DNA of 64,000 nt from an uncultured Collinsella sp. (GCA_947642445.1 CANRSF010000014.1:1-64000), one strand, 5' to 3'; positions 1 through 64,000 are shown, numbered from the stretch's first letter. Notes: generated from the letters alone by a model not told the origin. Numbers and translations are program-made.

Positions 1-345
1 AGCGACACGCTCCTCTATCGGCTGGTGTTTAACCTGGTCGAAAATGCCATCCGTTACAGCCGCCCCGGCTCGACTGTCAACGTCTCCATCTGCGACAACA
101 ACAGCCGCGTGTTCCTGCGAGTCGAGGACCAGGGCCCGGGAATACCCAAGCAGTACCGCGAGAGCATCTTCCAACCGTTCTTTCGCCTGGATAAATCCCG
201 CAGCAGGGCATACGGCGGCGCAGGACTCGGGCTAGCGCTTGTCTGGGAGATTGCGGCGCTTCACGGTGGCACGGTAGAGGTCGAAACAAGTTCCGAGAAC
301 GGGACCGTGATGCTCGTGACCCTCTCAAAGGGGGCCACCACGTGA
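1..345 (+). CDS. Sensor histidine kinase, C-terminal ATPase domain (5' partial)
   Basis: The reading frame is open from base 1, so the gene begins outside the window. What remains is the HATPase_c domain of a two-component sensor kinase, which binds ATP and phosphorylates a His in the missing DHp domain. Visible motifs are the N box (LVENAIRYS), the G1 box (VEDQGPGIP), the F box (FQPFFRLDKSRS) and the G2 box (GGAGLGLALV). The kinase ends about 25 residues after G2, as usual. Its response regulator is presumably upstream, off the window. No membrane segment is visible because the N-terminus is missing. The family call is secure; the stimulus cannot be judged. Confidence 0.93.
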   Translation, partial: SDTLLYRLVFNLVENAIRYSRPGSTVNVSICDNNSRVFLRVEDQGPGIPKQYRESIFQPFFRLDKSRSRAYGGAGLGLALVWEIAALHGGTVEVETSSENGTVMLVTLSKGATT

Positions 346-504
346 TCCGACTGTCCAGGGGTCCCACGGGACTGCGGACAAAAAGTTGGACCATCGGGTC
401 CGGTTTGGAGTCCGCATGACATACAGTAGAGCCGTGGTGGAGAGGGCCGGGGCCGCGTGCCCGCGCTACAATAAACTCCGCGAATCACCGGCGAAAGGAA
501 CACG

Positions 505-1047
505 ATGCAGGACGACAAGGACAGGCTCACACAACTCACCTCGGAGCAGAACATGCTACTCAACCGGCTTATGCTCAAGATGGTTGAATTCGATGCCGGC
601 GACCCCAAGCGCATCCAGCACTTCGTGAAGGTGGCAAGTCTCGCGCGCACCATCGGCGAGGCCGAAAGCCTGCCCGCGCACGAGCTCTTCACGCTCACCG
701 CGGCGGCGATCGTCCACGATATCGGCATCCACCCGGCCATCGAGAAGTACGGCTCCAGTGCGGGCAAACTACAGGAGCAGGAGGGGCCGGCGCCGGCTCG
801 AGCCATGCTGCGCGGTCTGGGCTTTGATGTCCAGACCGTCGAGCGCGTGGCATTCCTCGTCGGGCATCACCACACCTACGACGCCATTGACGGGGTCGAC
901 TACCGGATTCTGGTCGAGGCGGACTTCTTGGTCAACCTGTACGAGGACGGCTGCTCCAGGGACGCCATGCTCGCGGCACGCGAGAGAGTCTTCCAGACCA
1001 GGACAGGCATAACGTTGCTCAACGCCATGTTCGGCCTGGAGAGTTAG
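505..1047 (+). CDS. HD-domain phosphohydrolase-like protein
   Basis: A 180-residue soluble protein with an HD-domain core. His about residue 33 (QHFVKVA), the HD pair in AAIVHDIGIH (about residue 75), HHH in VGHHHTYD (about 118) and a later Asp (VEADFLVN) fit the metal-binding pattern of HD hydrolases acting on nucleotides or phosphoesters. It lacks the full HD-GYP signature. The ATG follows a good AAAGGA ribosome site, with a TACAAT -10 about 35 bases upstream. A short ORF at 19540-19623 carries the same first ~20 and last ~8 residues with everything between deleted, so this protein has had a paralogue in the same genome. The substrate is unknown. Confidence 0.75.
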   Translation: MQDDKDRLTQLTSEQNMLLNRLMLKMVEFDAGDPKRIQHFVKVASLARTIGEAESLPAHELFTLTAAAIVHDIGIHPAIEKYGSSAGKLQEQEGPAPARAMLRGLGFDVQTVERVAFLVGHHHTYDAIDGVDYRILVEADFLVNLYEDGCSRDAMLAARERVFQTRTGITLLNAMFGLES

Positions 1048-1317
1048 TTCAAGCGTCATCAACCGCCTATAGTGGCGCATCTTTTTTAGTGCTCTGGGAG
1101 ATGTTATGAGCATTGCGTCGACGCGGTTGCCTTCGGTCATAAACGTAGGATACGTTTCCCGTTCGCGACCGGTAAATAGACGGTAAGCGATCGGTCGGCA
1201 CAACATCAGACCTCTCCTCCCAACTCGGAACGGTGCAAACGCGTAGTACAATGGGAGGAGATATCGTGCCCCGGAAGGAATCCTGCAGCACGTATCCAGC
1301 CTGACCGAAGGAGCGAC

Positions 1318-2259
1318 ATGAATTCCACCGTATCTTTCCTCAACGGCGGCGGCCTGGGAGCCGTCATCCTGATCGTCGTCCTGATTGTGCTGGCCTTCAA
1401 CGCGTTCTTCGTGGTGAAACAGCAAAACGCCGTTATCATCGAGCGTCTGGGGCGTTTCAGCGCCATCCTGGGCGCGGGCCTACACGCCAAGGTGCCATTC
1501 ATCGACCGCAAGGCGGCGACAGTGAGCCTCCGCACCATGAAAAACGGCTTCGATATCGACGTTAAGACCCAAGACAACGTGACCATCGGCCTCGAGGTCT
1601 CTGTGCAATACCACGTGAGCTACGAGCGCGGAGAGACGCCCGCGCAGTCCGGTGTCTACAAGAGTTACTACATGTTGCAGCAACCCGTGGCGCAGATGCG
1701 CGACTTCATCACCGACGCCCTGCGCTCCTCCATCCCCGTCTACACGCTCGACGAGGTCTTCGCCAAGAAGGACGATATCGCCAAGGACGTCAACGCCACC
1801 GTTTCCGGGCAGATGGCAGCCTACGGCTTCACGCTCGTCTCCACGCTCATCACCAAGATCGCGCTGCCGGCCGAGGTCGAGAACTCCATGAACGACATCA
1901 ACGCCGCCCAGCGCAAGCGCGCCGCCGCGCAGGAGCTCGCCGAGGCCGACCGCATCAAGCGCGTCACCGAGGCGACCGCCGAGGCCGAGGCAATGGAAAA
2001 GGCGGGCGAAGGCATCGCCGCCCAGCGCAAGGCTATCGCGCTGGGCATCAAGGACTCCCTCGAGATTATCCAGGAGACGGGCATCGGCAACGACGAGGCC
2101 AACCAGCTGTTCATGTTTACGCAGTGGTCCGAGATGATGACGGAGTTCGCTCGCACGGGTAAAACCTCGACGGTCGTGCTGCCGAGCGATTTCTCGCAGT
2201 CGGCTTCGATGTTCGAGCAGATGCTGACCGCCACGAAGGCCACCGATGACGAGCGCTAG
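1318..2259 (+). CDS. SPFH/band-7 (stomatin-like) membrane protein
   Basis: 313 residues. An N-terminal hydrophobic segment (about 12-33, GAVILIVVLIVLAFNAFFVV) is followed by the SPFH domain: QQNAVIIERLGRF, a 'GLHAKVPFIDRK' turn, then a strand-rich region. A long alanine/glutamate coiled coil follows (about 190-240, AAQRKRAAAQELAEADRIKRV), typical of stomatin/QmcA/HflK-like proteins. These form membrane-anchored oligomers thought to organise membrane domains and regulate membrane proteases. The ATG sits 5 bases after GAAGGAG. No protease (HflC/FtsH or NfeD) gene is adjacent, and the next gene is an unrelated membrane protein 51 bp downstream. Family call firm, specific partner unknown. Confidence 0.9.
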   Translation: MNSTVSFLNGGGLGAVILIVVLIVLAFNAFFVVKQQNAVIIERLGRFSAILGAGLHAKVPFIDRKAATVSLRTMKNGFDIDVKTQDNVTIGLEVSVQYHVSYERGETPAQSGVYKSYYMLQQPVAQMRDFITDALRSSIPVYTLDEVFAKKDDIAKDVNATVSGQMAAYGFTLVSTLITKIALPAEVENSMNDINAAQRKRAAAQELAEADRIKRVTEATAEAEAMEKAGEGIAAQRKAIALGIKDSLEIIQETGIGNDEANQLFMFTQWSEMMTEFARTGKTSTVVLPSDFSQSASMFEQMLTATKATDDER

Positions 2260-2310
2260 GTTGGATGCCGTGGTCTAACCGACACCGCCCCATCGGCATC
2301 AGGAGGAGAC

Positions 2311-3219
2311 ATGGCTCGCAACCGTTTTTTTCCGAGATCATCCGACGGCAGCGGGGACATCGACCCGTTTAACGCTGGCGATCCCATTATGCCGCTCGAC
2401 GATGTTGTCCCCACGCGCGATGAGCGCGTGGGGCCGGCGAGCCGCGCGGAACGACCGGAGGAGGCGGAAGCACAGAATCCACAAGCCGTCCCCGCCACCG
2501 CAACCAAGGCCTGGACCGAGGCCAAGACCGCGTTCAAGGCTAAATCCAAGAAAAGGGCAACAGATGGCCGGCATGTGTCGCACCGGGCCGAACCAGAACC
2601 GGAGTCCGTCTCGGACGACGATTCCGGCACGGAGAAGACTACTGGGCACCGCTGGGGCATCAACGGATACTCCATCACAATCGGCATCATCTTTCTTGCC
2701 ACACTGCTGCTCGGTGTCGTCGCCAACTGTGGCTCAATGATCATCGCCTCGATTATCGGCGCGGATGTGCCACCAATCGAGGCGATGGGCGAATCGGACG
2801 ACGACACGGGGGAGGATGACGCGGCAAAGGCGCGAGACGACGCCGAAGCCGAGGACAGAGCGGTCTCCGATGCCGCGACCGCGCGTCTTGACCATCTCTT
2901 CGACGATCCCGCAACGGGCGATCTCATCAAACGTGGACTCGACCGCCAGTTGAAGACCAACTTCGGCTACACGGCCAACGAGCTCGGTATCGATGCCACT
3001 GCCTATGAAAAGTGGTTCCTTGGCACCATTGGCTACCGGCTCAACTGCGCCCAAGCCTACGGCGACGGCACGGGGTTCGCTGCGTTCGACGTCACGTCCC
3101 CCGACATCTACCGGATGTTCAACGACTTCTACACCAAGACATCCGATTACGTCTTGAGCAACAGACTCTACGGGACATATGGACCCGATGGAGTTGCCGT
3201 CGCGCTCACAGACGAGTAG
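2311..3219 (+). CDS. Membrane protein of unknown function, truncated by an in-frame amber codon
   Basis: 302 codons after a strong AGGAGGAG site. The first ~115 residues are acidic, Pro/Lys-rich and probably disordered and cytoplasmic. One strong membrane segment follows (about 125-150, ITIGIIFLATLLLGVVANC), then a second acidic linker and a folded extracytoplasmic-looking domain (about 190-302, LDHLFDDPATGDLIKRGLDRQ...). The frame stops at TAG 3217-3219 in the context ALTDE-stop-KAQMSVYFNEAL and then stays open for 53 codons of well-formed protein. A CAG-to-TAG mutation removing the last ~53 residues is the simple reading. I do not recognise the family by name. Confidence 0.7.
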   Translation: MARNRFFPRSSDGSGDIDPFNAGDPIMPLDDVVPTRDERVGPASRAERPEEAEAQNPQAVPATATKAWTEAKTAFKAKSKKRATDGRHVSHRAEPEPESVSDDDSGTEKTTGHRWGINGYSITIGIIFLATLLLGVVANCGSMIIASIIGADVPPIEAMGESDDDTGEDDAAKARDDAEAEDRAVSDAATARLDHLFDDPATGDLIKRGLDRQLKTNFGYTANELGIDATAYEKWFLGTIGYRLNCAQAYGDGTGFAAFDVTSPDIYRMFNDFYTKTSDYVLSNRLYGTYGPDGVAVALTDE

Positions 3220-3381
3220 AAGGCCCAGATGAGCGTCTATTTCAACGAGGCGCTCTCGAAAGCCGCGGTAAGAGACGATGGCTACCTGAGCGCCTGGCTC
3301 TCCAAAGGCAATGACGGCACGTGGATGGTGGACGACACGAGCCTTCGGGAGACCCTGACGTACCTGGTCGGCGCCGCGTAA
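3220..3381 (+). pseudogene. Severed C-terminal tail of the preceding membrane protein
   Basis: Directly after the amber codon at 3217-3219, the same frame runs for 53 codons to TAA at 3379-3381. It encodes a helical, soluble tail (KAQMSVYFNEALSKAAVRDD, ending LRETLTYLVGAA). There is no ribosome site or start suited to independent translation, apart from an internal ATG four codons in. Composition matches the gene upstream. I read it as the natural end of that gene cut off by a nonsense mutation; readthrough or a suppressor tRNA is a less likely alternative. Confidence 0.65.
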
Positions 3382-3498
3382 GGCATGCCAGGCAAGGCGA
3401 ATGGGCAGATACCCGAGGGGATTGTCCCGTCGCCGCCCGTCTTGTCCCAGACGACGAGGTCCGCCAGACCCGTGGCCATGACGGCGACGGAGCGCCCA

Positions 3499-4029
3499 TC
3501 ACCCCAGAAGGTCACCCAGCACGGCCGCACCGGTTTTGATGATCCCGAAGACGAAGAACGGTAGAAGCATCGCGAGCAGTGCGTCCATGCGCGGATTGAT
3601 CGTCTCCGGGATCTTCGGCCCGCCGAAGAACAGCGTCCCGTCGGGCGCGAGGTAGTCGATGAGCGGGTACTCCGGCCCACAGCTGTACAAATCATCCCCC
3701 CAAGTCGCCCAACTCGGCTGTAAGGTGTCCCGCAGGACAACTTCCTCACCCGTCTGCTCGCACACGTATACCGGCGTGCCCAAGAACAGCGAGTCGTCAT
3801 GCTCCGAATCGCCCGTTGTCGCGCAGTGCCACTGCCTCGGGTTCTCCTCGCGCCAGCGGAGGGTCCCGTCCTCGTCACGCTCGAGTCTTTGGAAGACGTA
3901 ACGGAGCCGCGTGTAACCCCGGGCCCGGAGCTTGCGGTCGAGCAGAAAACCTTTGATGTCTCCCACGAGCACGACCAGACAGAGAGCTGTGAGAAAGACG
4001 CTTGTGACGAGTCCCATCAGCATGTCCAC
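3499..4029 (-). CDS. Small membrane protein of unknown function
   Basis: About 176 residues from a GTG (an ATG two codons in is equally possible). It has an N-terminal membrane segment (LVTSVFLTALCLVVLVGDIKG), a soluble middle with WCATTGDSEHDDS-like polar stretches and a conserved-looking C/W-rich part (CEQTGEEVVLRDTLQPSWATW), and a C-terminal membrane segment (ALLAMLLPFFVFGIIKTGAAV). Both ends therefore probably lie on the same side of the membrane. It converges with the interrupted gene at 2311-3381, with about 117 bp between them. I cannot assign a family or function. The long frame with coherent topology supports a real gene. Confidence 0.6.
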   Translation of the reverse strand: MDMLMGLVTSVFLTALCLVVLVGDIKGFLLDRKLRARGYTRLRYVFQRLERDEDGTLRWREENPRQWHCATTGDSEHDDSLFLGTPVYVCEQTGEEVVLRDTLQPSWATWGDDLYSCGPEYPLIDYLAPDGTLFFGGPKIPETINPRMDALLAMLLPFFVFGIIKTGAAVLGDLLG

Positions 4030-4345
4030 GGCAGCCCCAACCTCTCGGACGAGATCATTTCACATTAATCATAGAGGACGTGAGCCACGGGCGAAAAGAG
4101 CGCCGGTAAGCGTTTACTGAACGCTTACCGGAACGCGCGAGCGTGCGGCGCAGACGGGTGGCGATGCCACGCCACGCTTTACTCCACATTAACCATCTAG
4201 AAAAACGCCATACGGAGACCGCTGACACGCCCATTGGGCTCGATTCGAGTTTCACGGACCCAGAAACGACCCCGTTTCCCTCGGGGAAAAATTTCGCGCG
4301 TCTACTCACTCGGGATGCTGTCAAGGCGGCGTCAATGCGTGCGAC
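4030..4345. other. Gene-free stretch with a perfect 12-bp inverted repeat
   Basis: No credible gene is seen here. At 4103-4131 lies a perfect dyad, CCGGTAAGCGTT, a 5-base loop, then its complement. It has no T-run on either strand, so it looks more like an operator or a stable RNA hairpin than an intrinsic terminator. It sits about 75 bp upstream of the gene at 3499-4029, which reads away from it, and could regulate that gene. Confidence 0.5.
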
Positions 4346-5029
4346 CTACACCTTCTCGCTTTTCGAGGCTTCGTCTGCAGGACCATCGGAATCGATACGG
4401 AATCGATCGGCATACCATTCATCCGAAGCAATCACCTTATGGAGCATCTGGAGATGCAGGTCGACATAGTGGCAGAACGCCTTGCCGCATTCCACGAGAG
4501 GCGCATTGTTTCTCTCGTTGGGCTCGGCTCCAAAATTAAACTCGACCTCATAGCCCTCCCCAGGCACACCCATGCTCGGCAGAATATCAGTGGAGAAGTG
4601 AACGAATCCAGACGTCACCTTGTATACATCTTTTACCTTTGGATCGTACTTCTCGAGTAAGTCTTGAAGTCTTCTATCGAACATCTTCTCACCCGAAAAA
4701 TCTTTCAGCTTGTTCACAGGCACACCTTGAAACACCTGCTTGAGAAAGTCATCCTGGTCTTCGGCGGCGAATAACGCGAATGTCCGCAGGCAGACTCCAA
4801 CCTGTGCGCGGAGAAGCTGGGCGACGCAAACAAGATTCCTCGACTCGAGCATGGAGATGAATCCGTCTATCAGTCTCATCGCATACTCAGAGGAGGATGC
4901 CAGACATAGGTCCCATTGGGTAAAGTCGCCGTTCATGAAGGGAATCACTGCATTGCGCTCGGCGACTCTCAAGGCACTCAGGCTTTGTTCTATTTTCCCA
5001 GCTTCTTGTTTGAACTGTTCGCTATCCAA
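4346..5029 (-). CDS. Hypothetical all-helical protein
   Basis: 227 residues, no membrane segment. An N-terminal heptad-like helix (FKQEAGKIEQSLSALRVAER) is followed by further helices. A stretch around residues 65-80 (LLRAQVGVCLRTFALFAA) and a later 'SGFVHFSTDI' resemble the RX4-6H-type arrangement of helical HEPN/AbiV-like or DUF5677-like proteins, but I cannot demonstrate an exact motif. Base composition is lower in GC than the core genes, which fits acquisition. It stands alone in its orientation upstream of an AAA ATPase remnant. Function unknown; membership of a defence or toxin-type helical family is only a guess. Confidence 0.55.
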   Translation of the reverse strand: MDSEQFKQEAGKIEQSLSALRVAERNAVIPFMNGDFTQWDLCLASSSEYAMRLIDGFISMLESRNLVCVAQLLRAQVGVCLRTFALFAAEDQDDFLKQVFQGVPVNKLKDFSGEKMFDRRLQDLLEKYDPKVKDVYKVTSGFVHFSTDILPSMGVPGEGYEVEFNFGAEPNERNNAPLVECGKAFCHYVDLHLQMLHKVIASDEWYADRFRIDSDGPADEASKSEKV

Positions 5030-5090
5030 AATGCCCCCAAATGCCGGCTTCTCAACAAATCAGAAAAAGCAAGAGAGACAGAGATTAGGT

Positions 5091-5372
5091 TCATGCTCCA
5101 CTGAACCCGCGCTTCCAGTCGAGGTATTCCTCCTCGGAGATCTCCCCGGAGTCCCGTCTCTCGCGCCCCTCACGGAACTGTCCATATCAGTGTAGCCAAT
5201 CCATGTAGACGTTGTTGGAGGACGGGTCCTTCCGAGCAACGGAGGCGGAGAACGCCTTCACGAGCTCGGGCTTGCCGGAGCGGCGCACCCCCGTGGTCAC
5301 CTTGATGCCCCGGGTGCCCTTGAGCGCCCAAAGCCACTCCATATACGTACTGCGGTCTACCCAAGCCATCAT
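5091..5372 (-). pseudogene. AAA (AAA_14/DUF4143-type) ATPase N-terminal remnant fused to a foreign tail
   Basis: The ATG at 5372 has an AAGGAG site. The first ~60 codons (AWVDRSTYMEWLWALKGTR..., ITTGVRR-like 'VTTGVRRSGKPELVKAF') are the N-terminus of a Walker ATPase of the class that carries a C-terminal DUF4143. The usual GVRRCGKS P-loop reads GVRRSGKP here. After NNVYMDWLH comes TGA (5187-5189), and the same frame continues for 31 codons into a tail (GEISEEEYLDWKRGF) that does not belong to that ATPase. Deletion fusion plus nonsense mutation is the simplest reading. An intact relative of this ATPase class is at 18079-19374. Confidence 0.65.
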
Positions 5373-5430
5373 CAGCTCCTTATCGGTTTCGAAACCGAGA
5401 GAGCAATATGCGCAAGGGCGCGGCCGCACG

Positions 5431-5463
5431 TGCTACAATGCGGCCATCAGAGATGAAAACGGA
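5431..5463 (+). promoter_or_regulatory. Promoter of the small membrane protein gene
   Basis: TGCTACAAT is an extended -10 (TGnTACAAT), followed by a leader containing CAGAGATGAAAAC. An almost identical block (GCTACAAT, then CCACCAGAGATGAAAAC) occurs at 26308-26334 ahead of yjdF, so this promoter/leader segment is repeated in the window. Confidence 0.45.
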
Positions 5464-5480
5464 ATTACGAGGATTGAGCC

Positions 5481-5672
5481 ATGTGGGATGAATTAGGCAT
5501 AAGCGCAGGAACGGCGATTATTATTATAATTGCGCTGTATTACGTTATCAAATGGGCAGTGAAAAATGGCATAAAAGAAGCCTATGGTGCCATCACCGGC
5601 AAGAAGAGCGATGAAGATGTCCAAAACGAAATAGACCTGGAAGGACTTGGATTGAATCAAGAAGATCGATAA
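5481..5672 (+). CDS. Small single-pass membrane protein (DUF6019-like)
   Basis: 63 residues: one N-terminal membrane segment (about 9-25, GTAIIIIIALYYVIKWAV), then a basic-to-acidic cytoplasmic tail (KNGIKEAYGAITGKKSDED). The YYVIKWAVKNGI(K/R)EAY core is what I remember for DUF6019-type proteins of Firmicutes and Coriobacteria; function unknown. The start follows an ACGAGGATTGAGCC leader with a weak GAGG site. It is flanked by a promoter (5431) and a strong hairpin (5697-5726). Lower GC than its neighbours suggests acquisition. Confidence 0.7.
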   Translation: MWDELGISAGTAIIIIIALYYVIKWAVKNGIKEAYGAITGKKSDEDVQNEIDLEGLGLNQEDR

Positions 5673-5696
5673 ATCCAGTTTCATGGGCACCGAAAA

Positions 5697-5726
5697 GGCC
5701 TCCGTTCCCAAACGGGAACGGAGGCC
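5697..5726 (-). terminator. Intrinsic terminator (mainly minus strand)
   Basis: A 13-bp perfect stem (GGCCTCCGTTCCC with its complement) and a 4-base loop. GAAAA lies on the left flank and becomes a T-run for minus-strand transcripts. It ends the guaA-fragment/hydrolase transcript starting at 8211 and may also stop the plus-strand gene at 5481. Confidence 0.8.
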
Positions 5727-5738
5727 AAATGAACTAAC

Positions 5739-5972
5739 TTACTCCCACTCCACCGTGCCGAAGGGCATGGGGGTCAGGTCGTAGCAGACGCGGCAGATGT
5801 CGGGAACCTCGGCATTAACGCGAGCAGTCATGCGCTTGAGCAGTGCCCAGTCAAGCTCGGGCACCTCGGCGGTCATGACATCGACGGTGTTGATGCAGCG
5901 GATGATGCAGGGCCAGTCGTAGGCGCGCTTGCCCTCGCGCACGCCGGTGGCGCGGAAATCGGGCACGACGGC
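5739..5972 (-). pseudogene. guaA 3'-end fragment (first copy), fused in frame to a hydrolase remnant
   Basis: Encodes about 77 residues from AVVPDFRATGVREGKRAYDW to GTVEWE-stop, the C-terminal dimerisation domain of GMP synthase. It aligns end to end with the intact GuaA at 30412 (AVLPDIKSVGVMGDERTY ... ATIEWE) but is clearly diverged, so it is not a recent copy of the resident gene. A second, near-identical fragment lies at 8784. Upstream in the same frame is the end of an alpha/beta hydrolase (GPSSFYL), so the guaA piece was joined at an illegitimate or integrase-made junction near 5973. It is not a functional GMP synthase because it lacks both the amidotransferase and ATP-pyrophosphatase domains. 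Confidence 0.75.
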
Positions 5973-6727
5973 AAGGTAGAAGCTGGAAGGCCCCACGGCT
6001 TCGAACACGAACCTCACCGGCACCGGCGATTCCGCAGTGTCGCGGTAAGCGTACAGCAGGGCGAGGCACCCGCCGGCCGATCCGCCCCCGATGGCCATCT
6101 CGTTCACGGGGTAGCCCAGCTTGGCCGCCTCGGCGACCACCGCGTCCATGCTCTCTTGATTTCCAGAGACTGCGTGAGGATGTTCGCCCCGGGGTGCTGC
6201 TCGCTGAAAAGCGTGTAGTTGATACCCGCAGCCACGTAGCCCTGAGCGCAGAGCCAATGGAGGGTCCGCGCGTCGTCGGCCTTGTCACCGCTGGTGAACC
6301 CGCCGGAGTGCAGGTACACGACCAACCCGTAGTGCTGCCGCGACCGGTCGGCGGGTACATAGAGGTCGAACTTGTTCGCGTCGCCGTCGCCGTAGGGGAT
6401 GTCGGCATAAACCGTTCCCACCGAGTCGTTCCAAACGACGGAGAAATCGTCGCCGAGGGGATTGCTCACCAGCTTGATGGCCGCCGAAAGCGTGAAGACG
6501 GCAATGAATATCCCCACGTAGAGGAAGCCCCAGAGAATGCGGTGGCGCTTTTTGGATGGCTGCTCTGGCGCATCGGTGGCTTGGAGAGGAATCGCAGGAT
6601 CTCTAAAGCCATAATTACCTGCAGTACAAAGTGAGTACAGAATCAAAGCCACAAAATGACGTGAAATCAGTTGAATTCTGATCAAAATCGAACCGCCATC
6701 ATTGACAAGCCACTCGCTCCAATTCAT
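5973..6727 (-). pseudogene. Membrane-anchored alpha/beta hydrolase, frameshifted and truncated
   Basis: The ATG overlaps the stop of the upstream ABC-F gene (ATGA), so the two were translationally coupled. An N-terminal tail and one membrane segment (WGFLYVGIFIAVFTLSAAI) precede an esterase-like domain: oxyanion-hole region VVYLHSGGF, then (after a shift) the nucleophile elbow GGGSAGGCLALLYA. The two halves lie in different frames (6104-6727, and the N-terminal end of 5739-6257). One missing base near 6155 (ILTQSLEI to ESMDAVVAEAA) accounts for the break. The C-terminal catalytic Asp/His part has been replaced by the guaA fragment. Non-functional as it stands, unless the coupled product has another role. 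Confidence 0.75.
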
Positions 6728-8211
6728 CCAACTCTTAGCGCGTGACCATCAACGAGCTGTTCGATCAGCCATCTCGTTTGCCCTACAGCTTCCGCCAACC
6801 GGATATCGTGCGTGACCAGAAGGATCGCCCCGGGGAATCCAACGAGCAGTCTCTGCAATGCCTCTATCGAGCCGATATCGAGGTGATTGGTCGGCTCGTC
6901 GAGCACGAGGAAGTTGGGTTCCGCAACCAGCTTCTCCGCGAGCATCAGCTTTCGGAGCTCACCGGGGCTCAGGTCGTCGCCATCGAGCAGTCTATCGGGG
7001 TCGGAGTTCAGGCGTGCCACGATGGACAGGATACGCCCCTTTTGCTCTTGCGTATGCTTGCGCAGCTGCTCAAGGGCACGCTCTCGCTCGGCCGACGCAA
7101 CAACCTGAGGAACATAGGCAACCTTTATATTCTCGGGGACGGAATCGATGATGGCACGCACCAATAGACTCTTGCCCGTCCCATTTGCTCCGGTCAACAC
7201 CACATGGTCAGTTGGAGAGACCCAGAGCTGAGGCACATTCAAGCAGAACTCGCCCGCTAAGAGCCGAGTAGGACCAACGCGCGCAACGATACTCGATCTG
7301 GCGGCTTCTCCGAAATCGCTAATGCAGTGGTCGTAGCGCTTCGGCACAGAGTTCTCCGATAGCGTCGACTCCGCCCTCGCAAGACGTTCATCCATGGCGG
7401 CTGATAGTTTACCGGCTACACCGTCCTTCCCAGAGACTATGGCGCGCCCGATCCGCGCGCGCCCGTCGCTATCTCTCTTGTCCAGACCGCGCTTGCTGCG
7501 CTTGCCCTTCTGACGTGCCGCCTCCTCGCTCCTTCGCTGCGCCTCCGCCTTCAGCCGCTTCACTTCGCGCATAGCCTTCTCTCGGTCGTGCAGCGCGGTG
7601 GCACGTTCGCTTGCCGCCTGATCGCTCGCCTTCGAATAACCGCCCGGGCGCATGATCCAGCGTGCGCCGTCGCACAGGAGGCTCTGATCGACGAGGCCAT
7701 CGAGCAATTCCCTGTCATGGGAGATGAGGATGCCGACTCCATCGAATGAGGCTAGCGCCTCGCTCACGATTTCACGCGTCGGGGCATCAAGGTCGTTCGT
7801 CGGCTCATCCATGACGAGCACGTCGGGGCGAGCATAGAGCGCGCATGCGATCTGGAGTCGTTTCTGCTGGCCGCCTGAGAGCGTGTCGTAGCGCCAGGGC
7901 CAATCGTCTCCGATATGCAGAAGCGCCCTTGCACGCTGCGCTTCTTGGTTCCAGTCTGACGCGAAGTCGATAAGGTTCCCAGGTTCGAGCGAAGAATCCT
8001 GCTGGCAGTACACGGAGAACAGCTTCGGGCCCACCGTTCCGGAATCGGGCTCGATAAGGCGCGTGGCGATTCTCGCTAGCGTGCTCTTCCCGCATCCGTT
8101 GTCACCGATCACGGCAGTCCATCCTGAGGAAAACGTGACGCTGACATCCCTTACAGCGGGAGAGACCGCACCGGGATAGGTGTAACTAATGTTTGTGAGA
8201 TTCAACTGCAT
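6724..8211 (-). CDS. ABC-F family ATPase (possible antibiotic-resistance ribosome protection factor)
   Basis: 495 residues, two ABC domains and no membrane domain. Domain 1 has Walker A GDNGCGKST, signature LSGGQQKR and Walker B VLVMDEPTNDLD. A charged coiled-coil linker follows (about 205-285, REKAMREVKRLKAEAQRRSE). Domain 2 has Walker A TGANGTGKS, a degenerate signature LSPGELRK and FLVLDEPTNHLD. This is the ABC-F layout; relatives bind the ribosomal E site and many protect against 50S antibiotics (Lsa/Vga/Msr/OptrA classes). The product is shorter than most resistance ABC-Fs. A GAAGGAG ribosome site lies 6 bases before the ATG and is paired in a hairpin. Subfamily and drug cannot be told by eye. 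Confidence 0.88.
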   Translation of the reverse strand: MQLNLTNISYTYPGAVSPAVRDVSVTFSSGWTAVIGDNGCGKSTLARIATRLIEPDSGTVGPKLFSVYCQQDSSLEPGNLIDFASDWNQEAQRARALLHIGDDWPWRYDTLSGGQQKRLQIACALYARPDVLVMDEPTNDLDAPTREIVSEALASFDGVGILISHDRELLDGLVDQSLLCDGARWIMRPGGYSKASDQAASERATALHDREKAMREVKRLKAEAQRRSEEAARQKGKRSKRGLDKRDSDGRARIGRAIVSGKDGVAGKLSAAMDERLARAESTLSENSVPKRYDHCISDFGEAARSSIVARVGPTRLLAGEFCLNVPQLWVSPTDHVVLTGANGTGKSLLVRAIIDSVPENIKVAYVPQVVASAERERALEQLRKHTQEQKGRILSIVARLNSDPDRLLDGDDLSPGELRKLMLAEKLVAEPNFLVLDEPTNHLDIGSIEALQRLLVGFPGAILLVTHDIRLAEAVGQTRWLIEQLVDGHALRVG

Positions 8212-8214
8212 GGC

Positions 8215-8400
8215 GAGCTCCTTCGAAAGGAGGCCGCGCAGGGGTTAGGCACGCGAGCTGTGGAATCAAGACGAGAAGATACTGAAGCGACGCGGCACCC
8301 TAGCGCGCGACCGAGCGTACAAAATGGTCGTTTGGGCACCCTTAGTGGGCATCGCTAGTTCTTCATCTAACCTAACCTAACTCGAAGCGTCGCATGGCAA
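8215..8400 (-). promoter_or_regulatory. Leader of the ABC-F gene: candidate leader peptide and SD-sequestering hairpin
   Basis: Reading toward the ABC-F gene, the leader holds a possible 28-codon ORF starting MPTKGAQTTILYARSR and ending SIFSS-stop before the gene, preceded by a minimal ATG-AAG-AAC-TAG ORF. Just before the ATG, CTCCTT pairs with AAGGAG across a 3-base loop (about 8218-8232), hiding the Shine-Dalgarno. Leader-peptide control is common for ABC-F and erm resistance genes, so a stalling-induced attenuator is plausible. The leader ORF has only a weak ribosome site. Confidence 0.4.
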
Positions 8401-8783
8401 AGGCTCCGCTGATTGAATGATGCTCAGATTATAGCATGCGTATTGAATTGTAGCGCGCGTATTGAATATAGGTTTGAACCACGAACAAGCTGGGATAATG
8501 CATCATCACCCGCAAACCACCTGAAATTCTGCCAGCGAGTAATTCGAGGAAACGAATGTATCGACTGTGGGCAAGTATGATTAACTAAAGCAACACAAGG
8601 AGACGAATTGCAACACCAACAAGCGAAAATGGCTTAGCGATGCATCGCTAAGCCATTGAATCGCCTCTTTGCAAAGTGAGAGAAATCCCAATGCGTTAAA
8701 AAAATCGTGTCAGAAAAGTACGCCTATTTACAAAGAAGTTCAAAGGAGCAAACTAATATAAAAAGTGCCTCTGAACTGGGGGT
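8401..8783. other. AT-richer intergenic stretch with repeats and a 30-bp palindrome
   Basis: No gene seen. GCGTATTGAAT occurs twice around 8438-8467. At 8628-8657 is a perfect 30-bp palindrome (arm AATGGCTTAGCGATG) flanked on the left by GCGAAAA, giving a T-run for minus-strand transcripts. It is probably the terminator of the guaA fragment at 8784. Low GC marks this as a junction zone between acquired segments. Confidence 0.5.
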
Positions 8784-9188
8784 TTACTCCCACTCCACCG
8801 TGCCGACGGGCTTGGGGGTCAGGTCGTAGCAAACGCGGCAGATGCCGGGGACTTCGGCGGTAACGCGGGCGGTGATGCGCTTGAGCAGCGCCCAGTCGAG
8901 CTCGGGCACCTCGGCGGTCATGACATCGACGGTGTTGATGCAGCGGATGATGCAGGGCCAGTCGTAGGCGCGCTTGCCCTCGCGCACGCCGGTGGCGCGG
9001 AAGTCGGGCACGACGGCAAAGTACTGCCAAATGGTCAAGCCGGCCTTGTCGATCTCCTCACGCACGATGGCGTCGGCCTCGCGCAGCGCCTCAAGACGGT
9101 CGCGGGTAGATGGCACGGCATTCCGAGAGTTTACATCTCGGCACGCATGCTCAGTGAACACAATTTGATTGTCTAGCAATATTCCCAA
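8784..9188 (-). pseudogene. guaA 3'-end fragment (second copy)
   Basis: From about residue 28 the frame is GMP synthase: RLEALREADAIVREE, WQYFAVVPDFRATGVREGKRAYDW, through CYDLTPKPVGTVEWE-stop. It is about 90% identical at DNA level to the fragment at 5739 over their common part and includes about 30 more N-terminal residues. Residues 1-27 (GILLDNQIVFTEHACRD...) are not GuaA, so the join lies near 9105-9120. There is no ATP-pyrophosphatase core, so no enzyme activity is expected. Together with 5739 it suggests a foreign guaA end carried in and then duplicated around the ABC-F/hydrolase pair. Confidence 0.75.
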
Positions 9189-9193
9189 GTAAA

Positions 9194-9226
9194 TTGTATA
9201 ATTCCAATTGTGATGGGATTATACAA
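9194..9226. promoter_or_regulatory. Inverted-repeat operator ahead of the AbiE-like regulator
   Basis: TTGTATAAT, 15 bases, then its perfect complement ATTATACAA, centred about 28 bp before the TTG start at 9238. Autorepression through inverted repeats in the own promoter is known for AbiEi antitoxins, so this is a good candidate operator. Not tested. Confidence 0.5.
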
Positions 9227-9237
9227 AAGGACTTAAA

Positions 9238-10185
9238 TTGAGCAACTTTAACTCCTATCTAAAAGAGGAAATGGGGCTTTCAATCACCACCCATGAATGG
9301 GAAGGCGCCAGCCATCTCCCACTATATCTTGCCAAAGCGGCAAGATATCACCTGTGCATCTGCAACGGGGTCGACTTTATCGCCGCGGAGATAGAGCGGG
9401 GATCTTCCCTTCCCGAGCTCAAAAGAATCTCTGGCCATATTTCGGACAGAACGAGCCTTCCAGTTGTGCTCGTTGCGCAGATTGATGCGAGACAGCGCAA
9501 GGCCCTCGTATCGCAGGGGATTCCATTCGTCGTCCCAGGCAGACAGGCATTTCTCCCCATGCTGGGTTTTATTGCAAACGCCAGACGAGATTTATCCCCC
9601 CTTTCCAAAGTGATGGCTCCCAGCACCCAAGCTGCCCTGGTCGCCTTGATGGCAAACCCCGACCTCCGGACATCCGAGAAGCTGAGGGAAATGACAGGCA
9701 TGCCGTCGTCCAGCGTTTCACGGGCTCTCGACGATCTTTCCCGCAGAGGCCTTATCAACAAATCCAAGCAGGCGCGCCAGGTAATCATCGAGTGCAATGG
9801 CTCCCAAAACCAACTGATAAAAAGGGCAAAGGACTGCCTGCAAAACCCCGTGGCGCGTGTCACGTATACAAGAAGAAGTAAAGACACAGACTTTCTCCCG
9901 CTTGCAGGAGAAAGCGCCCTTTCCGAACGCAGCTTGCTTACTCCTCCCATAATTGAATGTCATGCATTATTAAAAAAGACCTTTAAGGCGAATAAGTTTG
10001 AAGAGATCCAGCTGGGAGAGTTACCGAATGAAGAGACGATTCGGCTCCAAATCTGGACATACGATCCACTCGTCGCCGGAAGGGGCGAAATTGACGACGT
10101 GTCTCTTGCGCTGACCCTCATCGATACAGAAGATGAACGCGTTATCGGCCAGCTAAACGCACTGTTTAAGGAGGAACTGTGGTAG
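9238..10185 (+). CDS. Winged-helix regulator, likely antitoxin of an AbiE-like pair
   Basis: 315 residues from TTG, 6 bases after AAAAGGA. The N-terminal ~110 residues are a mixed alpha/beta domain (GVDFIAAEIERGSSLPELKR, SLPVVLVAQIDARQRKALV). A MarR-like winged helix follows (about 128-190, STQAALVALMANPDLRTSEK with recognition helix SSSVSRALDDLSRRG). The C-terminal domain includes LAGESALSERSLLTPP, reminiscent of the AbiEi 'GESAL' region. The stop overlaps the GTG of an AbiEii-type nucleotidyltransferase remnant, as in type IV-like toxin-antitoxin operons. Known AbiEi proteins repress their own operon and neutralise the toxin. The gene is intact although the toxin is deleted. Role inferred from context. 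Confidence 0.6.
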   Translation: MSNFNSYLKEEMGLSITTHEWEGASHLPLYLAKAARYHLCICNGVDFIAAEIERGSSLPELKRISGHISDRTSLPVVLVAQIDARQRKALVSQGIPFVVPGRQAFLPMLGFIANARRDLSPLSKVMAPSTQAALVALMANPDLRTSEKLREMTGMPSSSVSRALDDLSRRGLINKSKQARQVIIECNGSQNQLIKRAKDCLQNPVARVTYTRRSKDTDFLPLAGESALSERSLLTPPIIECHALLKKTFKANKFEEIQLGELPNEETIRLQIWTYDPLVAGRGEIDDVSLALTLIDTEDERVIGQLNALFKEELW

Positions 10186-10413
10186 CAAGCGACGTTTATG
10201 GACTGGATCGTTTCTCAGAGTATATGGAAGGTCTGGAAGACTGCTAAGCTCTTCTCAATGGACACATCGTCCGTGCTGCCCGAATCAATACAGACGGATA
10301 TGGCAGAGTTCTGCAAGACAGTCCAGATCCAGGGCGTCCCGTTAAAACAAATGGGAATTCCCCTGACCCTTGACGATGCCCTCGACTTACTTCGCCATGT
10401 GTACAGCCTGTAG
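10179..10413 (+). pseudogene. AbiEii-type nucleotidyltransferase toxin, internally deleted
   Basis: A GTG overlapping the regulator's stop opens VASDVYGLDRFSEYMEGLEDC and then hits TAA. The next bases, one frame over, encode the family's C-terminal end: AKLFSMDTSSVLPESIQTDM ... IPLTLDDALDLLRHVYSL-stop. In full-length relatives as I remember them, these two pieces are separated by about 200 residues holding the nucleotidyltransferase site (GGTA.S, D-x-D). Here the core is missing and the join is out of frame. This is a toxin-deletion scar next to a surviving antitoxin/regulator. The family assignment rests on recognition of the two ends. Confidence 0.6.
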
Positions 10414-10445
10414 CAGAGCATACCGATAGAACACAGGCCAAGGCC

Positions 10446-11040
10446 ATGATCATGGGGTTCAATCATGACGATAAGTCCGACGGTTCTGGCAAGGACGGCA
10501 TCACATTCATCTTCACCGATGACGTCGCCAAGAAGAACATGTTCGAGAAGGCCGACCTCGATAGCCTATTCTAGGAAATTAAGGACGATGGCTCTGCCAA
10601 CATAAGCTGGGAGAATACCTCCTTGCGCTCTTGGATCAGCGACTCTTTCTCGAATGGGCTCCCTTCGGACCTGAGCGAGCAGATTGTCTCCGTGGACAAG
10701 GCGGACGAATACTGGCTATATGAGTTATTGCGCATATCTGCTGCAAGAAGACTCTCAATACCAGCTATTCGATGACGTTGGCTTAACGGAAGACACTCCA
10801 AATAGCATCCTTGGGACATACGATTCGCAAGGCGGGAGCGGTTGGTGGCTCCGGTCTTGGGGAACTTATGGCGATAGGTTCACGGGGAAAGTCAACCACA
10901 TGCTAAACCCCTGCTTTAGGCGCATTTCTTCCCATGGAAATGACGAAGCTGCTTCCTATAGAAGCGATTACCAACCGTACTCGCACAGAACTTATGGCGA
11001 CGGCGAGCCATTTGTCGGCGTTAGGCCCGCACATTATTAG
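10446..11040 (+). pseudogene. DUF6273-like protein, broken by an amber codon and a frameshift
   Basis: Three in-order pieces read as one protein. The first is GFNHDDKSDGSGKDGITFIF ... KADLDSLF, ending in TAG at 10572. The second continues in the same frame through ISWENTSLRSWISDSFSNGL. The third, shifted by one base near 10730, is LLQEDSQYQLFDDVGL ... GSGWWLRSWG ... GVRPAHY-stop. Order and motifs (FNHDD...GI.FIF, SLR.W, WWLRS, VGVRPA) are those of DUF6273 domains, often found in secreted or surface proteins of gut Coriobacteria and Clostridia. No signal peptide or N-terminal part remains. Dead gene, probably acquired. Confidence 0.6.
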
Positions 11041-11621
11041 ATGTCGCCAGCAGAGTCGAGGTCTGCCTCAATCTTGACACGGCGCCTTTTCGCCGAGAAG
11101 TACGCTGCGCACAGGGTGGCAAATGTGACAACGGCGACTACCAGGCCGAAGTACGCGCCCGTAGCCAAGTTCGCCACCCAAAAGACACTTTCGAGCGGCA
11201 CAATCTGTGTCTCCGCAACACAGTACATCACCGCAATGACAAGTGCGCTCGTGACCCCGCTGATACCGCAGACGAGCAGGAAGTATCCAACAGGAAGACG
11301 CTCGGTTTGCCCAAAACGGTTGGTATCGACATAGCCCTTTCGCGTTTGCAGCACCGCACAAATCAGCATCACGATAACGAGCCACGCATACATGGCAGCC
11401 TCAACCGGTGTTACAGAGAGGTGCGGCATTTCGATGGCGTTGCTGTGAACCCACGCAACCTGTCGAGCTATAATCTGATAGAAAAGAATCATCAGCATGC
11501 CAAACGAAAGCAGCACGAAGCCAATCTTGTAAATCTTCGCGTTCTCCGCTTCCAAGCGCTCATCCTTTGGGCCTGCATACTCACGCCACTTTTGCACGAT
11601 TTTTAGATCTTCAAATTTCAT
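11037..11621 (-). CDS. Four-helix membrane protein (DUF6773-like), partner of an XRE regulator
   Basis: 194 residues. A charged N-terminus (PKDERLEAENAKIYKIGF) leads into four membrane segments: about 32-50 (FVLLSFGMLMILFYQII), 75-92 (AAMYAWLVIVMLICAVL), 113-135 (FLLVCGISGVTSALVIAVM) and 147-172 (FWVANLATGAYFGLVVAVV). The tail is basic. The 'KDER(I/L)..E..KIYK.GF' opening is what I remember for DUF6773 proteins, which sit after small XRE regulators. The regulator gene ends 9 bp upstream, so the two form an operon. No enzyme motif is seen and the function is unknown. Confidence 0.7.
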   Translation of the reverse strand: MKFEDLKIVQKWREYAGPKDERLEAENAKIYKIGFVLLSFGMLMILFYQIIARQVAWVHSNAIEMPHLSVTPVEAAMYAWLVIVMLICAVLQTRKGYVDTNRFGQTERLPVGYFLLVCGISGVTSALVIAVMYCVAETQIVPLESVFWVANLATGAYFGLVVAVVTFATLCAAYFSAKRRRVKIEADLDSAGDI

Positions 11622-11630
11622 AGTGGCCTC

Positions 11631-11858
11631 CTAAAGAGCGTTGGGGTCGGCTTTAATCTCGTCGTCCCAAAACAAGTCGTTCAACGTAACGCGCAGCGCT
11701 TTGCAGATTGCCACGCACAGGTTGAGCGTGGGATTGTAGCCACCGGCCTCGATCAGGCCGATGGTTTGACGCGTAACGCCAACGGCCTGGGCTAAGTCGG
11801 CTTGCGAAAGGCCAGCCGCCGCGCGCGCCGCCTTCATGCGTAGGTTCTTTTCGCCCGG
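11631..11858 (-). CDS. Small XRE-family HTH regulator
   Basis: 75 residues from the ATG at 11858 (PGEKNLRMKAARAAAGLSQA), chosen because AAAGGAAC lies just upstream; the ORF track's longer start adds an unlikely extension. The helix-turn-helix is LSQADLAQAVGVTRQTIGLI, followed by GGYNPTLNLCVAICKAL, the compact Cro/YozG-like form with an acidic tail (FWDDEIK). Such regulators commonly autorepress and control a downstream membrane protein, here the gene 9 bp downstream. The ATCxGAxA-type dyad around 11870-11890 (GTGATATCGGACAGATATC) may be its operator. Confidence 0.85.
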   Translation of the reverse strand, partial: PGEKNLRMKAARAAAGLSQADLAQAVGVTRQTIGLIEAGGYNPTLNLCVAICKALRVTLNDLFWDDEIKADPNAL

Positions 11859-12047
11859 CATAAAGTTCCTTTCGTGATATCGGACAGATATCCGTTGCAA
11901 CATGACAGAAATATATTGCATTTATCGGATAATGTCAACTATACCCGTCATTATAAAAACAATGTCCGCCATCGCCATACGGCATAGTGATTTCGATTCG
12001 CTTTTCAATCTTACTCGGACAAAACCGAGTCGGAAGGAACCGAGTAA

Positions 12048-13430
12048 GTGGAATTCATTGGCAGGGAACATGAACTCGCCCGTATTAAGAAAACGCTCAA
12101 GGCGTCCGAGCAGCGCAATGTTCTCGTTTACGGCAGACGTCGCGTCGGCAAAAGCGAACTCATCAAGCAGGCGCTAATCGATTTGTCAGACACCACAACG
12201 GTCTACAACGAGTGCCGCCAAACCTCCGAGGCGGACAACCTTGAAAGCCTTTCCGCCCTTGCCGCTGAAGCGCTGGGGTTTCCGCCGCTCGCTTTCGCGG
12301 GCATCCGCGAACTCATCGAATTTCTGTTTGCCCAGGCCAAGGATAAGAACTTCGTACTCATTCTCGACGAATACCCTTACTTGAGAGATGCGGTTAAAGG
12401 CTTAGACAGCATCCTTCAGACTTCAATCGACACCCATAGGGAAGACTCGCGTTTAAGCATCGTTCTGTGCGGATCCTACGTTGAGATCATGAAATCCCTC
12501 ATCGAACATGCGAGCCCCCTTTACGGACGAATCGACCTTACGCTCGAGCTTAAGCCCATGGACTACTTTGACGCCGCGAAGTTCTATCCCGCATTCTCGT
12601 CCGAAGACAAGGTGCGGCTCTACAGTGTTTTTGGCGGCATTCCCTTTTACAATCGCCTCATCGATCAATCCCAAAGTGTGCGCGACAACATCATCGAGCT
12701 CGTCACAGAACCCGGAGCCCGCTTAGAGAGCGAAGTTCCGTCCTATCTCGGCGCCGAAATCTCTAAGATGACCAACGCCAACGAAGTTTTCGGGGCTCTC
12801 GCACAAGGTTACTCACGCTGGGGAGATGTGCTGGCGCAGTCGCACGTCTCGAGCGGCCCCGCCATGGCAGACGTGCTCGACAAGCTCATCTCGCTCGAGA
12901 TCGTCCAAAAGCGTGCGCCCATCAACGACCCTACGAACAAGCGCAAGTCCGGCTACTTTGTGGTGGACCCGCTTTCGCTCTTTTACTATCGCTACGTCTT
13001 TCGAAATGCCTCCGCGCGTCAGCTGCTCGACCCAGAAGTCTTCTATGATCGCCATGTCGCCCAAGACTTCGAGGAAAACTACGTCCCGCATATGTTCGAA
13101 GAAATTTGTCGCCAATACCTCGTACGACAAAACAGATCCGGCATGGTCGAGCCAGCCTTCGACGCCATAGGCAAGTACTGGTACGACGGCCCCGTAAACA
13201 AAACGAGTGGCGAATTCGATGTGGTAACGCAAGACCCCGACGGTTACACATTCTACGAAGCCAAGTTCCGCAAATCTCCCATCACTCAAAAGATGGTTGA
13301 TCAGGAAATCGCTCAGGTCGAGGCAACGGGGCTAACATGCCATCGCTACGGCTTCTTCTCACGCTCCGGTTTTGAAGCCGACAAGAGCGACCGAACCATC
13401 TTCATCGACCTGTCGCAGATGTTTGAGTGA
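12048..13430 (+). CDS. Archaeal-type AAA ATPase with C-terminal nuclease-like domain (DUF234 class)
   Basis: 460 residues from GTG after GGAAGGAACC. Residues 1-200 form the ATPase: FIGREHELARI, Walker A GRRRVGKSELI, Walker B FVLILDEYPYL, sensor-like VLCGSYVEIM. A winged-helix region follows (about 230-300, GALAQGYSRWGDVLAQSHV). The C-terminal domain (about 320-460) ends with GEFDVVTQDPDGYTFYEAKF, a D-x(n)-ExK pattern of the PD-(D/E)XK nuclease fold found in DUF234 proteins. The family is widespread, often mobile, and of unproven function. TTACTCGG ... CCGAGTAA inverted repeats overlap the ribosome site and could fold over it. No partner gene is seen. Confidence 0.85.
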   Translation: MEFIGREHELARIKKTLKASEQRNVLVYGRRRVGKSELIKQALIDLSDTTTVYNECRQTSEADNLESLSALAAEALGFPPLAFAGIRELIEFLFAQAKDKNFVLILDEYPYLRDAVKGLDSILQTSIDTHREDSRLSIVLCGSYVEIMKSLIEHASPLYGRIDLTLELKPMDYFDAAKFYPAFSSEDKVRLYSVFGGIPFYNRLIDQSQSVRDNIIELVTEPGARLESEVPSYLGAEISKMTNANEVFGALAQGYSRWGDVLAQSHVSSGPAMADVLDKLISLEIVQKRAPINDPTNKRKSGYFVVDPLSLFYYRYVFRNASARQLLDPEVFYDRHVAQDFEENYVPHMFEEICRQYLVRQNRSGMVEPAFDAIGKYWYDGPVNKTSGEFDVVTQDPDGYTFYEAKFRKSPITQKMVDQEIAQVEATGLTCHRYGFFSRSGFEADKSDRTIFIDLSQMFE

Positions 13431-13696
13431 ACATGATTCTTAGTGCAGCAGTTGGCTGAAATCGTTTCACCCATAATCGTTCGATTTTGTTTAGTGCATC
13501 TACGCCGCTATTAAATAAAACTCATCTGTATCTAAATCTGTTCAACAATGCCGCGTTATAGCCCAATGCCTCAGCTTCATCTTCGAACGCGCGTTCGATG
13601 GATTTCGTGTTGGGTGGAATCGCCCAAGGCCCGGGCTATGCTACCTTGACTATCTATATGACTAAAACGCAGCAAAGGAGCACCGAGAGAGCGAGT

Positions 13697-15694
13697 ATGG
13701 CAAAAAACACCGCAAACTATGGTAATGACAGTATCCGCCAACTCAAGGACGAGGAGCGCGTACGCCTGCGCCCCGCCGTCATCTTTGGCTCGGACGGCCT
13801 CGATGGCTGCGCGCACGCCGCTTTCGAGATCCTGTCCAACGCCGTTGACGAGGCGCGCCAGGGCTACGGCAAGCTCATCACCCTCACCGCTTTTCGCGAT
13901 GCCTCTATCCAGGTAGAGGATAACGGCCGCGGCTGCCCACTCGATTGGAACCCCTCCGAGAAGCGCTTTAACTGGGAACTCGTCTTTTGCGAGCTCTACG
14001 CCGGCGGCAAATACAACAACAACCAGGGTGGCGACTACGACTTCTCGCTCGGCACCAACGGCCTGGGCTCCTGCGCGACCCAGTACGCCTCCGAATACAT
14101 GGACGTCACGGTTTGGCGCGACGGCAACAAGTACTCCCTGCACTTTAAGAAGGGCAAGGTCGTCGGTGCCAAAAAGAAGGCACTCGAGATTGAGCCCAGC
14201 GACGAGGACCGTACCGGCACCACCATCAAGTGGCGCCCCGACCTTGAGGTCTTTACCTCCATCAGCATTCCCCACGATTGGTATCGCGAGACCATGCGCC
14301 GTCAGGCCGTGGTCAACGCCAACGTGACCTTCCGCCTGCGCATCGAGGGCGACGACGGTGAGTTTTCCGAAGAGGATTTTTGCTATCCCAAGGGCATCGA
14401 GGACTACGTGCTCGAGAAGGTCGGTACCGACTACCTCACCGAGCCTTTCTTTATCGAGGCCGACCGCCGTGGTCGCGACCGCGAGGACCTGCCCGACTAC
14501 AACGTAAAGATCACCGCATGCATGTGCTTCTCGCGCACCTTCATGATGCAGGAGTACTACCACAACTCCTCCTGGCTCGAGAACGGCGGTTCGCCCGAGA
14601 AGGCGGTCCGTAGCGCTCTGACCAGCGCCATCGACGCCTACATTAAGCAACAGGGCAAATACAACAAAAACGAGAGCGGCATCAAATGGCAGGACGTCCA
14701 GGACTGCCTAGTTCTGGTGACCAACTGCTTCTCCACCCAGACGTCCTACGAAAACCAGACCAAGAAAGCCATCAACAACCGCTTTATCCAGCAGGCCATG
14801 ACGGCATTCTTTAAGGAGCGCCTCTCGACCTACTTGATTGAGAACAAAGACGCCGCCAATAAAATCATGGAGCAGGTGCTCATCAACAAGCGCTCGCGCG
14901 AGAATGCAGAGAAGACACGCCAGAGTATCAAAACCAACCTGCAGCAGAAGACCGACATGGCCAACCGCGTGCAGAAGTTCATCGACTGCCGCTCCAAGGA
15001 CAAGAGCCGTCGCGAGATCTACATCGTAGAGGGCGACTCGGCAGCAGGCGCCATTCGCACCTCGCGCGATGCCGAGTTCCAGGGCGTTATGCCTGTCCGC
15101 GGTAAGATCCTCAACTGCCTGAAGGAGGATTATCCGCGCATCTTTAAGTCCGACATCATCATGGACCTCATGCGCGTGCTGGGCTGCGGCGTGGAGATCA
15201 AAGACAAGCGCATCAAGAACCTGGGCGCCTTTGACCTGGACAACCTCAACTGGAACAAGGTCATCATCTGTACGGACGCCGACGTCGACGGCTATCACAT
15301 CCGCACGCTCGTGCTCACCATGCTCTACCGCCTGGTGCCCACACTTATCGACGAAGGCTACGTGTATATCGCCGAGTCGCCGCTCTACGAGATCAACTGC
15401 AAAGAAAAGACCTACTTTGCCTACACCGAGCTCGAGAAGAACGGCATCCTTAAAGAGATCGGCGACCAGAAGTGCTCCATCAACCGCTCCAAGGGTCTTG
15501 GTGAAAACGATCCGGACATGATGTGGCTCACCACCATGAACCCCGAGACGCGCCGTTTGATCAAGGTGGAGCCCGAGGACGTCACCAAGATGGAAACCAT
15601 GTTCAACCTGTTGCTGGGCAACGACGAGGCGGGCCGCAAGCGCCATATCTCCGAGCACGGCAAGGAATACCTGGATCAGCTGGACCTGCAATAG
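13697..15694 (+). CDS. Type II topoisomerase subunit B (ParE/GyrB-like, divergent)
   Basis: 665 residues from the ATG at 13697 (AKNTANYGNDSIRQLKDEER); upstream in-frame starts are less likely. GHKL ATPase motifs: EILSNAVDEARQGYG (N box), VEDNGRGCPLD, GTNGLGSCATQYAS. Toprim motifs: YIVEGDSAAGAI and CTDADVDGYHIRTL. The RSKGLGENDPDMMW motif near the end is GyrB/ParE-like. The usual VRKRPGMYIG is VRLRPAVIFGSDGLDG here, marking a divergent second topoisomerase rather than the main gyrase. The A subunit starts 45 bp downstream, and the two assemble as a heterotetramer that passes DNA double strands using ATP. Long antisense ORFs here are shadows. Confidence 0.9.
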   Translation: MAKNTANYGNDSIRQLKDEERVRLRPAVIFGSDGLDGCAHAAFEILSNAVDEARQGYGKLITLTAFRDASIQVEDNGRGCPLDWNPSEKRFNWELVFCELYAGGKYNNNQGGDYDFSLGTNGLGSCATQYASEYMDVTVWRDGNKYSLHFKKGKVVGAKKKALEIEPSDEDRTGTTIKWRPDLEVFTSISIPHDWYRETMRRQAVVNANVTFRLRIEGDDGEFSEEDFCYPKGIEDYVLEKVGTDYLTEPFFIEADRRGRDREDLPDYNVKITACMCFSRTFMMQEYYHNSSWLENGGSPEKAVRSALTSAIDAYIKQQGKYNKNESGIKWQDVQDCLVLVTNCFSTQTSYENQTKKAINNRFIQQAMTAFFKERLSTYLIENKDAANKIMEQVLINKRSRENAEKTRQSIKTNLQQKTDMANRVQKFIDCRSKDKSRREIYIVEGDSAAGAIRTSRDAEFQGVMPVRGKILNCLKEDYPRIFKSDIIMDLMRVLGCGVEIKDKRIKNLGAFDLDNLNWNKVIICTDADVDGYHIRTLVLTMLYRLVPTLIDEGYVYIAESPLYEINCKEKTYFAYTELEKNGILKEIGDQKCSINRSKGLGENDPDMMWLTTMNPETRRLIKVEPEDVTKMETMFNLLLGNDEAGRKRHISEHGKEYLDQLDLQ

Positions 15695-15739
15695 CAGCAA
15701 ATCGATAACGACGGCCCATAAGAAGTTCAAGAGGAAATC

Positions 15740-17980
15740 GTGGCAAAGAAGAAGACGAAGAACCAGCCAAAGAAAAAGCAGGTCAACGCCGAGAACGTCA
15801 TCGGCCTGCACTCCGAGGTCACCGACCAGCCGATCACGCAGACGCTCGAGGTCAACTACATGCCCTACGCCATGAGCGTCAACGTCTCGCGTGCATTCCC
15901 CGAGATCGACGGCTTTAAGCCCTCGCACCGCAAGCTGCTCTACACCATGTACAAGATGGGTCTGCTCAAGGGCGAGCGCCAGAAGAGCGCCAACATCGTG
16001 GGTCAGACCATGAAGCTCAACCCGCACGGCGATGCCGCGATCTACGAGACGATGGTGCGCCTGGCGACGGGCAACGAAGCGCTGCTTGCCCCCTTCGTGG
16101 AGTCGAAGGGCAACTTTGGCAAGTACTATTCGGGCGACCTGAGCTACGCCGCCTCGCGTTATACCGAGGCCAAGCTCTCCCCCATCAGTGCCGAGATCTT
16201 CAAGGACATCGACAAGGACCCGGTCGACTTCGTCGACAGCTACGACGGCGCCATGAAGGAGCCGCGTCTGCTGCCCACCACGTTCCCCAACATCCTCGTC
16301 TCGGCCAACAAGGGCATCGGCGTCGCCATGGCTTCTGACATCTGCGGTTTCAACCTCAACGAGGTCTGCACCGCCACGATGCACTACCTCAAGGATCCCG
16401 GCTGCGACCTGCTCGAGTACATGCCCATGCCCGACTTCTCGACCGGCGGCGAGATTATCTACCGCCGCGAGGAGATGGAGAAGATCATCGAGACCGGCCT
16501 TGGCAGCTTCCAGATTCGCTCCCGCTGGCGCTGGATTCCCGAAGAGCGCATCATCGAGGTGTACGAGATTCCCTACACCACTAAGACCGATGTCATCATC
16601 GAGCGCATCGTCAAGCTCTCCAAGGAGGGCAAGGTCAAGGAAATCGCAGACATCCGCGATGAAACCGACCTTTCGGGTCTGCGTATCGCCATCGACCTTA
16701 AGCGCGGTGTCGACCCCGACAAGCTCATGGCCAAGCTCTATCGCTCGACCACGCTGCAGGATTCGTTCTCGTGCAACTTCAACGTGCTCGTCGACGGCTA
16801 TCCCCGTGTTATGGGCGTGCGCCAGATCCTGCACGAATGGGTCAAGTGGCGTATTGAGTCCACGCGTCGCCGCATTAACTTTGACCTGGGAAAAAAGTCC
16901 GAGCGCCTGCACCTGCTGCACGGCCTCGAGGCTATTCTGCTCGACATCGACAAGGCCATCGCCATCATCCGCGGCACCAAGCTTGAGGCCGAAGTCGTGC
17001 CCAACCTTATGCGCGGCTTCGACATCGACGAGACCCAGGCCGAGTTTGTTGCCGAGCTCAAGCTCCGCAACATCAACGAGGAATACATCCTCAACCGCAC
17101 CAAAGACATCGCTAAGCTTGAGGGCGAGATTGCCGAGCTTGAGGAGATCCTCTCCAGCGAGGAGAACATCAAGAAAGTCATCAGCGACGAGCTGGCCGCG
17201 GTCAACAAAAAGTACGTGATGCCGCGCCGCACGGGCAGGATCGAGCCCCATGAGGTTATCGAGGTAAGCTTGGAGCCCGAGGTCGAGGAGTACCCGGTCA
17301 CCATCATGCTCTCGCGCGATGGCTACCTTAAGAAGATGACGGACCGCGTGCTCAAGAAGGCGACCACGCTCAAGTACAAGGACGGCGACAAGCCCTTTAT
17401 CGAGTTCCCGTCCTCCAACACGCACGAGCTGCTGGTCTTTACCAATAAGAGCCAGGTGTACAAGTGCAAGGTCGCGGCGTTTGAGGACACCAAGTCGGCC
17501 CAGCTGGGCTCGTACCTGCCGACCGATCTTGAGATGGAACCCGACGAGAGCGTCATCTGGGTCATCGACCCCGAGGACTACAAGGCCGACGTGCTGTTTG
17601 TCTTTGAAAACGGCCGCGTGGCGCGCGTCGCACTTGCCGGATACGTCACCAAGACCAACCGCAAGCGCCTCAAGAACGCCATCTACGGTGGCAGCAAGCT
17701 GCTGTATGCCCAGGTGCTCAAGGAAGATCGCGACATCGCGTTGGTCTCGAGCGACTATCGTTTGATGAACTTCAACACGTCGCTGCTCAAGACCAAGACG
17801 ACCACCAACACGCAGGGCGTCCAGGCCTTTACGACCAAGAAGGGCCGCTCGGTCACCACCGTCGGCACGACCGAGGAGATTCTTGGCGCCGGCGTCTCGG
17901 CCGAAAAGTTCACCGCACAGAGCCTCCCCTCAGCCGGTGCCCTCATGAAGGAAAACGACATGCCGAGTCTGTTTGACTAG
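15740..17980 (+). CDS. Type II topoisomerase subunit A (ParC/GyrA-like)
   Basis: 746 residues after a GAGGAAATC leader; the N-terminus is very basic (AKKKTKNQPKKKQ). The breakage-reunion domain shows FPEIDGFKPSHRKLLYTMYK, NPHGDAAIYETMVRLA and the catalytic Tyr in SYAASRYTEAKLSP (about residue 145). A long coiled coil runs about 430-490 (KDIAKLEGEIAELEEILSSE). The C-terminal beta-pinwheel repeats follow from 520, without a clear GyrA-box, so a topoisomerase IV-like decatenase is more likely than a gyrase. The fluoroquinolone-contact Ser of the GDS motif is Ala (GDAA). Operon with subunit B. The pair looks like core genome. Confidence 0.9.
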   Translation: MAKKKTKNQPKKKQVNAENVIGLHSEVTDQPITQTLEVNYMPYAMSVNVSRAFPEIDGFKPSHRKLLYTMYKMGLLKGERQKSANIVGQTMKLNPHGDAAIYETMVRLATGNEALLAPFVESKGNFGKYYSGDLSYAASRYTEAKLSPISAEIFKDIDKDPVDFVDSYDGAMKEPRLLPTTFPNILVSANKGIGVAMASDICGFNLNEVCTATMHYLKDPGCDLLEYMPMPDFSTGGEIIYRREEMEKIIETGLGSFQIRSRWRWIPEERIIEVYEIPYTTKTDVIIERIVKLSKEGKVKEIADIRDETDLSGLRIAIDLKRGVDPDKLMAKLYRSTTLQDSFSCNFNVLVDGYPRVMGVRQILHEWVKWRIESTRRRINFDLGKKSERLHLLHGLEAILLDIDKAIAIIRGTKLEAEVVPNLMRGFDIDETQAEFVAELKLRNINEEYILNRTKDIAKLEGEIAELEEILSSEENIKKVISDELAAVNKKYVMPRRTGRIEPHEVIEVSLEPEVEEYPVTIMLSRDGYLKKMTDRVLKKATTLKYKDGDKPFIEFPSSNTHELLVFTNKSQVYKCKVAAFEDTKSAQLGSYLPTDLEMEPDESVIWVIDPEDYKADVLFVFENGRVARVALAGYVTKTNRKRLKNAIYGGSKLLYAQVLKEDRDIALVSSDYRLMNFNTSLLKTKTTTNTQGVQAFTTKKGRSVTTVGTTEEILGAGVSAEKFTAQSLPSAGALMKENDMPSLFD

Positions 17981-18019
17981 GACGACGGCAGCCAAACCGT
18001 CATGGTTTAACTAAGCAGC

Positions 18020-18056
18020 GGGGCCCGGAGTGCAGCAACATCGCGCTCCGGGCCCC
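18020..18056 (+). terminator. Strong GC hairpin after the topoisomerase operon
   Basis: An 11-bp perfect stem (GGGGCCCGGAG) with a 15-base loop, 40 bp after the stop of the A subunit and convergent with the next gene. No T-run follows, so termination may need Rho or the hairpin may protect the mRNA end. Confidence 0.5.
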
Positions 18057-18078
18057 ATGCATTACAGCAGCATCATCC

Positions 18079-19374
18079 CTATAGACAAAATGCCGCATAA
18101 AGTGGAACAGACATCAGCCCATCATTCATTCCGAAGGGCTTAGTCGATAGCCTGATTCGGCGCACGCCCGGATGGGTCTTTTTAAGTGAGGACAGGCTTC
18201 GAGATCTTGTGTTCTCTCCCGCCTTGACTTCAATCGCAGACAAGCATCCCTGCTTCTCTACTACAAAGTCGATTTCCGCACGATTATCTCGCGCCCAATA
18301 ATGCAGCGGATAGCCCATGGCTGAAAGCTGTTGGGCAACGTAGTTTTCGGTAAGTGCACCCATGAATGTGCCGCCGATACCGGAAAGAATATCGGCGCGT
18401 TGAGCACCGGCCTTGGAGACGAGCAGCCCTGTATCCGCCTGATAGATTTTAAAAGCAGAAGGGTTAACGAAGGCCTCTAAAGGGCTTTCGATCTGCCCGA
18501 CTAGGCTGCAGCGCGCCACCGTACCCGACAATACAAGCCAGTCGAGAGCATCTCCAAAGAGAGACGCATTGCCCCCCGCTCGCACTACCTTGTATTGAAA
18601 TTTACGATTCTCTTTGGCAAGCTGCTGTGGAATGGAATCGAAGCACGCACGCGTCTTTGCGCTCAAGCGCTCATCAGCATATTTATTAGTGTCGGCGGAG
18701 TATCCGTCGAGAATAATCCGATGCTTTTCGGCCACATCAATGATTGACTGATCATCGATGTACGTTTGGACCGCCTCGGGCATTCCGCCAACAACAAGAT
18801 ACTGCCGATAGAGCCCAAGCGCCTTTTCATGAAGGCTTGGCGCAAGAGGACCCATAAACTCGAATGATGAGCGTATCTCGTCGACCAGCTGATCGTGCCC
18901 CATCGCCCAGAGAAACTCCTCGAAATCGAGTGGAGTCATCTCAATCAAGTCGGTCTTTCCGACGGGGAACGAATACGACTGATGGTTAATGGCAACCCCC
19001 AGAAGCGACCCAGCAGCCGCAATGTAATACTCGGGAGCATCTTCGCAAAAGTATTTAAGGGAAGTGAGCGCTTCCTCGCATGCCTGGATCTCGTCAATGA
19101 ACAGTAAGGTTTTGCCAGGCACGATACGCTGTCCCGTACGAGCCTCGATCGCGCGTACGATCGAATGAGGGTCAAGACCGCCCGAAAAATCCGCTCGCGC
19201 CGACCGGTCGTTCTCAAGATTAACGTAGACAACCGATTCGAAAAGATCCTGAGCGTACGTTCTGAGCAGATAGGTCTTGCCACACTGGCGCACGCCTTTG
19301 ACCAGCAAAGGTTTTCTATCAGCCCTGTCTCGCCATTCCCTAAGGAGCTCGTCTGCCTTGCGACGCATACGCAA
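18079..19374 (-). CDS. AAA_14/DUF4143 ATPase
   Basis: 431 residues. The N-terminal ATPase has RKPLLVKGVRQCGKTYLL (Walker A), KTLLFIDEIQACEEAL (Walker B) and a sensor in YYIAAAGSLLGVAI. The middle is helical (LYRQYLVVGGMPEAVQTYID). The C-terminal DUF4143 domain contains YQADTGLLVSKAG, GALTENYVAQQLSAMG and ARDNRAEIDFVVEKQGCLSA IEVKAG-type D...E.K residues of a PD-(D/E)XK-like fold. The family is abundant and often mobile in anaerobes, and its function is unproven. It is complete, in contrast to the related stump at 5091-5372. The gene stands alone between the topoisomerase operon and a TACGGC-rich spacer. Confidence 0.88.
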   Translation of the reverse strand: MRMRRKADELLREWRDRADRKPLLVKGVRQCGKTYLLRTYAQDLFESVVYVNLENDRSARADFSGGLDPHSIVRAIEARTGQRIVPGKTLLFIDEIQACEEALTSLKYFCEDAPEYYIAAAGSLLGVAINHQSYSFPVGKTDLIEMTPLDFEEFLWAMGHDQLVDEIRSSFEFMGPLAPSLHEKALGLYRQYLVVGGMPEAVQTYIDDQSIIDVAEKHRIILDGYSADTNKYADERLSAKTRACFDSIPQQLAKENRKFQYKVVRAGGNASLFGDALDWLVLSGTVARCSLVGQIESPLEAFVNPSAFKIYQADTGLLVSKAGAQRADILSGIGGTFMGALTENYVAQQLSAMGYPLHYWARDNRAEIDFVVEKQGCLSAIEVKAGENTRSRSLSSLKKTHPGVRRIRLSTKPFGMNDGLMSVPLYAAFCL

Positions 19375-19539
19375 CCTTCCCTCATGAACTTCTGTTTGAC
19401 AATATTTTAACGCGGATTAATTTGTTTTCAGTTATTTTTCTGCGTTTAAAAATTGTTCTATACGGCACTTGAGGGAATGCGCCCCTATTCATATACTCGC
19501 GCTACATTCGATTGCACGAGACGCCAGCGAAGGGGCCCA

Positions 19540-19623
19540 ATGCAGAACGATAAAAACGTCATTGCACAGCTCACCCCGGAGCAGAACACGCTCTTCAACG
19601 CCATGTTCGGTATGCAGAGCTAG
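19540..19623 (+). pseudogene. 27-codon deletion remnant of the HD-domain protein
   Basis: Encodes MQNDKNVIAQLTPEQNTLFN joined to AMFGMQS-stop. The first part matches residues 1-20 of the HD protein at 505 (MQDDKDRLTQLTSEQNMLLN) and the last part matches its C-terminus (LLNAMFGLES). The ~150 residues between, including all metal ligands, are absent. The shared LLN/LFN codons are a natural site for slippage or recombination. The upstream DNA also matches (GCGCTACA ... CCAGCGAA..GG). Too short for the ORF track. Probably a dead paralogue. Confidence 0.65.
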
Positions 19624-19785
19624 CCAAAATGGATGCAAACGGTGGCTGACGGAATTGTCCGCGGGAGCATCAACGCATGGCAATCAGCACTCCTCTTGGT
19701 AAGGGCAGCAAGCATTTCCACCAACACCGATTGCCATGCGATCTTCTTGTTCATAGCTGCGCCGCCTGCCTGAAATGACCCGCAG

Positions 19786-20346
19786 TCAAGATGAACTGCA
19801 GGAATCATGGCGAGTCGTAACCGCTCGCATACCCCCTTCGGAATAGGCGCTGAGCAGCTCCTGAGCGTGGGCAAACTCGGGCCCTCGTCTCCAACCGAGC
19901 AGGCGGTTGACCGCGAGATTTCCCTGGACGTTGTGGACGAAGAGCAGATAGGCGTCCTCGCGCGAAAGCCCAGTCTCCTCCATGATCGAGGGAACCATCT
20001 GCTCGGCGCCGCGCTCGACGACGCGCTGTGCCACCCGGGCGTACGCGTCGTCATCCGAGTAGAGCAGATAATAGTCATCGTTTGCCGGCGGACGCTGGCA
20101 GAGGGCGCCCGCCTCCGTTCCCTCGAGCGGCGGCACCGCCGCCAAGGCCTCGTCGATAAGCGCGTCGAGCAGGGCGAACTTGTCCTCGTAGTGCAGATAG
20201 AACGTGCCACGGTTGATATCGGCGCGGCGGCAGATATCCGCTACCGTCATCTTCGCGAAGCCGACCTCGGCCAGCAGCGCGAAGAACGCCTCCCGTATGA
20301 CCGAGAGTGTATAGCGTCGGCGACGATCGATCTTCCCCGCTTCCAT
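19786..20346 (-). CDS. TetR-family regulator (copy 1), divergent from the Sir2-like operon
   Basis: 186 residues from the ATG at 20346 (EAGKIDRRRRYTLSVIREAF) with GGAGGGG just upstream; the ORF track start adds nine residues. The TetR HTH is FAKMTVADICRRADINRGTFYLHYEDK. The C-terminal ligand domain is helical (DDAYARVAQRVVERGAEQMV, LFVHNVQGNLAVNRLLG). It is transcribed away from three Sir2-like genes across a ~145 bp region containing the near-palindrome TATAGACACGTGTTTATA, so it probably represses them. A paralogue of about 80% identity is at 23079 in the same arrangement. Ligand unknown. Confidence 0.88.
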   Translation of the reverse strand: MEAGKIDRRRRYTLSVIREAFFALLAEVGFAKMTVADICRRADINRGTFYLHYEDKFALLDALIDEALAAVPPLEGTEAGALCQRPPANDDYYLLYSDDDAYARVAQRVVERGAEQMVPSIMEETGLSREDAYLLFVHNVQGNLAVNRLLGWRRGPEFAHAQELLSAYSEGGMRAVTTRHDSCSSS

Positions 20347-20450
20347 TACCCCTCCAATTGCAACGCTCGACAATGCCCGGCAAACGCTCGTTTATCGACA
20401 GCAGGCCGAAGCTGTTCATTGCTCTTAAGCAAATCGACATGGATACTTTT

Positions 20451-20468
20451 TATAGACACGTGTTTATA
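20451..20468. promoter_or_regulatory. Candidate TetR operator and Sir2 operon promoter
   Basis: TATAGACACGTGTTTATA is palindromic with one mismatch and overlaps a consensus TATAAT -10 (20465-20470) ahead of the Sir2 operon. The matching intergenic region of the second cassette keeps TTTATAGACAC and TGTTT (23743-23765). Confidence 0.5.
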
Positions 20469-20489
20469 ATAGCTGAAAGAAGGTATCCA

Positions 20490-21455
20490 GTGACCCTGTA
20501 CGAGCAGCTCGTTATCGAGCTCACCAACCAATCGTTTTCCCTTCAGGCCGCCTACCGCAGCGGCGGCACGCCCTATGAGCTGAGTGACCGCGAGCCCGAG
20601 CCCTACGACCAGCAAATCGAGGACTTCGCCCGCATGATCGAGGAAGCCGATTGCGTGCTGGCGGGCGGGGCCTCCGGGCTCTCCGCGGCGGGCGGCGGCG
20701 ACTTCTACTACGAGGACAACGCGACCTATCGCAAGCATTTCGGCAAATTCGCCGAGCGTTACGGTTTCAAGGGCGCTTTCGAGGGGTCGTTCTACCGCTG
20801 GCCCACCGCCGAGGCGCGCTGGGGATACCTCGCCACCTTCCTCGACACCACGCTCAACGCCCCGCTGCGCAAGCCCTACAGGGACCTCGACGCCATTCTC
20901 GCCGAGAAGGATTTCTTCGTGCTCACCACCAACCAGGACACGCAGTTTGTGAAGCTCTATCCCTGGGAGAAAGTGGCAGAGATCCAAGGCGACCACCGCT
21001 TCTTTCAGTGCTCCCGCTGTTGCACCGACGCGGTGTGGGATGCGGTCGAGCCGGTCTCCAACATGGTAGAGGCCATGGGAGACGGCCTTGAGGTTCCGAC
21101 AGAGCTCGTGCCGCGCTGCCCGCACTGCGGGGCAGAGGCGTTCCCCTGGGTTCGCGGCTACGGCAACTTCCTGCAGGGCGAACTCTACGAGGAGCAGTAC
21201 CGCAAGGTGTCCGACTGGCTCGACGCGCACGCACGGCAGAGGATCCTCTTCCTCGAGCTGGGTGTGGGCCGCATGACGCCCGCGTTTATCCAGGAGCCGT
21301 TCTGGGCCCTCACGGCGCAGTTACCGCAGGCCAGCTACATCGCCGTAAACAACAAGACGCAGTTTCTCCCCCGCGCGATCGAGGATCGGGGGCTCGCCGT
21401 TCGCGCCGACATCGCCGACGTGCTTGCCGACGTGCGCAAGACGCTGGGGAGGTAG
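20490..21455 (+). CDS. Sir2-like NAD-binding protein 1 of tandem trio
   Basis: About 321 residues from GTG at 20490 (TLYEQLVIELTNQSF), with GAAAGAAGG upstream; the ORF-track start at 20307 reads through the promoter. Sir2 fold marks: NAD loop DCVLAGGASGLSAAGGGDF (canonical GAGxSxxSGIPxFR), VLTTNQDTQF (canonical TQNID), a zinc ribbon C-x2-CC ... CPHCG (about 175-215) and ILFLELGVGRMTPAF near the C-terminus. The catalytic HG His of deacylases is not evident (IQGDHRFFQCSRC instead). This divergent Sir2 class occurs in anaerobic Firmicutes/Coriobacteria; substrate unknown. The next gene starts 3 bp after the stop. Confidence 0.8.
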   Translation: MTLYEQLVIELTNQSFSLQAAYRSGGTPYELSDREPEPYDQQIEDFARMIEEADCVLAGGASGLSAAGGGDFYYEDNATYRKHFGKFAERYGFKGAFEGSFYRWPTAEARWGYLATFLDTTLNAPLRKPYRDLDAILAEKDFFVLTTNQDTQFVKLYPWEKVAEIQGDHRFFQCSRCCTDAVWDAVEPVSNMVEAMGDGLEVPTELVPRCPHCGAEAFPWVRGYGNFLQGELYEEQYRKVSDWLDAHARQRILFLELGVGRMTPAFIQEPFWALTAQLPQASYIAVNNKTQFLPRAIEDRGLAVRADIADVLADVRKTLGR

Positions 21456-21458
21456 CGC

Positions 21459-22159
21459 ATGGAGACGGCGAAAGCAGTTCGCATAGGCAGGGCGCTAGCC
21501 GAAGCGGATCTTGTCATCATCGGCGCTAGCAACGGACTGGACATGGCAGAGGGGCTCAACCTTTTCTGCGCCGATGCTCATTTCCAAGAGGCGTACGGGG
21601 ACCTCGCCCAGGCAGACGGCATCGGCTGCATACTGCAGGGGCTTGCCTCCCCGGATGCCAGCGTGCGACGCCGATGGGCCGAGCGGTTTCATCAAAAGGA
21701 ATATCTCGAATATGAGCCCAGCCCGCTCATGAACGAGCTGCGGCGTCTTACAGAGCACGCTGACACCTTCGTGATCACGTGCAATATCGACGGGCACTTC
21801 GTACGCGCAGGGTTCAACGAGAACCGCGTGCTCGAGACGGAGGGGGGGGCATACGCACGTCGATCGACGAGCGGCGTCTCGCCCATCCAGACGCCCTCGC
21901 CACGGCCCAGCTCGAGGAGCTCGAGCGCCTTGTGCAAGCCCATCGCAACGGCAGGGTCGCCATCCTCGAACTTGGCGTGGGACTGCGCAACGGCATCATA
22001 AAGCACATGCTCGCCCAGATCGCGAACGTCTGCGAGCACGCCACCTACATCGTGTTCAACTACAGCCAGGCCATGGCGCCCGACGCCTCGTGCGAGACGA
22101 TTCTCGTTGACGGCGATATGACCCCGGCTTTCGAGGAGATTGCCCAATGCCGTCTCTAG
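21459..22159 (+). pseudogene. Sir2-like protein 2, frameshifted at a G8 tract (possibly phase-variable)
   Basis: The ATG follows GGGGAGG. Frame 1 encodes about 127 residues of a shortened Sir2-like protein: ADLVIIGASNGLDMAEG (NAD loop), TFVITCNIDGHFVRAGFNEN (TQNID-like). It then enters a run of eight G (21842-21849). The continuation lies in another frame (ORF 21779-22159): TSIDERRLAHPDALATAQLE, RVAILELGVGLRNGIIKHML, YIVFNYSQAMAP. Nine or six G would join them into about 233 residues. It lacks the zinc-ribbon insert of its neighbours. It overlaps the next gene by 13 bp. Either a recent pseudogene or an OFF state of a slippage switch. Confidence 0.7.
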
Positions 22160-22995
22160 AGAGGGAAGCGTATAGGCTTCGAAGCCTTATCGACGATGCC
22201 GACGCCATCATCGTCGGCATCGGCTCGGGCATGTCAAGCGCCGCCGGGTTCAACCATTACAACCGCGCAGGCATGGCGCGCGCCGGAATGACGGACTGGC
22301 AGCAAGCCTTTGGCTTCAAGAGCCTTTTCGACGGCTTTTACCACCTCTACCCCAGCCTCGAGCAGCAATGGGCCTACTACGCGCGATACATCGACTTCAT
22401 GCTGCGCGAGCTGGCCTCGCAGCCCTATCTCGACCTACGGTCCCTCATCGGCCATAAGGACTACTTCATCCTGAGCACCAATGTAGACACCCAAGTCGAG
22501 AAGACGTTTCCCACCGAGAGGATCTGCAACTATCAGGGAAGCTTCGCGCACCTTCAGTGCAAGCAGCCATGCTGCGACGAGCTCTTCGATGCGAGCCCCT
22601 ACGTCGAGCGCATGCTCGCGGGCATGGCGGGGTTCGAGGTCCGCAGCGAGGATGTCCCCCGATGCCCGCATTGCGGCTGGCAGCTTGTGCCGTGGGTGCG
22701 CGACGACACGTTTCTGCAAGGTGCGGCATGGCGCGAGAGCCTCGGACGATACGAGCGCTTCGTGCGCGAGCGCAGCGATCGCCGCGTGCTGTTGCTGGAG
22801 CTCGGCGTGGGCGAGATGACCCCCGGCATCATCACGCTCCCGTTCTGGAGCATGACCGCGAAGCTGCCGGATGCGCACCTGCTGAGCGTAAACATCTCGG
22901 GCGGCTCGGCTCCGCTGCAGCTTGGAAGCAAGGCAGGGGCGATCCAGGCCGATTTGGGCGCCCTGCTCTCGGTGGCGCGGGCAGGTGGCGAGTAA
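22147..22995 (+). CDS. Sir2-like NAD-binding protein 3 of tandem trio
   Basis: 282 residues. NAD loop ADAIIVGIGSGMSSAAGF, then FNHYNRAGMARAGMTDWQQA, GFYHLYPSLEQQWAYYARYI, the NID motif FILSTNVDTQVEK, zinc cysteines in LQCKQPCCDE ... CPHCGWQ (about 140-180), and LLLELGVGEMTPGIITLPFW. As in gene 1, the position of the deacylase His is occupied by YQGSFAHLQC. The ATG lies inside the end of gene 2, so the three are one transcript. A C-terminal piece of a close paralogue survives at 25728-26047 beyond the radical SAM insertion. Enzymatic role (deacylation, NAD hydrolysis or ADP-ribose chemistry) not decidable by eye. Confidence 0.82.
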   Translation: MPSLEREAYRLRSLIDDADAIIVGIGSGMSSAAGFNHYNRAGMARAGMTDWQQAFGFKSLFDGFYHLYPSLEQQWAYYARYIDFMLRELASQPYLDLRSLIGHKDYFILSTNVDTQVEKTFPTERICNYQGSFAHLQCKQPCCDELFDASPYVERMLAGMAGFEVRSEDVPRCPHCGWQLVPWVRDDTFLQGAAWRESLGRYERFVRERSDRRVLLLELGVGEMTPGIITLPFWSMTAKLPDAHLLSVNISGGSAPLQLGSKAGAIQADLGALLSVARAGGE

Positions 22996-23078
22996 CGCGG
23001 AGCGGTAGACGCGCAATGAGGTTTTAGCCGCAGCCTCCGAACGAGAGGGCTCGGAGGCTGGTATTCCTGAATCGCAGG

Positions 23079-23639
23079 TCACGATGGGTTATCGGAATCG
23101 CGAAGAGCGGATACCGCCAGTAAGCCCCCTTCGGAATAGGCGTTGAGCAGCTCCTGGGCATGGGCGAACTCGGGGCCTCGTCTCCAGCCGAGCAGGCGGT
23201 TGACGGCCAGATTGCCCTGGACGTTGTGGACGAAGAGCAGGAAAGCGTCTTCGCGTGAAAGCCCCGTTTTCTCCATGACCCAGGGAACCATCTGCTCCGC
23301 TCCGCGTTCTATGACGCGCTGGGCTACGCGAGCGTATGCGTCGCTGTCCGAATAAAGCAGGCGATAATCGTCGTCTGCCGGCGGACGCTGGCAAAGCGTT
23401 GCCGATTCAACCCCCTCAAGCGGGGGAGCCGCTGCCAATGCCTCGTCGATAAGCGCATCGAGCAGCGCGTACTTATCCTCGTAATGCAGATAGAACGTTC
23501 CCCGGTTGATCTCGGCGCGGCGGCAGATGTCCGCCACCGTCATCTTCGCGAAGCCGACCTCGGCCGGCAGCGCGAAGAACGCCTCCTGTATGACCGAGAG
23601 GGCGTAGCGCCGCCGGCGGTCGATCTTGGTTTCTCCCAT
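23079..23639 (-). CDS. TetR-family regulator (copy 2)
   Basis: 186 residues from the ATG at 23639 (GETKIDRRRRYALSVIQEAF); the ORF-track start at 23780 reads through the promoter. The HTH FAKMTVADICRRAEINRGTF is identical to copy 1 apart from one residue, and overall identity to 19786 is about 80%. It diverges from the stump of a Sir2-like gene (23783) exactly as copy 1 diverges from its operon, so the whole cassette was duplicated. The intergenic region keeps TTTATAGACAC...TGTTT. The regulator is intact while its cassette is gutted, so it may now control the radical SAM pair. Confidence 0.88.
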   Translation of the reverse strand: MGETKIDRRRRYALSVIQEAFFALPAEVGFAKMTVADICRRAEINRGTFYLHYEDKYALLDALIDEALAAAPPLEGVESATLCQRPPADDDYRLLYSDSDAYARVAQRVIERGAEQMVPWVMEKTGLSREDAFLLFVHNVQGNLAVNRLLGWRRGPEFAHAQELLNAYSEGGLLAVSALRDSDNPS

Positions 23640-23782
23640 CGCCTCTCCAATCTGAGTCGTTTGACAATGTCCAGTAGCTGTTCGTTTATCGACAGGTGCA
23701 CGCGTTTGTTCATTGCCCCTGCGAAAATCAACAAGGATACTGTTTATAGACACCTGTTTTTTATAGCTGAAAGGGAGCACGG

Positions 23783-23983
23783 ATGACCCTGTGCGAGAAG
23801 CTCGGCATCGGGCTTGTCAGCCGATCGTTTTCCCATCGGGCCGTCTATCGAAACGGCGGCACGTCATACGATTTGAGCGATTGCGAGCCTGCTGCTTGCA
23901 AGCAAGATATCGAGGCTTTTGCCCGCAAGGTGGGGGAGGCTGATTGCGTGTTTACGGGAGAGGCAGGTAGGCAGGCGTTATGA
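23783..23983 (+). pseudogene. Sir2-like gene 1 stump (copy 2), cut by radical SAM insertion
   Basis: 66 codons. After a GAAAGGGAG site it matches the first ~57 residues of the Sir2-like gene at 20490 (TLCEKLGIGLVSRSFSHRAV, NGGTSYDLSDCEPAA, EADCVFTGEAG). It breaks off inside the NAD-binding loop and ends with RQAL-stop. The stop TGA overlaps the start of the first radical SAM gene (ATGAGC), so the stump now acts as a translated leader coupling the host promoter to the inserted pair. Confidence 0.75.
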
Positions 23984-24669
23984 GCATCTGCATCAAAAAT
24001 CAGATTCAGAATATGAATATCGTCATCGGCTGCACGGTGGGGTGTCCATATTGCTATGCCCGTAACAATGTGAAACGTTGGCATATGATTGACGACTTCG
24101 CTGATCCTGCGTTCTTCCCGAGCAAGCTCAAGATGATGGAAAAGAAACGGCCGCAGAACTTTCTCCTTACCGGCATGAGCGATCTCTCCGGGTGGAAGCT
24201 GGAATGGCGAGACGAGGTATTTGCAAAGATCCATGAGAATCCACAGCATCAGTTCCTGTTCCTGACCAAGAGACCCGATTTGCTGGATTTAGATACCGAC
24301 CTGGAAAACGCATGGTTCGGCGTTACGGTGACGAGGAAAGCGGAGCTGTGGCGTATCGACGCCCTTCGGAAAAACGTCAAAGCAAATCACTTCTTCGTTA
24401 CTTTTGAGCCGCTATTCGACGATCCCGGTACGGTCGACCTTTCCGGAATCAACTGGATCGTCGTCGGTACCATGACCGGGGCGCAGAGCAGGAAGGTTCA
24501 TACGGAACCGGAGTGGGCATGGTCTTTGACGGACCAGGCGCACGCGCTTGGCATTCCAATGTTTATGAAGGAAGACCTCGTCTCTGTCATAGGGGACGAA
24601 AACATGATTCAGGAATTGCCGGAAGAATTCGAAAGAGTGCTGGAGGTGCAGAGAACATGGCGGAAGTGA
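23980..24669 (+). CDS. Radical SAM mobile pair protein A
   Basis: 229 residues. The radical SAM cysteine cluster is in IGCTVGCPYCYARNNVKRW (CxxxCxxC, about residues 16-25), near the N-terminus. It is followed by a compact partial-barrel pattern with FLLTGMSDLSGWKLEWRDE, HQFLFLTKRPDLLD, WFGVTVTRKAELWRID, HFFVTFEPLFDDPG and WIVVGTMTGAQSRK. This layout fits what I remember as 'radical SAM mobile pair protein A', always next to a protein B. The ATG overlaps the stop of the Sir2 stump. Lower GC and different codon use than the flanks indicate transfer. Substrate unknown; SAM cleavage and an Fe4S4 cluster follow from the motif. Confidence 0.8.
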   Translation: MSICIKNQIQNMNIVIGCTVGCPYCYARNNVKRWHMIDDFADPAFFPSKLKMMEKKRPQNFLLTGMSDLSGWKLEWRDEVFAKIHENPQHQFLFLTKRPDLLDLDTDLENAWFGVTVTRKAELWRIDALRKNVKANHFFVTFEPLFDDPGTVDLSGINWIVVGTMTGAQSRKVHTEPEWAWSLTDQAHALGIPMFMKEDLVSVIGDENMIQELPEEFERVLEVQRTWRK

Positions 24670-25565
24670 TCGATGGAATCCTCATCAATGAGGTGGAAGC
24701 AAAGAACATCATGACCAAGTCCAGCCTGCCGGTAGGCGGCTACTCGGTCAATCCCTATGTAGGCTGCACGCATGCCTGCAAGTATTGCTATGCCTCCTTT
24801 ATGAAGCGCTTTACCGGACACAAGGAGGAATGGGGCACCTTTCTTGATGTGAAGCATTGGCCGGAAATCAAGAATCCGAAGAAATACGCTGGACAGCGGG
24901 TGGTTATCGGTTCTGTGACGGATGGCTACAATCCACAGGAGGAGCGATTCGGGAATACCAGGAAACTCCTGGAGCAGCTGATTGGCAGCGATGCAGATAT
25001 TCTGATCTGCACAAAGTCCGATCTTGTGGTACGGGATATCGATCTGCTGAAGAGGCTTGGACGAGTGACCGTTTCATGGTCGATCAACACGCTGGATGAG
25101 AACTTCAAGAACGATATGGACTCCGCGTCGAGCATCGAGCGTCGTATCGCTGCTATGAAGCAGGTGTATGACGAAGGTATCCGTACGGTCTGCTTCGTGT
25201 CCCCGGTATTTCCCGGCATCACGGATTTTGAGATGATTTTTGAGCGAGTAAAAGATCGGTGCGATTTGTTTTGGCTCGAAAATCTCAATCTTCGGGGTGG
25301 TTTCAAAAAAGCGATCCTGGATTATATCGCCGAGAAACATCCCGATCTCGTACCGCTTTACGATGAGATCTATAACAAGCGCAACCGTAGCTATTTTGAA
25401 GCGCTTGAAGTAAAAGCCGAGGAAATGGCCAAGAAGTACGATTGCCCCTTTGTGGACAACGAAATGCCTTATGGCAGAGTCCCCCAGGGGCATCCGGTGA
25501 TCGTGGACTACTTCTATCACGAGGAAGTCCGAGGGTCGGATAATAGCGGAAAAAGAAATCGTTAA
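24657..25565 (+). CDS. Radical SAM mobile pair protein B
   Basis: 302 residues from the ATG at 24657, overlapping protein A by 13 bp. The radical SAM motif is NPYVGCTHACKYCYASFMKR (CxxxCxxC, about residue 33-40), then RVVIGSVTDGYNPQEERFGN, a conserved layout of the spore photoproduct lyase-like/Rv2578c-like branch, DILICTKSDLVVRDIDLL, VTVSWSINTLDENF, CFVSPVFPGITDFE and FWLENLNLRGGFKKAI. The C-terminal part ends in a basic tail. Overlap implies coupled translation and a working complex with A. The pair sits between the two ends of a disrupted Sir2 cassette. Function of the pair is not established as far as I know. Confidence 0.82.
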   Translation: MAEVIDGILINEVEAKNIMTKSSLPVGGYSVNPYVGCTHACKYCYASFMKRFTGHKEEWGTFLDVKHWPEIKNPKKYAGQRVVIGSVTDGYNPQEERFGNTRKLLEQLIGSDADILICTKSDLVVRDIDLLKRLGRVTVSWSINTLDENFKNDMDSASSIERRIAAMKQVYDEGIRTVCFVSPVFPGITDFEMIFERVKDRCDLFWLENLNLRGGFKKAILDYIAEKHPDLVPLYDEIYNKRNRSYFEALEVKAEEMAKKYDCPFVDNEMPYGRVPQGHPVIVDYFYHEEVRGSDNSGKRNR

Positions 25566-25727
25566 ACGGAAACCGACGACGATTCGCTCGAGCGATTAGC
25601 GTCCACGCGTGGCTTCTGCCGATTGGCGCAACGGGCGACGGATTAAGGGATCGCTCGGGCGGATGATCCCGCTGCAGTACAGGCGGTCGCTCAATTTAGC
25701 GGCATGAGCGTTTTCGCACGGAAAACC
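25566..25727. other. Right-hand junction of the radical SAM insertion
   Basis: About 160 bp that match neither the radical SAM genes nor the Sir2 cassette. They contain no ORF of note; GATTCGCTCGAGCGAT gives a small dyad at about 25579. Sir2 homology resumes near 25728. If the element has a recognition end it should be here; I see no terminal inverted repeat shared with the left junction near 23970. Confidence 0.4.
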
Positions 25728-26047
25728 AGTATCTTGTACCGTGGGTGCGCGACGGCACGTTTCTGCAGGGTGCGACATGGCGCGAGAGCCTCGGACGATA
25801 CGAGCGCTTCGCGCACGAGCGCGGAGCTGGCCGCGTGCTGCTGCTGGAGCTTGGCGTGGGCGAGATGACCCCCGGCATCATCACGCTCCCGTTCTGGAGC
25901 ATGGCCGCAAAGCTGCCGGATGCGCATCTGTTGAGCGTAAACATCTCGGGCGACTCAGCCCCCTTGCAGCTCGGAAGCAAGGCGGAGGCAATCCAGGCCG
26001 ATTTGGGCGCACTGCTCTCGGCGGCGCGGGTGGGCGACGGTGCTTAA
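25728..26047 (+). pseudogene. Sir2-like gene 3 C-terminal remnant (copy 2)
   Basis: From LVPWVRDGTFLQGATWRESL to the stop, this matches residues ~180-282 of the Sir2-like gene at 22147 at about 90% identity (LLLELGVGEMTPGIITLPFW, LLSVNISGDSAPLQLGSKAE). The NAD loop and NID motif are missing. It marks the right end of the duplicated cassette, so everything from residue ~57 of gene 1 to residue ~180 of gene 3 was lost or replaced by the radical SAM pair. Confidence 0.75.
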
Positions 26048-26264
26048 GCCTCTTTGTTAGTCGCTTTGAGATAATCCTCGTCGTTCACAGGCTCCAACCA
26101 CTCGTTGGAGGTCTCCTCGCCCGGAACCTCCAGCGCGAGATGGGAGAACCAGCCGTCGGGCGCGGCTCCGTGTCAATGCTTCACCCCCGGGGCGATGTTG
26201 ACCACATCGCCCGGGCGCAGCTCCTGTGCCGGCTTTCCCCATTCCTGGTAAAACCCTCGACCAG
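26044..26264 (-). pseudogene. Cupin-domain protein remnant
   Basis: Read on the minus strand, the frame gives YQEWGKPAQELRPGDVVNIA, PGVKH, TGA, then HGAAPDGWFSHLALEVPGEE and ...EWLEPVNDEDY to the stop. PGDVV.I.PG.KHWHGA is the classic second cupin motif (as in cupin/carboxymuconolactone-decarboxylase proteins), with the Trp codon TGG changed to TGA. The N-terminal half is gone; a stop (26265) precedes the frame. It overlaps the end of the Sir2 remnant on the other strand by 3 bp. Confidence 0.6.
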
Positions 26265-26307
26265 TCACAGCATGCCGGCAGCGAGGTCAATGCGCATTCG
26301 CTCATGC

Positions 26308-26440
26308 TACAATCCAACCACCAGAGATGAAAACACAGTCCCCGTCGGGTAGTCGTGGGCGTGCGGGAGTCCGCATCAGTAACCTGCCTCCTTGGTTGTC
26401 CCTTCTCTGCATGGTCATCTACATAAAGGAGGAACCAACC
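26308..26440 (+). promoter_or_regulatory. Promoter and structured leader of yjdF
   Basis: GCTACAAT (-10) is followed by a ~115-base leader with CAGAGATGAAAAC and small stems (for example TGCGG GAGT CCGCA). yjdF genes in Firmicutes are preceded by the azaaromatic-sensing yjdF riboswitch. The leader length is suitable, but I cannot confirm the consensus by eye. Confidence 0.35.
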
Positions 26441-26860
26441 ATGCAGATCAGCGTGTCATCCACCCTGACCGTATATCATGACGGCCAATTCTGGGTCGGG
26501 CTGGCGGAGCATGTCGAGGACGGCAGATACGGCGCCGCCCGCATCGTCTTCGGCGCGGAACCGTCCGATGAGGAAATCCTGCAATTCGTTACAAGCAAAT
26601 GGGCGAAGCTCGCGTTCTTCGGTGACGAGGCCACGGAAACAAGCAAGCCCGCGAAGAATCCCAAGCGACGCGCTCGCGAGGCAGCGAAAGCCCTTAAGCG
26701 GCCCGCGGTGAGCACCAAGGCACAACAGGCGCTCGCAGCACAGCGGGAAGCGATGAAGCGGGAGTCGGCTCAAGCAAGAAGCCAGCGTCGCGCGGATGAG
26801 GCGGAGGCGCGCTTCGAGCAGCGAAAGCTGAAGCGCAAGCAGAAGCATCGCGGGCATTGA
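26441..26860 (+). CDS. yjdF: YjdF family protein
   Basis: 139 residues from the ATG at 26441, 7 bases after AAAGGAGG; the ORF-track start at 26327 is in the leader. The N-terminal half is the YjdF/DUF2992 domain (VSSTLTVYHDGQFWVGLAEH, ARIVFGAEPSDEEILQFV). The C-terminal half is a very basic, Ala/Arg/Lys-rich helix (KRRAREAAKALKRP, QRRADEAEARFEQRKLKRKQ) typical of the family and suggestive of nucleic-acid binding. Biochemical function unknown; in some bacteria the gene is riboswitch-controlled by azaaromatic compounds. It is isolated, between a cupin remnant and a ~220 bp gap in which I see nothing. Confidence 0.82.
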   Translation: MQISVSSTLTVYHDGQFWVGLAEHVEDGRYGAARIVFGAEPSDEEILQFVTSKWAKLAFFGDEATETSKPAKNPKRRAREAAKALKRPAVSTKAQQALAAQREAMKRESAQARSQRRADEAEARFEQRKLKRKQKHRGH

Positions 26861-27077
26861 TCGCCATGTGCAGCAAGGCAAACCATATACAGCAGTGGGG
26901 CCAGCTCCACTTGAAGCCGACGCCGCGTAGACGCTAATGGTGACGGCTATGCACGGGCACGGGCGAGCCACTGCACTTCACAGCTTGTTTCTCAAGTTTC
27001 TCAAGTATTTGGGACGCACACGCGGCGTTCAAAAATGCGGAGCGACTCCACATGGCTCGAGACTGAGCCGAAGTGCC

Positions 27078-27527
27078 CTACTTCTCGCCCTCCAGCAGCC
27101 CCACGATACGGTCGATGTCGACGGCGAAGTGGGGCCTTCCCTCGCGCTCGTAGCGGTCGAGGTACGCCTGGCACTCGGAGACAATGCGCTTGGTGTTGCC
27201 GTCGATGATGCGCTGGAGCGTCTCGTAGTAGGCCGAGCCCTCGGTCCTGAAGCGGCGCTGGTAGGACTTGGTTATGGGGAACATCTTGATGTAGTGGATG
27301 CCGTGGCGGCAGCCGAGGCGCGTCGTGGGGCGGGGTGGCAACGCAAAGTACTGGTCTTTGGGCACGTTGGGGGCGATGTTGGAATGCAGCGGTACGGCGA
27401 AGTCCCTGCGCTTCCCGCGGAAACGCAGCCTCACCACCACGATGCAGGGGAGATTGTGCTTAAGCATGAGCTCGCGGTCGCCCTCGACGAGGTCGAAGAA
27501 GTCCTGGGAGATGGATACGACCTTCAC
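27078..27527 (-). CDS. ToxN/AbiQ-like protein (possible type III toxin)
   Basis: 149 residues from GTG at 27527, chosen because AGAGG lies 7 bases upstream and the homologous N-terminus is short (KVVSISQDFFDLVEGD). The arrangement of strand KVVSIS, FAVPLHSNIAP, GIHYIKMFPITKSYQRRF, and a C-terminal helix with Y..LQRIIDGNTKRIVSECQAYL follows the ToxN/AbiQ endoribonuclease plan (IS.., FAPLSS, IDFIKMIPV, Y..Lln.qy.fi..n...I). Type III toxins need an upstream RNA antitoxin made of tandem repeats. I see two hairpins (27552-27575, 27581-27620) but no repeats, so the assignment is tentative. Confidence 0.5.
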   Translation of the reverse strand: MKVVSISQDFFDLVEGDRELMLKHNLPCIVVVRLRFRGKRRDFAVPLHSNIAPNVPKDQYFALPPRPTTRLGCRHGIHYIKMFPITKSYQRRFRTEGSAYYETLQRIIDGNTKRIVSECQAYLDRYEREGRPHFAVDIDRIVGLLEGEK

Positions 27528-27551
27528 CGGTTGCGCCTCTTCATACGAAGT

Positions 27552-27620
27552 GGGGCCCGCATCGCTGCAGGCCCCTACAGGTGGGCGATATTCTACGCCT
27601 TGCGGCACCCCGTCGCCCAC
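27552..27620 (-). promoter_or_regulatory. Two hairpins in the leader of the ToxN/AbiQ-like gene
   Basis: GGGGCC pairs with GGCCCC (27552-27575), and GTGGGCGA pairs with TCGCCCAC (27581-27620). They lie immediately upstream of the GTG on the minus strand. In type III systems an attenuator hairpin separates antitoxin RNA and toxin, so one could have that role. Confidence 0.35.
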
Positions 27621-27791
27621 GGAGGTTAAACGTACACGTAAGCCGTACTCTGAAAGCCGCGGCTTCCGGCAAGCAGTTTATACCACGAAAGGTCGCTTTC
27701 AACGCGCATAGCTCGCAAAATAACACTCGCTGGGCCGTCACCCCTGGCAGTTGCCCTCCAATCTTCATTGGAGTCAGCAGGTCAATTCATA

Positions 27792-27842
27792 TAGTTATGG
27801 GGGTGTATCCTAAAGGAAATCAAATTTATACCCCCATAACTA
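27792..27842. repeat. 13-bp inverted repeat beside the att-like repeat
   Basis: TAGTTATGGGGGT and its perfect complement, separated by 25 bases, end 8 bp before the guaA-type 17-mer at 27850. It could be an integrase or excisionase arm site or a hairpin. Confidence 0.5.
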
Positions 27843-27849
27843 AGGAATT

Positions 27850-27866
27850 TTCTATTCCCACTCAAT
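27850..27866. repeat. att-like 17-bp direct repeat (distal copy)
   Basis: TTCTATTCCCACTCAAT is identical to 30410-30426, which is the 3' end of the intact guaA (complement of ATTGAGTGGGAATAG, IEWE-stop). Homology stops abruptly on both sides. The guaA 3' end is a known integration site for genomic islands, so this looks like the distal att of an element spanning 27867-30409. Confidence 0.65.
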
Positions 27867-28055
27867 GACTAGGGCCCTGGTGTAATTGGCTTGATCACCG
27901 TTCCGGGAACCGGTATCGACCTACCTGTCCGCCGAGCTCTTTCTTCAGCTCCAGCCTAGTATCTGATTCGCGCCGTTATAAGCGAAAACCGAAGAGATGC
28001 GTCTTAGCCAAGAAAAGAAGGTTAGCCTCATCTTACTGCATAATTCGTGTGTTAT

Positions 28056-28073
28056 AGTTAGATGGCTCTAACT
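28056..28073. promoter_or_regulatory. Operator-like dyad over the methyltransferase promoter
   Basis: AGTTAGA TGGC TCTAACT is a perfect 7-bp dyad overlapping a probable -10 (TATAGT), 18 bp before the ATG at 28091. It suggests repressor control, but no regulator gene lies inside the repeat-bounded segment. Confidence 0.45.
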
Positions 28074-28090
28074 GTTTGGGGGCGACAGCC

Positions 28091-28720
28091 ATGCACGAAC
28101 GCGAGGGTTTTTGGGACAAGAACGCCGGTCGGTATGACCGTTTCATGCGAAACGACCGGGCGGCGTATGAGAAGATGTATGGGCTGATCCGGCCGGTGGT
28201 GAAAGCAAAGACCGTGCTGGAGGTTGCCACCGGCACGGGGCTTGTCGCAAAGAGCGTCGTGGATGCGGCGGCGCGCATCGAGGCTACGGACGCCTCTGCA
28301 AAAATGATCCTTGAAGCAAAGCGGGACAATCAATCCGCAAAGCTGCACTTTTCCGTGCAGGATATGTTCCGCCTGCCCTATGCGCAGAAGTCCTTCGAAG
28401 TGGTGATCGCGTCCAACGCGCTTCACATAGTGCCGCATCCGGAAAAGGCCCTGCAAGAAATCAGGCGGGTGCTGAAGGACGACGGTGCGCTCATCGCGCC
28501 AACCTTCACCCACGCGGGGAACTCGGTTTCCGGCAAGGCAAAAGCCTTTTTCATGAGCATGGCGGGATTTCCCCTCCACAGCAGATGGACGAGCGAGGAA
28601 TACCTGCGTTTCCTGCGTCAAAACGGCTGGGCGGTGCGGAAAAGCGCGGTGCTGAAGGCCTCGTTCCCGTTGACCTATGCGGAATGCACGAAATCGGAGG
28701 GGCCAGATGTCGTTCTTTGA
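28091..28720 (+). CDS. Class I SAM-dependent methyltransferase (Methyltransf_11 type)
   Basis: 209 residues from ATG 28091 (HEREGFWDKNAGRYDRFMRN). SAM-binding motif I is VLEVATGTGLVAKSV, motif II region ARIEATDASAKM, then FSVQDMFRLPYAQKSFEVVI and the post-III LKDDGALIAPTF. The 'FWDK.A..YD.FM..D...Y..MY' opening and HIVPHPEKALQEIRRVLK are typical of small-molecule or quinone-like methyltransferases annotated only as class I methyltransferase. It overlaps the next methyltransferase by 14 bp, so they form one operon. Codon use differs from the core genes, fitting import within the att-bounded segment. Substrate unknown. Confidence 0.83.
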   Translation: MHEREGFWDKNAGRYDRFMRNDRAAYEKMYGLIRPVVKAKTVLEVATGTGLVAKSVVDAAARIEATDASAKMILEAKRDNQSAKLHFSVQDMFRLPYAQKSFEVVIASNALHIVPHPEKALQEIRRVLKDDGALIAPTFTHAGNSVSGKAKAFFMSMAGFPLHSRWTSEEYLRFLRQNGWAVRKSAVLKASFPLTYAECTKSEGPDVVL

Positions 28721-29312
28721 AAACACCCGCAAGCCCGTGGGCCTCGGCGGAAAACTTATGGTTGCCATGATGAACCTGGGCCACAGCCCTGTGGCGCGGT
28801 GGGGACTTCGATTTCTACGACTTGCGCCAAATGCCAAGGTGCTGGATTGCGGCTGCGGCGGCGGGGCGAACATAAAACGGCTGCTGAAAAAATGCCCGCA
28901 TGGCGTCGTCAAGGGCGTCGACTATTCGCCCGTCAGCGTGGAGAAGACTAGAAAGCTCAACCGAATTGCAATTCAGGAGGGGCGTTGCGCCGTTCTGCAA
29001 GGCAGTGTGGCGGATATGGTGTTTGAGGATAGCTACTTCGATGCCGCCACGGCCTTTGAGACCGTCTATTTTTGGCCTGATTTGCCCCGATGCTTCCGTG
29101 AGGTCTGGCGGACGCTGAAGCCAGGCGGGACAATTCTCATCTGCAACGAGAGCAATGGCGATACGGACAAGGACGAGAGGTGGACGCAGATCATCGGCGG
29201 CATGACCATCTACAAGGACATTGAATTAAAGGCGTATCTGGAGCAGGCGGGTTTTCACGAGGTGCAGATACGCAAAAAGAAAAAGTGGCTCTGCGTCACG
29301 GCGCGGAAGTAA
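28707..29312 (+). CDS. Class I SAM-dependent methyltransferase
   Basis: 201 residues from ATG 28707, after GGAGGGG. The N-terminus SFFENTRKPVGLGGKLMVAM MN is characteristic of this methyltransferase group; SAM motif I is VLDCGCGGGANIKRLL, then VKGVDYSPVSVEK, VLQGSVADMVFEDSYFDAAT, FETVYFWPDLPRCFREVWRT and LKPGGTILICNES. The C-terminal lobe ends FHEVQIRKKKKWLCVTARK. Overlaps the upstream methyltransferase; probably cotranscribed from the operator-bearing promoter at 28056. Substrate unknown; no partner biosynthetic gene in the segment. Confidence 0.83.
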   Translation: MSFFENTRKPVGLGGKLMVAMMNLGHSPVARWGLRFLRLAPNAKVLDCGCGGGANIKRLLKKCPHGVVKGVDYSPVSVEKTRKLNRIAIQEGRCAVLQGSVADMVFEDSYFDAATAFETVYFWPDLPRCFREVWRTLKPGGTILICNESNGDTDKDERWTQIIGGMTIYKDIELKAYLEQAGFHEVQIRKKKKWLCVTARK

Positions 29313-29313
29313 G

Positions 29314-29415
29314 GGCATCAAGCACGGGCATTTTTGCATCCATCCTGCACATGAGTTAGGCATGACGGTCATAGCGGCTGTGCTGGCGGCAATTATGACA
29401 GTTTTTATTCACTGA
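29314..29415 (+). pseudogene. Possible C-terminal remnant of a small membrane protein
   Basis: One frame between the methyltransferase genes reads KHGHFCIHPAHELGMTVIAA followed by VLAAIMTVFIH-stop: a His-rich loop and one hydrophobic segment with no start or ribosome site of its own. It may be the end of a lost membrane protein or chance; low confidence. Confidence 0.25.
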
Positions 29416-29426
29416 GGAAGAAACCT

Positions 29427-30257
29427 ATGAAATGTAAAATTGAGAAAAACACCGTGCAGGAGACGCTGATCCTTCCGCTGTATTCCCGGAAGCTGTGTAC
29501 GGAGCTGTACCCGAACCTTTACAAGGATGAAACAGCGGTTCGTCTGCTCGGCCAGATCGACTACGACTTTTCAGAGGCAGAGAAAAACTCCCGCAGCCTG
29601 ATGCAGCGCTTTGGTGCGCTGGAGGTGGCCATGCGGCAGGGTGATCTTGCTTTCGAGGTGCGGGATTACCTGAAAGACCACCCCAATGCGGCGGTGGTCA
29701 ATCTGGGCTGCGGGCTGGACAACACCGGCAGAACCTGCGACAACGGTAGATGCAAGATCTACAATCTGGACTTCCCGGATGTGATTGCCTTGCGGCAGCA
29801 GCTGCTGCCCGCCGGGGATCGAGAACAAAATATCCCCTGCGACCTGAAAGACACCGCATGGTTTGGCAAAATCGATGCCTCCGGCGGGGCGGTGTTCTTT
29901 GCCTCCGGAGTGTTCTATTACTTTCTGACCCAGCAGGTCCGGGAACTGGTGCGGGGGATGGCGGACGCTTTCCCCGGCGGTGTGCTGGTCTTTGATGCTG
30001 CCAATCGGACGGCAGTAAAGATGATTGCAAAAACATGGCTTAAGACTGCAAAAATCAAGGATGTGGGGGCATATTTTGCGGTTTCGGATGCCGCCAAGGA
30101 AATCGGCACGTGGAACAGCCGTCTGCAGGTCACAAGTCGCGGCTATATGCTGGGTTACAACGATTTGAGAGACCCTTCTGTCAGCGGCTTTTTCCGGTTT
30201 CTCGCAAGGGTCGGTGACAACGGGATGAAAATGCAAATCGTGAAAATTAGATTTTAA
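29427..30257 (+). CDS. Class I SAM methyltransferase, PPM/leucine carboxyl methyltransferase-like
   Basis: 276 residues, ATG after GAGGAAG. The N-terminal helical cap TLILPLYSRKLCTELYPNLY with KDETAVRLLGQIDYDFS is followed by motif I AVVNLGCGLDNTGRTCDNGR, YNLDFPDVIALRQQLLP, a D-W-F region (DLKDTAWFGKIDASGG), FASGVFYYFLTQQVRELVRG and GVLVFDAANRTAVKMI. This is the LCM/PPM (polyketide-O-methyltransferase-like) architecture in which free acids or carboxyl groups are methylated. Third methyltransferase in the 2.5 kb repeat-bounded segment; codon bias again differs from the flanks. Substrate unknown. Confidence 0.8.
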   Translation: MKCKIEKNTVQETLILPLYSRKLCTELYPNLYKDETAVRLLGQIDYDFSEAEKNSRSLMQRFGALEVAMRQGDLAFEVRDYLKDHPNAAVVNLGCGLDNTGRTCDNGRCKIYNLDFPDVIALRQQLLPAGDREQNIPCDLKDTAWFGKIDASGGAVFFASGVFYYFLTQQVRELVRGMADAFPGGVLVFDAANRTAVKMIAKTWLKTAKIKDVGAYFAVSDAAKEIGTWNSRLQVTSRGYMLGYNDLRDPSVSGFFRFLARVGDNGMKMQIVKIRF

Positions 30258-30266
30258 AAGGCAAAA

Positions 30267-30383
30267 ATGAAGCCCATTCACTTTGACGTTGAAGAAGACG
30301 GCTTTTACGGCACATATTGGGCGTGCAAGAACACGCATACAGCAGCGGGCACGGATTCAATTGAAACCGTGCCCGCTATCTAA
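30267..30383 (+). pseudogene. Truncated N-terminus of a hydrolase-like gene at the island edge
   Basis: The ATG follows AAAAGG and starts KPIHFDVEEDGFYGTYWACK, an opening I associate with alpha/beta hydrolases of the BAAT/acyl-thioester group. After ~30 codons the frame runs into a hairpin (30344-30377) and stops, 27 bp before the att-like repeat at 30410. The rest of the gene was presumably lost when the island edge formed. Family assignment is weak. Confidence 0.4.
30344..30377. terminator. Hairpin between the island edge and guaA
   Basis: An 11-bp perfect stem (AGCGGGCACGG and complement) with a 12-base loop, located just past the guaA 3' end. It lacks a clear T-run on either strand; it may still stop convergent transcripts. 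A second AT-rich dyad (CTATAT TATT ATATAG) follows at about 30387-30402. Confidence 0.5.
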
Positions 30384-30409
30384 TACTATATTATTATATA
30401 GAACGTCTG

Positions 30410-30426
30410 TTCTATTCCCACTCAAT
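30410..30426. repeat. att-like 17-bp direct repeat (guaA-proximal copy)
   Basis: TTCTATTCCCACTCAAT, covering the last four codons and stop of guaA; identical to 27850-27866. It leaves the guaA reading frame intact, as expected for site-specific integration into a gene 3' end. Confidence 0.65.
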
Positions 30427-32010
30427 CGTCGCGGGCGGCTTGGACGTGATGTCGTAGCACACGCGGTTGGCGCCGGGGACCTCGGCCACGATACGACCGG
30501 AGATGCGGGCCAGCACGTCGTAGGGCAGCTTGGCCCAGTCGGCGGTCATGGCATCGCTGGACTCGACAGCGCGAAGGATAATCGGGCGCTGGTAGGTGCG
30601 CTCGTCTCCCATGACGCCGACGGACTTAATGTCGGGCAGGACCGCGAAATACTGCCAGCAGCTGTGCTCGGAGTTGCGCTCGCCGGTCTGCTCAAACAGG
30701 CGCTGGTTGTAGGCGTCGAGCTCCTCGCGCACGATAGCGTCGGCATTCTTGAGGATCTCGAGCTTCTCCTTGTCGACCGCACCGATGATGCGGATGGCCA
30801 GACCCGGGCCCGGGAAGGGCTGACGGAACACGATGTGACCCGGCAGGCCCAGCGCCAGGCCAAGCGCGCGGACCTCGTCCTTAAAGAAGTGATCGAGCGG
30901 CTCGATAAGGTCGAAGTGCACGCCCTCGGGGAACGGAATCAGGTTGTGGTGGCTCTTGATGGTGGCCGTCTTGCCGCCCGTCTTGCGAGCGCCGGACTCG
31001 ATGATGTCGGGGTAGATGGTGCCCTGAGCCAGGTACTTGACCGGCTTGCCATCGGTCTCGAGCTGCTGCGCCACGGCGAAGAACTCTTTCCAGAACTGCG
31101 TACCGATGATGCGGCGCTTCTCCTCGGGCTCGGTCACGCCGGCCAGAAGCTCGGCATAACGGTCCTCGGCGTGGACGTGGATAAAGTCGACGTCAAACTG
31201 CTTGGTGAAGACCTCCTCCACCTGCTCGGGCTCGCCCTTACGCAGCAGGCCGTGGTTGATGAACACGCAGGTCATCTGCTTGCCCACGGCGCGAGCGCCC
31301 AGCGCAGCCACGACGGAGGAGTCGACGCCACCGGACAGGGCCAGGATCACGCGGTCGTCGCCGACCTTCTCGCGGAAGTCTGCCGTCATGGTCTCGACCA
31401 GGTTGTCCATGCTCCAGTTGGGCTCCAGGCCGCAGATTTCAAACAGGAAGTTGCTCAGCAGCTGCTGACCGTACTCGGAGTGCTTGACCTCGGGGTGGAA
31501 CTGCGTGGTGAAAATCTTGCGCTCGACGCACTCCATGGCGGCAACCGGGCACACGTCGGTGCTGGCGGTAACGGTAAAGCCCTCGGGCACCTCGGAAACG
31601 GCGTCGCGATGGCTCATCCACACGGTCTGCTCCATGGGCGTGGAGTTAAAGAGCTTGGCGCCGGCCGTGCGCGTAATGGTGGCGCGACCGTACTCGCCCA
31701 CCTCGGAGTGGCCGACCTTGCCGCCGAGCGTCACGGCCGTGATCTGATGGCCGTAGCAGAAGCCCAGGACGGGAAGGCCCAGGTCAAAGATGGCGGGGTC
31801 GATGGACGGAGCGTCCTCGGCGTACACGGAGGCCGGGCCGCCAGAAAGGATGAGCGCAGAGGCGTTCATCTCGCGAATCTCATCGGCCGAGATGTCGCAG
31901 GGGACGATCTCGGAATACACGTTGAGGTCGCGGACGCGACGGGCAATGAGCTGACCGTACTGCGCACCAAAGTCGAGTACGAGGACCTTTGCGGAAGCCT
32001 TTTGATCCAT
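30412..32010 (-). CDS. guaA: GMP synthase (glutamine-hydrolysing)
   Basis: 532 residues from the ATG at 32010 (DQKASAKVLVLDFGAQYGQL) with GAGGGGGAAA upstream; the ORF-track start adds 42 codons of leader. The class I amidotransferase domain has LILSGGPASVY, the catalytic Cys in VLGFCYGHQ, and His/Glu in TTQFHPEVKHS. The ATP-pyrophosphatase has ILALSGGVDSSVVAAL. The C-terminal dimerisation domain carries FRQPFPGPGLAIRI, SKPPATIEWE. It converts XMP to GMP with glutamine and ATP in the cytosol. The 3' end forms the att-like repeat of the neighbouring island, and two diverged guaA ends lie at 5739 and 8784. Divergent from asparaginase. Confidence 0.97.
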   Translation of the reverse strand: MDQKASAKVLVLDFGAQYGQLIARRVRDLNVYSEIVPCDISADEIREMNASALILSGGPASVYAEDAPSIDPAIFDLGLPVLGFCYGHQITAVTLGGKVGHSEVGEYGRATITRTAGAKLFNSTPMEQTVWMSHRDAVSEVPEGFTVTASTDVCPVAAMECVERKIFTTQFHPEVKHSEYGQQLLSNFLFEICGLEPNWSMDNLVETMTADFREKVGDDRVILALSGGVDSSVVAALGARAVGKQMTCVFINHGLLRKGEPEQVEEVFTKQFDVDFIHVHAEDRYAELLAGVTEPEEKRRIIGTQFWKEFFAVAQQLETDGKPVKYLAQGTIYPDIIESGARKTGGKTATIKSHHNLIPFPEGVHFDLIEPLDHFFKDEVRALGLALGLPGHIVFRQPFPGPGLAIRIIGAVDKEKLEILKNADAIVREELDAYNQRLFEQTGERNSEHSCWQYFAVLPDIKSVGVMGDERTYQRPIILRAVESSDAMTADWAKLPYDVLARISGRIVAEVPGANRVCYDITSKPPATIEWE

Positions 32011-32278
32011 GGTTTCCCCCTCTTGTTGGCGGGGAGCCGGTGCCCACCCGCGTGAATGAACGAAAATAACCTCCATAGTGTACACGTTATATGGGGTTTC
32101 TCGTCCCTCGCAGCCATCAGCGCACGGCAAACGCACGACCTGGGCCCCTATTTGACGGCAATTGAAGTGTTACCAAACGTTACAGATGATGTAATACGTT
32201 TGAACATTGGACGCCCTGTGCCACAATACTGCCGAACGACTCCGCCTCTGCGGCGGCAAATACGATAGGAATACCAGC

Positions 32279-33292
32279 ATGAAGCGCATACTTCTCATCG
32301 CCACGGGCGGCACCATCGCATCGACCGAGGACGGCAATGGCCTCTCCCCCGCCCTGACCGGTGAGGAGCTCGCCCAGAGCGTCCCCGAGATCTCGGGCCT
32401 CTGCGAGCTCGACGTCGTGCAGCCCATGAACATCGACAGCACCAATATGCGCCCCAGTGACTGGATGCGTATCCGCGACGTCATCGTCGAGGGTTATGCC
32501 GACCACGACGGCTTCGTGATTCTGCACGGCACCGACACCATGAGCTACACCGCGGCGACGCTTTCCTATCTGATTCAGGACAGCCCCAAGCCTATCGTAC
32601 TCACCGGCTCGCAAAAGCCCATGGGCAATCCCTTTACCGACGCCAAGCTCAACCTGTACCAGAGCCTGCTCTATGCGCTCGACGAGCACTCGCACGACGT
32701 CTCAATCGTGTTTGGTGGCGTCGCCATTGCCGGCACACGCGCCCGCAAGCAGCGCACCATGAGCTTTAACGCGTTCATTAGCGTCAACTATCCGCCCATT
32801 GCCTACATCCGCAACGACCGCATCGTGCGCAACGGGCTCCACGGCACTCATCAGGGCGAAAACCCGGTGCGTTTCTACGACAGCATCGACCCGCGTGTAT
32901 TTGTACTCAAGCTTACGCCCGGCGTAAACCCGGGTATCCTGGACGCCCTTGCCGACAGCTACGATGCTGTAATCCTGGAGACTTTTGGCATTGGCGGTAT
33001 TCCCGAGTTTGGCGAGTCCGGCGAGTCATTCCAGGAGGCGATTTTCCGCTGGGTCGATTCGGGCCGCACCGTCGTTATGACCACGCAGGTCCCCGAAGAG
33101 GGCCTCGATCTGGGCGTTTATGAGGTCGGCCGTGCTTACGCCGATCATCCGGGCATTCTGCGCGGCGACGACATGACCACCGAGACGCTCGTGGCCAAGA
33201 CCATGTGGGCACTCGGCCAGTCACGCGATGCCGCCGAAATCCAGCGCCTGTTCTACAGCCAAGTCAACCACGACCGCATCCCGATGGCGTAA
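32279..33292 (+). CDS. L-asparaginase, type I-like
   Basis: 337 residues from ATG 32279 (KRILLIATGGTIASTEDGNG) with a GATAGGAAT site. The first active-site Thr is in ATGGTIAST, the second set in VILHGTDTMSYTA (Thr-Asp), and the Lys region in VLTGSQKPMG. It hydrolyses L-asparagine to aspartate and ammonia; the lack of a signal peptide indicates a cytosolic enzyme. C-terminal regulatory domain present (TPGVNPGILDALADSYDAVI, FGIGGIPEF). Divergent from guaA across about 270 bp, which contains an imperfect dyad AAACGTTACA...TGTAATACGTTT near 32174. Monocistronic. Confidence 0.93.
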   Translation: MKRILLIATGGTIASTEDGNGLSPALTGEELAQSVPEISGLCELDVVQPMNIDSTNMRPSDWMRIRDVIVEGYADHDGFVILHGTDTMSYTAATLSYLIQDSPKPIVLTGSQKPMGNPFTDAKLNLYQSLLYALDEHSHDVSIVFGGVAIAGTRARKQRTMSFNAFISVNYPPIAYIRNDRIVRNGLHGTHQGENPVRFYDSIDPRVFVLKLTPGVNPGILDALADSYDAVILETFGIGGIPEFGESGESFQEAIFRWVDSGRTVVMTTQVPEEGLDLGVYEVGRAYADHPGILRGDDMTTETLVAKTMWALGQSRDAAEIQRLFYSQVNHDRIPMA

Positions 33293-33314
33293 TTCAGTTG
33301 TCGACGGGTATCCC

Positions 33315-33533
33315 CTATTCGATGCCCTCGAGAAGCTCTGATACCGTCATGCCGAGTGCGGGCGCGATCTTAAATAGAACCTTGAGCGTGAAATTTGCCG
33401 TCCCATCTTCGATTCGGTCGAGGTAGGGTCGGCTGATTCCTGTCGCCACACAAAAATCGACCTTGGAGATACCAAGGTCCCTGCGCGTCTGCTCGACTCG
33501 CTTGCCAAGAATCTGTTTCGCACGTTCGTCCAT
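33315..33533 (-). CDS. Small XRE-family regulator
   Basis: 72 residues: DERAKQILGKRVEQTRRDLG, HTH ISKVDFCVATGISRPYLDRI, then DGTANFTLKVLFKIAPAL and GMTVSELL. It is a bare HTH_3 domain, as in Cro-type autoregulators. Convergent with asparaginase (22 bp gap) and divergent from the gene at 33610; a 24-bp perfect palindrome lies in the shared promoter and is its likely operator. Confidence 0.85.
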   Translation of the reverse strand: MDERAKQILGKRVEQTRRDLGISKVDFCVATGISRPYLDRIEDGTANFTLKVLFKIAPALGMTVSELLEGIE

Positions 33534-33562
33534 GCAGCCGAGTTTGAAATGGAGCCGAACAT

Positions 33563-33586
33563 AAACGTAAACTATAGTTTACGTTT
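33563..33586. promoter_or_regulatory. 24-bp perfect palindrome, likely operator of the XRE gene
   Basis: The half-site AAACGTAAACTA is followed directly by its complement. It lies 30 bp upstream of the XRE start and 23 bp upstream of the gene at 33610, in a position to control both divergent promoters. Confidence 0.7.
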
Positions 33587-33609
33587 TGCCGAATACACAG
33601 GAGTTTTCT

Positions 33610-33999
33610 ATGTCGGGTTCTTCGGTCCGCATGTACCGAGCCACGCTTCGCACAAACAGCGCACCGCCCAAGCTCGTCGTCGTTGAAGCAGAATGCCTTT
33701 CGCCCGATGAGCGCACAGCATTTGCATTGCTATCAAGTCGCGTCGTCGCCATTCTGGTCCCTTGCCCGGCGCAAGGTGAACTTGCCATTCAATGCCAAAC
33801 GCACGGCTGCTCGCTCAATCAGGCTGCCGTAATCGCAACCAGCCAACGCGGCCTGTCGCTCCTTTTAGAAGCCGGCATAGCACTCGCCCTTTGCGGCGCC
33901 GGATACGAAAACGAGGCCGCCGCCGACATGGTCTTTAAACCACGATCGAGCGGCGGCCTCGCAGCAGCCATTGAATATGTGTGCAGGCTCGTTGCCTAA
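33610..33999 (+). CDS. Hypothetical protein, distant HAD-like C-terminal features
   Basis: 129 residues from ATG 33610, after ACAGGAGTT. Alternating strands and helices (PPKLVVVEAECLSPDERTAF, SRVVAILVPCPAQGE). The last third, LLLEAGIALALCGAGYENEA ADMVFKPRSSGGLAAAIEYV, resembles the 'AG.g.AM.nA....AAD.v......GVa..I' end of Cof-type HAD phosphatases, but the catalytic DxD and GDxxND motifs are absent. It could be a non-catalytic HAD relic or an unrelated fold. Divergent from and probably controlled by the XRE regulator. Confidence 0.5.
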   Translation: MSGSSVRMYRATLRTNSAPPKLVVVEAECLSPDERTAFALLSSRVVAILVPCPAQGELAIQCQTHGCSLNQAAVIATSQRGLSLLLEAGIALALCGAGYENEAAADMVFKPRSSGGLAAAIEYVCRLVA

Positions 34000-34008
34000 A
34001 AGGACAAA

Positions 34009-34392
34009 CTAGAAACCAAAGCCAAAGCCCATTCCGGTAATCGCCGAGTACATAAAGTAAACGTTAATCACGTTGAGAAACACACCCGTGATGCAACCGT
34101 TGCGCAGGTAGCGCTCGCACACGATGCGCGCCATGGCGGCGGAGTCATCATTGTTCTTGGCCTGGCGTCCCGCCGTAAAGTACGTTGCCACGCTCAGCAG
34201 CAAATTGAGCACCGGAAGCGCCAGCAGCTCGTAGCTCTTGCCCCAGCGCGTCACCTCGCCGGCTGCGTTAAACTTCGTTGCCACCTCGGGGCCAATGTTG
34301 GGGATTACAAACGCTGCGACCACCAGCGGAAGCACCGCAAGCACCAGCAGCGCGATGCCCATGTAGCCGGCTTTTTTGCCATATTTGAACAT
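34009..34392 (-). CDS. DUF1648-type membrane protein
   Basis: 127 residues, three membrane segments: about 10-32 (MGIALLVLAVLPLVVAAFVI), 55-72 (LLALPVLNLLLSVATYF) and 95-115 (GCITGVFLNVINVYFMYSAI). Between the first two is the DUF1648 signature, IPNIGPEVATKFNAAGEVTR WG. Related proteins include SdpI-type immunity proteins and uncharacterised membrane proteins. It follows ychF by 11 bp on the same strand and is probably cotranscribed. Glycine/phenylalanine-rich end (GMGFGFGF). Function unknown. Confidence 0.75.
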   Translation of the reverse strand: MFKYGKKAGYMGIALLVLAVLPLVVAAFVIPNIGPEVATKFNAAGEVTRWGKSYELLALPVLNLLLSVATYFTAGRQAKNNDDSAAMARIVCERYLRNGCITGVFLNVINVYFMYSAITGMGFGFGF

Positions 34393-34403
34393 GCGCGTCG
34401 TCC

Positions 34404-35480
<1,077 letters not shown>

Positions 35481-35607
35481 GACAGCTCCTTTTGGTACAG
35501 GTACTTCAAACTGCATAAGTATAGCGCCGCCGCAGCATCCGGGCGAATCCGGACACCGCGGCGGCGCAAATGAAGCAGAGATGTGTGAGAGTTCGAGACA
35601 GCAGTCC

Positions 35608-36978
<1,371 letters not shown>

Positions 36979-37106
36979 TCAATCCATCCCCGCACGCGGC
37001 CTGTACGGTTTGGAATTGTTACCTAGAAGTGGAGTTTTTTATCTCTAGAATCGGCCTTGCGGTGCATACCGGCTCTGCAAGGCCGATTGTTTCGATGGAC
37101 GATGGT

Positions 37107-38717
37107 TTACAGAAGACTCTCGAACTTCAGAAGACTCTCGAACTTCTCGCGAACCTGCGGGACGGTAAGGCCGATGATGACCTGGATTGACTGACCTTGG
37201 ATCACCAAGCCATGCGTACCGATCGCCTTGAAGGAAGCCTCGGGTGCAACGACGCTCTTGTCCTTGACGTTAACGCGCAGACGGGTAGCGCAGTTAGTTA
37301 CATCGATGATGTTATCCGTGCCACCGAGCAGATCGAGGATGTTCTCGGCAAGCACCAAGCGCTCATCATCTTTACTCTGGGCGACCGATTTGCCAGCAGC
37401 AGCACCGCTCTGCTTTTGCTTGTAGTCGGCCTTGGACTTGAGCTCGACCTCAACATCGTCATCCTCGCGACCGGGGGTCTTAAAGTCGAACTTGACGATC
37501 AGGAAACGGAAGACCACGACCCAAAGGGCGGTAAAGCACAGACCGACAAGGATGGAGATGGTGTACTGCAGACCGTGTGCGGCCCAAAGGGGCAGCCAGT
37601 CCCACGAGAGCATCGAGATGATGCCGCCGTCGAAGATGCCCACGACGCCAAGGAGGTTTTGAGCCATGCAGCCGAGCGCTCCGAGCACGCAGTGGACGAC
37701 GAACAGGCCGGGCGCGATGAACAGGAAGGTGAAGTCAAGCGGCTCGGTGATACCGCAAAGCATAGCGGTAAGGGTGACGGGAATGAGCAGAGCCTTGACG
37801 CGCTGCTTGCGCTCGGGCTTGGCGGTCATATAAAACGCAATGGCGACGCCAAGCGAGCCGAAGACTTTAGTCCATCCAGGGCAGGTATAGGCAGCCCAGG
37901 GTGCGGCATCCTTAAGAGCAATGCTCGGATCGGCAGCCAGTTGGGGCAGGATGTTAGCCCAAGCGGCAAAGATGCCGCCATTGACCGCCGCGTTGTCGTA
38001 ATAGAACGGCGTATAGATAAAGTGGTGAAGGCCTGTAGGGATCAGCACGCGCTCGAAGAAAGCAAAGACACCCACGCCAAACGTACCGGCGGAAAGGATG
38101 AATCCCTGGAAGGCGGAGATAGCAGCCTGAACATGCGGCCACACCAGGCAGGCGATAAGAGCGACCGGAACCATAACGAAGAAACCGATCATATAGATGA
38201 ACACGGAGCCCGAGAACACGCCCAGCCACTCAGGAAGTTCGGTGTCGAAGAACTTGTTATGCAGCATCGTGGCGATACCAGAGATAATGAGCGCGCCCAT
38301 GATGCCCATGTCAAGCGTTTTGATGCTTGCGATAGTGGCAAGACCAGTACCGCTGCCCGCCTCGACAGAGTAGTCGACACCAAAGACAGGGCCCCACTGC
38401 CCCAAGATTGTGCTTACAAAGTAGTTGAAGGTAAGGTAGATGGCCAAAGTCTCCATGCAGCAGCGAGCGTTCTGCTTGTTCGCGAGCGAGATTGGCAACG
38501 CTACGCAAAACAGCAACGGCATCTGGTTAAAGAGCGTCCAACCACCCTGGAGCAGCACATTCCAGCAATCAAACCAAAGATGACCCGCAGTGGCCATCTC
38601 GCCAAAGATCGCCTCGGTGGTAAACAACGTACCCAGGCCGACGACGATTCCGGAAAATGCGAAAAGAATTGCAGGCGTGTACATTGCACCGCCGAAACGT
38701 TGTATCTTTTGCATCAT
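37107..38717 (-). CDS. PTS alpha-glucoside transporter, EIICB
   Basis: About 536 residues from ATG 38717 (MQKIQRFGGAMYTPAILFAF), which matches the usual family N-terminus and has GAGAGGGGG 10 bases upstream; the ORF-track start at 38858 would lie against an operator and has no ribosome site. The ~10-helix EIIC domain includes LIPTGLHHFIYTPFYYDNAA and CGITEPLDFTFLFIAPGLF. An acidic linker leads to EIIB, whose phosphorylated Cys is in NIIDVTNCATRLRVNVKDKS. There is no EIIA domain, so a separate EIIA must serve it. The C-terminus ends with a duplicated KFESLL caused by an 18-bp tandem repeat. Confidence 0.92.
   Translation of the reverse strand: MMQKIQRFGGAMYTPAILFAFSGIVVGLGTLFTTEAIFGEMATAGHLWFDCWNVLLQGGWTLFNQMPLLFCVALPISLANKQNARCCMETLAIYLTFNYFVSTILGQWGPVFGVDYSVEAGSGTGLATIASIKTLDMGIMGALIISGIATMLHNKFFDTELPEWLGVFSGSVFIYMIGFFVMVPVALIACLVWPHVQAAISAFQGFILSAGTFGVGVFAFFERVLIPTGLHHFIYTPFYYDNAAVNGGIFAAWANILPQLAADPSIALKDAAPWAAYTCPGWTKVFGSLGVAIAFYMTAKPERKQRVKALLIPVTLTAMLCGITEPLDFTFLFIAPGLFVVHCVLGALGCMAQNLLGVVGIFDGGIISMLSWDWLPLWAAHGLQYTISILVGLCFTALWVVVFRFLIVKFDFKTPGREDDDVEVELKSKADYKQKQSGAAAGKSVAQSKDDERLVLAENILDLLGGTDNIIDVTNCATRLRVNVKDKSVVAPEASFKAIGTHGLVIQGQSIQVIIGLTVPQVREKFESLLKFESLL
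37112..37147. repeat. 18-bp perfect tandem duplication at the EIICB 3' end
   Basis: AGAAGACTCTCGAACTTC occurs twice head to tail, duplicating six codons near the C-terminus of the EIIB domain without changing frame. A recent slippage event; a length polymorphism between strains would be expected. Confidence 0.85.
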
Positions 38718-38861
38718 GACGGGGAATCCCCCTCTCTTCATTCGGAGCGCTGCGGTTTTGGCTTCACTCGAGACCGCAGACGCGCCGTTTGCGTGTACCT
38801 CGTGCAATAGGACGGGTGGGCCCGCTTCCCTGACTTCTTGCGCTTCTATTTTTATCATATC

Positions 38862-38877
38862 ACTTATCTAGACAAGT
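38862..38877. promoter_or_regulatory. GntR/TreR-type operator, PTS side
   Basis: ACTTATCTAGACAAGT is a near-perfect 16-bp palindrome. With the related site at 38993 it brackets the divergent promoters of the PTS operon and the dehydrogenase/GntR operon, so it is the probable binding site of the regulator at 40165. Confidence 0.65.
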
Positions 38878-38992
38878 TAATACGGTTTCCATGTTCGGTC
38901 AGCGGTCGATAATTGACGGTGAACGGTTTGTTTCAAAGGTTTTGCCTGTTATTGCCTGTTTGTCTAAAACTTCTTAAACAAAATATTTATCA

Positions 38993-39008
38993 ACTTGTCT
39001 AGATAGGC
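38993..39008. promoter_or_regulatory. GntR/TreR-type operator, dehydrogenase side
   Basis: ACTTGTCTAGATAGGC shares the core TTGTCTAGA with 38862-38877; the right half is degenerate. It lies 66 bp before the dehydrogenase start. A further half-site, TTTGTCTAAAACTT, lies at about 38959. Confidence 0.55.
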
Positions 39009-39073
39009 TTGTATAAGAATGTTTGCATACCTATACTTCATTACAACATTCACCGCCACGTTAAGGAGTCATC

Positions 39074-40099
39074 ATGAAAAGCGCGGTCTTCTATGGAAAG
39101 CACGATCTCAGGGTCGAGGATTCGACAAAACCGGCCGTGGGCAAGCGTGACGTTCTGATCAACGTCAAAGCTTGCGGCGTCTGCGGCACCGACGTGCATA
39201 TCTATGAAGGCGACAAGGGCGCAGCCGACGTTACCCCGCCCACAATCCTTGGTCATGAGTTCGCTGGCGTTATCGAGGCCGTGGGCTGCGATGTCACCGG
39301 CTTTAAGCCGGGCGATCGCGTGTGCATCGACCCAAACCATCCCTGCGGCTGCTGCGAACCCTGCCGTGACGGAATCAACCACTACTGCGAGCATATGACC
39401 GGCTACGGCACCACCGTTAACGGCGGCTTTGCGGAGTACTGCTCCGTCGATATGCAGCAAGTCTACAAACTGGGGGATCACACCAGCTTTGAGCAGGGCG
39501 CCATGACCGAGCCCGTGGCGTGCTGCCTGCACGGCATCGATATGTGCAACATCAAGCCCGGCAGCACGGTTGTCGTTATCGGCGGTGGCATGATCGGCCT
39601 GCTCATGATGCAGCTTGCCAAAAACGCTGGTGCTACCAAAGTCGTTTTGCTCGAGCCCGTCGAGGGCAAACGCGAGGTTGCGCTCAAACTCGGCGCCGAT
39701 CTGGCAATTGATTCCATCCACGAGGACGTCCCAGCCCGCCTGAAGCAGGAGGGCGTCGGCAACGTCGACGTTGTAATCGAATGTGTCGGTAAGCCCGTCA
39801 CCATTGAGCAGGCCATTAGAATCGCCGGCCATAAGGCCACGGTTATGATGTTCGGACTTACCAAGCCCGATGAGACGATCACCGTCAAGCCCTTCGAGGT
39901 CTTCCAGAAGGAGCTTGTGCTCACCTCGTCCTTCATCAACCCTTATACGCAGCGTCGCGCACTCGAGCTCATCGACTCGGGCAGAATCGACGTTTCTTCG
40001 ATGGTCGCCAAGGTGGCTTCCCTCGACGAACTCGGCGCCATCCTGTCAGACCCGGCCCTGCGTGCCATGGGCAAATATATAATCGATCCCAGCAAGTAA
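39074..40099 (+). CDS. Zinc-dependent medium-chain alcohol/polyol dehydrogenase
   Basis: 341 residues after AAGGAG. Catalytic zinc ligands in ACGVCGTDVH and the GHEFAGVIEAVG signature; the structural zinc lobe CGCCEPCRDGINHYCEH has four cysteines. The Rossmann NAD motif is VVVIGGGMIGLLMMQLAK, with an acidic residue after the second strand (LLEPVEGKR) favouring NAD(H). Relatives oxidise polyols or threonine-like substrates; the exact substrate cannot be read. First gene of an operon with GntR (65 bp gap) and divergent from the alpha-glucoside PTS across a region with two operators, suggesting a linked role in sugar or sugar-alcohol use. Confidence 0.9.
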   Translation: MKSAVFYGKHDLRVEDSTKPAVGKRDVLINVKACGVCGTDVHIYEGDKGAADVTPPTILGHEFAGVIEAVGCDVTGFKPGDRVCIDPNHPCGCCEPCRDGINHYCEHMTGYGTTVNGGFAEYCSVDMQQVYKLGDHTSFEQGAMTEPVACCLHGIDMCNIKPGSTVVVIGGGMIGLLMMQLAKNAGATKVVLLEPVEGKREVALKLGADLAIDSIHEDVPARLKQEGVGNVDVVIECVGKPVTIEQAIRIAGHKATVMMFGLTKPDETITVKPFEVFQKELVLTSSFINPYTQRRALELIDSGRIDVSSMVAKVASLDELGAILSDPALRAMGKYIIDPSK

Positions 40100-40164
40100 A
40101 TCGATTGACACCTGCGCGGACGGCCCTCATCCGCCGTTCACGCACCCAACTCTAGGAGACCGTC

Positions 40165-40920
40165 ATGGCGCGAGCCATCTTCCAAACTATTTATGACAAC
40201 GTGAAGCAGTCGATTGACGACGGCACATACGCCTATCAGAGTTATCTGCCTTCGGAGACTGAGCTCACGCAGCTGTTTGACTGTTCGCGCATGACGGTCC
40301 GTCGCGCCATCTCGATGCTTGCGGCAGATGGTTACGTGCTCCCCCAGCAAGGCAAAGGCATGCGCGTCATTCGCAACATCAGTGACGAGAAGAGTCGTGG
40401 CGGCGGCGGACTCGAGACCTTTAAGGAAATCGCGACCAGCCGAGGCTTTGAGCTCAAGACTGTCACCACCGTCTTTGAGCTCCTCGTCTGTAGCAAGGCA
40501 CTCTCCAGGATTACCGGGTTTCCCGAAGGCTGCGAGCTTACGCGCGCCAAACGCATCCGTTATGCAGACGGACAAGCCGTGTGCTCCGACGACTCCTATT
40601 ACCTAAGTTCACAAGTACCGGGGCTGACACCCGAGATTGTCAACGACTCGATCTATCGTTACCTCGAAGAAGATCTTGGCATTAAGATTGCCACGGGCAA
40701 ACGCGATGTAACGATCGAGCATCCCACGCCCGAGGATACGCGCGTGCTCGATCTCGACGACTTTAACGCACTCGCCGTTATACGCGGGCAGACCTACAAC
40801 GCCGACGGCATCCTTATGGAATACACCGAGACAAAGCAGGTTCCCAGCTTCTTTTTACTCCATGAAACCGTGACGCGCAACGGTACCGGTCGAACCGGCC
40901 ACCAAAGCAGCATGAACTAA
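40165..40920 (+). CDS. GntR-family regulator with UTRA domain (TreR/HutC class)
   Basis: 251 residues, ATG after CTAGGAGACC. The N-terminal winged helix is YDNVKQSIDDGTYAYQSYLP SETELTQLF, recognition helix DCSRMTVRRAISMLAADGYV, wing LPQQGKGMRV. From residue ~85 a UTRA ligand domain follows (FKEIATSRGFELKTVTTVFE, ELTRAKRIRYADGQAVCSDD, YLEEDLGIKIATGKRDVTIE). HutC/TreR-like proteins usually sense a phosphorylated sugar. Probable repressor of the divergent EIICB/GH4 genes and its own operon through the TTGTCTAGA sites at 38862 and 38993. Confidence 0.92.
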   Translation: MARAIFQTIYDNVKQSIDDGTYAYQSYLPSETELTQLFDCSRMTVRRAISMLAADGYVLPQQGKGMRVIRNISDEKSRGGGGLETFKEIATSRGFELKTVTTVFELLVCSKALSRITGFPEGCELTRAKRIRYADGQAVCSDDSYYLSSQVPGLTPEIVNDSIYRYLEEDLGIKIATGKRDVTIEHPTPEDTRVLDLDDFNALAVIRGQTYNADGILMEYTETKQVPSFFLLHETVTRNGTGRTGHQSSMN

Positions 40921-40929
40921 CCATCTATT

Positions 40930-41001
40930 AGTTGCGGTGGAATAGCTCCTAGAATGGCCAGCTTAAGGGCAAAACAGGAACTATTCCACCGCAACTTTTT
41001 T
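40930..41001 (+). terminator. Intrinsic terminator of the dehydrogenase-GntR operon
   Basis: A 16-bp perfect stem (AGTTGCGGTGGAATAG and complement, 35-base loop) followed by T6. A second 11-bp perfect hairpin (TGGCCGGTGGG, 41001-41033) abuts it and faces the convergent iron-sulfur gene. Confidence 0.85.
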
Positions 41002-41051
41002 GGCCGGTGGGGCAGTACCTGTCCCACCGGCCATCATTTACGCTCTTTTAG

Positions 41052-42305
41052 CTAGTCCGCGAGCTTCTCCACCTGATCGAGCATCTTGTCGAGCTTGGCC
41101 TTTGCTTCGGCCTTGACCTTCTCAGCTTCTTCGTGAGCCTTCGCCTTCTGGGCGGCCTTTTCCTCGGCTTCGGGATCGACGACGACCAGATTGGACGCGT
41201 CGTGCTCAACCAACTTGAGCGCATGCTCGGGGCACACCTTGACGCAGGCACCACAGCCCAAGCAATACGTGGATTCCAGTGCAAAGCGGCCGCTTCCCAC
41301 CAGATCGCAGGCAAACGTGGGACAAACGTTGACGCACTCGCCACACGACGTGCACTTGTCAAAATCGCACTCCGGCGTGCTCACCTGCATGTTCTGGGCA
41401 AGCTCGGGATGGTTTTGCAGCGTCGAGAGCACCAGCTGCCGCCCGTGCGTGAGCGTACGGCGACGCTTGGTCGTCGTGGTGCCGCACATGGTGTTGAGCG
41501 TACGCTCCAACTGGGTAATCTGGTGGCGATGGGCTTTGAGCTTCTGCGTCACCGAGGCCAGCGCCGCCGTTGCCGGGTTGAGCTTGGTCACCGTCAGGCC
41601 CGTGGTGCGGGCGATCTTTTCCATGTACTCCTTGCGCTCGTACTCGCGGCGCTTATGGCATTTGAGGCTCTTGGGGTCGACCTCCAAGCCCATACCCGTG
41701 CCTGCCCACTCCTCGGCGGTAGCAATGGCCTCGCCCAGGATGTCCTCGCCACCGGTGTTGCGGCATTTATCGCACACGCCCAACGGCAGGTACACGCTCA
41801 CGTTGGGATAGTCGGCCAGTACCGAAAACCAGGTCTCGGCCGTAATATCGCCCACACAGGCAACAACAACCTCGTTCTCGCGCGGCATGCGCTTAAGGGC
41901 GCGCGTGCAGGTGACGTAGGCGGTCTCGTGGCTCGTAGCCGCCGAGACAATGTCGTCGTAGACGTTTTTGGGCGCCAGGCGCGGCGAGATGATTGCCTCG
42001 GTCGGACAGGCAGCGGCGCACAGGCCGCACTTGCGACAGGAGTCGAGGATCTCGATGGCGTCTTCCTCGACCTCGATAGCGTTAACCGGGCACACGTCCA
42101 TGCACGCGGTGCAGCCGCTCTTTTCGTTTTTGCAGGTCAGGCACGGAATGGTGTTGCCGCGCGGACGCTCCTTGTAGTCGGCAGGATTCCACTGCGGCGC
42201 CGACGGATCGAGTGCATCGGTCACACCGCCAAGCGGGTTTTTAAGAAAGTCGAAACCCTTGCTGATCTCGATAATGTCATCAAACAGATCGTGTTCCTGC
42301 GCCAT
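41052..42305 (-). CDS. Polyferredoxin-like 4Fe-4S protein
   Basis: 417 residues from ATG 42305 (AQEHDLFDDIIEISKGFDFL) after GGGAGGGG. The N-terminal ferredoxin pair is CLTC..EKSGCTACMDVCPVNAI and CRKCGLCAAACPTEAI. The middle (about 120-290) resembles the CoxB/hydrogenase delta-type 'VTCTRALKRMPRENEVVVAC' and 'PLGVCDKCRNTGGED' segment, then a helix. The C-terminal pair is CDFDKCTSCGECVNVCPTF and YCLGCGACVKVCPEHAL, followed by a Lys/Glu/Ala coiled coil (about 375-417). Four [4Fe-4S] clusters are predicted. Likely cytosolic electron transfer; no partner oxidoreductase is adjacent. ORF shadows cover the other strand. Confidence 0.82.
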   Translation of the reverse strand: MAQEHDLFDDIIEISKGFDFLKNPLGGVTDALDPSAPQWNPADYKERPRGNTIPCLTCKNEKSGCTACMDVCPVNAIEVEEDAIEILDSCRKCGLCAAACPTEAIISPRLAPKNVYDDIVSAATSHETAYVTCTRALKRMPRENEVVVACVGDITAETWFSVLADYPNVSVYLPLGVCDKCRNTGGEDILGEAIATAEEWAGTGMGLEVDPKSLKCHKRREYERKEYMEKIARTTGLTVTKLNPATAALASVTQKLKAHRHQITQLERTLNTMCGTTTTKRRRTLTHGRQLVLSTLQNHPELAQNMQVSTPECDFDKCTSCGECVNVCPTFACDLVGSGRFALESTYCLGCGACVKVCPEHALKLVEHDASNLVVVDPEAEEKAAQKAKAHEEAEKVKAEAKAKLDKMLDQVEKLAD

Positions 42306-42456
42306 GCGCGGCCCCTCCCTGAGCAGTGCAAACAAGCAAGAGATTATGATACGCCATCGGCCCACGCCTCGGGCAAATTACACGCGGAGCACCTTTGAGG
42401 CAAATAGACCATGGCCTATCGCCGTCTCGATTGCACAAGGTCAATCAAGCGCCAAA

Positions 42457-43524
42457 CTATGCCTCGCACATGAGCTGCAGGAGCTTTTGTTTGGTCACCT
42501 TGGCCTGCTCGTTGGCCATGTTACGCTCGTTTCTAAAGACCGCATTTGCAACACCCTGCAGATCGGCATCGGAAATCTCGCCAAGACCCAGCTCCTCGAG
42601 CGTCGTCGGCAGACCAACGCGCTGGCAAAACTCGAGCACCTGATCAAGCTCGGGCGCACGCTCCAGGCGCAGCTGCACCACCAGACCAAATGCCACGGCC
42701 TCACCATGCATGGCCTTGCACTCGGGCAGAATCGTCAGGCCGTTGGCGATGGCATGGGCAAGCGCTAGGCCACCGCTCTCAAAGCCGACGCCCGAGAGCA
42801 GAATATTGCACTCGATCAGGCGCTCAACCGCCGGCGATACACGGCCCTTTTTGAGATCGCGCTTGGCAGCGACGCCGCACTCCATGAGTGTGTCATAGCA
42901 GGCACGAGCCGCGACCAGGGCCAAGTGCCCCGGCGTTCCACCATGCTCGTTGGCGCCGTGCGCCGCGGCGCACGAACGCGCCTCGAAGTACGTTGCCAGC
43001 GCATCGCCCATACCAGCGACCGTCATACGCAGCGGGGCCGCCGCGACCACGTTGGTATCGACCACGACTAGGTCTGGATTCTTCTCGAGCATCAGATAGC
43101 GGTCGAACGACCCATCCTCGTGATACAGCACCGAAATCGCACTGCACGGACCGTCCATCGAAGCCGCCGTGGGGCATACACACAACGGCAGCTCGGCATA
43201 AAACGCTACTGCCTTGGCGATATCGAGCATTTTGCCGCCGCCAATACCCACCACCATGTCGCAATACTCAGCCTGGGCTTCCTTAGCCATTTTTACAACG
43301 GCCTCTTCCGTACACGGACCGTTGTAAATCTTAAAGAACGGCTCGCTTAGATCTTTGTCCAGAAATCCATCGACAATCTGTCTGCACAGTCGATCCTCGG
43401 TGCCCTGGTCAAACAAGACATAGGCAGCGCAGCCCAACCATGACAAATACCTACCCTGACGCGAAAGCTCGCCCGGCCCCTGAACATACCGGCCGGGGCC
43501 GCCATAAACCATGGGAAGCGTCAT
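42457..43524 (-). CDS. Glycerol dehydrogenase family protein
   Basis: 355 residues. NAD motif VVGIGGGKMLDIAKAVAFYA, CPTAASMDGPCSAISVLY, zinc-ligand motifs GMGDALATYFEARSC (Asp), LAHAIANGLTI (His) and CKAMHGEAVAFGLVVQ (His), all as in GldA. It oxidises glycerol to dihydroxyacetone or acts on related 2-hydroxy compounds with NAD+. A paralogue lies 144 bp upstream on the same strand; the two share layout but are clearly diverged, so substrates may differ. Lys/Gln-rich C-terminus (EQAKVTKQKLLQLMCEA). No clear terminator between its end and the iron-sulfur gene. Confidence 0.88.
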   Translation of the reverse strand: MTLPMVYGGPGRYVQGPGELSRQGRYLSWLGCAAYVLFDQGTEDRLCRQIVDGFLDKDLSEPFFKIYNGPCTEEAVVKMAKEAQAEYCDMVVGIGGGKMLDIAKAVAFYAELPLCVCPTAASMDGPCSAISVLYHEDGSFDRYLMLEKNPDLVVVDTNVVAAAPLRMTVAGMGDALATYFEARSCAAAHGANEHGGTPGHLALVAARACYDTLMECGVAAKRDLKKGRVSPAVERLIECNILLSGVGFESGGLALAHAIANGLTILPECKAMHGEAVAFGLVVQLRLERAPELDQVLEFCQRVGLPTTLEELGLGEISDADLQGVANAVFRNERNMANEQAKVTKQKLLQLMCEA

Positions 43525-43558
43525 ACGAGAATCCGCCCTTCATCAAACAACGATTGGT

Positions 43559-43619
43559 GCAAACTAACCTGCCCCCTGCACCAACTTGTGCATTGGGGAC
43601 AGGTTGCTTTGCACCATAG
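43559..43619. repeat. Imperfect palindrome with GGGGACAGGTT core
   Basis: GGTGCAAACTAACCTGCCCC and GGGGACAGGTTGCTTTGCACC pair almost fully across ~20 bases. Related GGGACAGG palindromes lie at 41001-41033 and 50926-50962, suggesting a dispersed intergenic repeat family. Confidence 0.5.
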
Positions 43620-43624
43620 CAAAA

Positions 43625-43655
43625 AGGGGCAAAGCCGTCTGTCGGCTTTGCCCCT
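43625..43655 (-). terminator. Intrinsic terminator of the second glycerol dehydrogenase gene
   Basis: A 13-bp perfect stem (AGGGGCAAAGCCG), 5-base loop, with A5 on its left that gives a T-run for minus-strand transcripts; 13 bp after the stop of the gene at 43669. Confidence 0.85.
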
Positions 43656-43668
43656 CCTTAGATTTGTT

Positions 43669-44775
43669 TTACTCATCCATGAGGTAATAATGACCCAGCG
43701 CGTCGGCACCCAGGATGGCGTTTGCGACCATCTCGGGCGTCACCTCAAACGGCATGTTGCACATGGTGTCCTCGGGCGCGCACGCGGCCTCGGCAACAAT
43801 CATGGCCTTCTCGCGCGTAACCTCGGCAACGCCAAGTTCCTTCATCGTGACCGGCAGGCCCAGCTCAATGCAGAAGCCCAAGACTTCCTCGAGCTTCTCG
43901 GTCGGGGCATCCTCGAGTACCAGCTGGACGATGGTGCCGAAGGCGACCTTCTCGCCGTGATACATGCCATGGCACTCGGGCAGCATCGTCAAACCGTTGT
44001 GGATGGCATGAGCAGCAGCAAGGCCTGAGCTCTCAAAGCCAATGCCCGAAAGCAGCGTGTTGGCCTCAATGATGTGCTCAACGGCAGGCGTAAGCGCGCC
44101 CTTCTCCAGCGCGACCTTGGCCTTGACGCCATCGGCCATAAGCGTCTCGTAGCAGAGCTTGGCGAGCGCCAGGCCGGCCATTCCGCCCTTGCCGCCAGCG
44201 CAAGTGCCGCCGTCGGCATCGTGCGTCGCCTGGGCCTCAAAGTAGGTTGCGAGCGCATCGCCCATTCCGGAAACCGTCAGGCGCACCGGGCTCGCCGCGA
44301 TAACCGTCGTATCCATCAGGACAATGTTGGGGTTTGCCTTAAGGAAGAGGTACTTGTCGAACTGGCCGTCATCGGTATAGAGCACCGAAAGCGCCGAACA
44401 CGGGGCATCGGTCGAAGCAATGGTGGGGCAAATGATAACCGGGGACTCCAAGTAGTAGGCAACGGCCTTCGCGGTGTCGAGGATCTTGCCGCCACCGACG
44501 CCGACGATGATGTCGCAACCGTTGTCGCGAGCGAGCGCAACCAGGCGATCGACCTCGCCCTTGGAGCACTCGCCGTTAAAGTCCTCAAACAGCAGCTCGG
44601 CCTTAGCCTCAGCAAAACCGCCCTCGATCTTAGCACCGACGCGCTTCTTGCCCGAAGGCGTCACGATGACGAGGGCCTTAGCGCCGAGCGGCTCGACATA
44701 GGAACCGAGCTTGGCCAGCTCGTCCGGGCCCTGGATGTACTTGCTGGGGCTATTGAAAATTGCAGCCATAACCAT
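43669..44775 (-). CDS. gldA: Glycerol dehydrogenase
   Basis: 368 residues. N-terminal FNSPSKYIQGPDELAKLGSY, nucleotide motif IIVGVGGGKILDTAKAVAYY, CPTIASTDAPCSALSVLYTD, metal ligands GMGDALATYFEAQATH, LAAAHAIHNGLTMLPECHGM and YHGEKVAFGTIVQLVLE. This is the closer match to canonical zinc-dependent GldA (NAD+, glycerol to dihydroxyacetone). It lies between an iron alcohol dehydrogenase and a second GldA-like gene, all on the minus strand but separated by terminators, so each is probably transcribed alone. Confidence 0.93.
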   Translation of the reverse strand: MVMAAIFNSPSKYIQGPDELAKLGSYVEPLGAKALVIVTPSGKKRVGAKIEGGFAEAKAELLFEDFNGECSKGEVDRLVALARDNGCDIIVGVGGGKILDTAKAVAYYLESPVIICPTIASTDAPCSALSVLYTDDGQFDKYLFLKANPNIVLMDTTVIAASPVRLTVSGMGDALATYFEAQATHDADGGTCAGGKGGMAGLALAKLCYETLMADGVKAKVALEKGALTPAVEHIIEANTLLSGIGFESSGLAAAHAIHNGLTMLPECHGMYHGEKVAFGTIVQLVLEDAPTEKLEEVLGFCIELGLPVTMKELGVAEVTREKAMIVAEAACAPEDTMCNMPFEVTPEMVANAILGADALGHYYLMDE

Positions 44776-44800
44776 CCCATTCTCTAAAATAAAAAAGAAA

Positions 44801-44830
44801 GGGGCTCCGTACAGATACGTGCGGAGCCCC
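44801..44830 (-). terminator. Intrinsic terminator of the iron alcohol dehydrogenase gene
   Basis: A 9-bp perfect stem (GGGGCTCCG ... CGGAGCCCC) with a 12-base loop. The A-rich left flank (AAAAAAGAAA) yields a T-run on the minus strand. Confidence 0.85.
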
Positions 44831-44852
44831 TCGTTACGATAACAAGAGTCGA

Positions 44853-46076
44853 TTAGAAATCGATGTCGGTGTCGTAGTAGCAGGCCTTGAGAATCTTCTC
44901 GAAGTCGGCAGCCTTGGTCTCACGCGGGTTCTCGGGCGTGCAGGCGTCGGTCTCGGCGTTCGCGGCGATCTCGGGCAGCTTGGCGAGGAACTCCTCCTCG
45001 GAAACCATCTGCGGGTTCTCGGCGTCGACCTTCACGCCACCATTCGCGTAATCCTTGATGGACTGCGGAATGTTGAGCTGGTCGTTGAGGTCGCGAATCT
45101 TCTGGACGAGCGCAGCGATGAGCTCCTCGTTGGTCTCGCCGGGAAGGTGCAGGATCTCCTTGGCCACGTAAGCATAACGCTCGGCAGCACGGGGATCCTT
45201 GGAGTTCCACTGGATGACCTTGCCCAGGTACATGGCGTTAGCAGCACCGTGGATGATGTGGCCGTTCTCGAAGGCAGCACCGGTCTTGTGAGCCATGGAG
45301 TGAACGATGCCGAGCAGGCCCGAGGAGAAGGCGATACCGGCGATGCACTGAGCCTCGTGCATGTGCTGACGGGCCTCATGGTCGCCAGCATAGGACTTGG
45401 GCAGCCACTCGACGATCTCGCGGATGCCGTGCAGAGCGTTGGCGTCGGTGAACATGGAAGCGCAGGTGGAAACGTAGGCCTCCATGCAGTGGGTCAGAGC
45501 GTCCATGCCGGTGTGAGCGCACAGCTTGGCGGGCATGGTGTAGGTGAGCTCGGGGTCGACGATGGCGACATCAGGGGTGATGTTGAAGTCGGCCAGCGGG
45601 TACTTGATGCCCTTGGCGTAGTCGGTAATGACGGAGAAGGCAGTGACCTCGGTAGCGGTACCGGAGGTAGAGGAGATGGCGCAGAAGTGAGCCTTCTGAC
45701 GCAGCTCGGGGAAGCTGAACGGCTGGATGATGTTATCGAAGGACTCCTCGGGATACTCGTAGAAGACCCACATGGCCTTAGCGGCATCGATGGGCGAGCC
45801 GCCGCCGATGGCGATAATCCAGTCGGGCTCGAACTCGCGCATGGCCTCGGCGCCCTTCATGACCGTCTCGATGGACGGATCGGACTCGACGCCCTCGAAC
45901 AGCTTGACCTCCATGCCGGCCTCTTTGAGGTCGGCCTCAACGTCCTGCAGGAACCCGCCGCGGCGCATAGAGCTGCCGCCAGAAACGATGATGGCCTTCT
46001 TGCCCTTGAGGTTCTTCACCTCGTGGCGAGCGCCCTCACCAAAGTACAGATCGCGAGGATTGGTAAAACGTCCCAT
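44853..46076 (-). CDS. Iron-containing alcohol dehydrogenase
   Basis: 407 residues from ATG 46076 (GRFTNPRDLYFGEGARHEVK) with AGGAGG 7 bases upstream; the ORF-track start is 17 codons too early. NAD motif IIAIGGGSPIDAAKAMWVFY, ISSTSGTATEVTAFSVITDY, and Fe ligands in AHTGMDALTHCMEAYVS, LLGIVHSMAHKTGAAF and HIIHGAANAMYLGK. Family members (YugJ/BdhA/AdhE-like) reduce aldehydes to alcohols with NAD(P)H in fermentation. The extended C-terminus (AETDACTPENPRETKAADFE KILKACYY) is typical of the gut-anaerobe subgroup. Physiological substrate not assignable. Confidence 0.93.
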   Translation of the reverse strand: MGRFTNPRDLYFGEGARHEVKNLKGKKAIIVSGGSSMRRGGFLQDVEADLKEAGMEVKLFEGVESDPSIETVMKGAEAMREFEPDWIIAIGGGSPIDAAKAMWVFYEYPEESFDNIIQPFSFPELRQKAHFCAISSTSGTATEVTAFSVITDYAKGIKYPLADFNITPDVAIVDPELTYTMPAKLCAHTGMDALTHCMEAYVSTCASMFTDANALHGIREIVEWLPKSYAGDHEARQHMHEAQCIAGIAFSSGLLGIVHSMAHKTGAAFENGHIIHGAANAMYLGKVIQWNSKDPRAAERYAYVAKEILHLPGETNEELIAALVQKIRDLNDQLNIPQSIKDYANGGVKVDAENPQMVSEEEFLAKLPEIAANAETDACTPENPRETKAADFEKILKACYYDTDIDF

Positions 46077-46576
46077 ACTGTGCCTCCTAAACAAGCCCCT
46101 CTTAGACTTGCGTATATAACGGAGCACCCGATTGGCTCCGTTAGGACCGTTTTGCGCGTTGCCGGCGATGACAATGCGCGATGTCTAAACGTCTCAACGC
46201 TCAGACAAACACTATTCTACCGTTCTGGTTGGTCAGTTATTCACCTAAAGCCGACAATGATGAAACGTTTTTTCTATCCCTGAAGACCCTTGTGGGGCAT
46301 TCATACTCCCAAGCTGGGCAAACGTTTTATCAAGGTTGACCACATATCCCGGGCAGGACTGTGGCCCTCCAAAATGTGCCCCGTTCGCCGCCAAAAATCG
46401 ACCGTTTGCGGCATCGTGATACCACTCAGTCGTCCAAGGTGCCGACATTTGTGCGACATCCGTCTTCGTGGTGCAAAGGTGCATGTCCAAGTGCGGCACC
46501 CCCGGTGTGCCACATGCGGGTAAACTAGAACCTTATATAGAGACATTTGAACCCTAACCGCAGCAAAGGAGGCCCC
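46077..46576. other. Intergenic region of ~500 bp, no convincing gene
   Basis: Divergent promoter region between the alcohol dehydrogenase and the helical-repeat operon. It holds ORF shadows only. Around 46310-46400 the phrase GATAAAACGTTTGCCCAGCTTGGG (minus strand) looks like part of a dispersed intergenic repeat, but there is no second copy in this window. A likely -10 (TATATAG) for the next operon lies near 46534. Confidence 0.35.
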
Positions 46577-47653
46577 ATGGCATTCGATCCCATTCAAGAG
46601 GATTGCCATCGCCTCGTTCTTGAGGCCTTGCGCCGCGACAATATCCCGCTCACCGACGGTGCCGCCGTAGAGCGTCTGATGGAACAATTCACCCGCAACC
46701 CCGCGCCGCTCATCGTGCACGACCGCGACCGCGCCGGGCACCTCATTGCCAAGGTGGTCGAGGCTGTCGACTACCGCATTCCCTTTATCCCTGACGATAC
46801 CCAGGCAGAGCAAGAAGAGGCCGCTGCCGAGAACATGCTTCGCGAGGCAGCCGCGCTCGACCCCACCAACTGGGATGCCCAGCGCATGCTGACCGCCCTC
46901 ACCGCCAACTCCAACGAGGAGTACGTACAGTACTTGGTATCCAAGCGCGATGAAGTCGAGCACGACCTGGCACTCAAGATCGCCTCGGCGCAGGACCCCT
47001 ACGAGCGTGAGGCCGCAGGCGACCTTATGCGCCGTCCCTACCTGCGCTGGCTTGCCGCCCTTGCGTCACGCGCCCTCATTAGCGGCCGCTATCGCATGTC
47101 GCTCGAAGCCGCAAACTGCAGCCTCGACTTTGCCCCCAACGATCCGGCCGGCGTCCGCCACACCGCAATGCTCGCCATGGCTAAGCTCGAATACCCCGCC
47201 GAGGAGCTCAAGCGCTTTCGCTCTGCCCACTCCGTCCCCTATCTCACCAACACGCCGCTGCGCCGTCGTCCCAAGGACGCGGAGCGCGACTTGGACCCAT
47301 GGACGCTCATCGCGCTGATGAGCGCAGCCTGGCGCGAGCTGGACTACGAGGGTGCCGAGCACTACTTGCGCATCCTTGCACGCTCGTGCCCACACGCAGC
47401 CGAGGCGCTCTACTTCCAAACCGAGTTTCCCGATGGCGTCTATGCCCGCGTCAACGTGGGCGTGGGCTCCACCGACGAGCTTGTCCTTGCGCTGTCCGAG
47501 GCGACGCCGGTACTGCAAGAGGGCTTGGGCGCCCCCGACAACGCCAGCTTTGCCGCCTGGGTCGCCACCAACGATATCGTGCGTTCCCAGATTGACGAGC
47601 GCATCCTGCGGGCGGCCGAGCAGGGCCTGCCGTTTAAGGGAGGAGACCTCTAA
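46577..47653 (+). CDS. Hypothetical helical-repeat (TPR-like) protein
   Basis: 358 residues, ATG after AAAGGAGG. Entirely helical, with TPR-like pairs: AAENMLREAAALDPTNWDAQ, ALISGRYRMSLEAANCSLDF APNDPAGVRHTAMLAMAKLE, then WRELDYEGAEHYLRILARSC PHAAEALYF. No signal peptide or catalytic motif. Its TAA overlaps the ATG of the next gene (TAATG), so the two are translationally coupled. Probably a scaffold, possibly regulatory. The same gene pair precedes the MurT/GatD gene, which may point to a cell-envelope role, but that is inference. Confidence 0.65.
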   Translation: MAFDPIQEDCHRLVLEALRRDNIPLTDGAAVERLMEQFTRNPAPLIVHDRDRAGHLIAKVVEAVDYRIPFIPDDTQAEQEEAAAENMLREAAALDPTNWDAQRMLTALTANSNEEYVQYLVSKRDEVEHDLALKIASAQDPYEREAAGDLMRRPYLRWLAALASRALISGRYRMSLEAANCSLDFAPNDPAGVRHTAMLAMAKLEYPAEELKRFRSAHSVPYLTNTPLRRRPKDAERDLDPWTLIALMSAAWRELDYEGAEHYLRILARSCPHAAEALYFQTEFPDGVYARVNVGVGSTDELVLALSEATPVLQEGLGAPDNASFAAWVATNDIVRSQIDERILRAAEQGLPFKGGDL

Positions 47654-48696
47654 TGGATCCGAGCGTCTACATCCCCGCCTACCTGGAGCGCGCCTACCTT
47701 GCGTCGCACCCCGAACTCACCGATGCAGCACGCGAGCTTGTCCATAACGACGTGAGCGTCAACCCTCATAAGTATGCGCAGACCGAGCATGCCCAGGCAC
47801 TGCTGTCCTATGCAGGCGTCCACCGCCACCTGCTCGACGAGCTCCATCGCATCGAGGACATGGGCAGCGACGAGGAGTTTGAACAGACGCGCAACCACCT
47901 GTTCGACGATACGCGCGATGAGCTGCTCAAGATCGTCCGCGTCGACGCGCTGGCCGTCGATGCCCAGCTGCTCGCCATCATTTTGGCGGACACGCCCGTC
48001 GACGCCTGTCTGGGCGACCTGATGAAACTCGAGGCGACCACGACCGATTACCTGCAGCAAAGCGTGCCCGGGTTCGACATGGAGGCCCCGCACTACTGGG
48101 CCAACAAGGTGCTGGCAGACGGCGTGACGGCGGCCGATCTCACCGTAAGCGAGCCGGCTCTTATCGGGTGGCTCCACACGCTCGAGGCCATCTCGCAGCT
48201 GTGCATGGCGAGCGCTCGCTACCGTGCTGCCGCCAACTACGCCCGCCGCGTCCTTAAGGCGGAAGGCTATCCCACCCGAGCTGCAGGCACCGTGCTACTC
48301 GCCCTCGCTCGCCTAGAAGACGAGGACGGCTTTTTTGCCCTGGCCCACCAGCTCGAGGAGCAGATGGGGGCCGATACCCTCGAGAACTCCCCCTGGTACC
48401 TGCTCGCCCGCACGATCTTGCTGTTCAAAACGAACAAGATGCGCCCGGCGACACGCGCGCTGCGTGAGTTTGCCAACCGCTGCGAGGGCGGCGCGTTCTT
48501 TTTGCTGAACCCCATGTATCAGACGCCGTACCTTCCCTGCCGGCCCGAACCGCACGACCCCTGGGACCTTTCGCATCAGGCAGTTTGGGAGGCCGACGGC
48601 ATCATCTCGGATACTCCCGACTTTGCCCCCTGGGCCAGCGCTTGCGAAGACGTATCGCAGCTTGCCCAGGAATTTGCGCGCCGTTACGGCTTTTAA
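47653..48696 (+). CDS. Hypothetical helical-repeat protein, coupled partner
   Basis: 347 residues starting on the last base of the preceding stop. Helical throughout: PAYLERAYLASHPELTDAAR, RYRAAANYARRVLKAEGYPT, LALARLEDEDGFFALAHQLE and ILLFKTNKMRPATRALREFA look like degenerate TPR pairs. A Pro-rich surface segment (MYQTPYLPCRPEPHDPWDLS) sits near the C-terminus. Distantly similar in layout to the upstream gene, as if from an old duplication. No catalytic motif and no membrane segment. MurT-GatD begins 45 bp downstream, so the three may form one operon. Confidence 0.65.
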   Translation: MDPSVYIPAYLERAYLASHPELTDAARELVHNDVSVNPHKYAQTEHAQALLSYAGVHRHLLDELHRIEDMGSDEEFEQTRNHLFDDTRDELLKIVRVDALAVDAQLLAIILADTPVDACLGDLMKLEATTTDYLQQSVPGFDMEAPHYWANKVLADGVTAADLTVSEPALIGWLHTLEAISQLCMASARYRAAANYARRVLKAEGYPTRAAGTVLLALARLEDEDGFFALAHQLEEQMGADTLENSPWYLLARTILLFKTNKMRPATRALREFANRCEGGAFFLLNPMYQTPYLPCRPEPHDPWDLSHQAVWEADGIISDTPDFAPWASACEDVSQLAQEFARRYGF

Positions 48697-48741
48697 CGGC
48701 GCAAACGCCACGACCATGTCATTCACGTTAGGAACGGCTTC

Positions 48742-50919
48742 ATGAACTTCCGCTCATCTCTCGCCTGCACCTCGAGCGATATCGCCCGCTGGGGGCTGCG
48801 CTCCGTCCTTAAGCGCCAGGGCGGCGTACTCCCCGGCCGCATCGCCATGAAGATCGACCCCGAGCTGCTAAGCGACCTCGCGGGCCTTGTCGACCGCAGC
48901 GTGGTAATCACCGGCACCAACGGTAAGACCACCACCTCCAACCTCATCGCCGATGCCGTTGCCGCCAGCGGCGCCACCGTGGTATGCAACCGCGCCGGAA
49001 ACAACATGGAGCCGGGCGTGGTTGGTGCCCTGCTCGAGGCGCGTGGCAACCTTAAGCGAACCGCCAGCAGCAAGCGCGTAGGCGTCTTTGAGTGCGACGA
49101 GCTCTACACGGTGCGCGTCCTGCCCAAGCTCAAGCCGACCTACTTTGTGCTGCTCAACCTGTTCCGCGACCAGCTGGACCGCTACGGTGAGATCGACCAC
49201 ACCCAGGACGTCATCGCCCACGCGCTGGAGCTTTCGCCGACAACGACGCTCATCTATAACGCCGACGATCCGCTGTGCGCCTCGATCGCCGCGCGCGTCC
49301 CCAATATGAGCATCGCCTTTGGCATCGACGGCGCCACGGACACCGAGTCCGATCGCATTAGCGACTCGCGTTTTTGCTCGCAGTGCAACGCGCCGCTGGA
49401 GTATGACTATGTGCAATACGGCCAGCTCGGCGCCTACCATTGCCCCTCGTGCGGTTGGGCACGCCCTGCGCTTGTCCGTCGCGTGACGGGCGTGGAGCTC
49501 GGCTGCGACGGCTACGATTTTGACCTGGTCTTTGGATCTGCGTCCAACGCGGCTGCCGTACACATCGCCACGCGCTACAACGGTCTGTACATGGTCTACA
49601 ACGTTGCTGCCGCATTCTTTGCCGCACATGAGTTGGGCGTGGATACGGCGCACCTGCAGCCCACGCTCGATGCCTACGTCCCCGCCGGCGGACGCATGGG
49701 CCGCTGGAACATTGCCGGCCGCACCGTCGAGGCAAACCTGGCCAAAAATCCCGTGGGCTTCGATCGCCAGATTCAGTCCATTAAAACGGCAGGCGGCAGG
49801 CTCTGCGCCTTCTTCCTGAACGACAACGATGCCGACGGCCACGATGTATCGTGGATCTACGACGTCGACTTTGAGCGCATCGCCGACACGCCGGGTCTTG
49901 TCGCCTTTGCCGGAGGCACGCGTGCACACGACATGCAGGTACGCCTCAAGTACGCCGGCATCGATGCCGCGATTATCTCGAACGTCGCGCAGGCAATTGG
50001 CGCCGTGGCAGACGAGGCCGCCGATGACACCTTCTACGCAGTCGCCAACTACACGGCCTTCCCGCCGCTGGTCAAGGAGCTCGACGAGCTTAAGGGCGCC
50101 GATGCGAGCTCGGTTGCCTCCCACGCCGCAACGCGCGCCAATGGCAGCGCTGTCCCCACCGATATTGCGCCGGTCGAGCTCTCGCGCCCCCTGCGCATCG
50201 TCTACCTGTATCCCGATGCCCTCAACCTCTATGGTGACGGCGGCAACGTCATTGCCCTCGAGCGCCGCTGCGCCTGGCGCGGCATTCCCGTGCGTGTGGA
50301 CGAGGTCCGCATGGGCGAGTCGCTCGATCTCGCCGACGCCGACATCGTCATGATGGGCGGTGGCTCCGACCGCGACCAACTGGCCGTGGCACACGAGCTG
50401 CTCGCTCAAAAAGACAAGGTCGCAGCCTATGTTGAGGACGGCGGCTCGCTGCTCGCTATCTGCGGCAGCTATCAGCTGCTCGGCCGTTCGTACTATATGG
50501 GCGAGAATCGCATCGAGGGCCTGGGCGTCATTGCCGCCGAAACCGTGCGCGGCTCCGACCGCCTGATCGGCAACGTCGCCGTCAAGACCGACCTGGCACC
50601 CGAGCCCTTTGTGGGATTTGAGAACCACGGCGGCCGCACCCTGCTCGATGCGGAGGCCACGCCGTTCGGAACGTCCGTCGTCACGGGCACCGGCAACAAC
50701 GGCGACGACGGCTTTGAGGGCCTCATCTACAAGGGCGTCATCGGCACGTACCTACACGGACCGGCACTACCCAAGAACCCCGAGCTCGCCGACTGGCTCA
50801 TCGCCCACGCCCTTGAGCGCCGTGGCGACGCACAGGCCGCCGCCCTGCTGCCGCTCAAGCCCCTCGACGACACCTACGAGCACGCCGCCCACGACGCCGC
50901 GATGACGCTCCTCCCCTAA
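48742..50919 (+). CDS. MurT-GatD fusion: lipid II isoglutaminyl synthase
   Basis: 725 residues combining two enzymes usually made separately. Residues ~1-430 are MurT: VVITGTNGKTTTSNLIADAV (ATP loop), LNLFRDQLDRYGEI (Mur-ligase signature), the MurT zinc ribbon FCSQCNAPLEY ... YHCPSCGWAR (four Cys) and C-terminal DUF1727 (GGTRAHDMQVRLKYAGIDAA). After a ~40-residue Ala/Ser linker, residues ~475-725 are GatD, a class I amidotransferase: RIVYLYPDALNLYGDGGNVI, nucleophile Cys in LLAICGSYQLLGRSYY, GFENHGGRTLL and His in GTYLHGPALPKNPELADW. The complex amidates D-Glu of lipid II using glutamine and ATP at the cytoplasmic membrane face. Confidence 0.93.
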   Translation: MNFRSSLACTSSDIARWGLRSVLKRQGGVLPGRIAMKIDPELLSDLAGLVDRSVVITGTNGKTTTSNLIADAVAASGATVVCNRAGNNMEPGVVGALLEARGNLKRTASSKRVGVFECDELYTVRVLPKLKPTYFVLLNLFRDQLDRYGEIDHTQDVIAHALELSPTTTLIYNADDPLCASIAARVPNMSIAFGIDGATDTESDRISDSRFCSQCNAPLEYDYVQYGQLGAYHCPSCGWARPALVRRVTGVELGCDGYDFDLVFGSASNAAAVHIATRYNGLYMVYNVAAAFFAAHELGVDTAHLQPTLDAYVPAGGRMGRWNIAGRTVEANLAKNPVGFDRQIQSIKTAGGRLCAFFLNDNDADGHDVSWIYDVDFERIADTPGLVAFAGGTRAHDMQVRLKYAGIDAAIISNVAQAIGAVADEAADDTFYAVANYTAFPPLVKELDELKGADASSVASHAATRANGSAVPTDIAPVELSRPLRIVYLYPDALNLYGDGGNVIALERRCAWRGIPVRVDEVRMGESLDLADADIVMMGGGSDRDQLAVAHELLAQKDKVAAYVEDGGSLLAICGSYQLLGRSYYMGENRIEGLGVIAAETVRGSDRLIGNVAVKTDLAPEPFVGFENHGGRTLLDAEATPFGTSVVTGTGNNGDDGFEGLIYKGVIGTYLHGPALPKNPELADWLIAHALERRGDAQAAALLPLKPLDDTYEHAAHDAAMTLLP

Positions 50920-50925
50920 CGACCC

Positions 50926-50962
50926 AACCACCACAAAGGGGACAGGCACCTTTGTGGTGGTT
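50926..50962 (+). terminator. Terminator after murT-gatD (GGGACAGG-type palindrome)
   Basis: A 14-bp perfect stem (AACCACCACAAAGG and complement) with a 9-base loop, then TTTT. The loop region GGGACAGGCA resembles the palindromes at 43559 and 41001. Confidence 0.8.
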
Positions 50963-50983
50963 TTGACCCGCCACGGCAGTTTG

Positions 50984-51118
50984 TCTCAATCTGTAACATC
51001 TAGACCGTTAAAAGTCGTCTTACTGTTACAGATTGAGATATTCGTCCCGACGCCCGCCGTCTGTCTCGATCTGTAACAGATAGAGCCGATTTGCCCGCCC
51101 AGATGTTACAGATTGAGA
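50984..51118. repeat. Four 15-bp units in alternating orientation at exact 40-bp spacing
   Basis: TCTCAATCTGTAACA (50984), its complement (51024), TCTCGATCTGTAACA (51064) and the complement again (51104). Starts are exactly 40 bp apart. The units form two hairpins with 25-base loops, or four binding sites on one DNA face, just upstream of tRNA-Glu. Confidence 0.8.
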
Positions 51119-51219
51119 TGTTTGAATATCGGGATAGAGAGTCAGCTCCTGTGTGGTGGTTTTCCAGTTTACCAACGATATACGCGCCGGCAAAAAAGTC
51201 TGCTATACTCTTTCCCGCT

Positions 51220-51296
51220 GTCCCCATCGTCTAGCGGCCAAGGACGCCACCCTTTCAAGGTGGATATCGCGGGTTCGAATCCCGCTGGGGGCACCA
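51220..51296 (+). tRNA. tRNA-Glu (TTC)
   Basis: Complete cloverleaf: acceptor GTCCCCA with TGGGGGC, D-arm GTCTAGCGGCCAAGGAC, anticodon arm CCACC CTTTCAA GGTGG with anticodon TTC, T-arm GCGGG TTCGAAT CCCGC, discriminator A, encoded CCA. A -10 (TATACT) lies 15 bp upstream. The last 18 bases recur at 51468-51485. Confidence 0.97.
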
Positions 51297-51308
51297 CAGA
51301 ATCTGAGA

Positions 51309-51339
51309 AGCCCGTTACCAATTCGGTAGCGGGCTTTTT
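51309..51339 (+). terminator. Terminator of tRNA-Glu
   Basis: AGCCCGTTACC with GGTAGCGGGCT (one G-U pair), a 5-base loop, then T5, starting 12 bp after the CCA end. Confidence 0.85.
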
Positions 51340-51467
51340 GCTACCCATACGCCGGGATTCGAACCCGACAGGGTGCGGAGCTGAGGAAACGCGCAAGCGT
51401 TTTCCAGCGCAGCACGCAAGGAGCGGAGCGACGCAGCGGAAGCGAGCGGCGGAAGCCGCACGCGGAC

Positions 51468-51485
51468 ATCCCGCTGGGGGCACCA
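51468..51485 (+). repeat. Duplicated 18-bp 3' end of tRNA-Glu
   Basis: ATCCCGCTGGGGGCACCA is identical to the end of the tRNA (51279-51296), 189 bp downstream. The spacer begins with GGGATTCGAACCCG, an inverted T-arm copy, and is packed with small hairpins. This is either an att scar of a tRNA-targeting element or a tRNA-derived mini-repeat. Confidence 0.7.
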
Positions 51486-51492
51486 ACTTTAA

Positions 51493-51538
51493 AATGTTCG
51501 AACCCGCCGGATGTAAGGTCCGACGGGTTCGTTCTTTT
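51493..51538. terminator. Hairpin with T-run after the tRNA repeat
   Basis: CGAACCCG.CGGA pairs with TCCG.CGGGTTCG around a 7-base loop, followed by TTCTTTTTG. It would end plus-strand transcripts crossing the duplicated tRNA end. Confidence 0.7.
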
Positions 51539-51575
51539 TGCCGTTATAAGACGAAAAGTACTCAACGCCCTTGCG

Positions 51576-52337
51576 CTAGATGAACAGCTCGCATTCTTTT
51601 CGCTCAGAGCAGGCTTTGCTCAACATCTTGGTAGCCGCAGAGAGCATGACGGGATTTACCGCGCGAGCGCCCCGCGGACATACGGCGACACAGCGCATGC
51701 AAGAGATACAGGCCTTTTTGTCCACCCACTTGGGATCGTCTTTGTCGATAGCGCCAACGGGACACACTGCGACGCAAGCCCCGCAGGCGGTGCACTCCTT
51801 TGTGGCCCTAGGCACCATACCGGTACCCCCGGCTTTCTTATAGGGACGATTACCCGGAATAGCCGGCTCAGAAGCATCTCCTGCAGACATCTTTTGCTGA
51901 ATCTGATCCGCAAACCCAGCGAGCTGCGCCGCGTCCTGTGCATCAGGCCGACCGGCGGCAAACTGGCGAACAATAGAATGCTCGGCGATGGCAGAAACCG
52001 CCGCGATCACCCGAAAGCCCGCATCTTTCGCCGCATCCTCAAGCTCGACCAGCGTGTCCTCATACGCGCGATTTCCGTAAACGCAAACCAGAACCGCCTG
52101 CGCACCGTTTCCCCGCATCATACCCAAGCGCTTCGCGGCCACAGCCGGGACTCGCCCGCCATACGAGGGCACCGCGACCACGGCTACATCCTCTTTTGTC
52201 ATCGCAACTGTGCGAAAACCAAGCCCGCTATCGGTCAGATCTACAGCAACGGTTTCCCCTTCCAACGCATTGGCAATGTAGCCAGACGCCTTTTCCGTTC
52301 CGCCGGTCGGGCTAAACACGATATCGAATACCTTCAT
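51576..52337 (-). CDS. EFR1-type flavodoxin/ferredoxin protein
   Basis: 253 residues from ATG 52337 (KVFDIVFSPTGGTEKASGYI), with GGGGAGGATT upstream; the ORF track begins 36 codons early. The N-terminal flavodoxin-like domain has the FMN phosphate loop SPTGGTEK and VAVPSYGGRVPAVAAKRL, VCVYGNRAYEDTLVELED. The C-terminal domain has two [4Fe-4S] motifs, CTACGACVAVCPVGAI and CISCMRCVAVCPRGARAV. This is the EFR1 family of anaerobes: probably FMN plus two clusters, soluble, moving electrons between unidentified partners. It lies alone between tRNA-Glu and glnA. Confidence 0.9.
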   Translation of the reverse strand: MKVFDIVFSPTGGTEKASGYIANALEGETVAVDLTDSGLGFRTVAMTKEDVAVVAVPSYGGRVPAVAAKRLGMMRGNGAQAVLVCVYGNRAYEDTLVELEDAAKDAGFRVIAAVSAIAEHSIVRQFAAGRPDAQDAAQLAGFADQIQQKMSAGDASEPAIPGNRPYKKAGGTGMVPRATKECTACGACVAVCPVGAIDKDDPKWVDKKACISCMRCVAVCPRGARAVNPVMLSAATKMLSKACSERKECELFI

Positions 52338-52468
52338 CGGATAATCCTCCCCTTTACGAACAAACGCCCGAAACGTCCGCATGCCAAAACAGGTTACAAC
52401 TTTTAAGATGCCACGCGTGAAACGCCTGCTCGGCTGCAAGTTCAAAGAAGGTCAAAGCGGCAAAAAAG

Positions 52469-52496
52469 AAGGGGCCTCGCACAGGCGAGACCCCTT
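52469..52496 (-). terminator. Intrinsic terminator of glnA
   Basis: AAGGGGCCTCGC pairs with GCGAGACCCCTT (one mismatch) over a 4-base loop. The AAAAAAG left flank gives a T-run on the minus strand, 25 bp after the glnA stop. Confidence 0.85.
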
Positions 52497-52520
52497 CGCA
52501 CGCAAAATCAAACGCGTCTG

Positions 52521-54608
52521 TTACACATAGAACAGGATGTCGTCGTAGGTCGGGACCGGCCAGTAGTCGGCGGCGACGATCTCCTCCATGGCATCCACGG
52601 CGGCGCGCAGCGTATCCATAGCGGGAACGACCTCGTGTGCATACACATTGGCCTGCTCCTGACCATCGAGGGCTTCGGCCTTCTGATGCACGGCATCGAG
52701 CGCCTTGATGGAATCGTTGATGGTGGTGATGCCGTTGCAGAGCTTGTTGAGCGTGTTCTGCTCGCACTGCATGGCGGCCTCGGCACCGGCGGCACGAATA
52801 GTCTCAAGGCCCTTAGCGACCTTGGTGGCATAGGCGGTAATGACCGGGCGATAGGTACGACGCGCCTCGCGAACCATCGTGGTGGCCTCGATGTTCATGA
52901 GCTTGTTGTACTTCTCGAGCTTGCAATCGTAGCGGCACTGGGCCTCAGCCTTGGTCAGGACACCCGTCTCCTCAAAGAGCGCAATGGCCTTATCGGAAAC
53001 AAAGGCGGGCAGGGCATCGGCCGTGGTCTTGTTGTTGGCAAGGCCGCGCTTCTCGGCCTCGACGGGCCACTCGTCGGAGTAGCCATCGCCGGAGAACAGG
53101 ATGCGCTGGTGATCGGTCAGCACCTTCTTGCAGTACTCGAGCGCGGCGTCCTGGAACTCATCCTCGGGCGTACCCTCAAGCGCGTCGGCGAAGGACTTGA
53201 GCGACTTGGCCACGGCGGCATCGAGCACCAGGTTGGAGTCGGAGACGTTCTGCTCGGAGCCGCAGGCACGGAACTCAAACTTATTGCCGGTAAAGGCAAA
53301 CGGGGAGGTGCGGTTGCGGTCGGTGTTGTCCTGCATCAGCTTGGGCAGGGTATCGGCGCCCAGGTCGAGCACGCCGCGCGTGGCATGGACGGAAGCCTTG
53401 CCATCGATGATCTTCTCGACGACCTCGGTAAGCTGGTCGCCCAGGAAGATGGACATAATCGCCGGAGGAGCCTCGTTGGCGCCCAGACGATGGTCGTTGC
53501 CGGCCGAGGCAACGGAGGCACGCAGGAGCTCCTGATAGTTATCGACGGCCTCGATCACCGCGGTGAGGAAGACGATGAACTGCAGGTTGTCGAGCGGGGT
53601 GTCGCCCGGATCGAGCAGATTCTCGGACTCGGTGCCAAGCGACCAGTTGTTGTGCTTGCCCGAACCGTTGATGCCCTCGAAGGGCTTCTCGTGCAGCAGG
53701 CAGACCAAGTCGTGGCGGGAGGCGATGAGCTTCATCTTCTCCATCATGACCAGATTCTGGTCGATGGCCTCGTTGACCTCGCCATAGACCGGTGCGAGCT
53801 CATGCTGGCAGGGAGCAACCTCGTTGTGCTTGGTCTTGGCGGGAATGCCAAGCGCCCACAGTTCATCGTCCAGATCCTTCATATAGGCCGAGACAGTGGG
53901 GCGGATAGCGCCAAAGTAGTGCTCCTCGAGCTCCTGGCCCTTGCAGGGAGCAGCACCAAAGAGGGTGCGGCCGGTGATGACCAGGTCCTTGCGCTTGCGG
54001 TAAGCGTCCTTCTTGATCAGGAAGTACTCCTGCTCGTCACCCACGGAAGGAACGACCTTCTTGGGGGTCTTGCCAAACAGCGCCAAAACGCGCTTGGACT
54101 CACGCGAGAGCGCGGTCATGGAGCGCAGCAGCGGGGTCTTCTTGTCCAGGGCCTCGCCCGTGTAGGAGCAGAAAGCCGTGGGGATGCACAGGACATCGTC
54201 CTTGATAAAGGCGGGGCTGGTGGGGTCCCAAGCGGTATAGCCACGGGCCTCGAAGGTAGCGCGCAGGCCGCCGTTGGGGAAGCTCGAGGCATCGGGCTCG
54301 CCCTGGATGAGGTTCTTGCCCGTAAACTTGGTAATGGCGGTGCCGTCGTGGTTGGGCTCCAGGAAGCTGTCGTGCTTCTCGGAAGTAATACCCGAAAGCG
54401 GCTGGAACCAGTGCGCGTAGTGCGTCGCGCCCTTGGAGATGGCCCAGACCTTCATGGCGTGGGCAACGGCGTTGGCCACATCCAGGTCGAGCGGCTCACC
54501 GCCCTCGAGGGTTGCAGCAAGGCGCTTCCAAATGTCCTTGGGGAGGTAGTCCTTCATGACTTCCTCAGAGAACACCATGGTCCCGAAGCGGTCAGTAAGT
54601 TCGGCCAT
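52521..54608 (-). CDS. glnN: Glutamine synthetase type III
   Basis: 695 residues from ATG 54608 ([20 protein letters not shown]); the ORF-track start reads 21 codons upstream. Length and sequence are those of GSIII (GlnN), not [57 protein letters not shown] (metal Glu), [31 protein letters not shown] and the C-terminal helical half ending DILFYV. It makes glutamine from glutamate, ammonia and ATP as a dodecamer. Only GS in the window. A 426-bp upstream region with TGGTAT/ATACCA repeats is probably its control region. Confidence 0.96.
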
Positions 54609-55034
54609 ACGGAACTCCCTTCGTATCGGCACCGCGTGAGAAGCGGTGTTGATTACTAACGAACGAGTCATAGCTTAGACTCGCCGTGTTTCCGCGACAT
54701 TACCGTTATGTTGCCGTCGCGAAACCAATCATTGAGGTTACCCTATCGAGGCGGCGTTGCCACCCTCAACAGCCAATCAACTGCATAAATTGCAGACCTC
54801 TCCCCATGGTTTAAGGGTAGCCAATTTGGGACGGGGCTTTATTAACTGGTATTTCGCATCAGATACCATTCAATATAGCCCCATCCTACATTGACCGCTC
54901 TGTTATAGGAAATGCCGATAGCAAGGCATCTTTGATTGGTATCCCCAAATAGCGAGTGAAACTCCACCGTGGCACAGTGGTGCAGTAGAATCCTTACAAC
55001 ACATCACACTATTACGTATCTAGAGGAGCACGAT
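54609..55034. promoter_or_regulatory. Divergent control region of glnA and metF
   Basis: 426 bp without a gene, lower in GC. CTGGTATTTCGCATCAGATACCA (about 54847-54869) is a TGGTAT/ATACCA dyad, and another TGGTAT lies at 54938. A nitrogen or methionine regulator could act here, but none can be named. No T-box, SAM or B12 riboswitch pattern was recognised by eye. Confidence 0.4.
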
Positions 55035-55907
55035 ATGCGCGTCGACGAGGTTTTTAAGCAGGCAGCATCCCAGGGCACCGCGCCCGTTTCGTTTGAGATG
55101 TTCCCGCCCAAGGGCGAGCTGACCCTCGATACGGCTCGCGAAGTGGCAGGCAATCTGTGCAAGCTTTCGCCGAGCTTTGTCTCGGTCACCTGCTCGGCCG
55201 GCGGCTCGGGCAACGGTGCCACCACCGCCCCCATCGCGCATATGATTACGAGCGAATTCGATACGCCCTCGGTAGCGCACCTCACCTGCGTTGGCCGCAC
55301 CCACGCCGGCATCGCCGCCAAGATTGACGAGTATCGCTCGGCCGGTGTGGAAAACGTGCTAGCCCTGCGCGGCGACCTGCCCGCTGGCGCGACTGAGGAT
55401 GACAAGCCCGCCTCGGACTACGCCTACGCCCGTGACCTCATCCCCGAGCTCGTCGACGCCGGCTTTTGCGTGGGCGCCGCAGCCTACCCTGAGGGTCACA
55501 TTGCCTGCGAGGATCTCAACCTCTCGGTCGAATACCTCAAGCAAAAACAGGACGCCGGCGCGAGCTTCTTTGTGACGCAGCTCTTTTTTGACAACGAGTG
55601 CTTCTACCGTTTTCGTGAGCTTGCCGACAAGGCCGGCATCACCGTGCCCATTACCGCGGGCATCATGCCGTTTATGGGCAAGTCGCAGATCAGCCGCATG
55701 GTCTTTATGTGCGGCGCGTCGCTGCCCTCCCCCGTCATCAAGATCCTCGCCAAGTACGAGAACGACCCCGAGAGCCTGCAGGCAGCCGGTGTAGATTATG
55801 CCGCCCGTCAGCTTTGCGACCTCAAGGAGCACGGTGCCGACGGTCTGCACCTGTACACTATGAATCGTCCTGCGATCGCCGCAACCATTATGGAGCGCCT
55901 GGGGTAA
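55035..55907 (+). CDS. metF: Methylenetetrahydrofolate reductase
   Basis: 290 residues from ATG 55035 (RVDEVFKQAASQGTAPVSFE), 7 bases after GAGGAG; the ORF track begins in the leader. The FAD-binding TIM barrel shows SFEMFPPKGE, FVSVTCSAGGSGN, THLTC-like VAHLTCVGRTHAGI, ALRGDLPAG (RGD.P motif), GAAAYPEGH, FFVTQLFFDNECFYRF and ITAGIMPFMGKSQI. It reduces 5,10-methylene-THF to 5-methyl-THF for MetH. The stop overlaps the next gene's start (TAATG), so translation is coupled in a metF / activation protein / metH operon. Confidence 0.95.
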   Translation: MRVDEVFKQAASQGTAPVSFEMFPPKGELTLDTAREVAGNLCKLSPSFVSVTCSAGGSGNGATTAPIAHMITSEFDTPSVAHLTCVGRTHAGIAAKIDEYRSAGVENVLALRGDLPAGATEDDKPASDYAYARDLIPELVDAGFCVGAAAYPEGHIACEDLNLSVEYLKQKQDAGASFFVTQLFFDNECFYRFRELADKAGITVPITAGIMPFMGKSQISRMVFMCGASLPSPVIKILAKYENDPESLQAAGVDYAARQLCDLKEHGADGLHLYTMNRPAIAATIMERLG

Positions 55908-56695
55908 TGGAAAAACCGCACATCGATACAGCTTTTGGTGAAGTGCCGGCCGACCTTGCGTCGCCGGCGCTCTACCGTATCGATGCTGCCCATCGCCCCC
56001 GAGTCGACCGTGCCGAGATGCTGCGGTATCTGGGCTACGGCGGCCAGCAGATTGAGCCCGAGCTGTCGCAGCGTATTGAGCTTGTCGTTGAACGTTTGGA
56101 ACTGGACATTGAGCCCCGTGGTGTGCGACGCGTGTTTGCCGTCGATGCCACGGGCGTCGACGAGCAGGGCGAGCCTTGCATCCGTCTGGTCGGCACCAAC
56201 GTTGAGCTGCGCGGTCGTGATATCTATCGACATCTCAAAGATGCCCGCTTTGCCGCACTCATGGCATGCACCCTCGGCATGGACGCCGAGCGTCGCCTGC
56301 GAACCACGGGAGCCCAGCAGCCCCTAGAGGGAGCCGTGCTCGACGCCGCATGCTCTGCCTATGTAGAAGCCGCCGTCGAGCAGATGGACCAACAGGTCAA
56401 GGCTGCGGCCGCCGTACACGGACTCGCCGGTAACTGGCGCTTCAGCCCCGGCTACGGCGACTGCCCGCTTACGGCCCAGCACTCAATCGTGGCTGCGCTC
56501 AACGCCACGCGGCTCATCGGGCTTACCGTCACGCCGACCAGCCTGCTCATGCCCACCAAGAGCGTGACCGCGGTGATCGGTCTGTTTGATGGCAAGGTCC
56601 GCGACGCCCAGAGCCGCCCCACCTGCAATATCTGCCGCATGCGCGAGCACTGCCGCTTCCGCGCCGCCCACACCACCTGCTATTCCAGCCATTAG
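55907..56695 (+). CDS. Methionine synthase activation-domain protein (stand-alone)
   Basis: 262 residues starting on the last base of the metF stop. It resembles the C-terminal AdoMet-binding reactivation domain of MetH: RYLGYGGQQIEPELSQRIEL, GRDIYRHLKDARFAALMACT LGMDAERRL, CSAYVEAAVEQM, RFSPGYGDCPLTAQHSIVAA, LTVTPTSLLMPTKSVTAVIG and a Cys-rich end CNICRMREHCRFR. In E. coli this domain is part of MetH; here it is a separate gene just before a metH that lacks it. It should rebind SAM to reductively methylate inactive cob(II)alamin. The C-terminal CxxC...C may hold a cluster or metal. Confidence 0.88.
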   Translation: MEKPHIDTAFGEVPADLASPALYRIDAAHRPRVDRAEMLRYLGYGGQQIEPELSQRIELVVERLELDIEPRGVRRVFAVDATGVDEQGEPCIRLVGTNVELRGRDIYRHLKDARFAALMACTLGMDAERRLRTTGAQQPLEGAVLDAACSAYVEAAVEQMDQQVKAAAAVHGLAGNWRFSPGYGDCPLTAQHSIVAALNATRLIGLTVTPTSLLMPTKSVTAVIGLFDGKVRDAQSRPTCNICRMREHCRFRAAHTTCYSSH

Positions 56696-56704
56696 GAGCC
56701 CTCG

Positions 56705-59260
56705 ATGTTTACTCCGCTTATCACCCATGATTCCGACGGTACCGCGCTGGCAGCGCCCGTCAATACTGCGCGTTGTAACGGCGCCACGTACAAGACGCGC
56801 ACGATCGACGACCTTCGCATTAAGGACGATCGCCTGCGCGCCGCCATCGAGGGCACGGGGCATCTGCTGTTCGACGGCGGCATGGGTACCATGCTGCAGG
56901 CGGCCGGCATGAAGGCCGGCGCCCTGCCCGAGCTGCTCAACTTTGAGGAGCCTCAGGTCATCACCGATATCCAGCGTCAGTACGTCGAGGCTGGCTGCGA
57001 CGTAATCACCGCCAACACCTTTGGCGCCAACGCCCACAAGCTCGACGGCGCCGCCACCGTGGCAGATGTCTTTGCCGCCGCCGTCGCCTGCGCCCGCGCG
57101 GCCGGCGCCCACTATGTCGCCGGCGATATCGGCCCCATCGGCGCACTGCTTCGCCCCTTGGGCACCCTGAGCTTCGACGAGGCCTATGACCTCTTTGCCG
57201 AGGAAGTGCGCGCCGGCGTCGACGCGGGCGTGGACCTCTTTATTATCGAGACCATGACCGACCTTGCCGAGATCAAGGCTGCCGTCCTCGCCTGCCGCGA
57301 GAACTCCGACCTGCCCGTCTTTGCCACCATGACCTTTGAGGAAGACGGTCGCACGTTCCTGGGTACGAGTCCCGAGGTGGCCGCCGTCACGCTCGACGCC
57401 ATCGGCGCCGACGTTTTAGGCATCAACTGCAGCCAGGGACCGGCCGAGCTCCGAGGGCTCGCCGCACGCATGCTCACCGTTACCGACAAGCCCGTTATGG
57501 TGCAGGCCAATGCGGGACTGCCCCGCGTGGACGATGACGGCAATACCGTCTTTGACATCCAGGCACCCGAATACGCCGAGGCCGTCGCCGGCATGATTGA
57601 GGACGGCGTGAGCGTCGTGGGTGGCTGCTGTGGCACCACGCCCACGCACATGGCGGCACTTCGCACCCTCATCGACAACCACACGCCCAGCCCACGTCAC
57701 CGCAAGCCCAGTATGTCGGTCACGAGCGCCCAGACGGTCGTGGACCTTCCCTGTGACGGCCACAAGATCGCCGTCATCGGCGAGCGCATCAATCCCACCG
57801 GCAAAAAGCGCCTGCAACAGGCCCTGCGCGACGGCGACCTAGACTACGTCGTGAGCCAGGGCATCAGCCAGCAGGAACAGGGCGCCGACATCCTGGACGT
57901 CAACGTAGGCCTACCCGAGATCGACGAGGTCAAGATCATCCAGCAGGCGACCGAGCAGCTCCAGGGCTCCACGCTGCTGCCGCTGCAGATCGACTCCACC
58001 GACCCCGCAGCCGTCGAGGCAGCCGTGCGCCGCTACGCCGGCAAGCCCATCATCAACTCGGTCAATGGCAAACGGCAAATCATGGATGAGATCTTCCCGC
58101 TAGTCGCCCACTACGGCACCAACGTCGTCGGTCTCACACTCGACGAAGGCGGCATTCCCGATACCGCCGAGGCTCGCTTCGCCATCGCCGAGCGCATCGT
58201 GGCAGAGGCCGCCCGTTACGGCATCGGACCGAACCGCATCCTCATCGACTGCCTGGTCATGACCGCCTCGACCAACCAGCGCCAGGCCGAGCAGATCCTG
58301 CGCGCCATGTCCCTGTGCAAGGAGCGTCTGGGCGTCAAATGCGCACTCGGCGTGTCAAACATCAGCTTTGGTCTGCCCGCCCGCCCGCTGCTGGGCTCGG
58401 TCTTTTTGGCTGCCGCCTTCGGCGCGGGCCTGGACGCCCCCATCATGAACCCAGGTTCCAAGCGCTTTATGGATACCGTCTACAGCTATCGCGTCTTGAG
58501 CGTTGAGGACGAGCGCTCGACCGGATACATCGAGCGCTACGCCGGCTGGACCGATCCGTACAAGATCGCCGCTAACCCGGCAGCAGCTCAAGCAGTATCG
58601 AGCGATGCCGCGCCTGCCGCAAGCACCACCGCAAGCGCCGATGACGACCCCATCCGCCACATGGTCGTCTCGGGCCGCAAGGGAGAGATCGCTGCCGAGA
58701 CCGAGCGTCTGCTGGCAGACCACGACGCCATGGACCTCATCAACAATCACTTTATCCCCGCCCTCGACGAGGTCGGCGTCCTCTTTGACCAGGGCAAGTT
58801 CTTCTTGCCGCAGCTTATGGCCTCGGCCGAGGCCGCGCGCGTGGGCTTCGACACCATCAAGCGCCTGATGCCCGCCGGCGAGATCGCCGACAAGGGCAAG
58901 ATCTGCGTGGCCACCGTCAAGGGCGACATCCACGATATTGGCAAGAACATCGTCAAAATGCTGCTCGACAACTACGGCTATACCGTCTTTGACCTAGGCC
59001 GCGACGTCGACCCGCAGGAGGTACTCAAGACCGTCAAGGAGCGCGACATTAAGCTCGTCGGCCTCTCGGCGCTTATGACCACCACGGTCGTCGCCATGGA
59101 GGAGACCATCAAGCTGCTTCATGCCGAGGTCCCGGGCGTCAAGATCATCGTGGGCGGCGCCGTGCTCACCCCCGAATACGCCAAGCAGATCGGTGCGGAC
59201 TACTACGCCAAGGACGCCGCCGAAAGCGCTCGTATCGCCGAAGAGGTCTTTGGGCAGTAA
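56705..59260 (+). CDS. metH: Cobalamin-dependent methionine synthase lacking the activation domain
   Basis: 851 residues, ATG after TTAGGAGCCC. Domain order: a unique ~45-residue N-terminus; homocysteine S-methyltransferase (about 50-340; HLLFDGGMGTMLQAAG, zinc cysteines in GINCSQGP and VVGGCCGTTPTHM); pterin-binding (about 360-620; IGERINPTGKKRLQQALRDG, DVNVGLPEIDE, NSVNGK); then after an Ala/Ser linker the helical cap and B12 domain (about 640-851; VKGDIHDIGKNIVKMLLDNY with the cobalt-ligand His, GLSALMTTT). E. coli MetH has ~1,230 residues; the missing part is the gene upstream. It transfers methyl from methyl-THF to homocysteine. Confidence 0.95.
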   Translation: MFTPLITHDSDGTALAAPVNTARCNGATYKTRTIDDLRIKDDRLRAAIEGTGHLLFDGGMGTMLQAAGMKAGALPELLNFEEPQVITDIQRQYVEAGCDVITANTFGANAHKLDGAATVADVFAAAVACARAAGAHYVAGDIGPIGALLRPLGTLSFDEAYDLFAEEVRAGVDAGVDLFIIETMTDLAEIKAAVLACRENSDLPVFATMTFEEDGRTFLGTSPEVAAVTLDAIGADVLGINCSQGPAELRGLAARMLTVTDKPVMVQANAGLPRVDDDGNTVFDIQAPEYAEAVAGMIEDGVSVVGGCCGTTPTHMAALRTLIDNHTPSPRHRKPSMSVTSAQTVVDLPCDGHKIAVIGERINPTGKKRLQQALRDGDLDYVVSQGISQQEQGADILDVNVGLPEIDEVKIIQQATEQLQGSTLLPLQIDSTDPAAVEAAVRRYAGKPIINSVNGKRQIMDEIFPLVAHYGTNVVGLTLDEGGIPDTAEARFAIAERIVAEAARYGIGPNRILIDCLVMTASTNQRQAEQILRAMSLCKERLGVKCALGVSNISFGLPARPLLGSVFLAAAFGAGLDAPIMNPGSKRFMDTVYSYRVLSVEDERSTGYIERYAGWTDPYKIAANPAAAQAVSSDAAPAASTTASADDDPIRHMVVSGRKGEIAAETERLLADHDAMDLINNHFIPALDEVGVLFDQGKFFLPQLMASAEAARVGFDTIKRLMPAGEIADKGKICVATVKGDIHDIGKNIVKMLLDNYGYTVFDLGRDVDPQEVLKTVKERDIKLVGLSALMTTTVVAMEETIKLLHAEVPGVKIIVGGAVLTPEYAKQIGADYYAKDAAESARIAEEVFGQ

Positions 59261-59285
59261 CACAACGGAAACAACCGAGCACCAA

Positions 59286-59323
59286 AACGTGCCGCACGCG
59301 CCACTTGGCACGTGCGGCACGTT
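59286..59323 (+). terminator. Hairpin after metH
   Basis: A 13-bp perfect stem (AACGTGCCGCACG) with a 12-base loop, 25 bp after the metH stop. No T-run follows; the next gene starts 46 bp on. Confidence 0.6.
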
Positions 59324-59368
59324 AGAATAGATAAGACTATGCTCGTTTTGGCAGATAGGAGCGCAAGG

Positions 59369-60733
59369 ATGGCGATCACGCCCGCAGAAATCGCGGAAAC
59401 CCGCGGCATGGTTGAGGAGCAGAACCTCGACATCAGGACCATCACCATGGGTGTTTCGCTCATGGGTTGCGGTGACGAGAACCTCGACCGCATGTGCACG
59501 AAGATCTACGACCACGTGACGCACACGGCTGAGCACCTGGTCGAGACCGCCGAGAACCTCGAGCGCGAGTACGGTATCCCCATCGTCAACAAGCGCGTTT
59601 CCGTCACCCCGGTGGCGCAGATTGCCGCGTGCTGCAAGGATGAGGACCTCACCCCCATCGCGCATGCCCTCGACCGCGCGGCCGAGACGCTCGGCATCGA
59701 TTACCTGGGCGGCTTCTCCGCACTCGTCCAGAAGGGCATCGGCGACGCCGACCGCCGCGTCATCCAGTCCATCCCCCAGGCGCTCGCCACCACGAGCCGC
59801 GTCTGCTCCAGCGTCAACGTCGCCAGCCTGCGCGCCGGTATCAACATGGATGCCGTGCTCATGGCCGCCCAGACCATCATCGATGCCGCTAAACTCACGG
59901 TCGACCAGGATTCCGTCGGCGCTTCCAAGTTTGTCTGCTTTGCCAACATGGTCGAGGACTCCCCGTTTATGGCGGGCGCCGTCCACGGCGGTGGCGAGGC
60001 CGACGCCGTCATCAACGTAGGCGTCTCGGGCCCCGGCGTTATGGCCGCAGCCCTGGAGACGCTGCCCGATTCCGCATCGATGATGGAGGTCGCCGAGAAG
60101 ATTAAGCAGACCGCCTTTAAGATCACCCGTGCCGGTGAGCTCATGAGCCGCGAGGCCGCCCGTCGCCTGGGTGTCGAGAAGGGCATCGTCGACCTGTCGC
60201 TGGCGCCTACGCCTGCCATCGGTGACTCCGTTGCCCGCATCCTCGAGATCATCGGTGTTGGCACCTGCGGTGGCCCGGGCACGACCTGCGCGCTCGCCAT
60301 GCTCAACGATGCCGTCAAGAAGGGCGGCGTCATGGCCAGCTCCAGCGTGGGCGGTCTCTCCGGCGCCTTTATCCCCGTGTCCGAGGATGCCGGCATGATC
60401 GCCGCCGTCGAGGCCGGTGCGCTTTCGCTCGAGAAGCTCGAGGCCATGACCTGTGTGTGCTCCGTTGGCCTGGACATGATCGCCATCCCCGGCGACACTC
60501 CGGTCGAGACCATCGCCGGCATTATCGCCGACGAGATGGCCATCGGCGTTATCAACAACAAGACCACGGCCGTCCGCGTGATTCCCGCTATCGGCAAGGG
60601 CGTGGGCGACTGCGTCGAGTACGGCGGCCTGTTTGGCCGTGCGCCCATCATGCCGGTGAACCCCAATGCCGGCACCGTACTTGCCCACCGCGGTGGACGC
60701 TTCCCGGCACCGCTGAACTCGCTGAAAAACTAG
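59369..60733 (+). CDS. PFL (DUF711) family protein
   Basis: 454 residues from ATG 59369 ([20 protein letters not shown]) after ATAGGAGCGC; the ORF-track start lies in the metH hairpin region. The family (UPF0210/DUF711) was named for a fold related to pyruvate formate-lyase but lacks the glycyl-radical loop. Seen: [98 protein letters not shown] and [20 protein letters not shown]. Often preceded by a small ACT-domain gene, which is absent here. Biochemical role unknown. Confidence 0.92.
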
Positions 60734-60749
60734 CTGAGGGTTCGGGCGA

Positions 60750-60891
60750 GGAGCCCCGCCGCCGGGCGGCAGACATATAAGGTCGCCTGCTCGGACAGTC
60801 CTGACTCGCACGGAGAGCACATTAAGTGCTCTCCGGCTCGTGCGGAACTCGCGATCGACCTTATATGTCTGCCGCCCGGCGGCGGGGCTCC
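60750..60891. repeat. 36-bp perfect inverted repeat with nested hairpin
   Basis: The left arm starts GAGCCCCGCCGCCGGGCGGC and continues through AGACATATAAGGTCG; its exact complement is at 60856-60891. The 70-base centre holds a 10-bp hairpin (CGGAGAGCAC ... GTGCTCTCCG). The transcript could form a very long stem; the DNA could extrude as a cruciform. No ORF inside. Confidence 0.85.
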
Positions 60892-61056
60892 CGCACAACG
60901 GGACCTCGGCTGGGTTCTATCCCTTTGGCAGTCGCTTCGCTTCTGCCCTACTTTGCTGGTATGACGGTTTGGCGTTGGATCGGTTCTTTCTGATATATGC
61001 TGGTTGCGGCTCTTCTTTTGGGAGGGGCCGCTTTTTTGTTGCTAGGAGGTTGGCCC

Positions 61057-61944
61057 GTGGCTGATGATTTGATTCGCTCTGAGCTGCTTTCTGCTGATTG
61101 GAATGGCGAATGGATGCGCCAGCAAGCTGGTCGGCGGCGGGCTGATGACTCTTTTGAGTGGGATAAGCGGGCTCGGCATTTTCGACCGCTTGAGACTGCT
61201 CCGTATGCCCGGGACTTTATGAAGCTGTTGGCGTTAAAGCCTGGTGAATCGGTGCTTGATATGGGATGTGGGGCTGGGTCGATTGCTATTCCGCTTGCTC
61301 GGGCTGGGCATCTTGTAATTGCTGCTGACTTTTCCCCTGCTATGTTGGCCACGCTTGATGCTGGTATTAAGTACTATGGGCTCGAGGATCGCATTACGCC
61401 GCTTGAGCTTGCTTGGGATGATGATTGGGATTTGGTTGCACCGGTTGTGAAAGCGGTGGATGTTGCCTTTGCCAGTCGGTCGGTTACGACGACCAATCTA
61501 AAAGGTGCGCTTTCCAAGCTTGATCGTACGGCTCGTCGGCGTTGTGCTGTCACGATGGTCGCCAACTCCAGCCCGCGCTATGACCTGCACCTGATGAACG
61601 CCATCGGCGTCTCGGTTACCCGCAGCAACGGATTTGTATATGCCTTTAACATCCTTATTCAGATGGGTGCGTTGCCGCAGGTCACGTATTTTGAATCGCC
61701 CCGCCGCGACACCTTCGATAGTCTTGAGGCGGGCGTGGCGGACTTTTCTCGCATGCTCGAGCATGGCAACGAGGATAAGATTGACCGCCTGCGCGACTAT
61801 ATCGCCCACCACATGATCGAGAACCCCCATGCCGGCGAGCCGGGATCCAAGGGCGTACCGCAGGGACGTTACATGCTCGACCACATCCGCAAAGTCCGAT
61901 GGGCGTTTATCGCCTGGGAACCGGTCTCCGTACCCCGCCCGTAG
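61057..61944 (+). CDS. Class I SAM-dependent methyltransferase with mosaic codon use
   Basis: 295 residues from GTG at 61057, 6 bases after AGGAGG (ADDLIRSELLSADWNGEWMR). SAM motif I VLDMGCGAGSIAIPLARAGH, motif II VIAADFSPAMLATLDAGI, then YYGLEDRITPLELAWDDDWD, VDVAFASRSVTTTNLKGALS. The C-terminal part (HHMIENPHAGEPGSKGVPQG) resembles methyltransferases linked to metal/corrinoid loci in Collinsella-like genomes, without assignable substrate. Codons up to ~61560 mostly end in T or G (GCT, CTT, GTT); after that they end in C like the rest of the window, as if two halves have different histories. Confidence 0.78.
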   Translation: MADDLIRSELLSADWNGEWMRQQAGRRRADDSFEWDKRARHFRPLETAPYARDFMKLLALKPGESVLDMGCGAGSIAIPLARAGHLVIAADFSPAMLATLDAGIKYYGLEDRITPLELAWDDDWDLVAPVVKAVDVAFASRSVTTTNLKGALSKLDRTARRRCAVTMVANSSPRYDLHLMNAIGVSVTRSNGFVYAFNILIQMGALPQVTYFESPRRDTFDSLEAGVADFSRMLEHGNEDKIDRLRDYIAHHMIENPHAGEPGSKGVPQGRYMLDHIRKVRWAFIAWEPVSVPRP

Positions 61945-62102
61945 CCCATCTAAAGCTTGCATCGTCTTCCCGCCCGGCATCCGCATTCTTTGCGAACTGG
62001 GCAAACGCGCTCCACACCACGCCGTTCCTGCGCTATCGTGGGACAGCTCACGTAGATTAAGGCCCCATTGCGGGGCGCCCCATACATAGAAAGCGAGAAC
62101 CC

Positions 62103-62402
62103 ATGGCACTGACAGGAGCCCAGGTCAAGCAGCTTCGCAGCATGGCCCATCACCTCAACCCCGCCATCATCATCGGTAAGTCCGATGTCAACGAGGGCAC
62201 CGTCGAGCAGACGGTCGCCTACCTGGAGAAGCACGAGCTCGTTAAGTGCTCCGTGCTGGACGGCTCCAGCCTTTCTGCCCGCGAGGCCGCCGAGGAGCTC
62301 GCCGAGCGCTGCCACGCCGACGTCGTTCAGGTTATCGGCCGCAAGTTCTCGCTGTATCGCGAGTCCTCGCGCAAGGATATCGAGAAGATCAAGCTCGTCT
62401 AA
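62103..62402 (+). CDS. yhbY: YhbY-family RNA-binding protein
   Basis: 99 residues forming one CRM domain: LTGAQVKQLRSMAHHLNPAI IIGKSDVNEGT, the GxxG loop region IIGKSD, ELVKCSVLDGSS, AEELAERCHADVVQVIGRKF SLYR. YhbY/RlbE-type proteins bind pre-50S ribosomal particles and assist assembly. ATG follows AAAGCGAGAACCC, a weak site. Followed by its own terminator at 62431. Monocistronic. Confidence 0.93.
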   Translation: MALTGAQVKQLRSMAHHLNPAIIIGKSDVNEGTVEQTVAYLEKHELVKCSVLDGSSLSAREAAEELAERCHADVVQVIGRKFSLYRESSRKDIEKIKLV

Positions 62403-62430
62403 AACCGACTGGCCATACCGAGTAGCCTGT

Positions 62431-62462
62431 GGGCGTCCGAGTGATTCGGGCGCCCGTTTTTT
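62431..62462 (+). terminator. Intrinsic terminator of yhbY
   Basis: GGGCGTCCGA pairs with TCGGGCGCCC (one G-U pair) over a 5-base loop, then G and T6. It overlaps the stop of the convergent regulator gene. Confidence 0.85.
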
Positions 62463-64000
62463 ATCGCTCGACAAGCACGCGCTTGAGCCTGCCTTCGACC
62501 AGGCGCTCATACAGGCGCCTTGTCTCGGGCTCAGGCACGCCTTGAACCTGCTCTCGCAGGTGGTGCATGTGGCCGCTGTATAGCTCGACAACATCGCGGC
62601 GTCGTCCCGCCGCACCGTAAACGCGCATGGCACAGCGAACCATGTCCTCGCGCGCAGTCTCTTGGCGAAGCCCCGATTCAACGAGCCAAATTGCCGATTG
62701 CAGGTCATTTTCCTCGAGAGCGGCATTCGCTCCCCTAATCATGCAGTCGATGTACTTGGATTGCATAATGTGGCGCATGCGCGTAAAAAACGTGGGATTG
62801 CAACCGGTGGGAACATACAGCGGCCCCGCGTAGAGCTGCTCAACCTTAAGACAAAGCTCAACCAGGTGAGGGCCTCTCGCGCCCATACGGTTTCCCAGGA
62901 TCTCGCGGCTCAGCTGGTCAAAGAGCCTTACATCGGTCTTAACGTAGTCGCCGTTGAGTCCGATGCATTCATTTTGGATGAGCACACACGACTTGCCATC
63001 CGGCGTCGGTCCCAAAGCCGACCGCAAGCGCGATATCGTCGAGTACAGGTTGTTGCGGGCGCTATTGAACTCGGCATGGGGCCACAACTCCATTGCCAGC
63101 GTCTCGCGGTCGACGAGCGCATCCATGCCCAGTGCAAGCCGCTCGGCAAGCGTCGCCGCCTTCTTGCGGCGCCACATTTTGTCCGTGATGGGAAACCCGT
63201 CGCGCTCGGCGCGAAACGCCCCAAACATGCGAATCTCGATATGGTCGATGGTATCAACGGCTTCAACCTCGCCAGCCTGGAACAGGCGCTCGCCCTCCCC
63301 TTCCAAATCGTCGCGCAGCGAGTACCGCGACAGCTCGCGCACGGGAAGCTTCTTGCGAATCCTGGTCGCCGGCTCGCCCAGACAATGCATGGCAAGGCGC
63401 GCAAAGAGCCGATACGATGGTTCCAGAATCCCCGCGCGATTCATGGACATCCAGGCCGCAAGATCGCTATCTCGCCCCGCGCAAGCCAAATGCAGCGCCA
63501 CCATCCAGGCTTCTGCACCACCAACCTGCGTCTGGCTTATATCGAGCAACTCCGCTTCCTCGCGTACCGAAACCATCGAGGTGTTACGCAGATACGCCGC
63601 GCGCTCCAGCAGCAATGCGTTATCGCGCATGTACGCAATCGACTCCTCGGCAAGTTTGAGCACTTGGACCGCACGGAACTTTGCATTAACCGGCCGTCCC
63701 TCTGCCAGCGACTGCCAGCCTTCTAGCAACAGGCCAAACAGCTGAATCTGGTTGTCGCGCATGCGCACGGCAAAACGATCGAGCTCGTTGAACGCCGCGT
63801 CGTCGGTTACCGGCAGGCCGGAAAGGAGCCGCCGTGCCGCCAACACCATGCGCACCCAGATAGCCATCGCCTTAAGCCCACGCACGTCGAGCGCCTCCCG
63901 CACCACCGTCATCTCGTCGTCGCGCTCGTCGGTTCCCGTAAACGACCCGTCAAAGAGCTCCACCAGCATGCTATCGGCCCGTATAACAATCCCCGCGATG
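62461..64000 (-). CDS. SARP/BTAD-type transcriptional regulator (5' partial)
   Basis: The frame is open to the window edge (IAGIVIRADS precedes the ORF-track Met), so the N-terminus is off the window. At least 510 residues. The N-terminal visible half is helical and repeat-like (VRMVLAARRLLSGLPVTDDA, WMVALHLACAGRDSDLAAWM). From about residue 255 an OmpR/SARP-like winged helix follows (IEIRMFGAFRAERDGFPITD KMWRRKKAATLAERL, LAMELWPHAEFNSARNNLYS TISRLRSALG). A BTAD-like helical domain comes last (LCLKVEQLYAGPLYVPTGCN, AIWLVESGLRQETAREDMVR). Large DNA-binding regulators of this kind occur in actinobacteria; target genes unknown. Confidence 0.82.
   Translation of the reverse strand, partial: IAGIVIRADSMLVELFDGSFTGTDERDDEMTVVREALDVRGLKAMAIWVRMVLAARRLLSGLPVTDDAAFNELDRFAVRMRDNQIQLFGLLLEGWQSLAEGRPVNAKFRAVQVLKLAEESIAYMRDNALLLERAAYLRNTSMVSVREEAELLDISQTQVGGAEAWMVALHLACAGRDSDLAAWMSMNRAGILEPSYRLFARLAMHCLGEPATRIRKKLPVRELSRYSLRDDLEGEGERLFQAGEVEAVDTIDHIEIRMFGAFRAERDGFPITDKMWRRKKAATLAERLALGMDALVDRETLAMELWPHAEFNSARNNLYSTISRLRSALGPTPDGKSCVLIQNECIGLNGDYVKTDVRLFDQLSREILGNRMGARGPHLVELCLKVEQLYAGPLYVPTGCNPTFFTRMRHIMQSKYIDCMIRGANAALEENDLQSAIWLVESGLRQETAREDMVRCAMRVYGAAGRRRDVVELYSGHMHHLREQVQGVPEPETRRLYERLVEGRLKRVLVER

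Follow-up and report, generated by a model that had tools for sequence, protein, structure and literature searches.

The question raised by this locus, which lies in a window (the whole stretch of DNA analysed) of 64,000 nucleotides from an uncultured Collinsella sp., is why a single operon encodes three different Sir2-like proteins and what they could do together with NAD. The nearest relatives that bear a name are Collinsella sp. and C. aerofaciens. An earlier note had given the operon as 19786-22995, a range that does hold the three genes but also takes in a TetR gene and intergenic space. It had also described the trio as adjacent and overlapping. The genes are indeed adjacent, of Sir2 fold and all on the plus strand, but A and B do not overlap, since the last base of the A stop codon is 21455 and the first base of B is 21459; the sole overlap in the trio is one of 13 bp between B and C. 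The motifs quoted for the three proteins (GGASG, GASNG, GIGSG, TTNQD, TCNID and STNVD) are present in the sequence. The features of the locus are as follows.

19786-20346, minus strand: TetR-family regulator gene, divergent and upstream of the trio (PF00440, E 6e-12), with its start codon at 20346
20452-20467, no strand: candidate TetR operator, ATAGACACGTGTTTAT, an inverted repeat (7/8 positions) in the TetR-A intergenic region
20490-22995, plus strand: the trio A-B-C, three adjacent Sir2-fold genes
20490-21455, plus strand: subunit A, class M sirtuin, 321 aa, with TTNQD, EIQG, WVR, GVGRMTP and a Cys4 ribbon
21459-22159, plus strand: subunit B, SirTM-fold paralogue, in two frames, placed by the B profile and the model of an intact orthologue
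22147-22995, plus strand: subunit C, class M sirtuin, 282 aa, with STNVD, NYQG, WVR, GVGEMTP and a Cys4 ribbon

The start codon of A is most likely the GTG at 20490. A gyrase/topoisomerase A-like gene (window 15740-17980) precedes the operon site. Two relatives (L044 and L047) have nothing but operon fragments at this position, which makes the site polymorphic for the operon.

We first consider A and C. In a phmmer search of solved structures, the best PDB match of both was 5a3a (E 1.9e-37 for A and 1.7e-35 for C), which is SpySirTM, a class M sirtuin from Streptococcus pyogenes with ADP-ribosylating activity (PMC4518038), and a sequence match of this kind lies far beyond chance. The second-ranked structure for both was 8rsn, at an E-value of about 1e-18. 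The AlphaFold2 model of A (pLDDT 86) superposes on 5a3a with a TM-score of 0.87, normalised by target (E 1.6e-25 in the structure search), and C was placed in the SirTM fold by sequence alone. PF02146, the Pfam SIR2 model, matched neither A nor C in the Pfam scan, while NCBIfam deacylase models match both weakly; the sirtuin kinship of the two is accordingly drawn from phmmer, the weak NCBIfam matches and structure, and not from Pfam SIR2.

Class M sirtuins carry a QG where the HG catalytic motif stands in other sirtuins, require N118, Q137 and R192 for activity and have a GVGx[NT]TP loop as a further sequence feature (PMC4518038). In our alignments Q137 and G138 are kept in 25/25 A and 17/17 C sequences, as are N118 and D120, and T234-P235 is kept in every A and C sequence having the position. 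R192 is found in 24/25 A sequences, the exception showing an Arg to Lys change, and in 15/16 of C. Nearly all A and C sequences combine a pyrophosphate loop of the GVGx[NT]TP type with N118 and R192. The HG motif is thus absent from A and C, as first noted, but this absence is not peculiar to the operon: a Gln at position 137 is the normal state of class M, so that the missing His represents no operon-specific loss. The suggestion that the trio does not perform classical deacetylation is supported, given that class M enzymes, with the same QG for HG, have no deacylase activity (PMC4518038). Classical deacylation by A and C was rejected in view of the QG and the missing PF02146 match; a canonical SIR2 gene is encoded separately in this genome, on contig C18. 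As judged from these residues, A and C would be catalytically competent SirTM-type subunits. Pairwise comparison within Collinsella gives A a dN/dS of about 0.08-0.19 and C one of 0.14-0.21.

The full class M catalytic set of A and C, and the fact that class M enzymes are protein ADP-ribosyltransferases (PMC4518038), would agree with ordinary SirTM mono-ADP-ribosylation. A and C would then be two transferases, each with its own targets, while B would serve as an inactive decoy or persist as a remnant through linkage alone. We hold this to be unlikely, mainly on account of B. In the window the B frame is broken at the following feature.

21842-21849, plus strand: run of 8 G, break of the B frame, with 2 bases more than in six relatives

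The N-terminal frame runs off at this G run, and B continues in a different frame as far as 22159. Relatives have 4-6 G at this place, and in the six with 2 bases fewer B is open over 232 aa. The frameshift seen in this assembly may be either a mutation or an assembly error, and with B broken here the complex proposed below may be non-functional in this strain. An intact 232-aa orthologue is predicted (pLDDT 81.5) to adopt the SirTM fold without the zinc ribbon, and the best structural match of the model is again 5a3a (E 5.6e-12). The earlier count of two Cys4 ribbons stands for A and C, which have four ribbon Cys each; Collinsella B has none, but 21/24 B orthologues elsewhere keep the ribbon.

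By the alignment, the truly unusual member of the trio is B, with a Glu where class M has Gln. All 24 B sequences have Glu at position 137 (EG for QG) and keep N118, none of the 24 keeps R192, and in each of the 23 having position 234 the residue is Asn, T234-P235 being absent. Five further B copies on Bacilli plasmids display the same E-G and GxGxxN pattern. With Gln137 changed to Glu, Arg192 lost and the TP loop altered, B is probably incapable of SirTM chemistry alone. Nevertheless, B pairs within Collinsella that differ by a dS of more than 0.2 give a dN/dS of about 0.15-0.27, which indicates purifying selection rather than simple decay. Both this selection and the invariant residues that B has of its own (E137, N118 and N234) argue against a decoy or a remnant.

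The association of B with A was followed in loci gathered by searches with C and then with the B profile, covering the taxa of the window at genus, family and class level, as well as Clostridia and plasmids. Among 39 B-bearing loci from Coriobacteriia, Clostridia and Bacilli plasmids, A adjoins B in 38, and the sole B locus without an adjacent A (L081) has a broken C. Gene order is shuffled, with A-B-C, A-C-B, B-C-A and C-B-A all found, and about eight loci consist of A-B without C. Widening the search in Clostridia at family level brought in no further locus. Since the majority of loci came from searches with B or C, cases of A lacking B may be under-sampled. The A, B and C labels came from profiles seeded on few loci, and a FastTree tree of 95 sequences afterwards recovered them as clades: A, B, C and the macrodomain-linked class M sirtuins each form a monophyletic clade, with local supports of 0.98, 0.997, 0.95 and 0.98 respectively. 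The earlier proposal that the distinct paralogues act together is thereby well supported by conservation, through the A-B adjacency, the three classes and the shuffled order. As to independent occurrence of the three genes, C is dispensable whereas A and B are apart at one locus only. A-B is the core and C an add-on. That B goes with A in distant taxa, and that the dispensable gene is C and not B, tells further against a plain transferase system with B as a passenger.

Within Collinsella, breaks affect any of the three genes: B in the window, A in L035 and C in L037 and L038, with only remnants left in L044 and L047. The operon is thus often broken or lost. Lactobacillus plasmids (L147, L148 and L149) carry A and a TetR gene together with a form of B that has a cupin domain fused at its C-terminus.

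We next looked at whether the A-B loci have the partners of known SirTM systems. A macrodomain profile search found no macrodomain at any A-B locus, while the same profile detected one at 10/10 single SirTM loci of the same family, used as a control. No Macro domain was found anywhere in this genome, and 12/31 other A-B genomes are likewise without one; sister Collinsella species, for their part, hold canonical SirTM and macrodomain pairs. GCV_H gave nothing above the cut-off in this genome and GcvH-L is not found beside the trio. GcvH-L was considered as a substrate here and rejected, the single weak GCV_H match of the genome being a biotin carboxyl carrier protein. That the known substrate is missing from the genome also weighs against the trio as a plain SirTM system. 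Being in the SirTM sequence class, A and C should work like SirTM, yet they stand outside the macrodomain-linked system.

A different set of neighbours was observed in more distant relatives. On Paenibacillus and Mesobacillus plasmids A and B are directly followed, in this order, by genes for an HD-domain protein, nicotinate phosphoribosyltransferase (NAPRT) and an isochorismatase-family (nicotinamidase-like) hydrolase. In L139, A and B precede a fused HD-nicotinamidase, then NAPRT (E 1e-195) and the NAD synthase NadE (E 6e-50), and in L040 and relatives the order is A, C, B and HD-nicotinamidase. The nicotinamidase half in L040, as read from its sequence, retains Asp, Lys and Cys, the residues expected of a nicotinamidase. 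The HD proteins form one family, 48-78% identical, which is also found near A-B in L135 (members at L145:3526-4104, L139:6967-8088, L040:7693-8805 and L135:4074-4697). This family is a candidate for the missing ADP-ribose-processing step. The Collinsella trio itself has no adjoining salvage genes, and the salvage link of the window is thus one by homology. Other neighbours were also noted. A DUF3786 protein, identified in L138 with homologues in L135 and L141, lies beside or near A-B in these three Clostridia and, by eye, close to a CooC-like ATPase in L138 and L141. A small TIGR04076-family protein, identified in L064, adjoins the trio in two distant genomes (L064:8363-8680 and L144:7606-7932).

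Together, the salvage linkage in distant relatives and the alteration of B point to an undescribed NAD-consuming complex. The reading we favour, and consider probable though well short of assured, is that the products of the operon form a class M sirtuin complex without a macrodomain, A-B(-C), which consumes NAD and in which B is an altered partner. According to this model, A and C would split NAD and hand the ADP-ribose to protein or water, while B would most likely gate or position A inside a hetero-oligomer. In Collinsella the divergent TetR would set transcription of the trio, and where salvage genes share the cluster, as in some Clostridia and Bacilli, their products would recycle the nicotinamide set free. 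The class M kinship, the residue patterns, the A-B linkage, the missing macrodomain and the salvage linkage of relatives are observations, whereas complex formation, the role of B and enzymatic activity are inferred.

A bolder form of the same idea, which we put forward tentatively and with limited expectation, is that A-B is a two-part enzyme, that the HD protein takes the place of the macrodomain and that salvage closes an NAD cycle of new design. The active site would then be shared between A and B or gated, such that a normal SirTM subunit works only with its Glu-bearing partner; the HD-domain protein of the cluster would remove or process ADP-ribose, with no macrodomain reversal, and nicotinamide would return to NAD via the co-encoded salvage enzymes.

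The same linkage to nicotinamidase, NAPRT and NadE, along with the changed active site of B, could also be expected of a non-catalytic sensor of NAD or nicotinamide that regulates salvage genes or enzymes. A pure sensor, however, would not need the class M catalytic residues, which in A are kept in 25/25 sequences apart from the one Arg to Lys change noted above. As the catalytic residues of A are intact, a sensor role is less likely, and we regard it as the least probable of the readings weighed here.

Regarding expression, the earlier note had spoken of a TetR-controlled operon. A gene with a TetR_N domain (PF00440) is indeed found divergently upstream of the trio, with a dN/dS of about 0.1 among relatives, and would control it. 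When seven upstream regions were aligned and compared by eye, the core of the candidate operator proved to be kept in the relatives and at a second TetR copy. A sigma-70 promoter scan gave nothing strong and nothing above chance. In many clostridial loci a divergent Rrf2 regulator stands in the place of TetR.

The second TetR copy belongs to a degraded second copy of the operon (window 23079-26035), consisting of TetR2, the start of A and the end of C, with the interior replaced.

23079-23780, minus strand: second TetR gene, 83% identical, part of the degraded second operon copy
23784-23983, plus strand: beginning of a second A gene, left as a remnant (36 bits against the A profile; in relatives its DNA and that of the first copy are about 80% identical)
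25733-26035, plus strand: 3'-terminal remnant of a second C gene, 87% identical

The stretch between the second-A and second-C remnants (window 23980-25565) encodes proteins A and B of the radical SAM mobile pair (TIGR04471 and TIGR04470). Another Collinsella (L034) shares the block at window 23440-25733 at 99.5% identity, and this suggests that the block moved recently, through recombination at the operon copies. Members of the same mobile pair are found close to A-B in two other Clostridia (L042:2743-3432 and L142:4402-5313). The radical SAM genes were considered as functional partners and set aside, as they are a known mobile pair near three loci only; given the identity of the block between the two strains, they are probably hitchhiking.

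A stress or defence role had also been thought conceivable. Here the trio would be an NAD-depleting NADase similar to SIR2-domain antiphage proteins, with B as a sensor or inhibitor. Such a role would suit the presence of the A-B unit on plasmids and its coming and going among Collinsella species, and there is an example of paired requirement in the FAM118A/B sirtuins, which process NAD only with both paralogues present (PMC12700824). However, PADLOC gave no match, the viral contigs held no relatives and the phage genomes no match covering 80% of the query, leaving phage defence unsupported. Furthermore, A and C belong to SirTM and not to SIR2_2, and the recurrent neighbours rebuild NAD and do not supply other effectors. 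We therefore judge a defence NADase improbable, and prefer the macrodomain-free NAD-consuming complex.

To our knowledge, the textbook PncA/PncB/NadE salvage pathway, the genes of which neighbour A-B in some Clostridia and Bacilli, has no sirtuin or HD-domain partner. The class M system used for comparison is SirTM with a Zn-macrodomain, GcvH-L and LplA2 (Rack et al. 2015, PMC4518038; Ariza et al. 2024, PMC11490716). The trio resembles it in the sequence and fold of A and C, the QG for HG, residues N118/D120/Q137/R192, the GVGx[NT]TP-type loop and the Cys4 ribbon. It differs in that the A-B locus and this genome are without macrodomain or GcvH-L, that each operon has two or three paralogues including a conserved partner with Glu for Gln, that A-B loci have TetR or Rrf2 regulators and are linked to NAD salvage, and that the tree separates A, B and C from the clade of macrodomain-linked SirTMs. 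In the extended SirTM operon (GcvH-L, LplA2, OYE and LLM), GcvH-L lies beside SirTM, whereas the trio is without it. Mfs1 (8rsn), a fungal macrodomain-SirTM fusion, has a SirTM half that matches A and C but carries its macrodomain fused to a single sirtuin, unlike A-B(-C). The literature search, which covered mainly freely available papers, returned papers on SirTM with a Zn-macrodomain and none on a macrodomain-free trio, on B or on the salvage linkage.

SirTMs as known so far are associated with macrodomain-linked reversible ADP-ribosylation, mostly in pathogens and with one known substrate, GcvH-L. The macrodomain-free branch, which is present in widespread gut bacteria and on plasmids of Lactobacillus, almost always comes with a conserved, altered sirtuin partner and in some cases with NAD salvage genes; such a paired branch would represent a second way to run SirTM chemistry, and it makes the question of targets for SirTMs without GcvH-L directly testable. 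The human FAM118B/FAM118A pair (PMC12700824), which likewise consists of two sirtuin paralogues, offers by analogy a model for how B could work. It belongs to the SIR2_2 subfamily, forms filaments and has an active-site His and Asn in both members, in all of which it is unlike A-B; it may thus be taken as a precedent for a two-paralogue requirement and not as a close relative. In that sense bacteria would have, in A-B, an equivalent of paired sirtuins like FAM118A/B.
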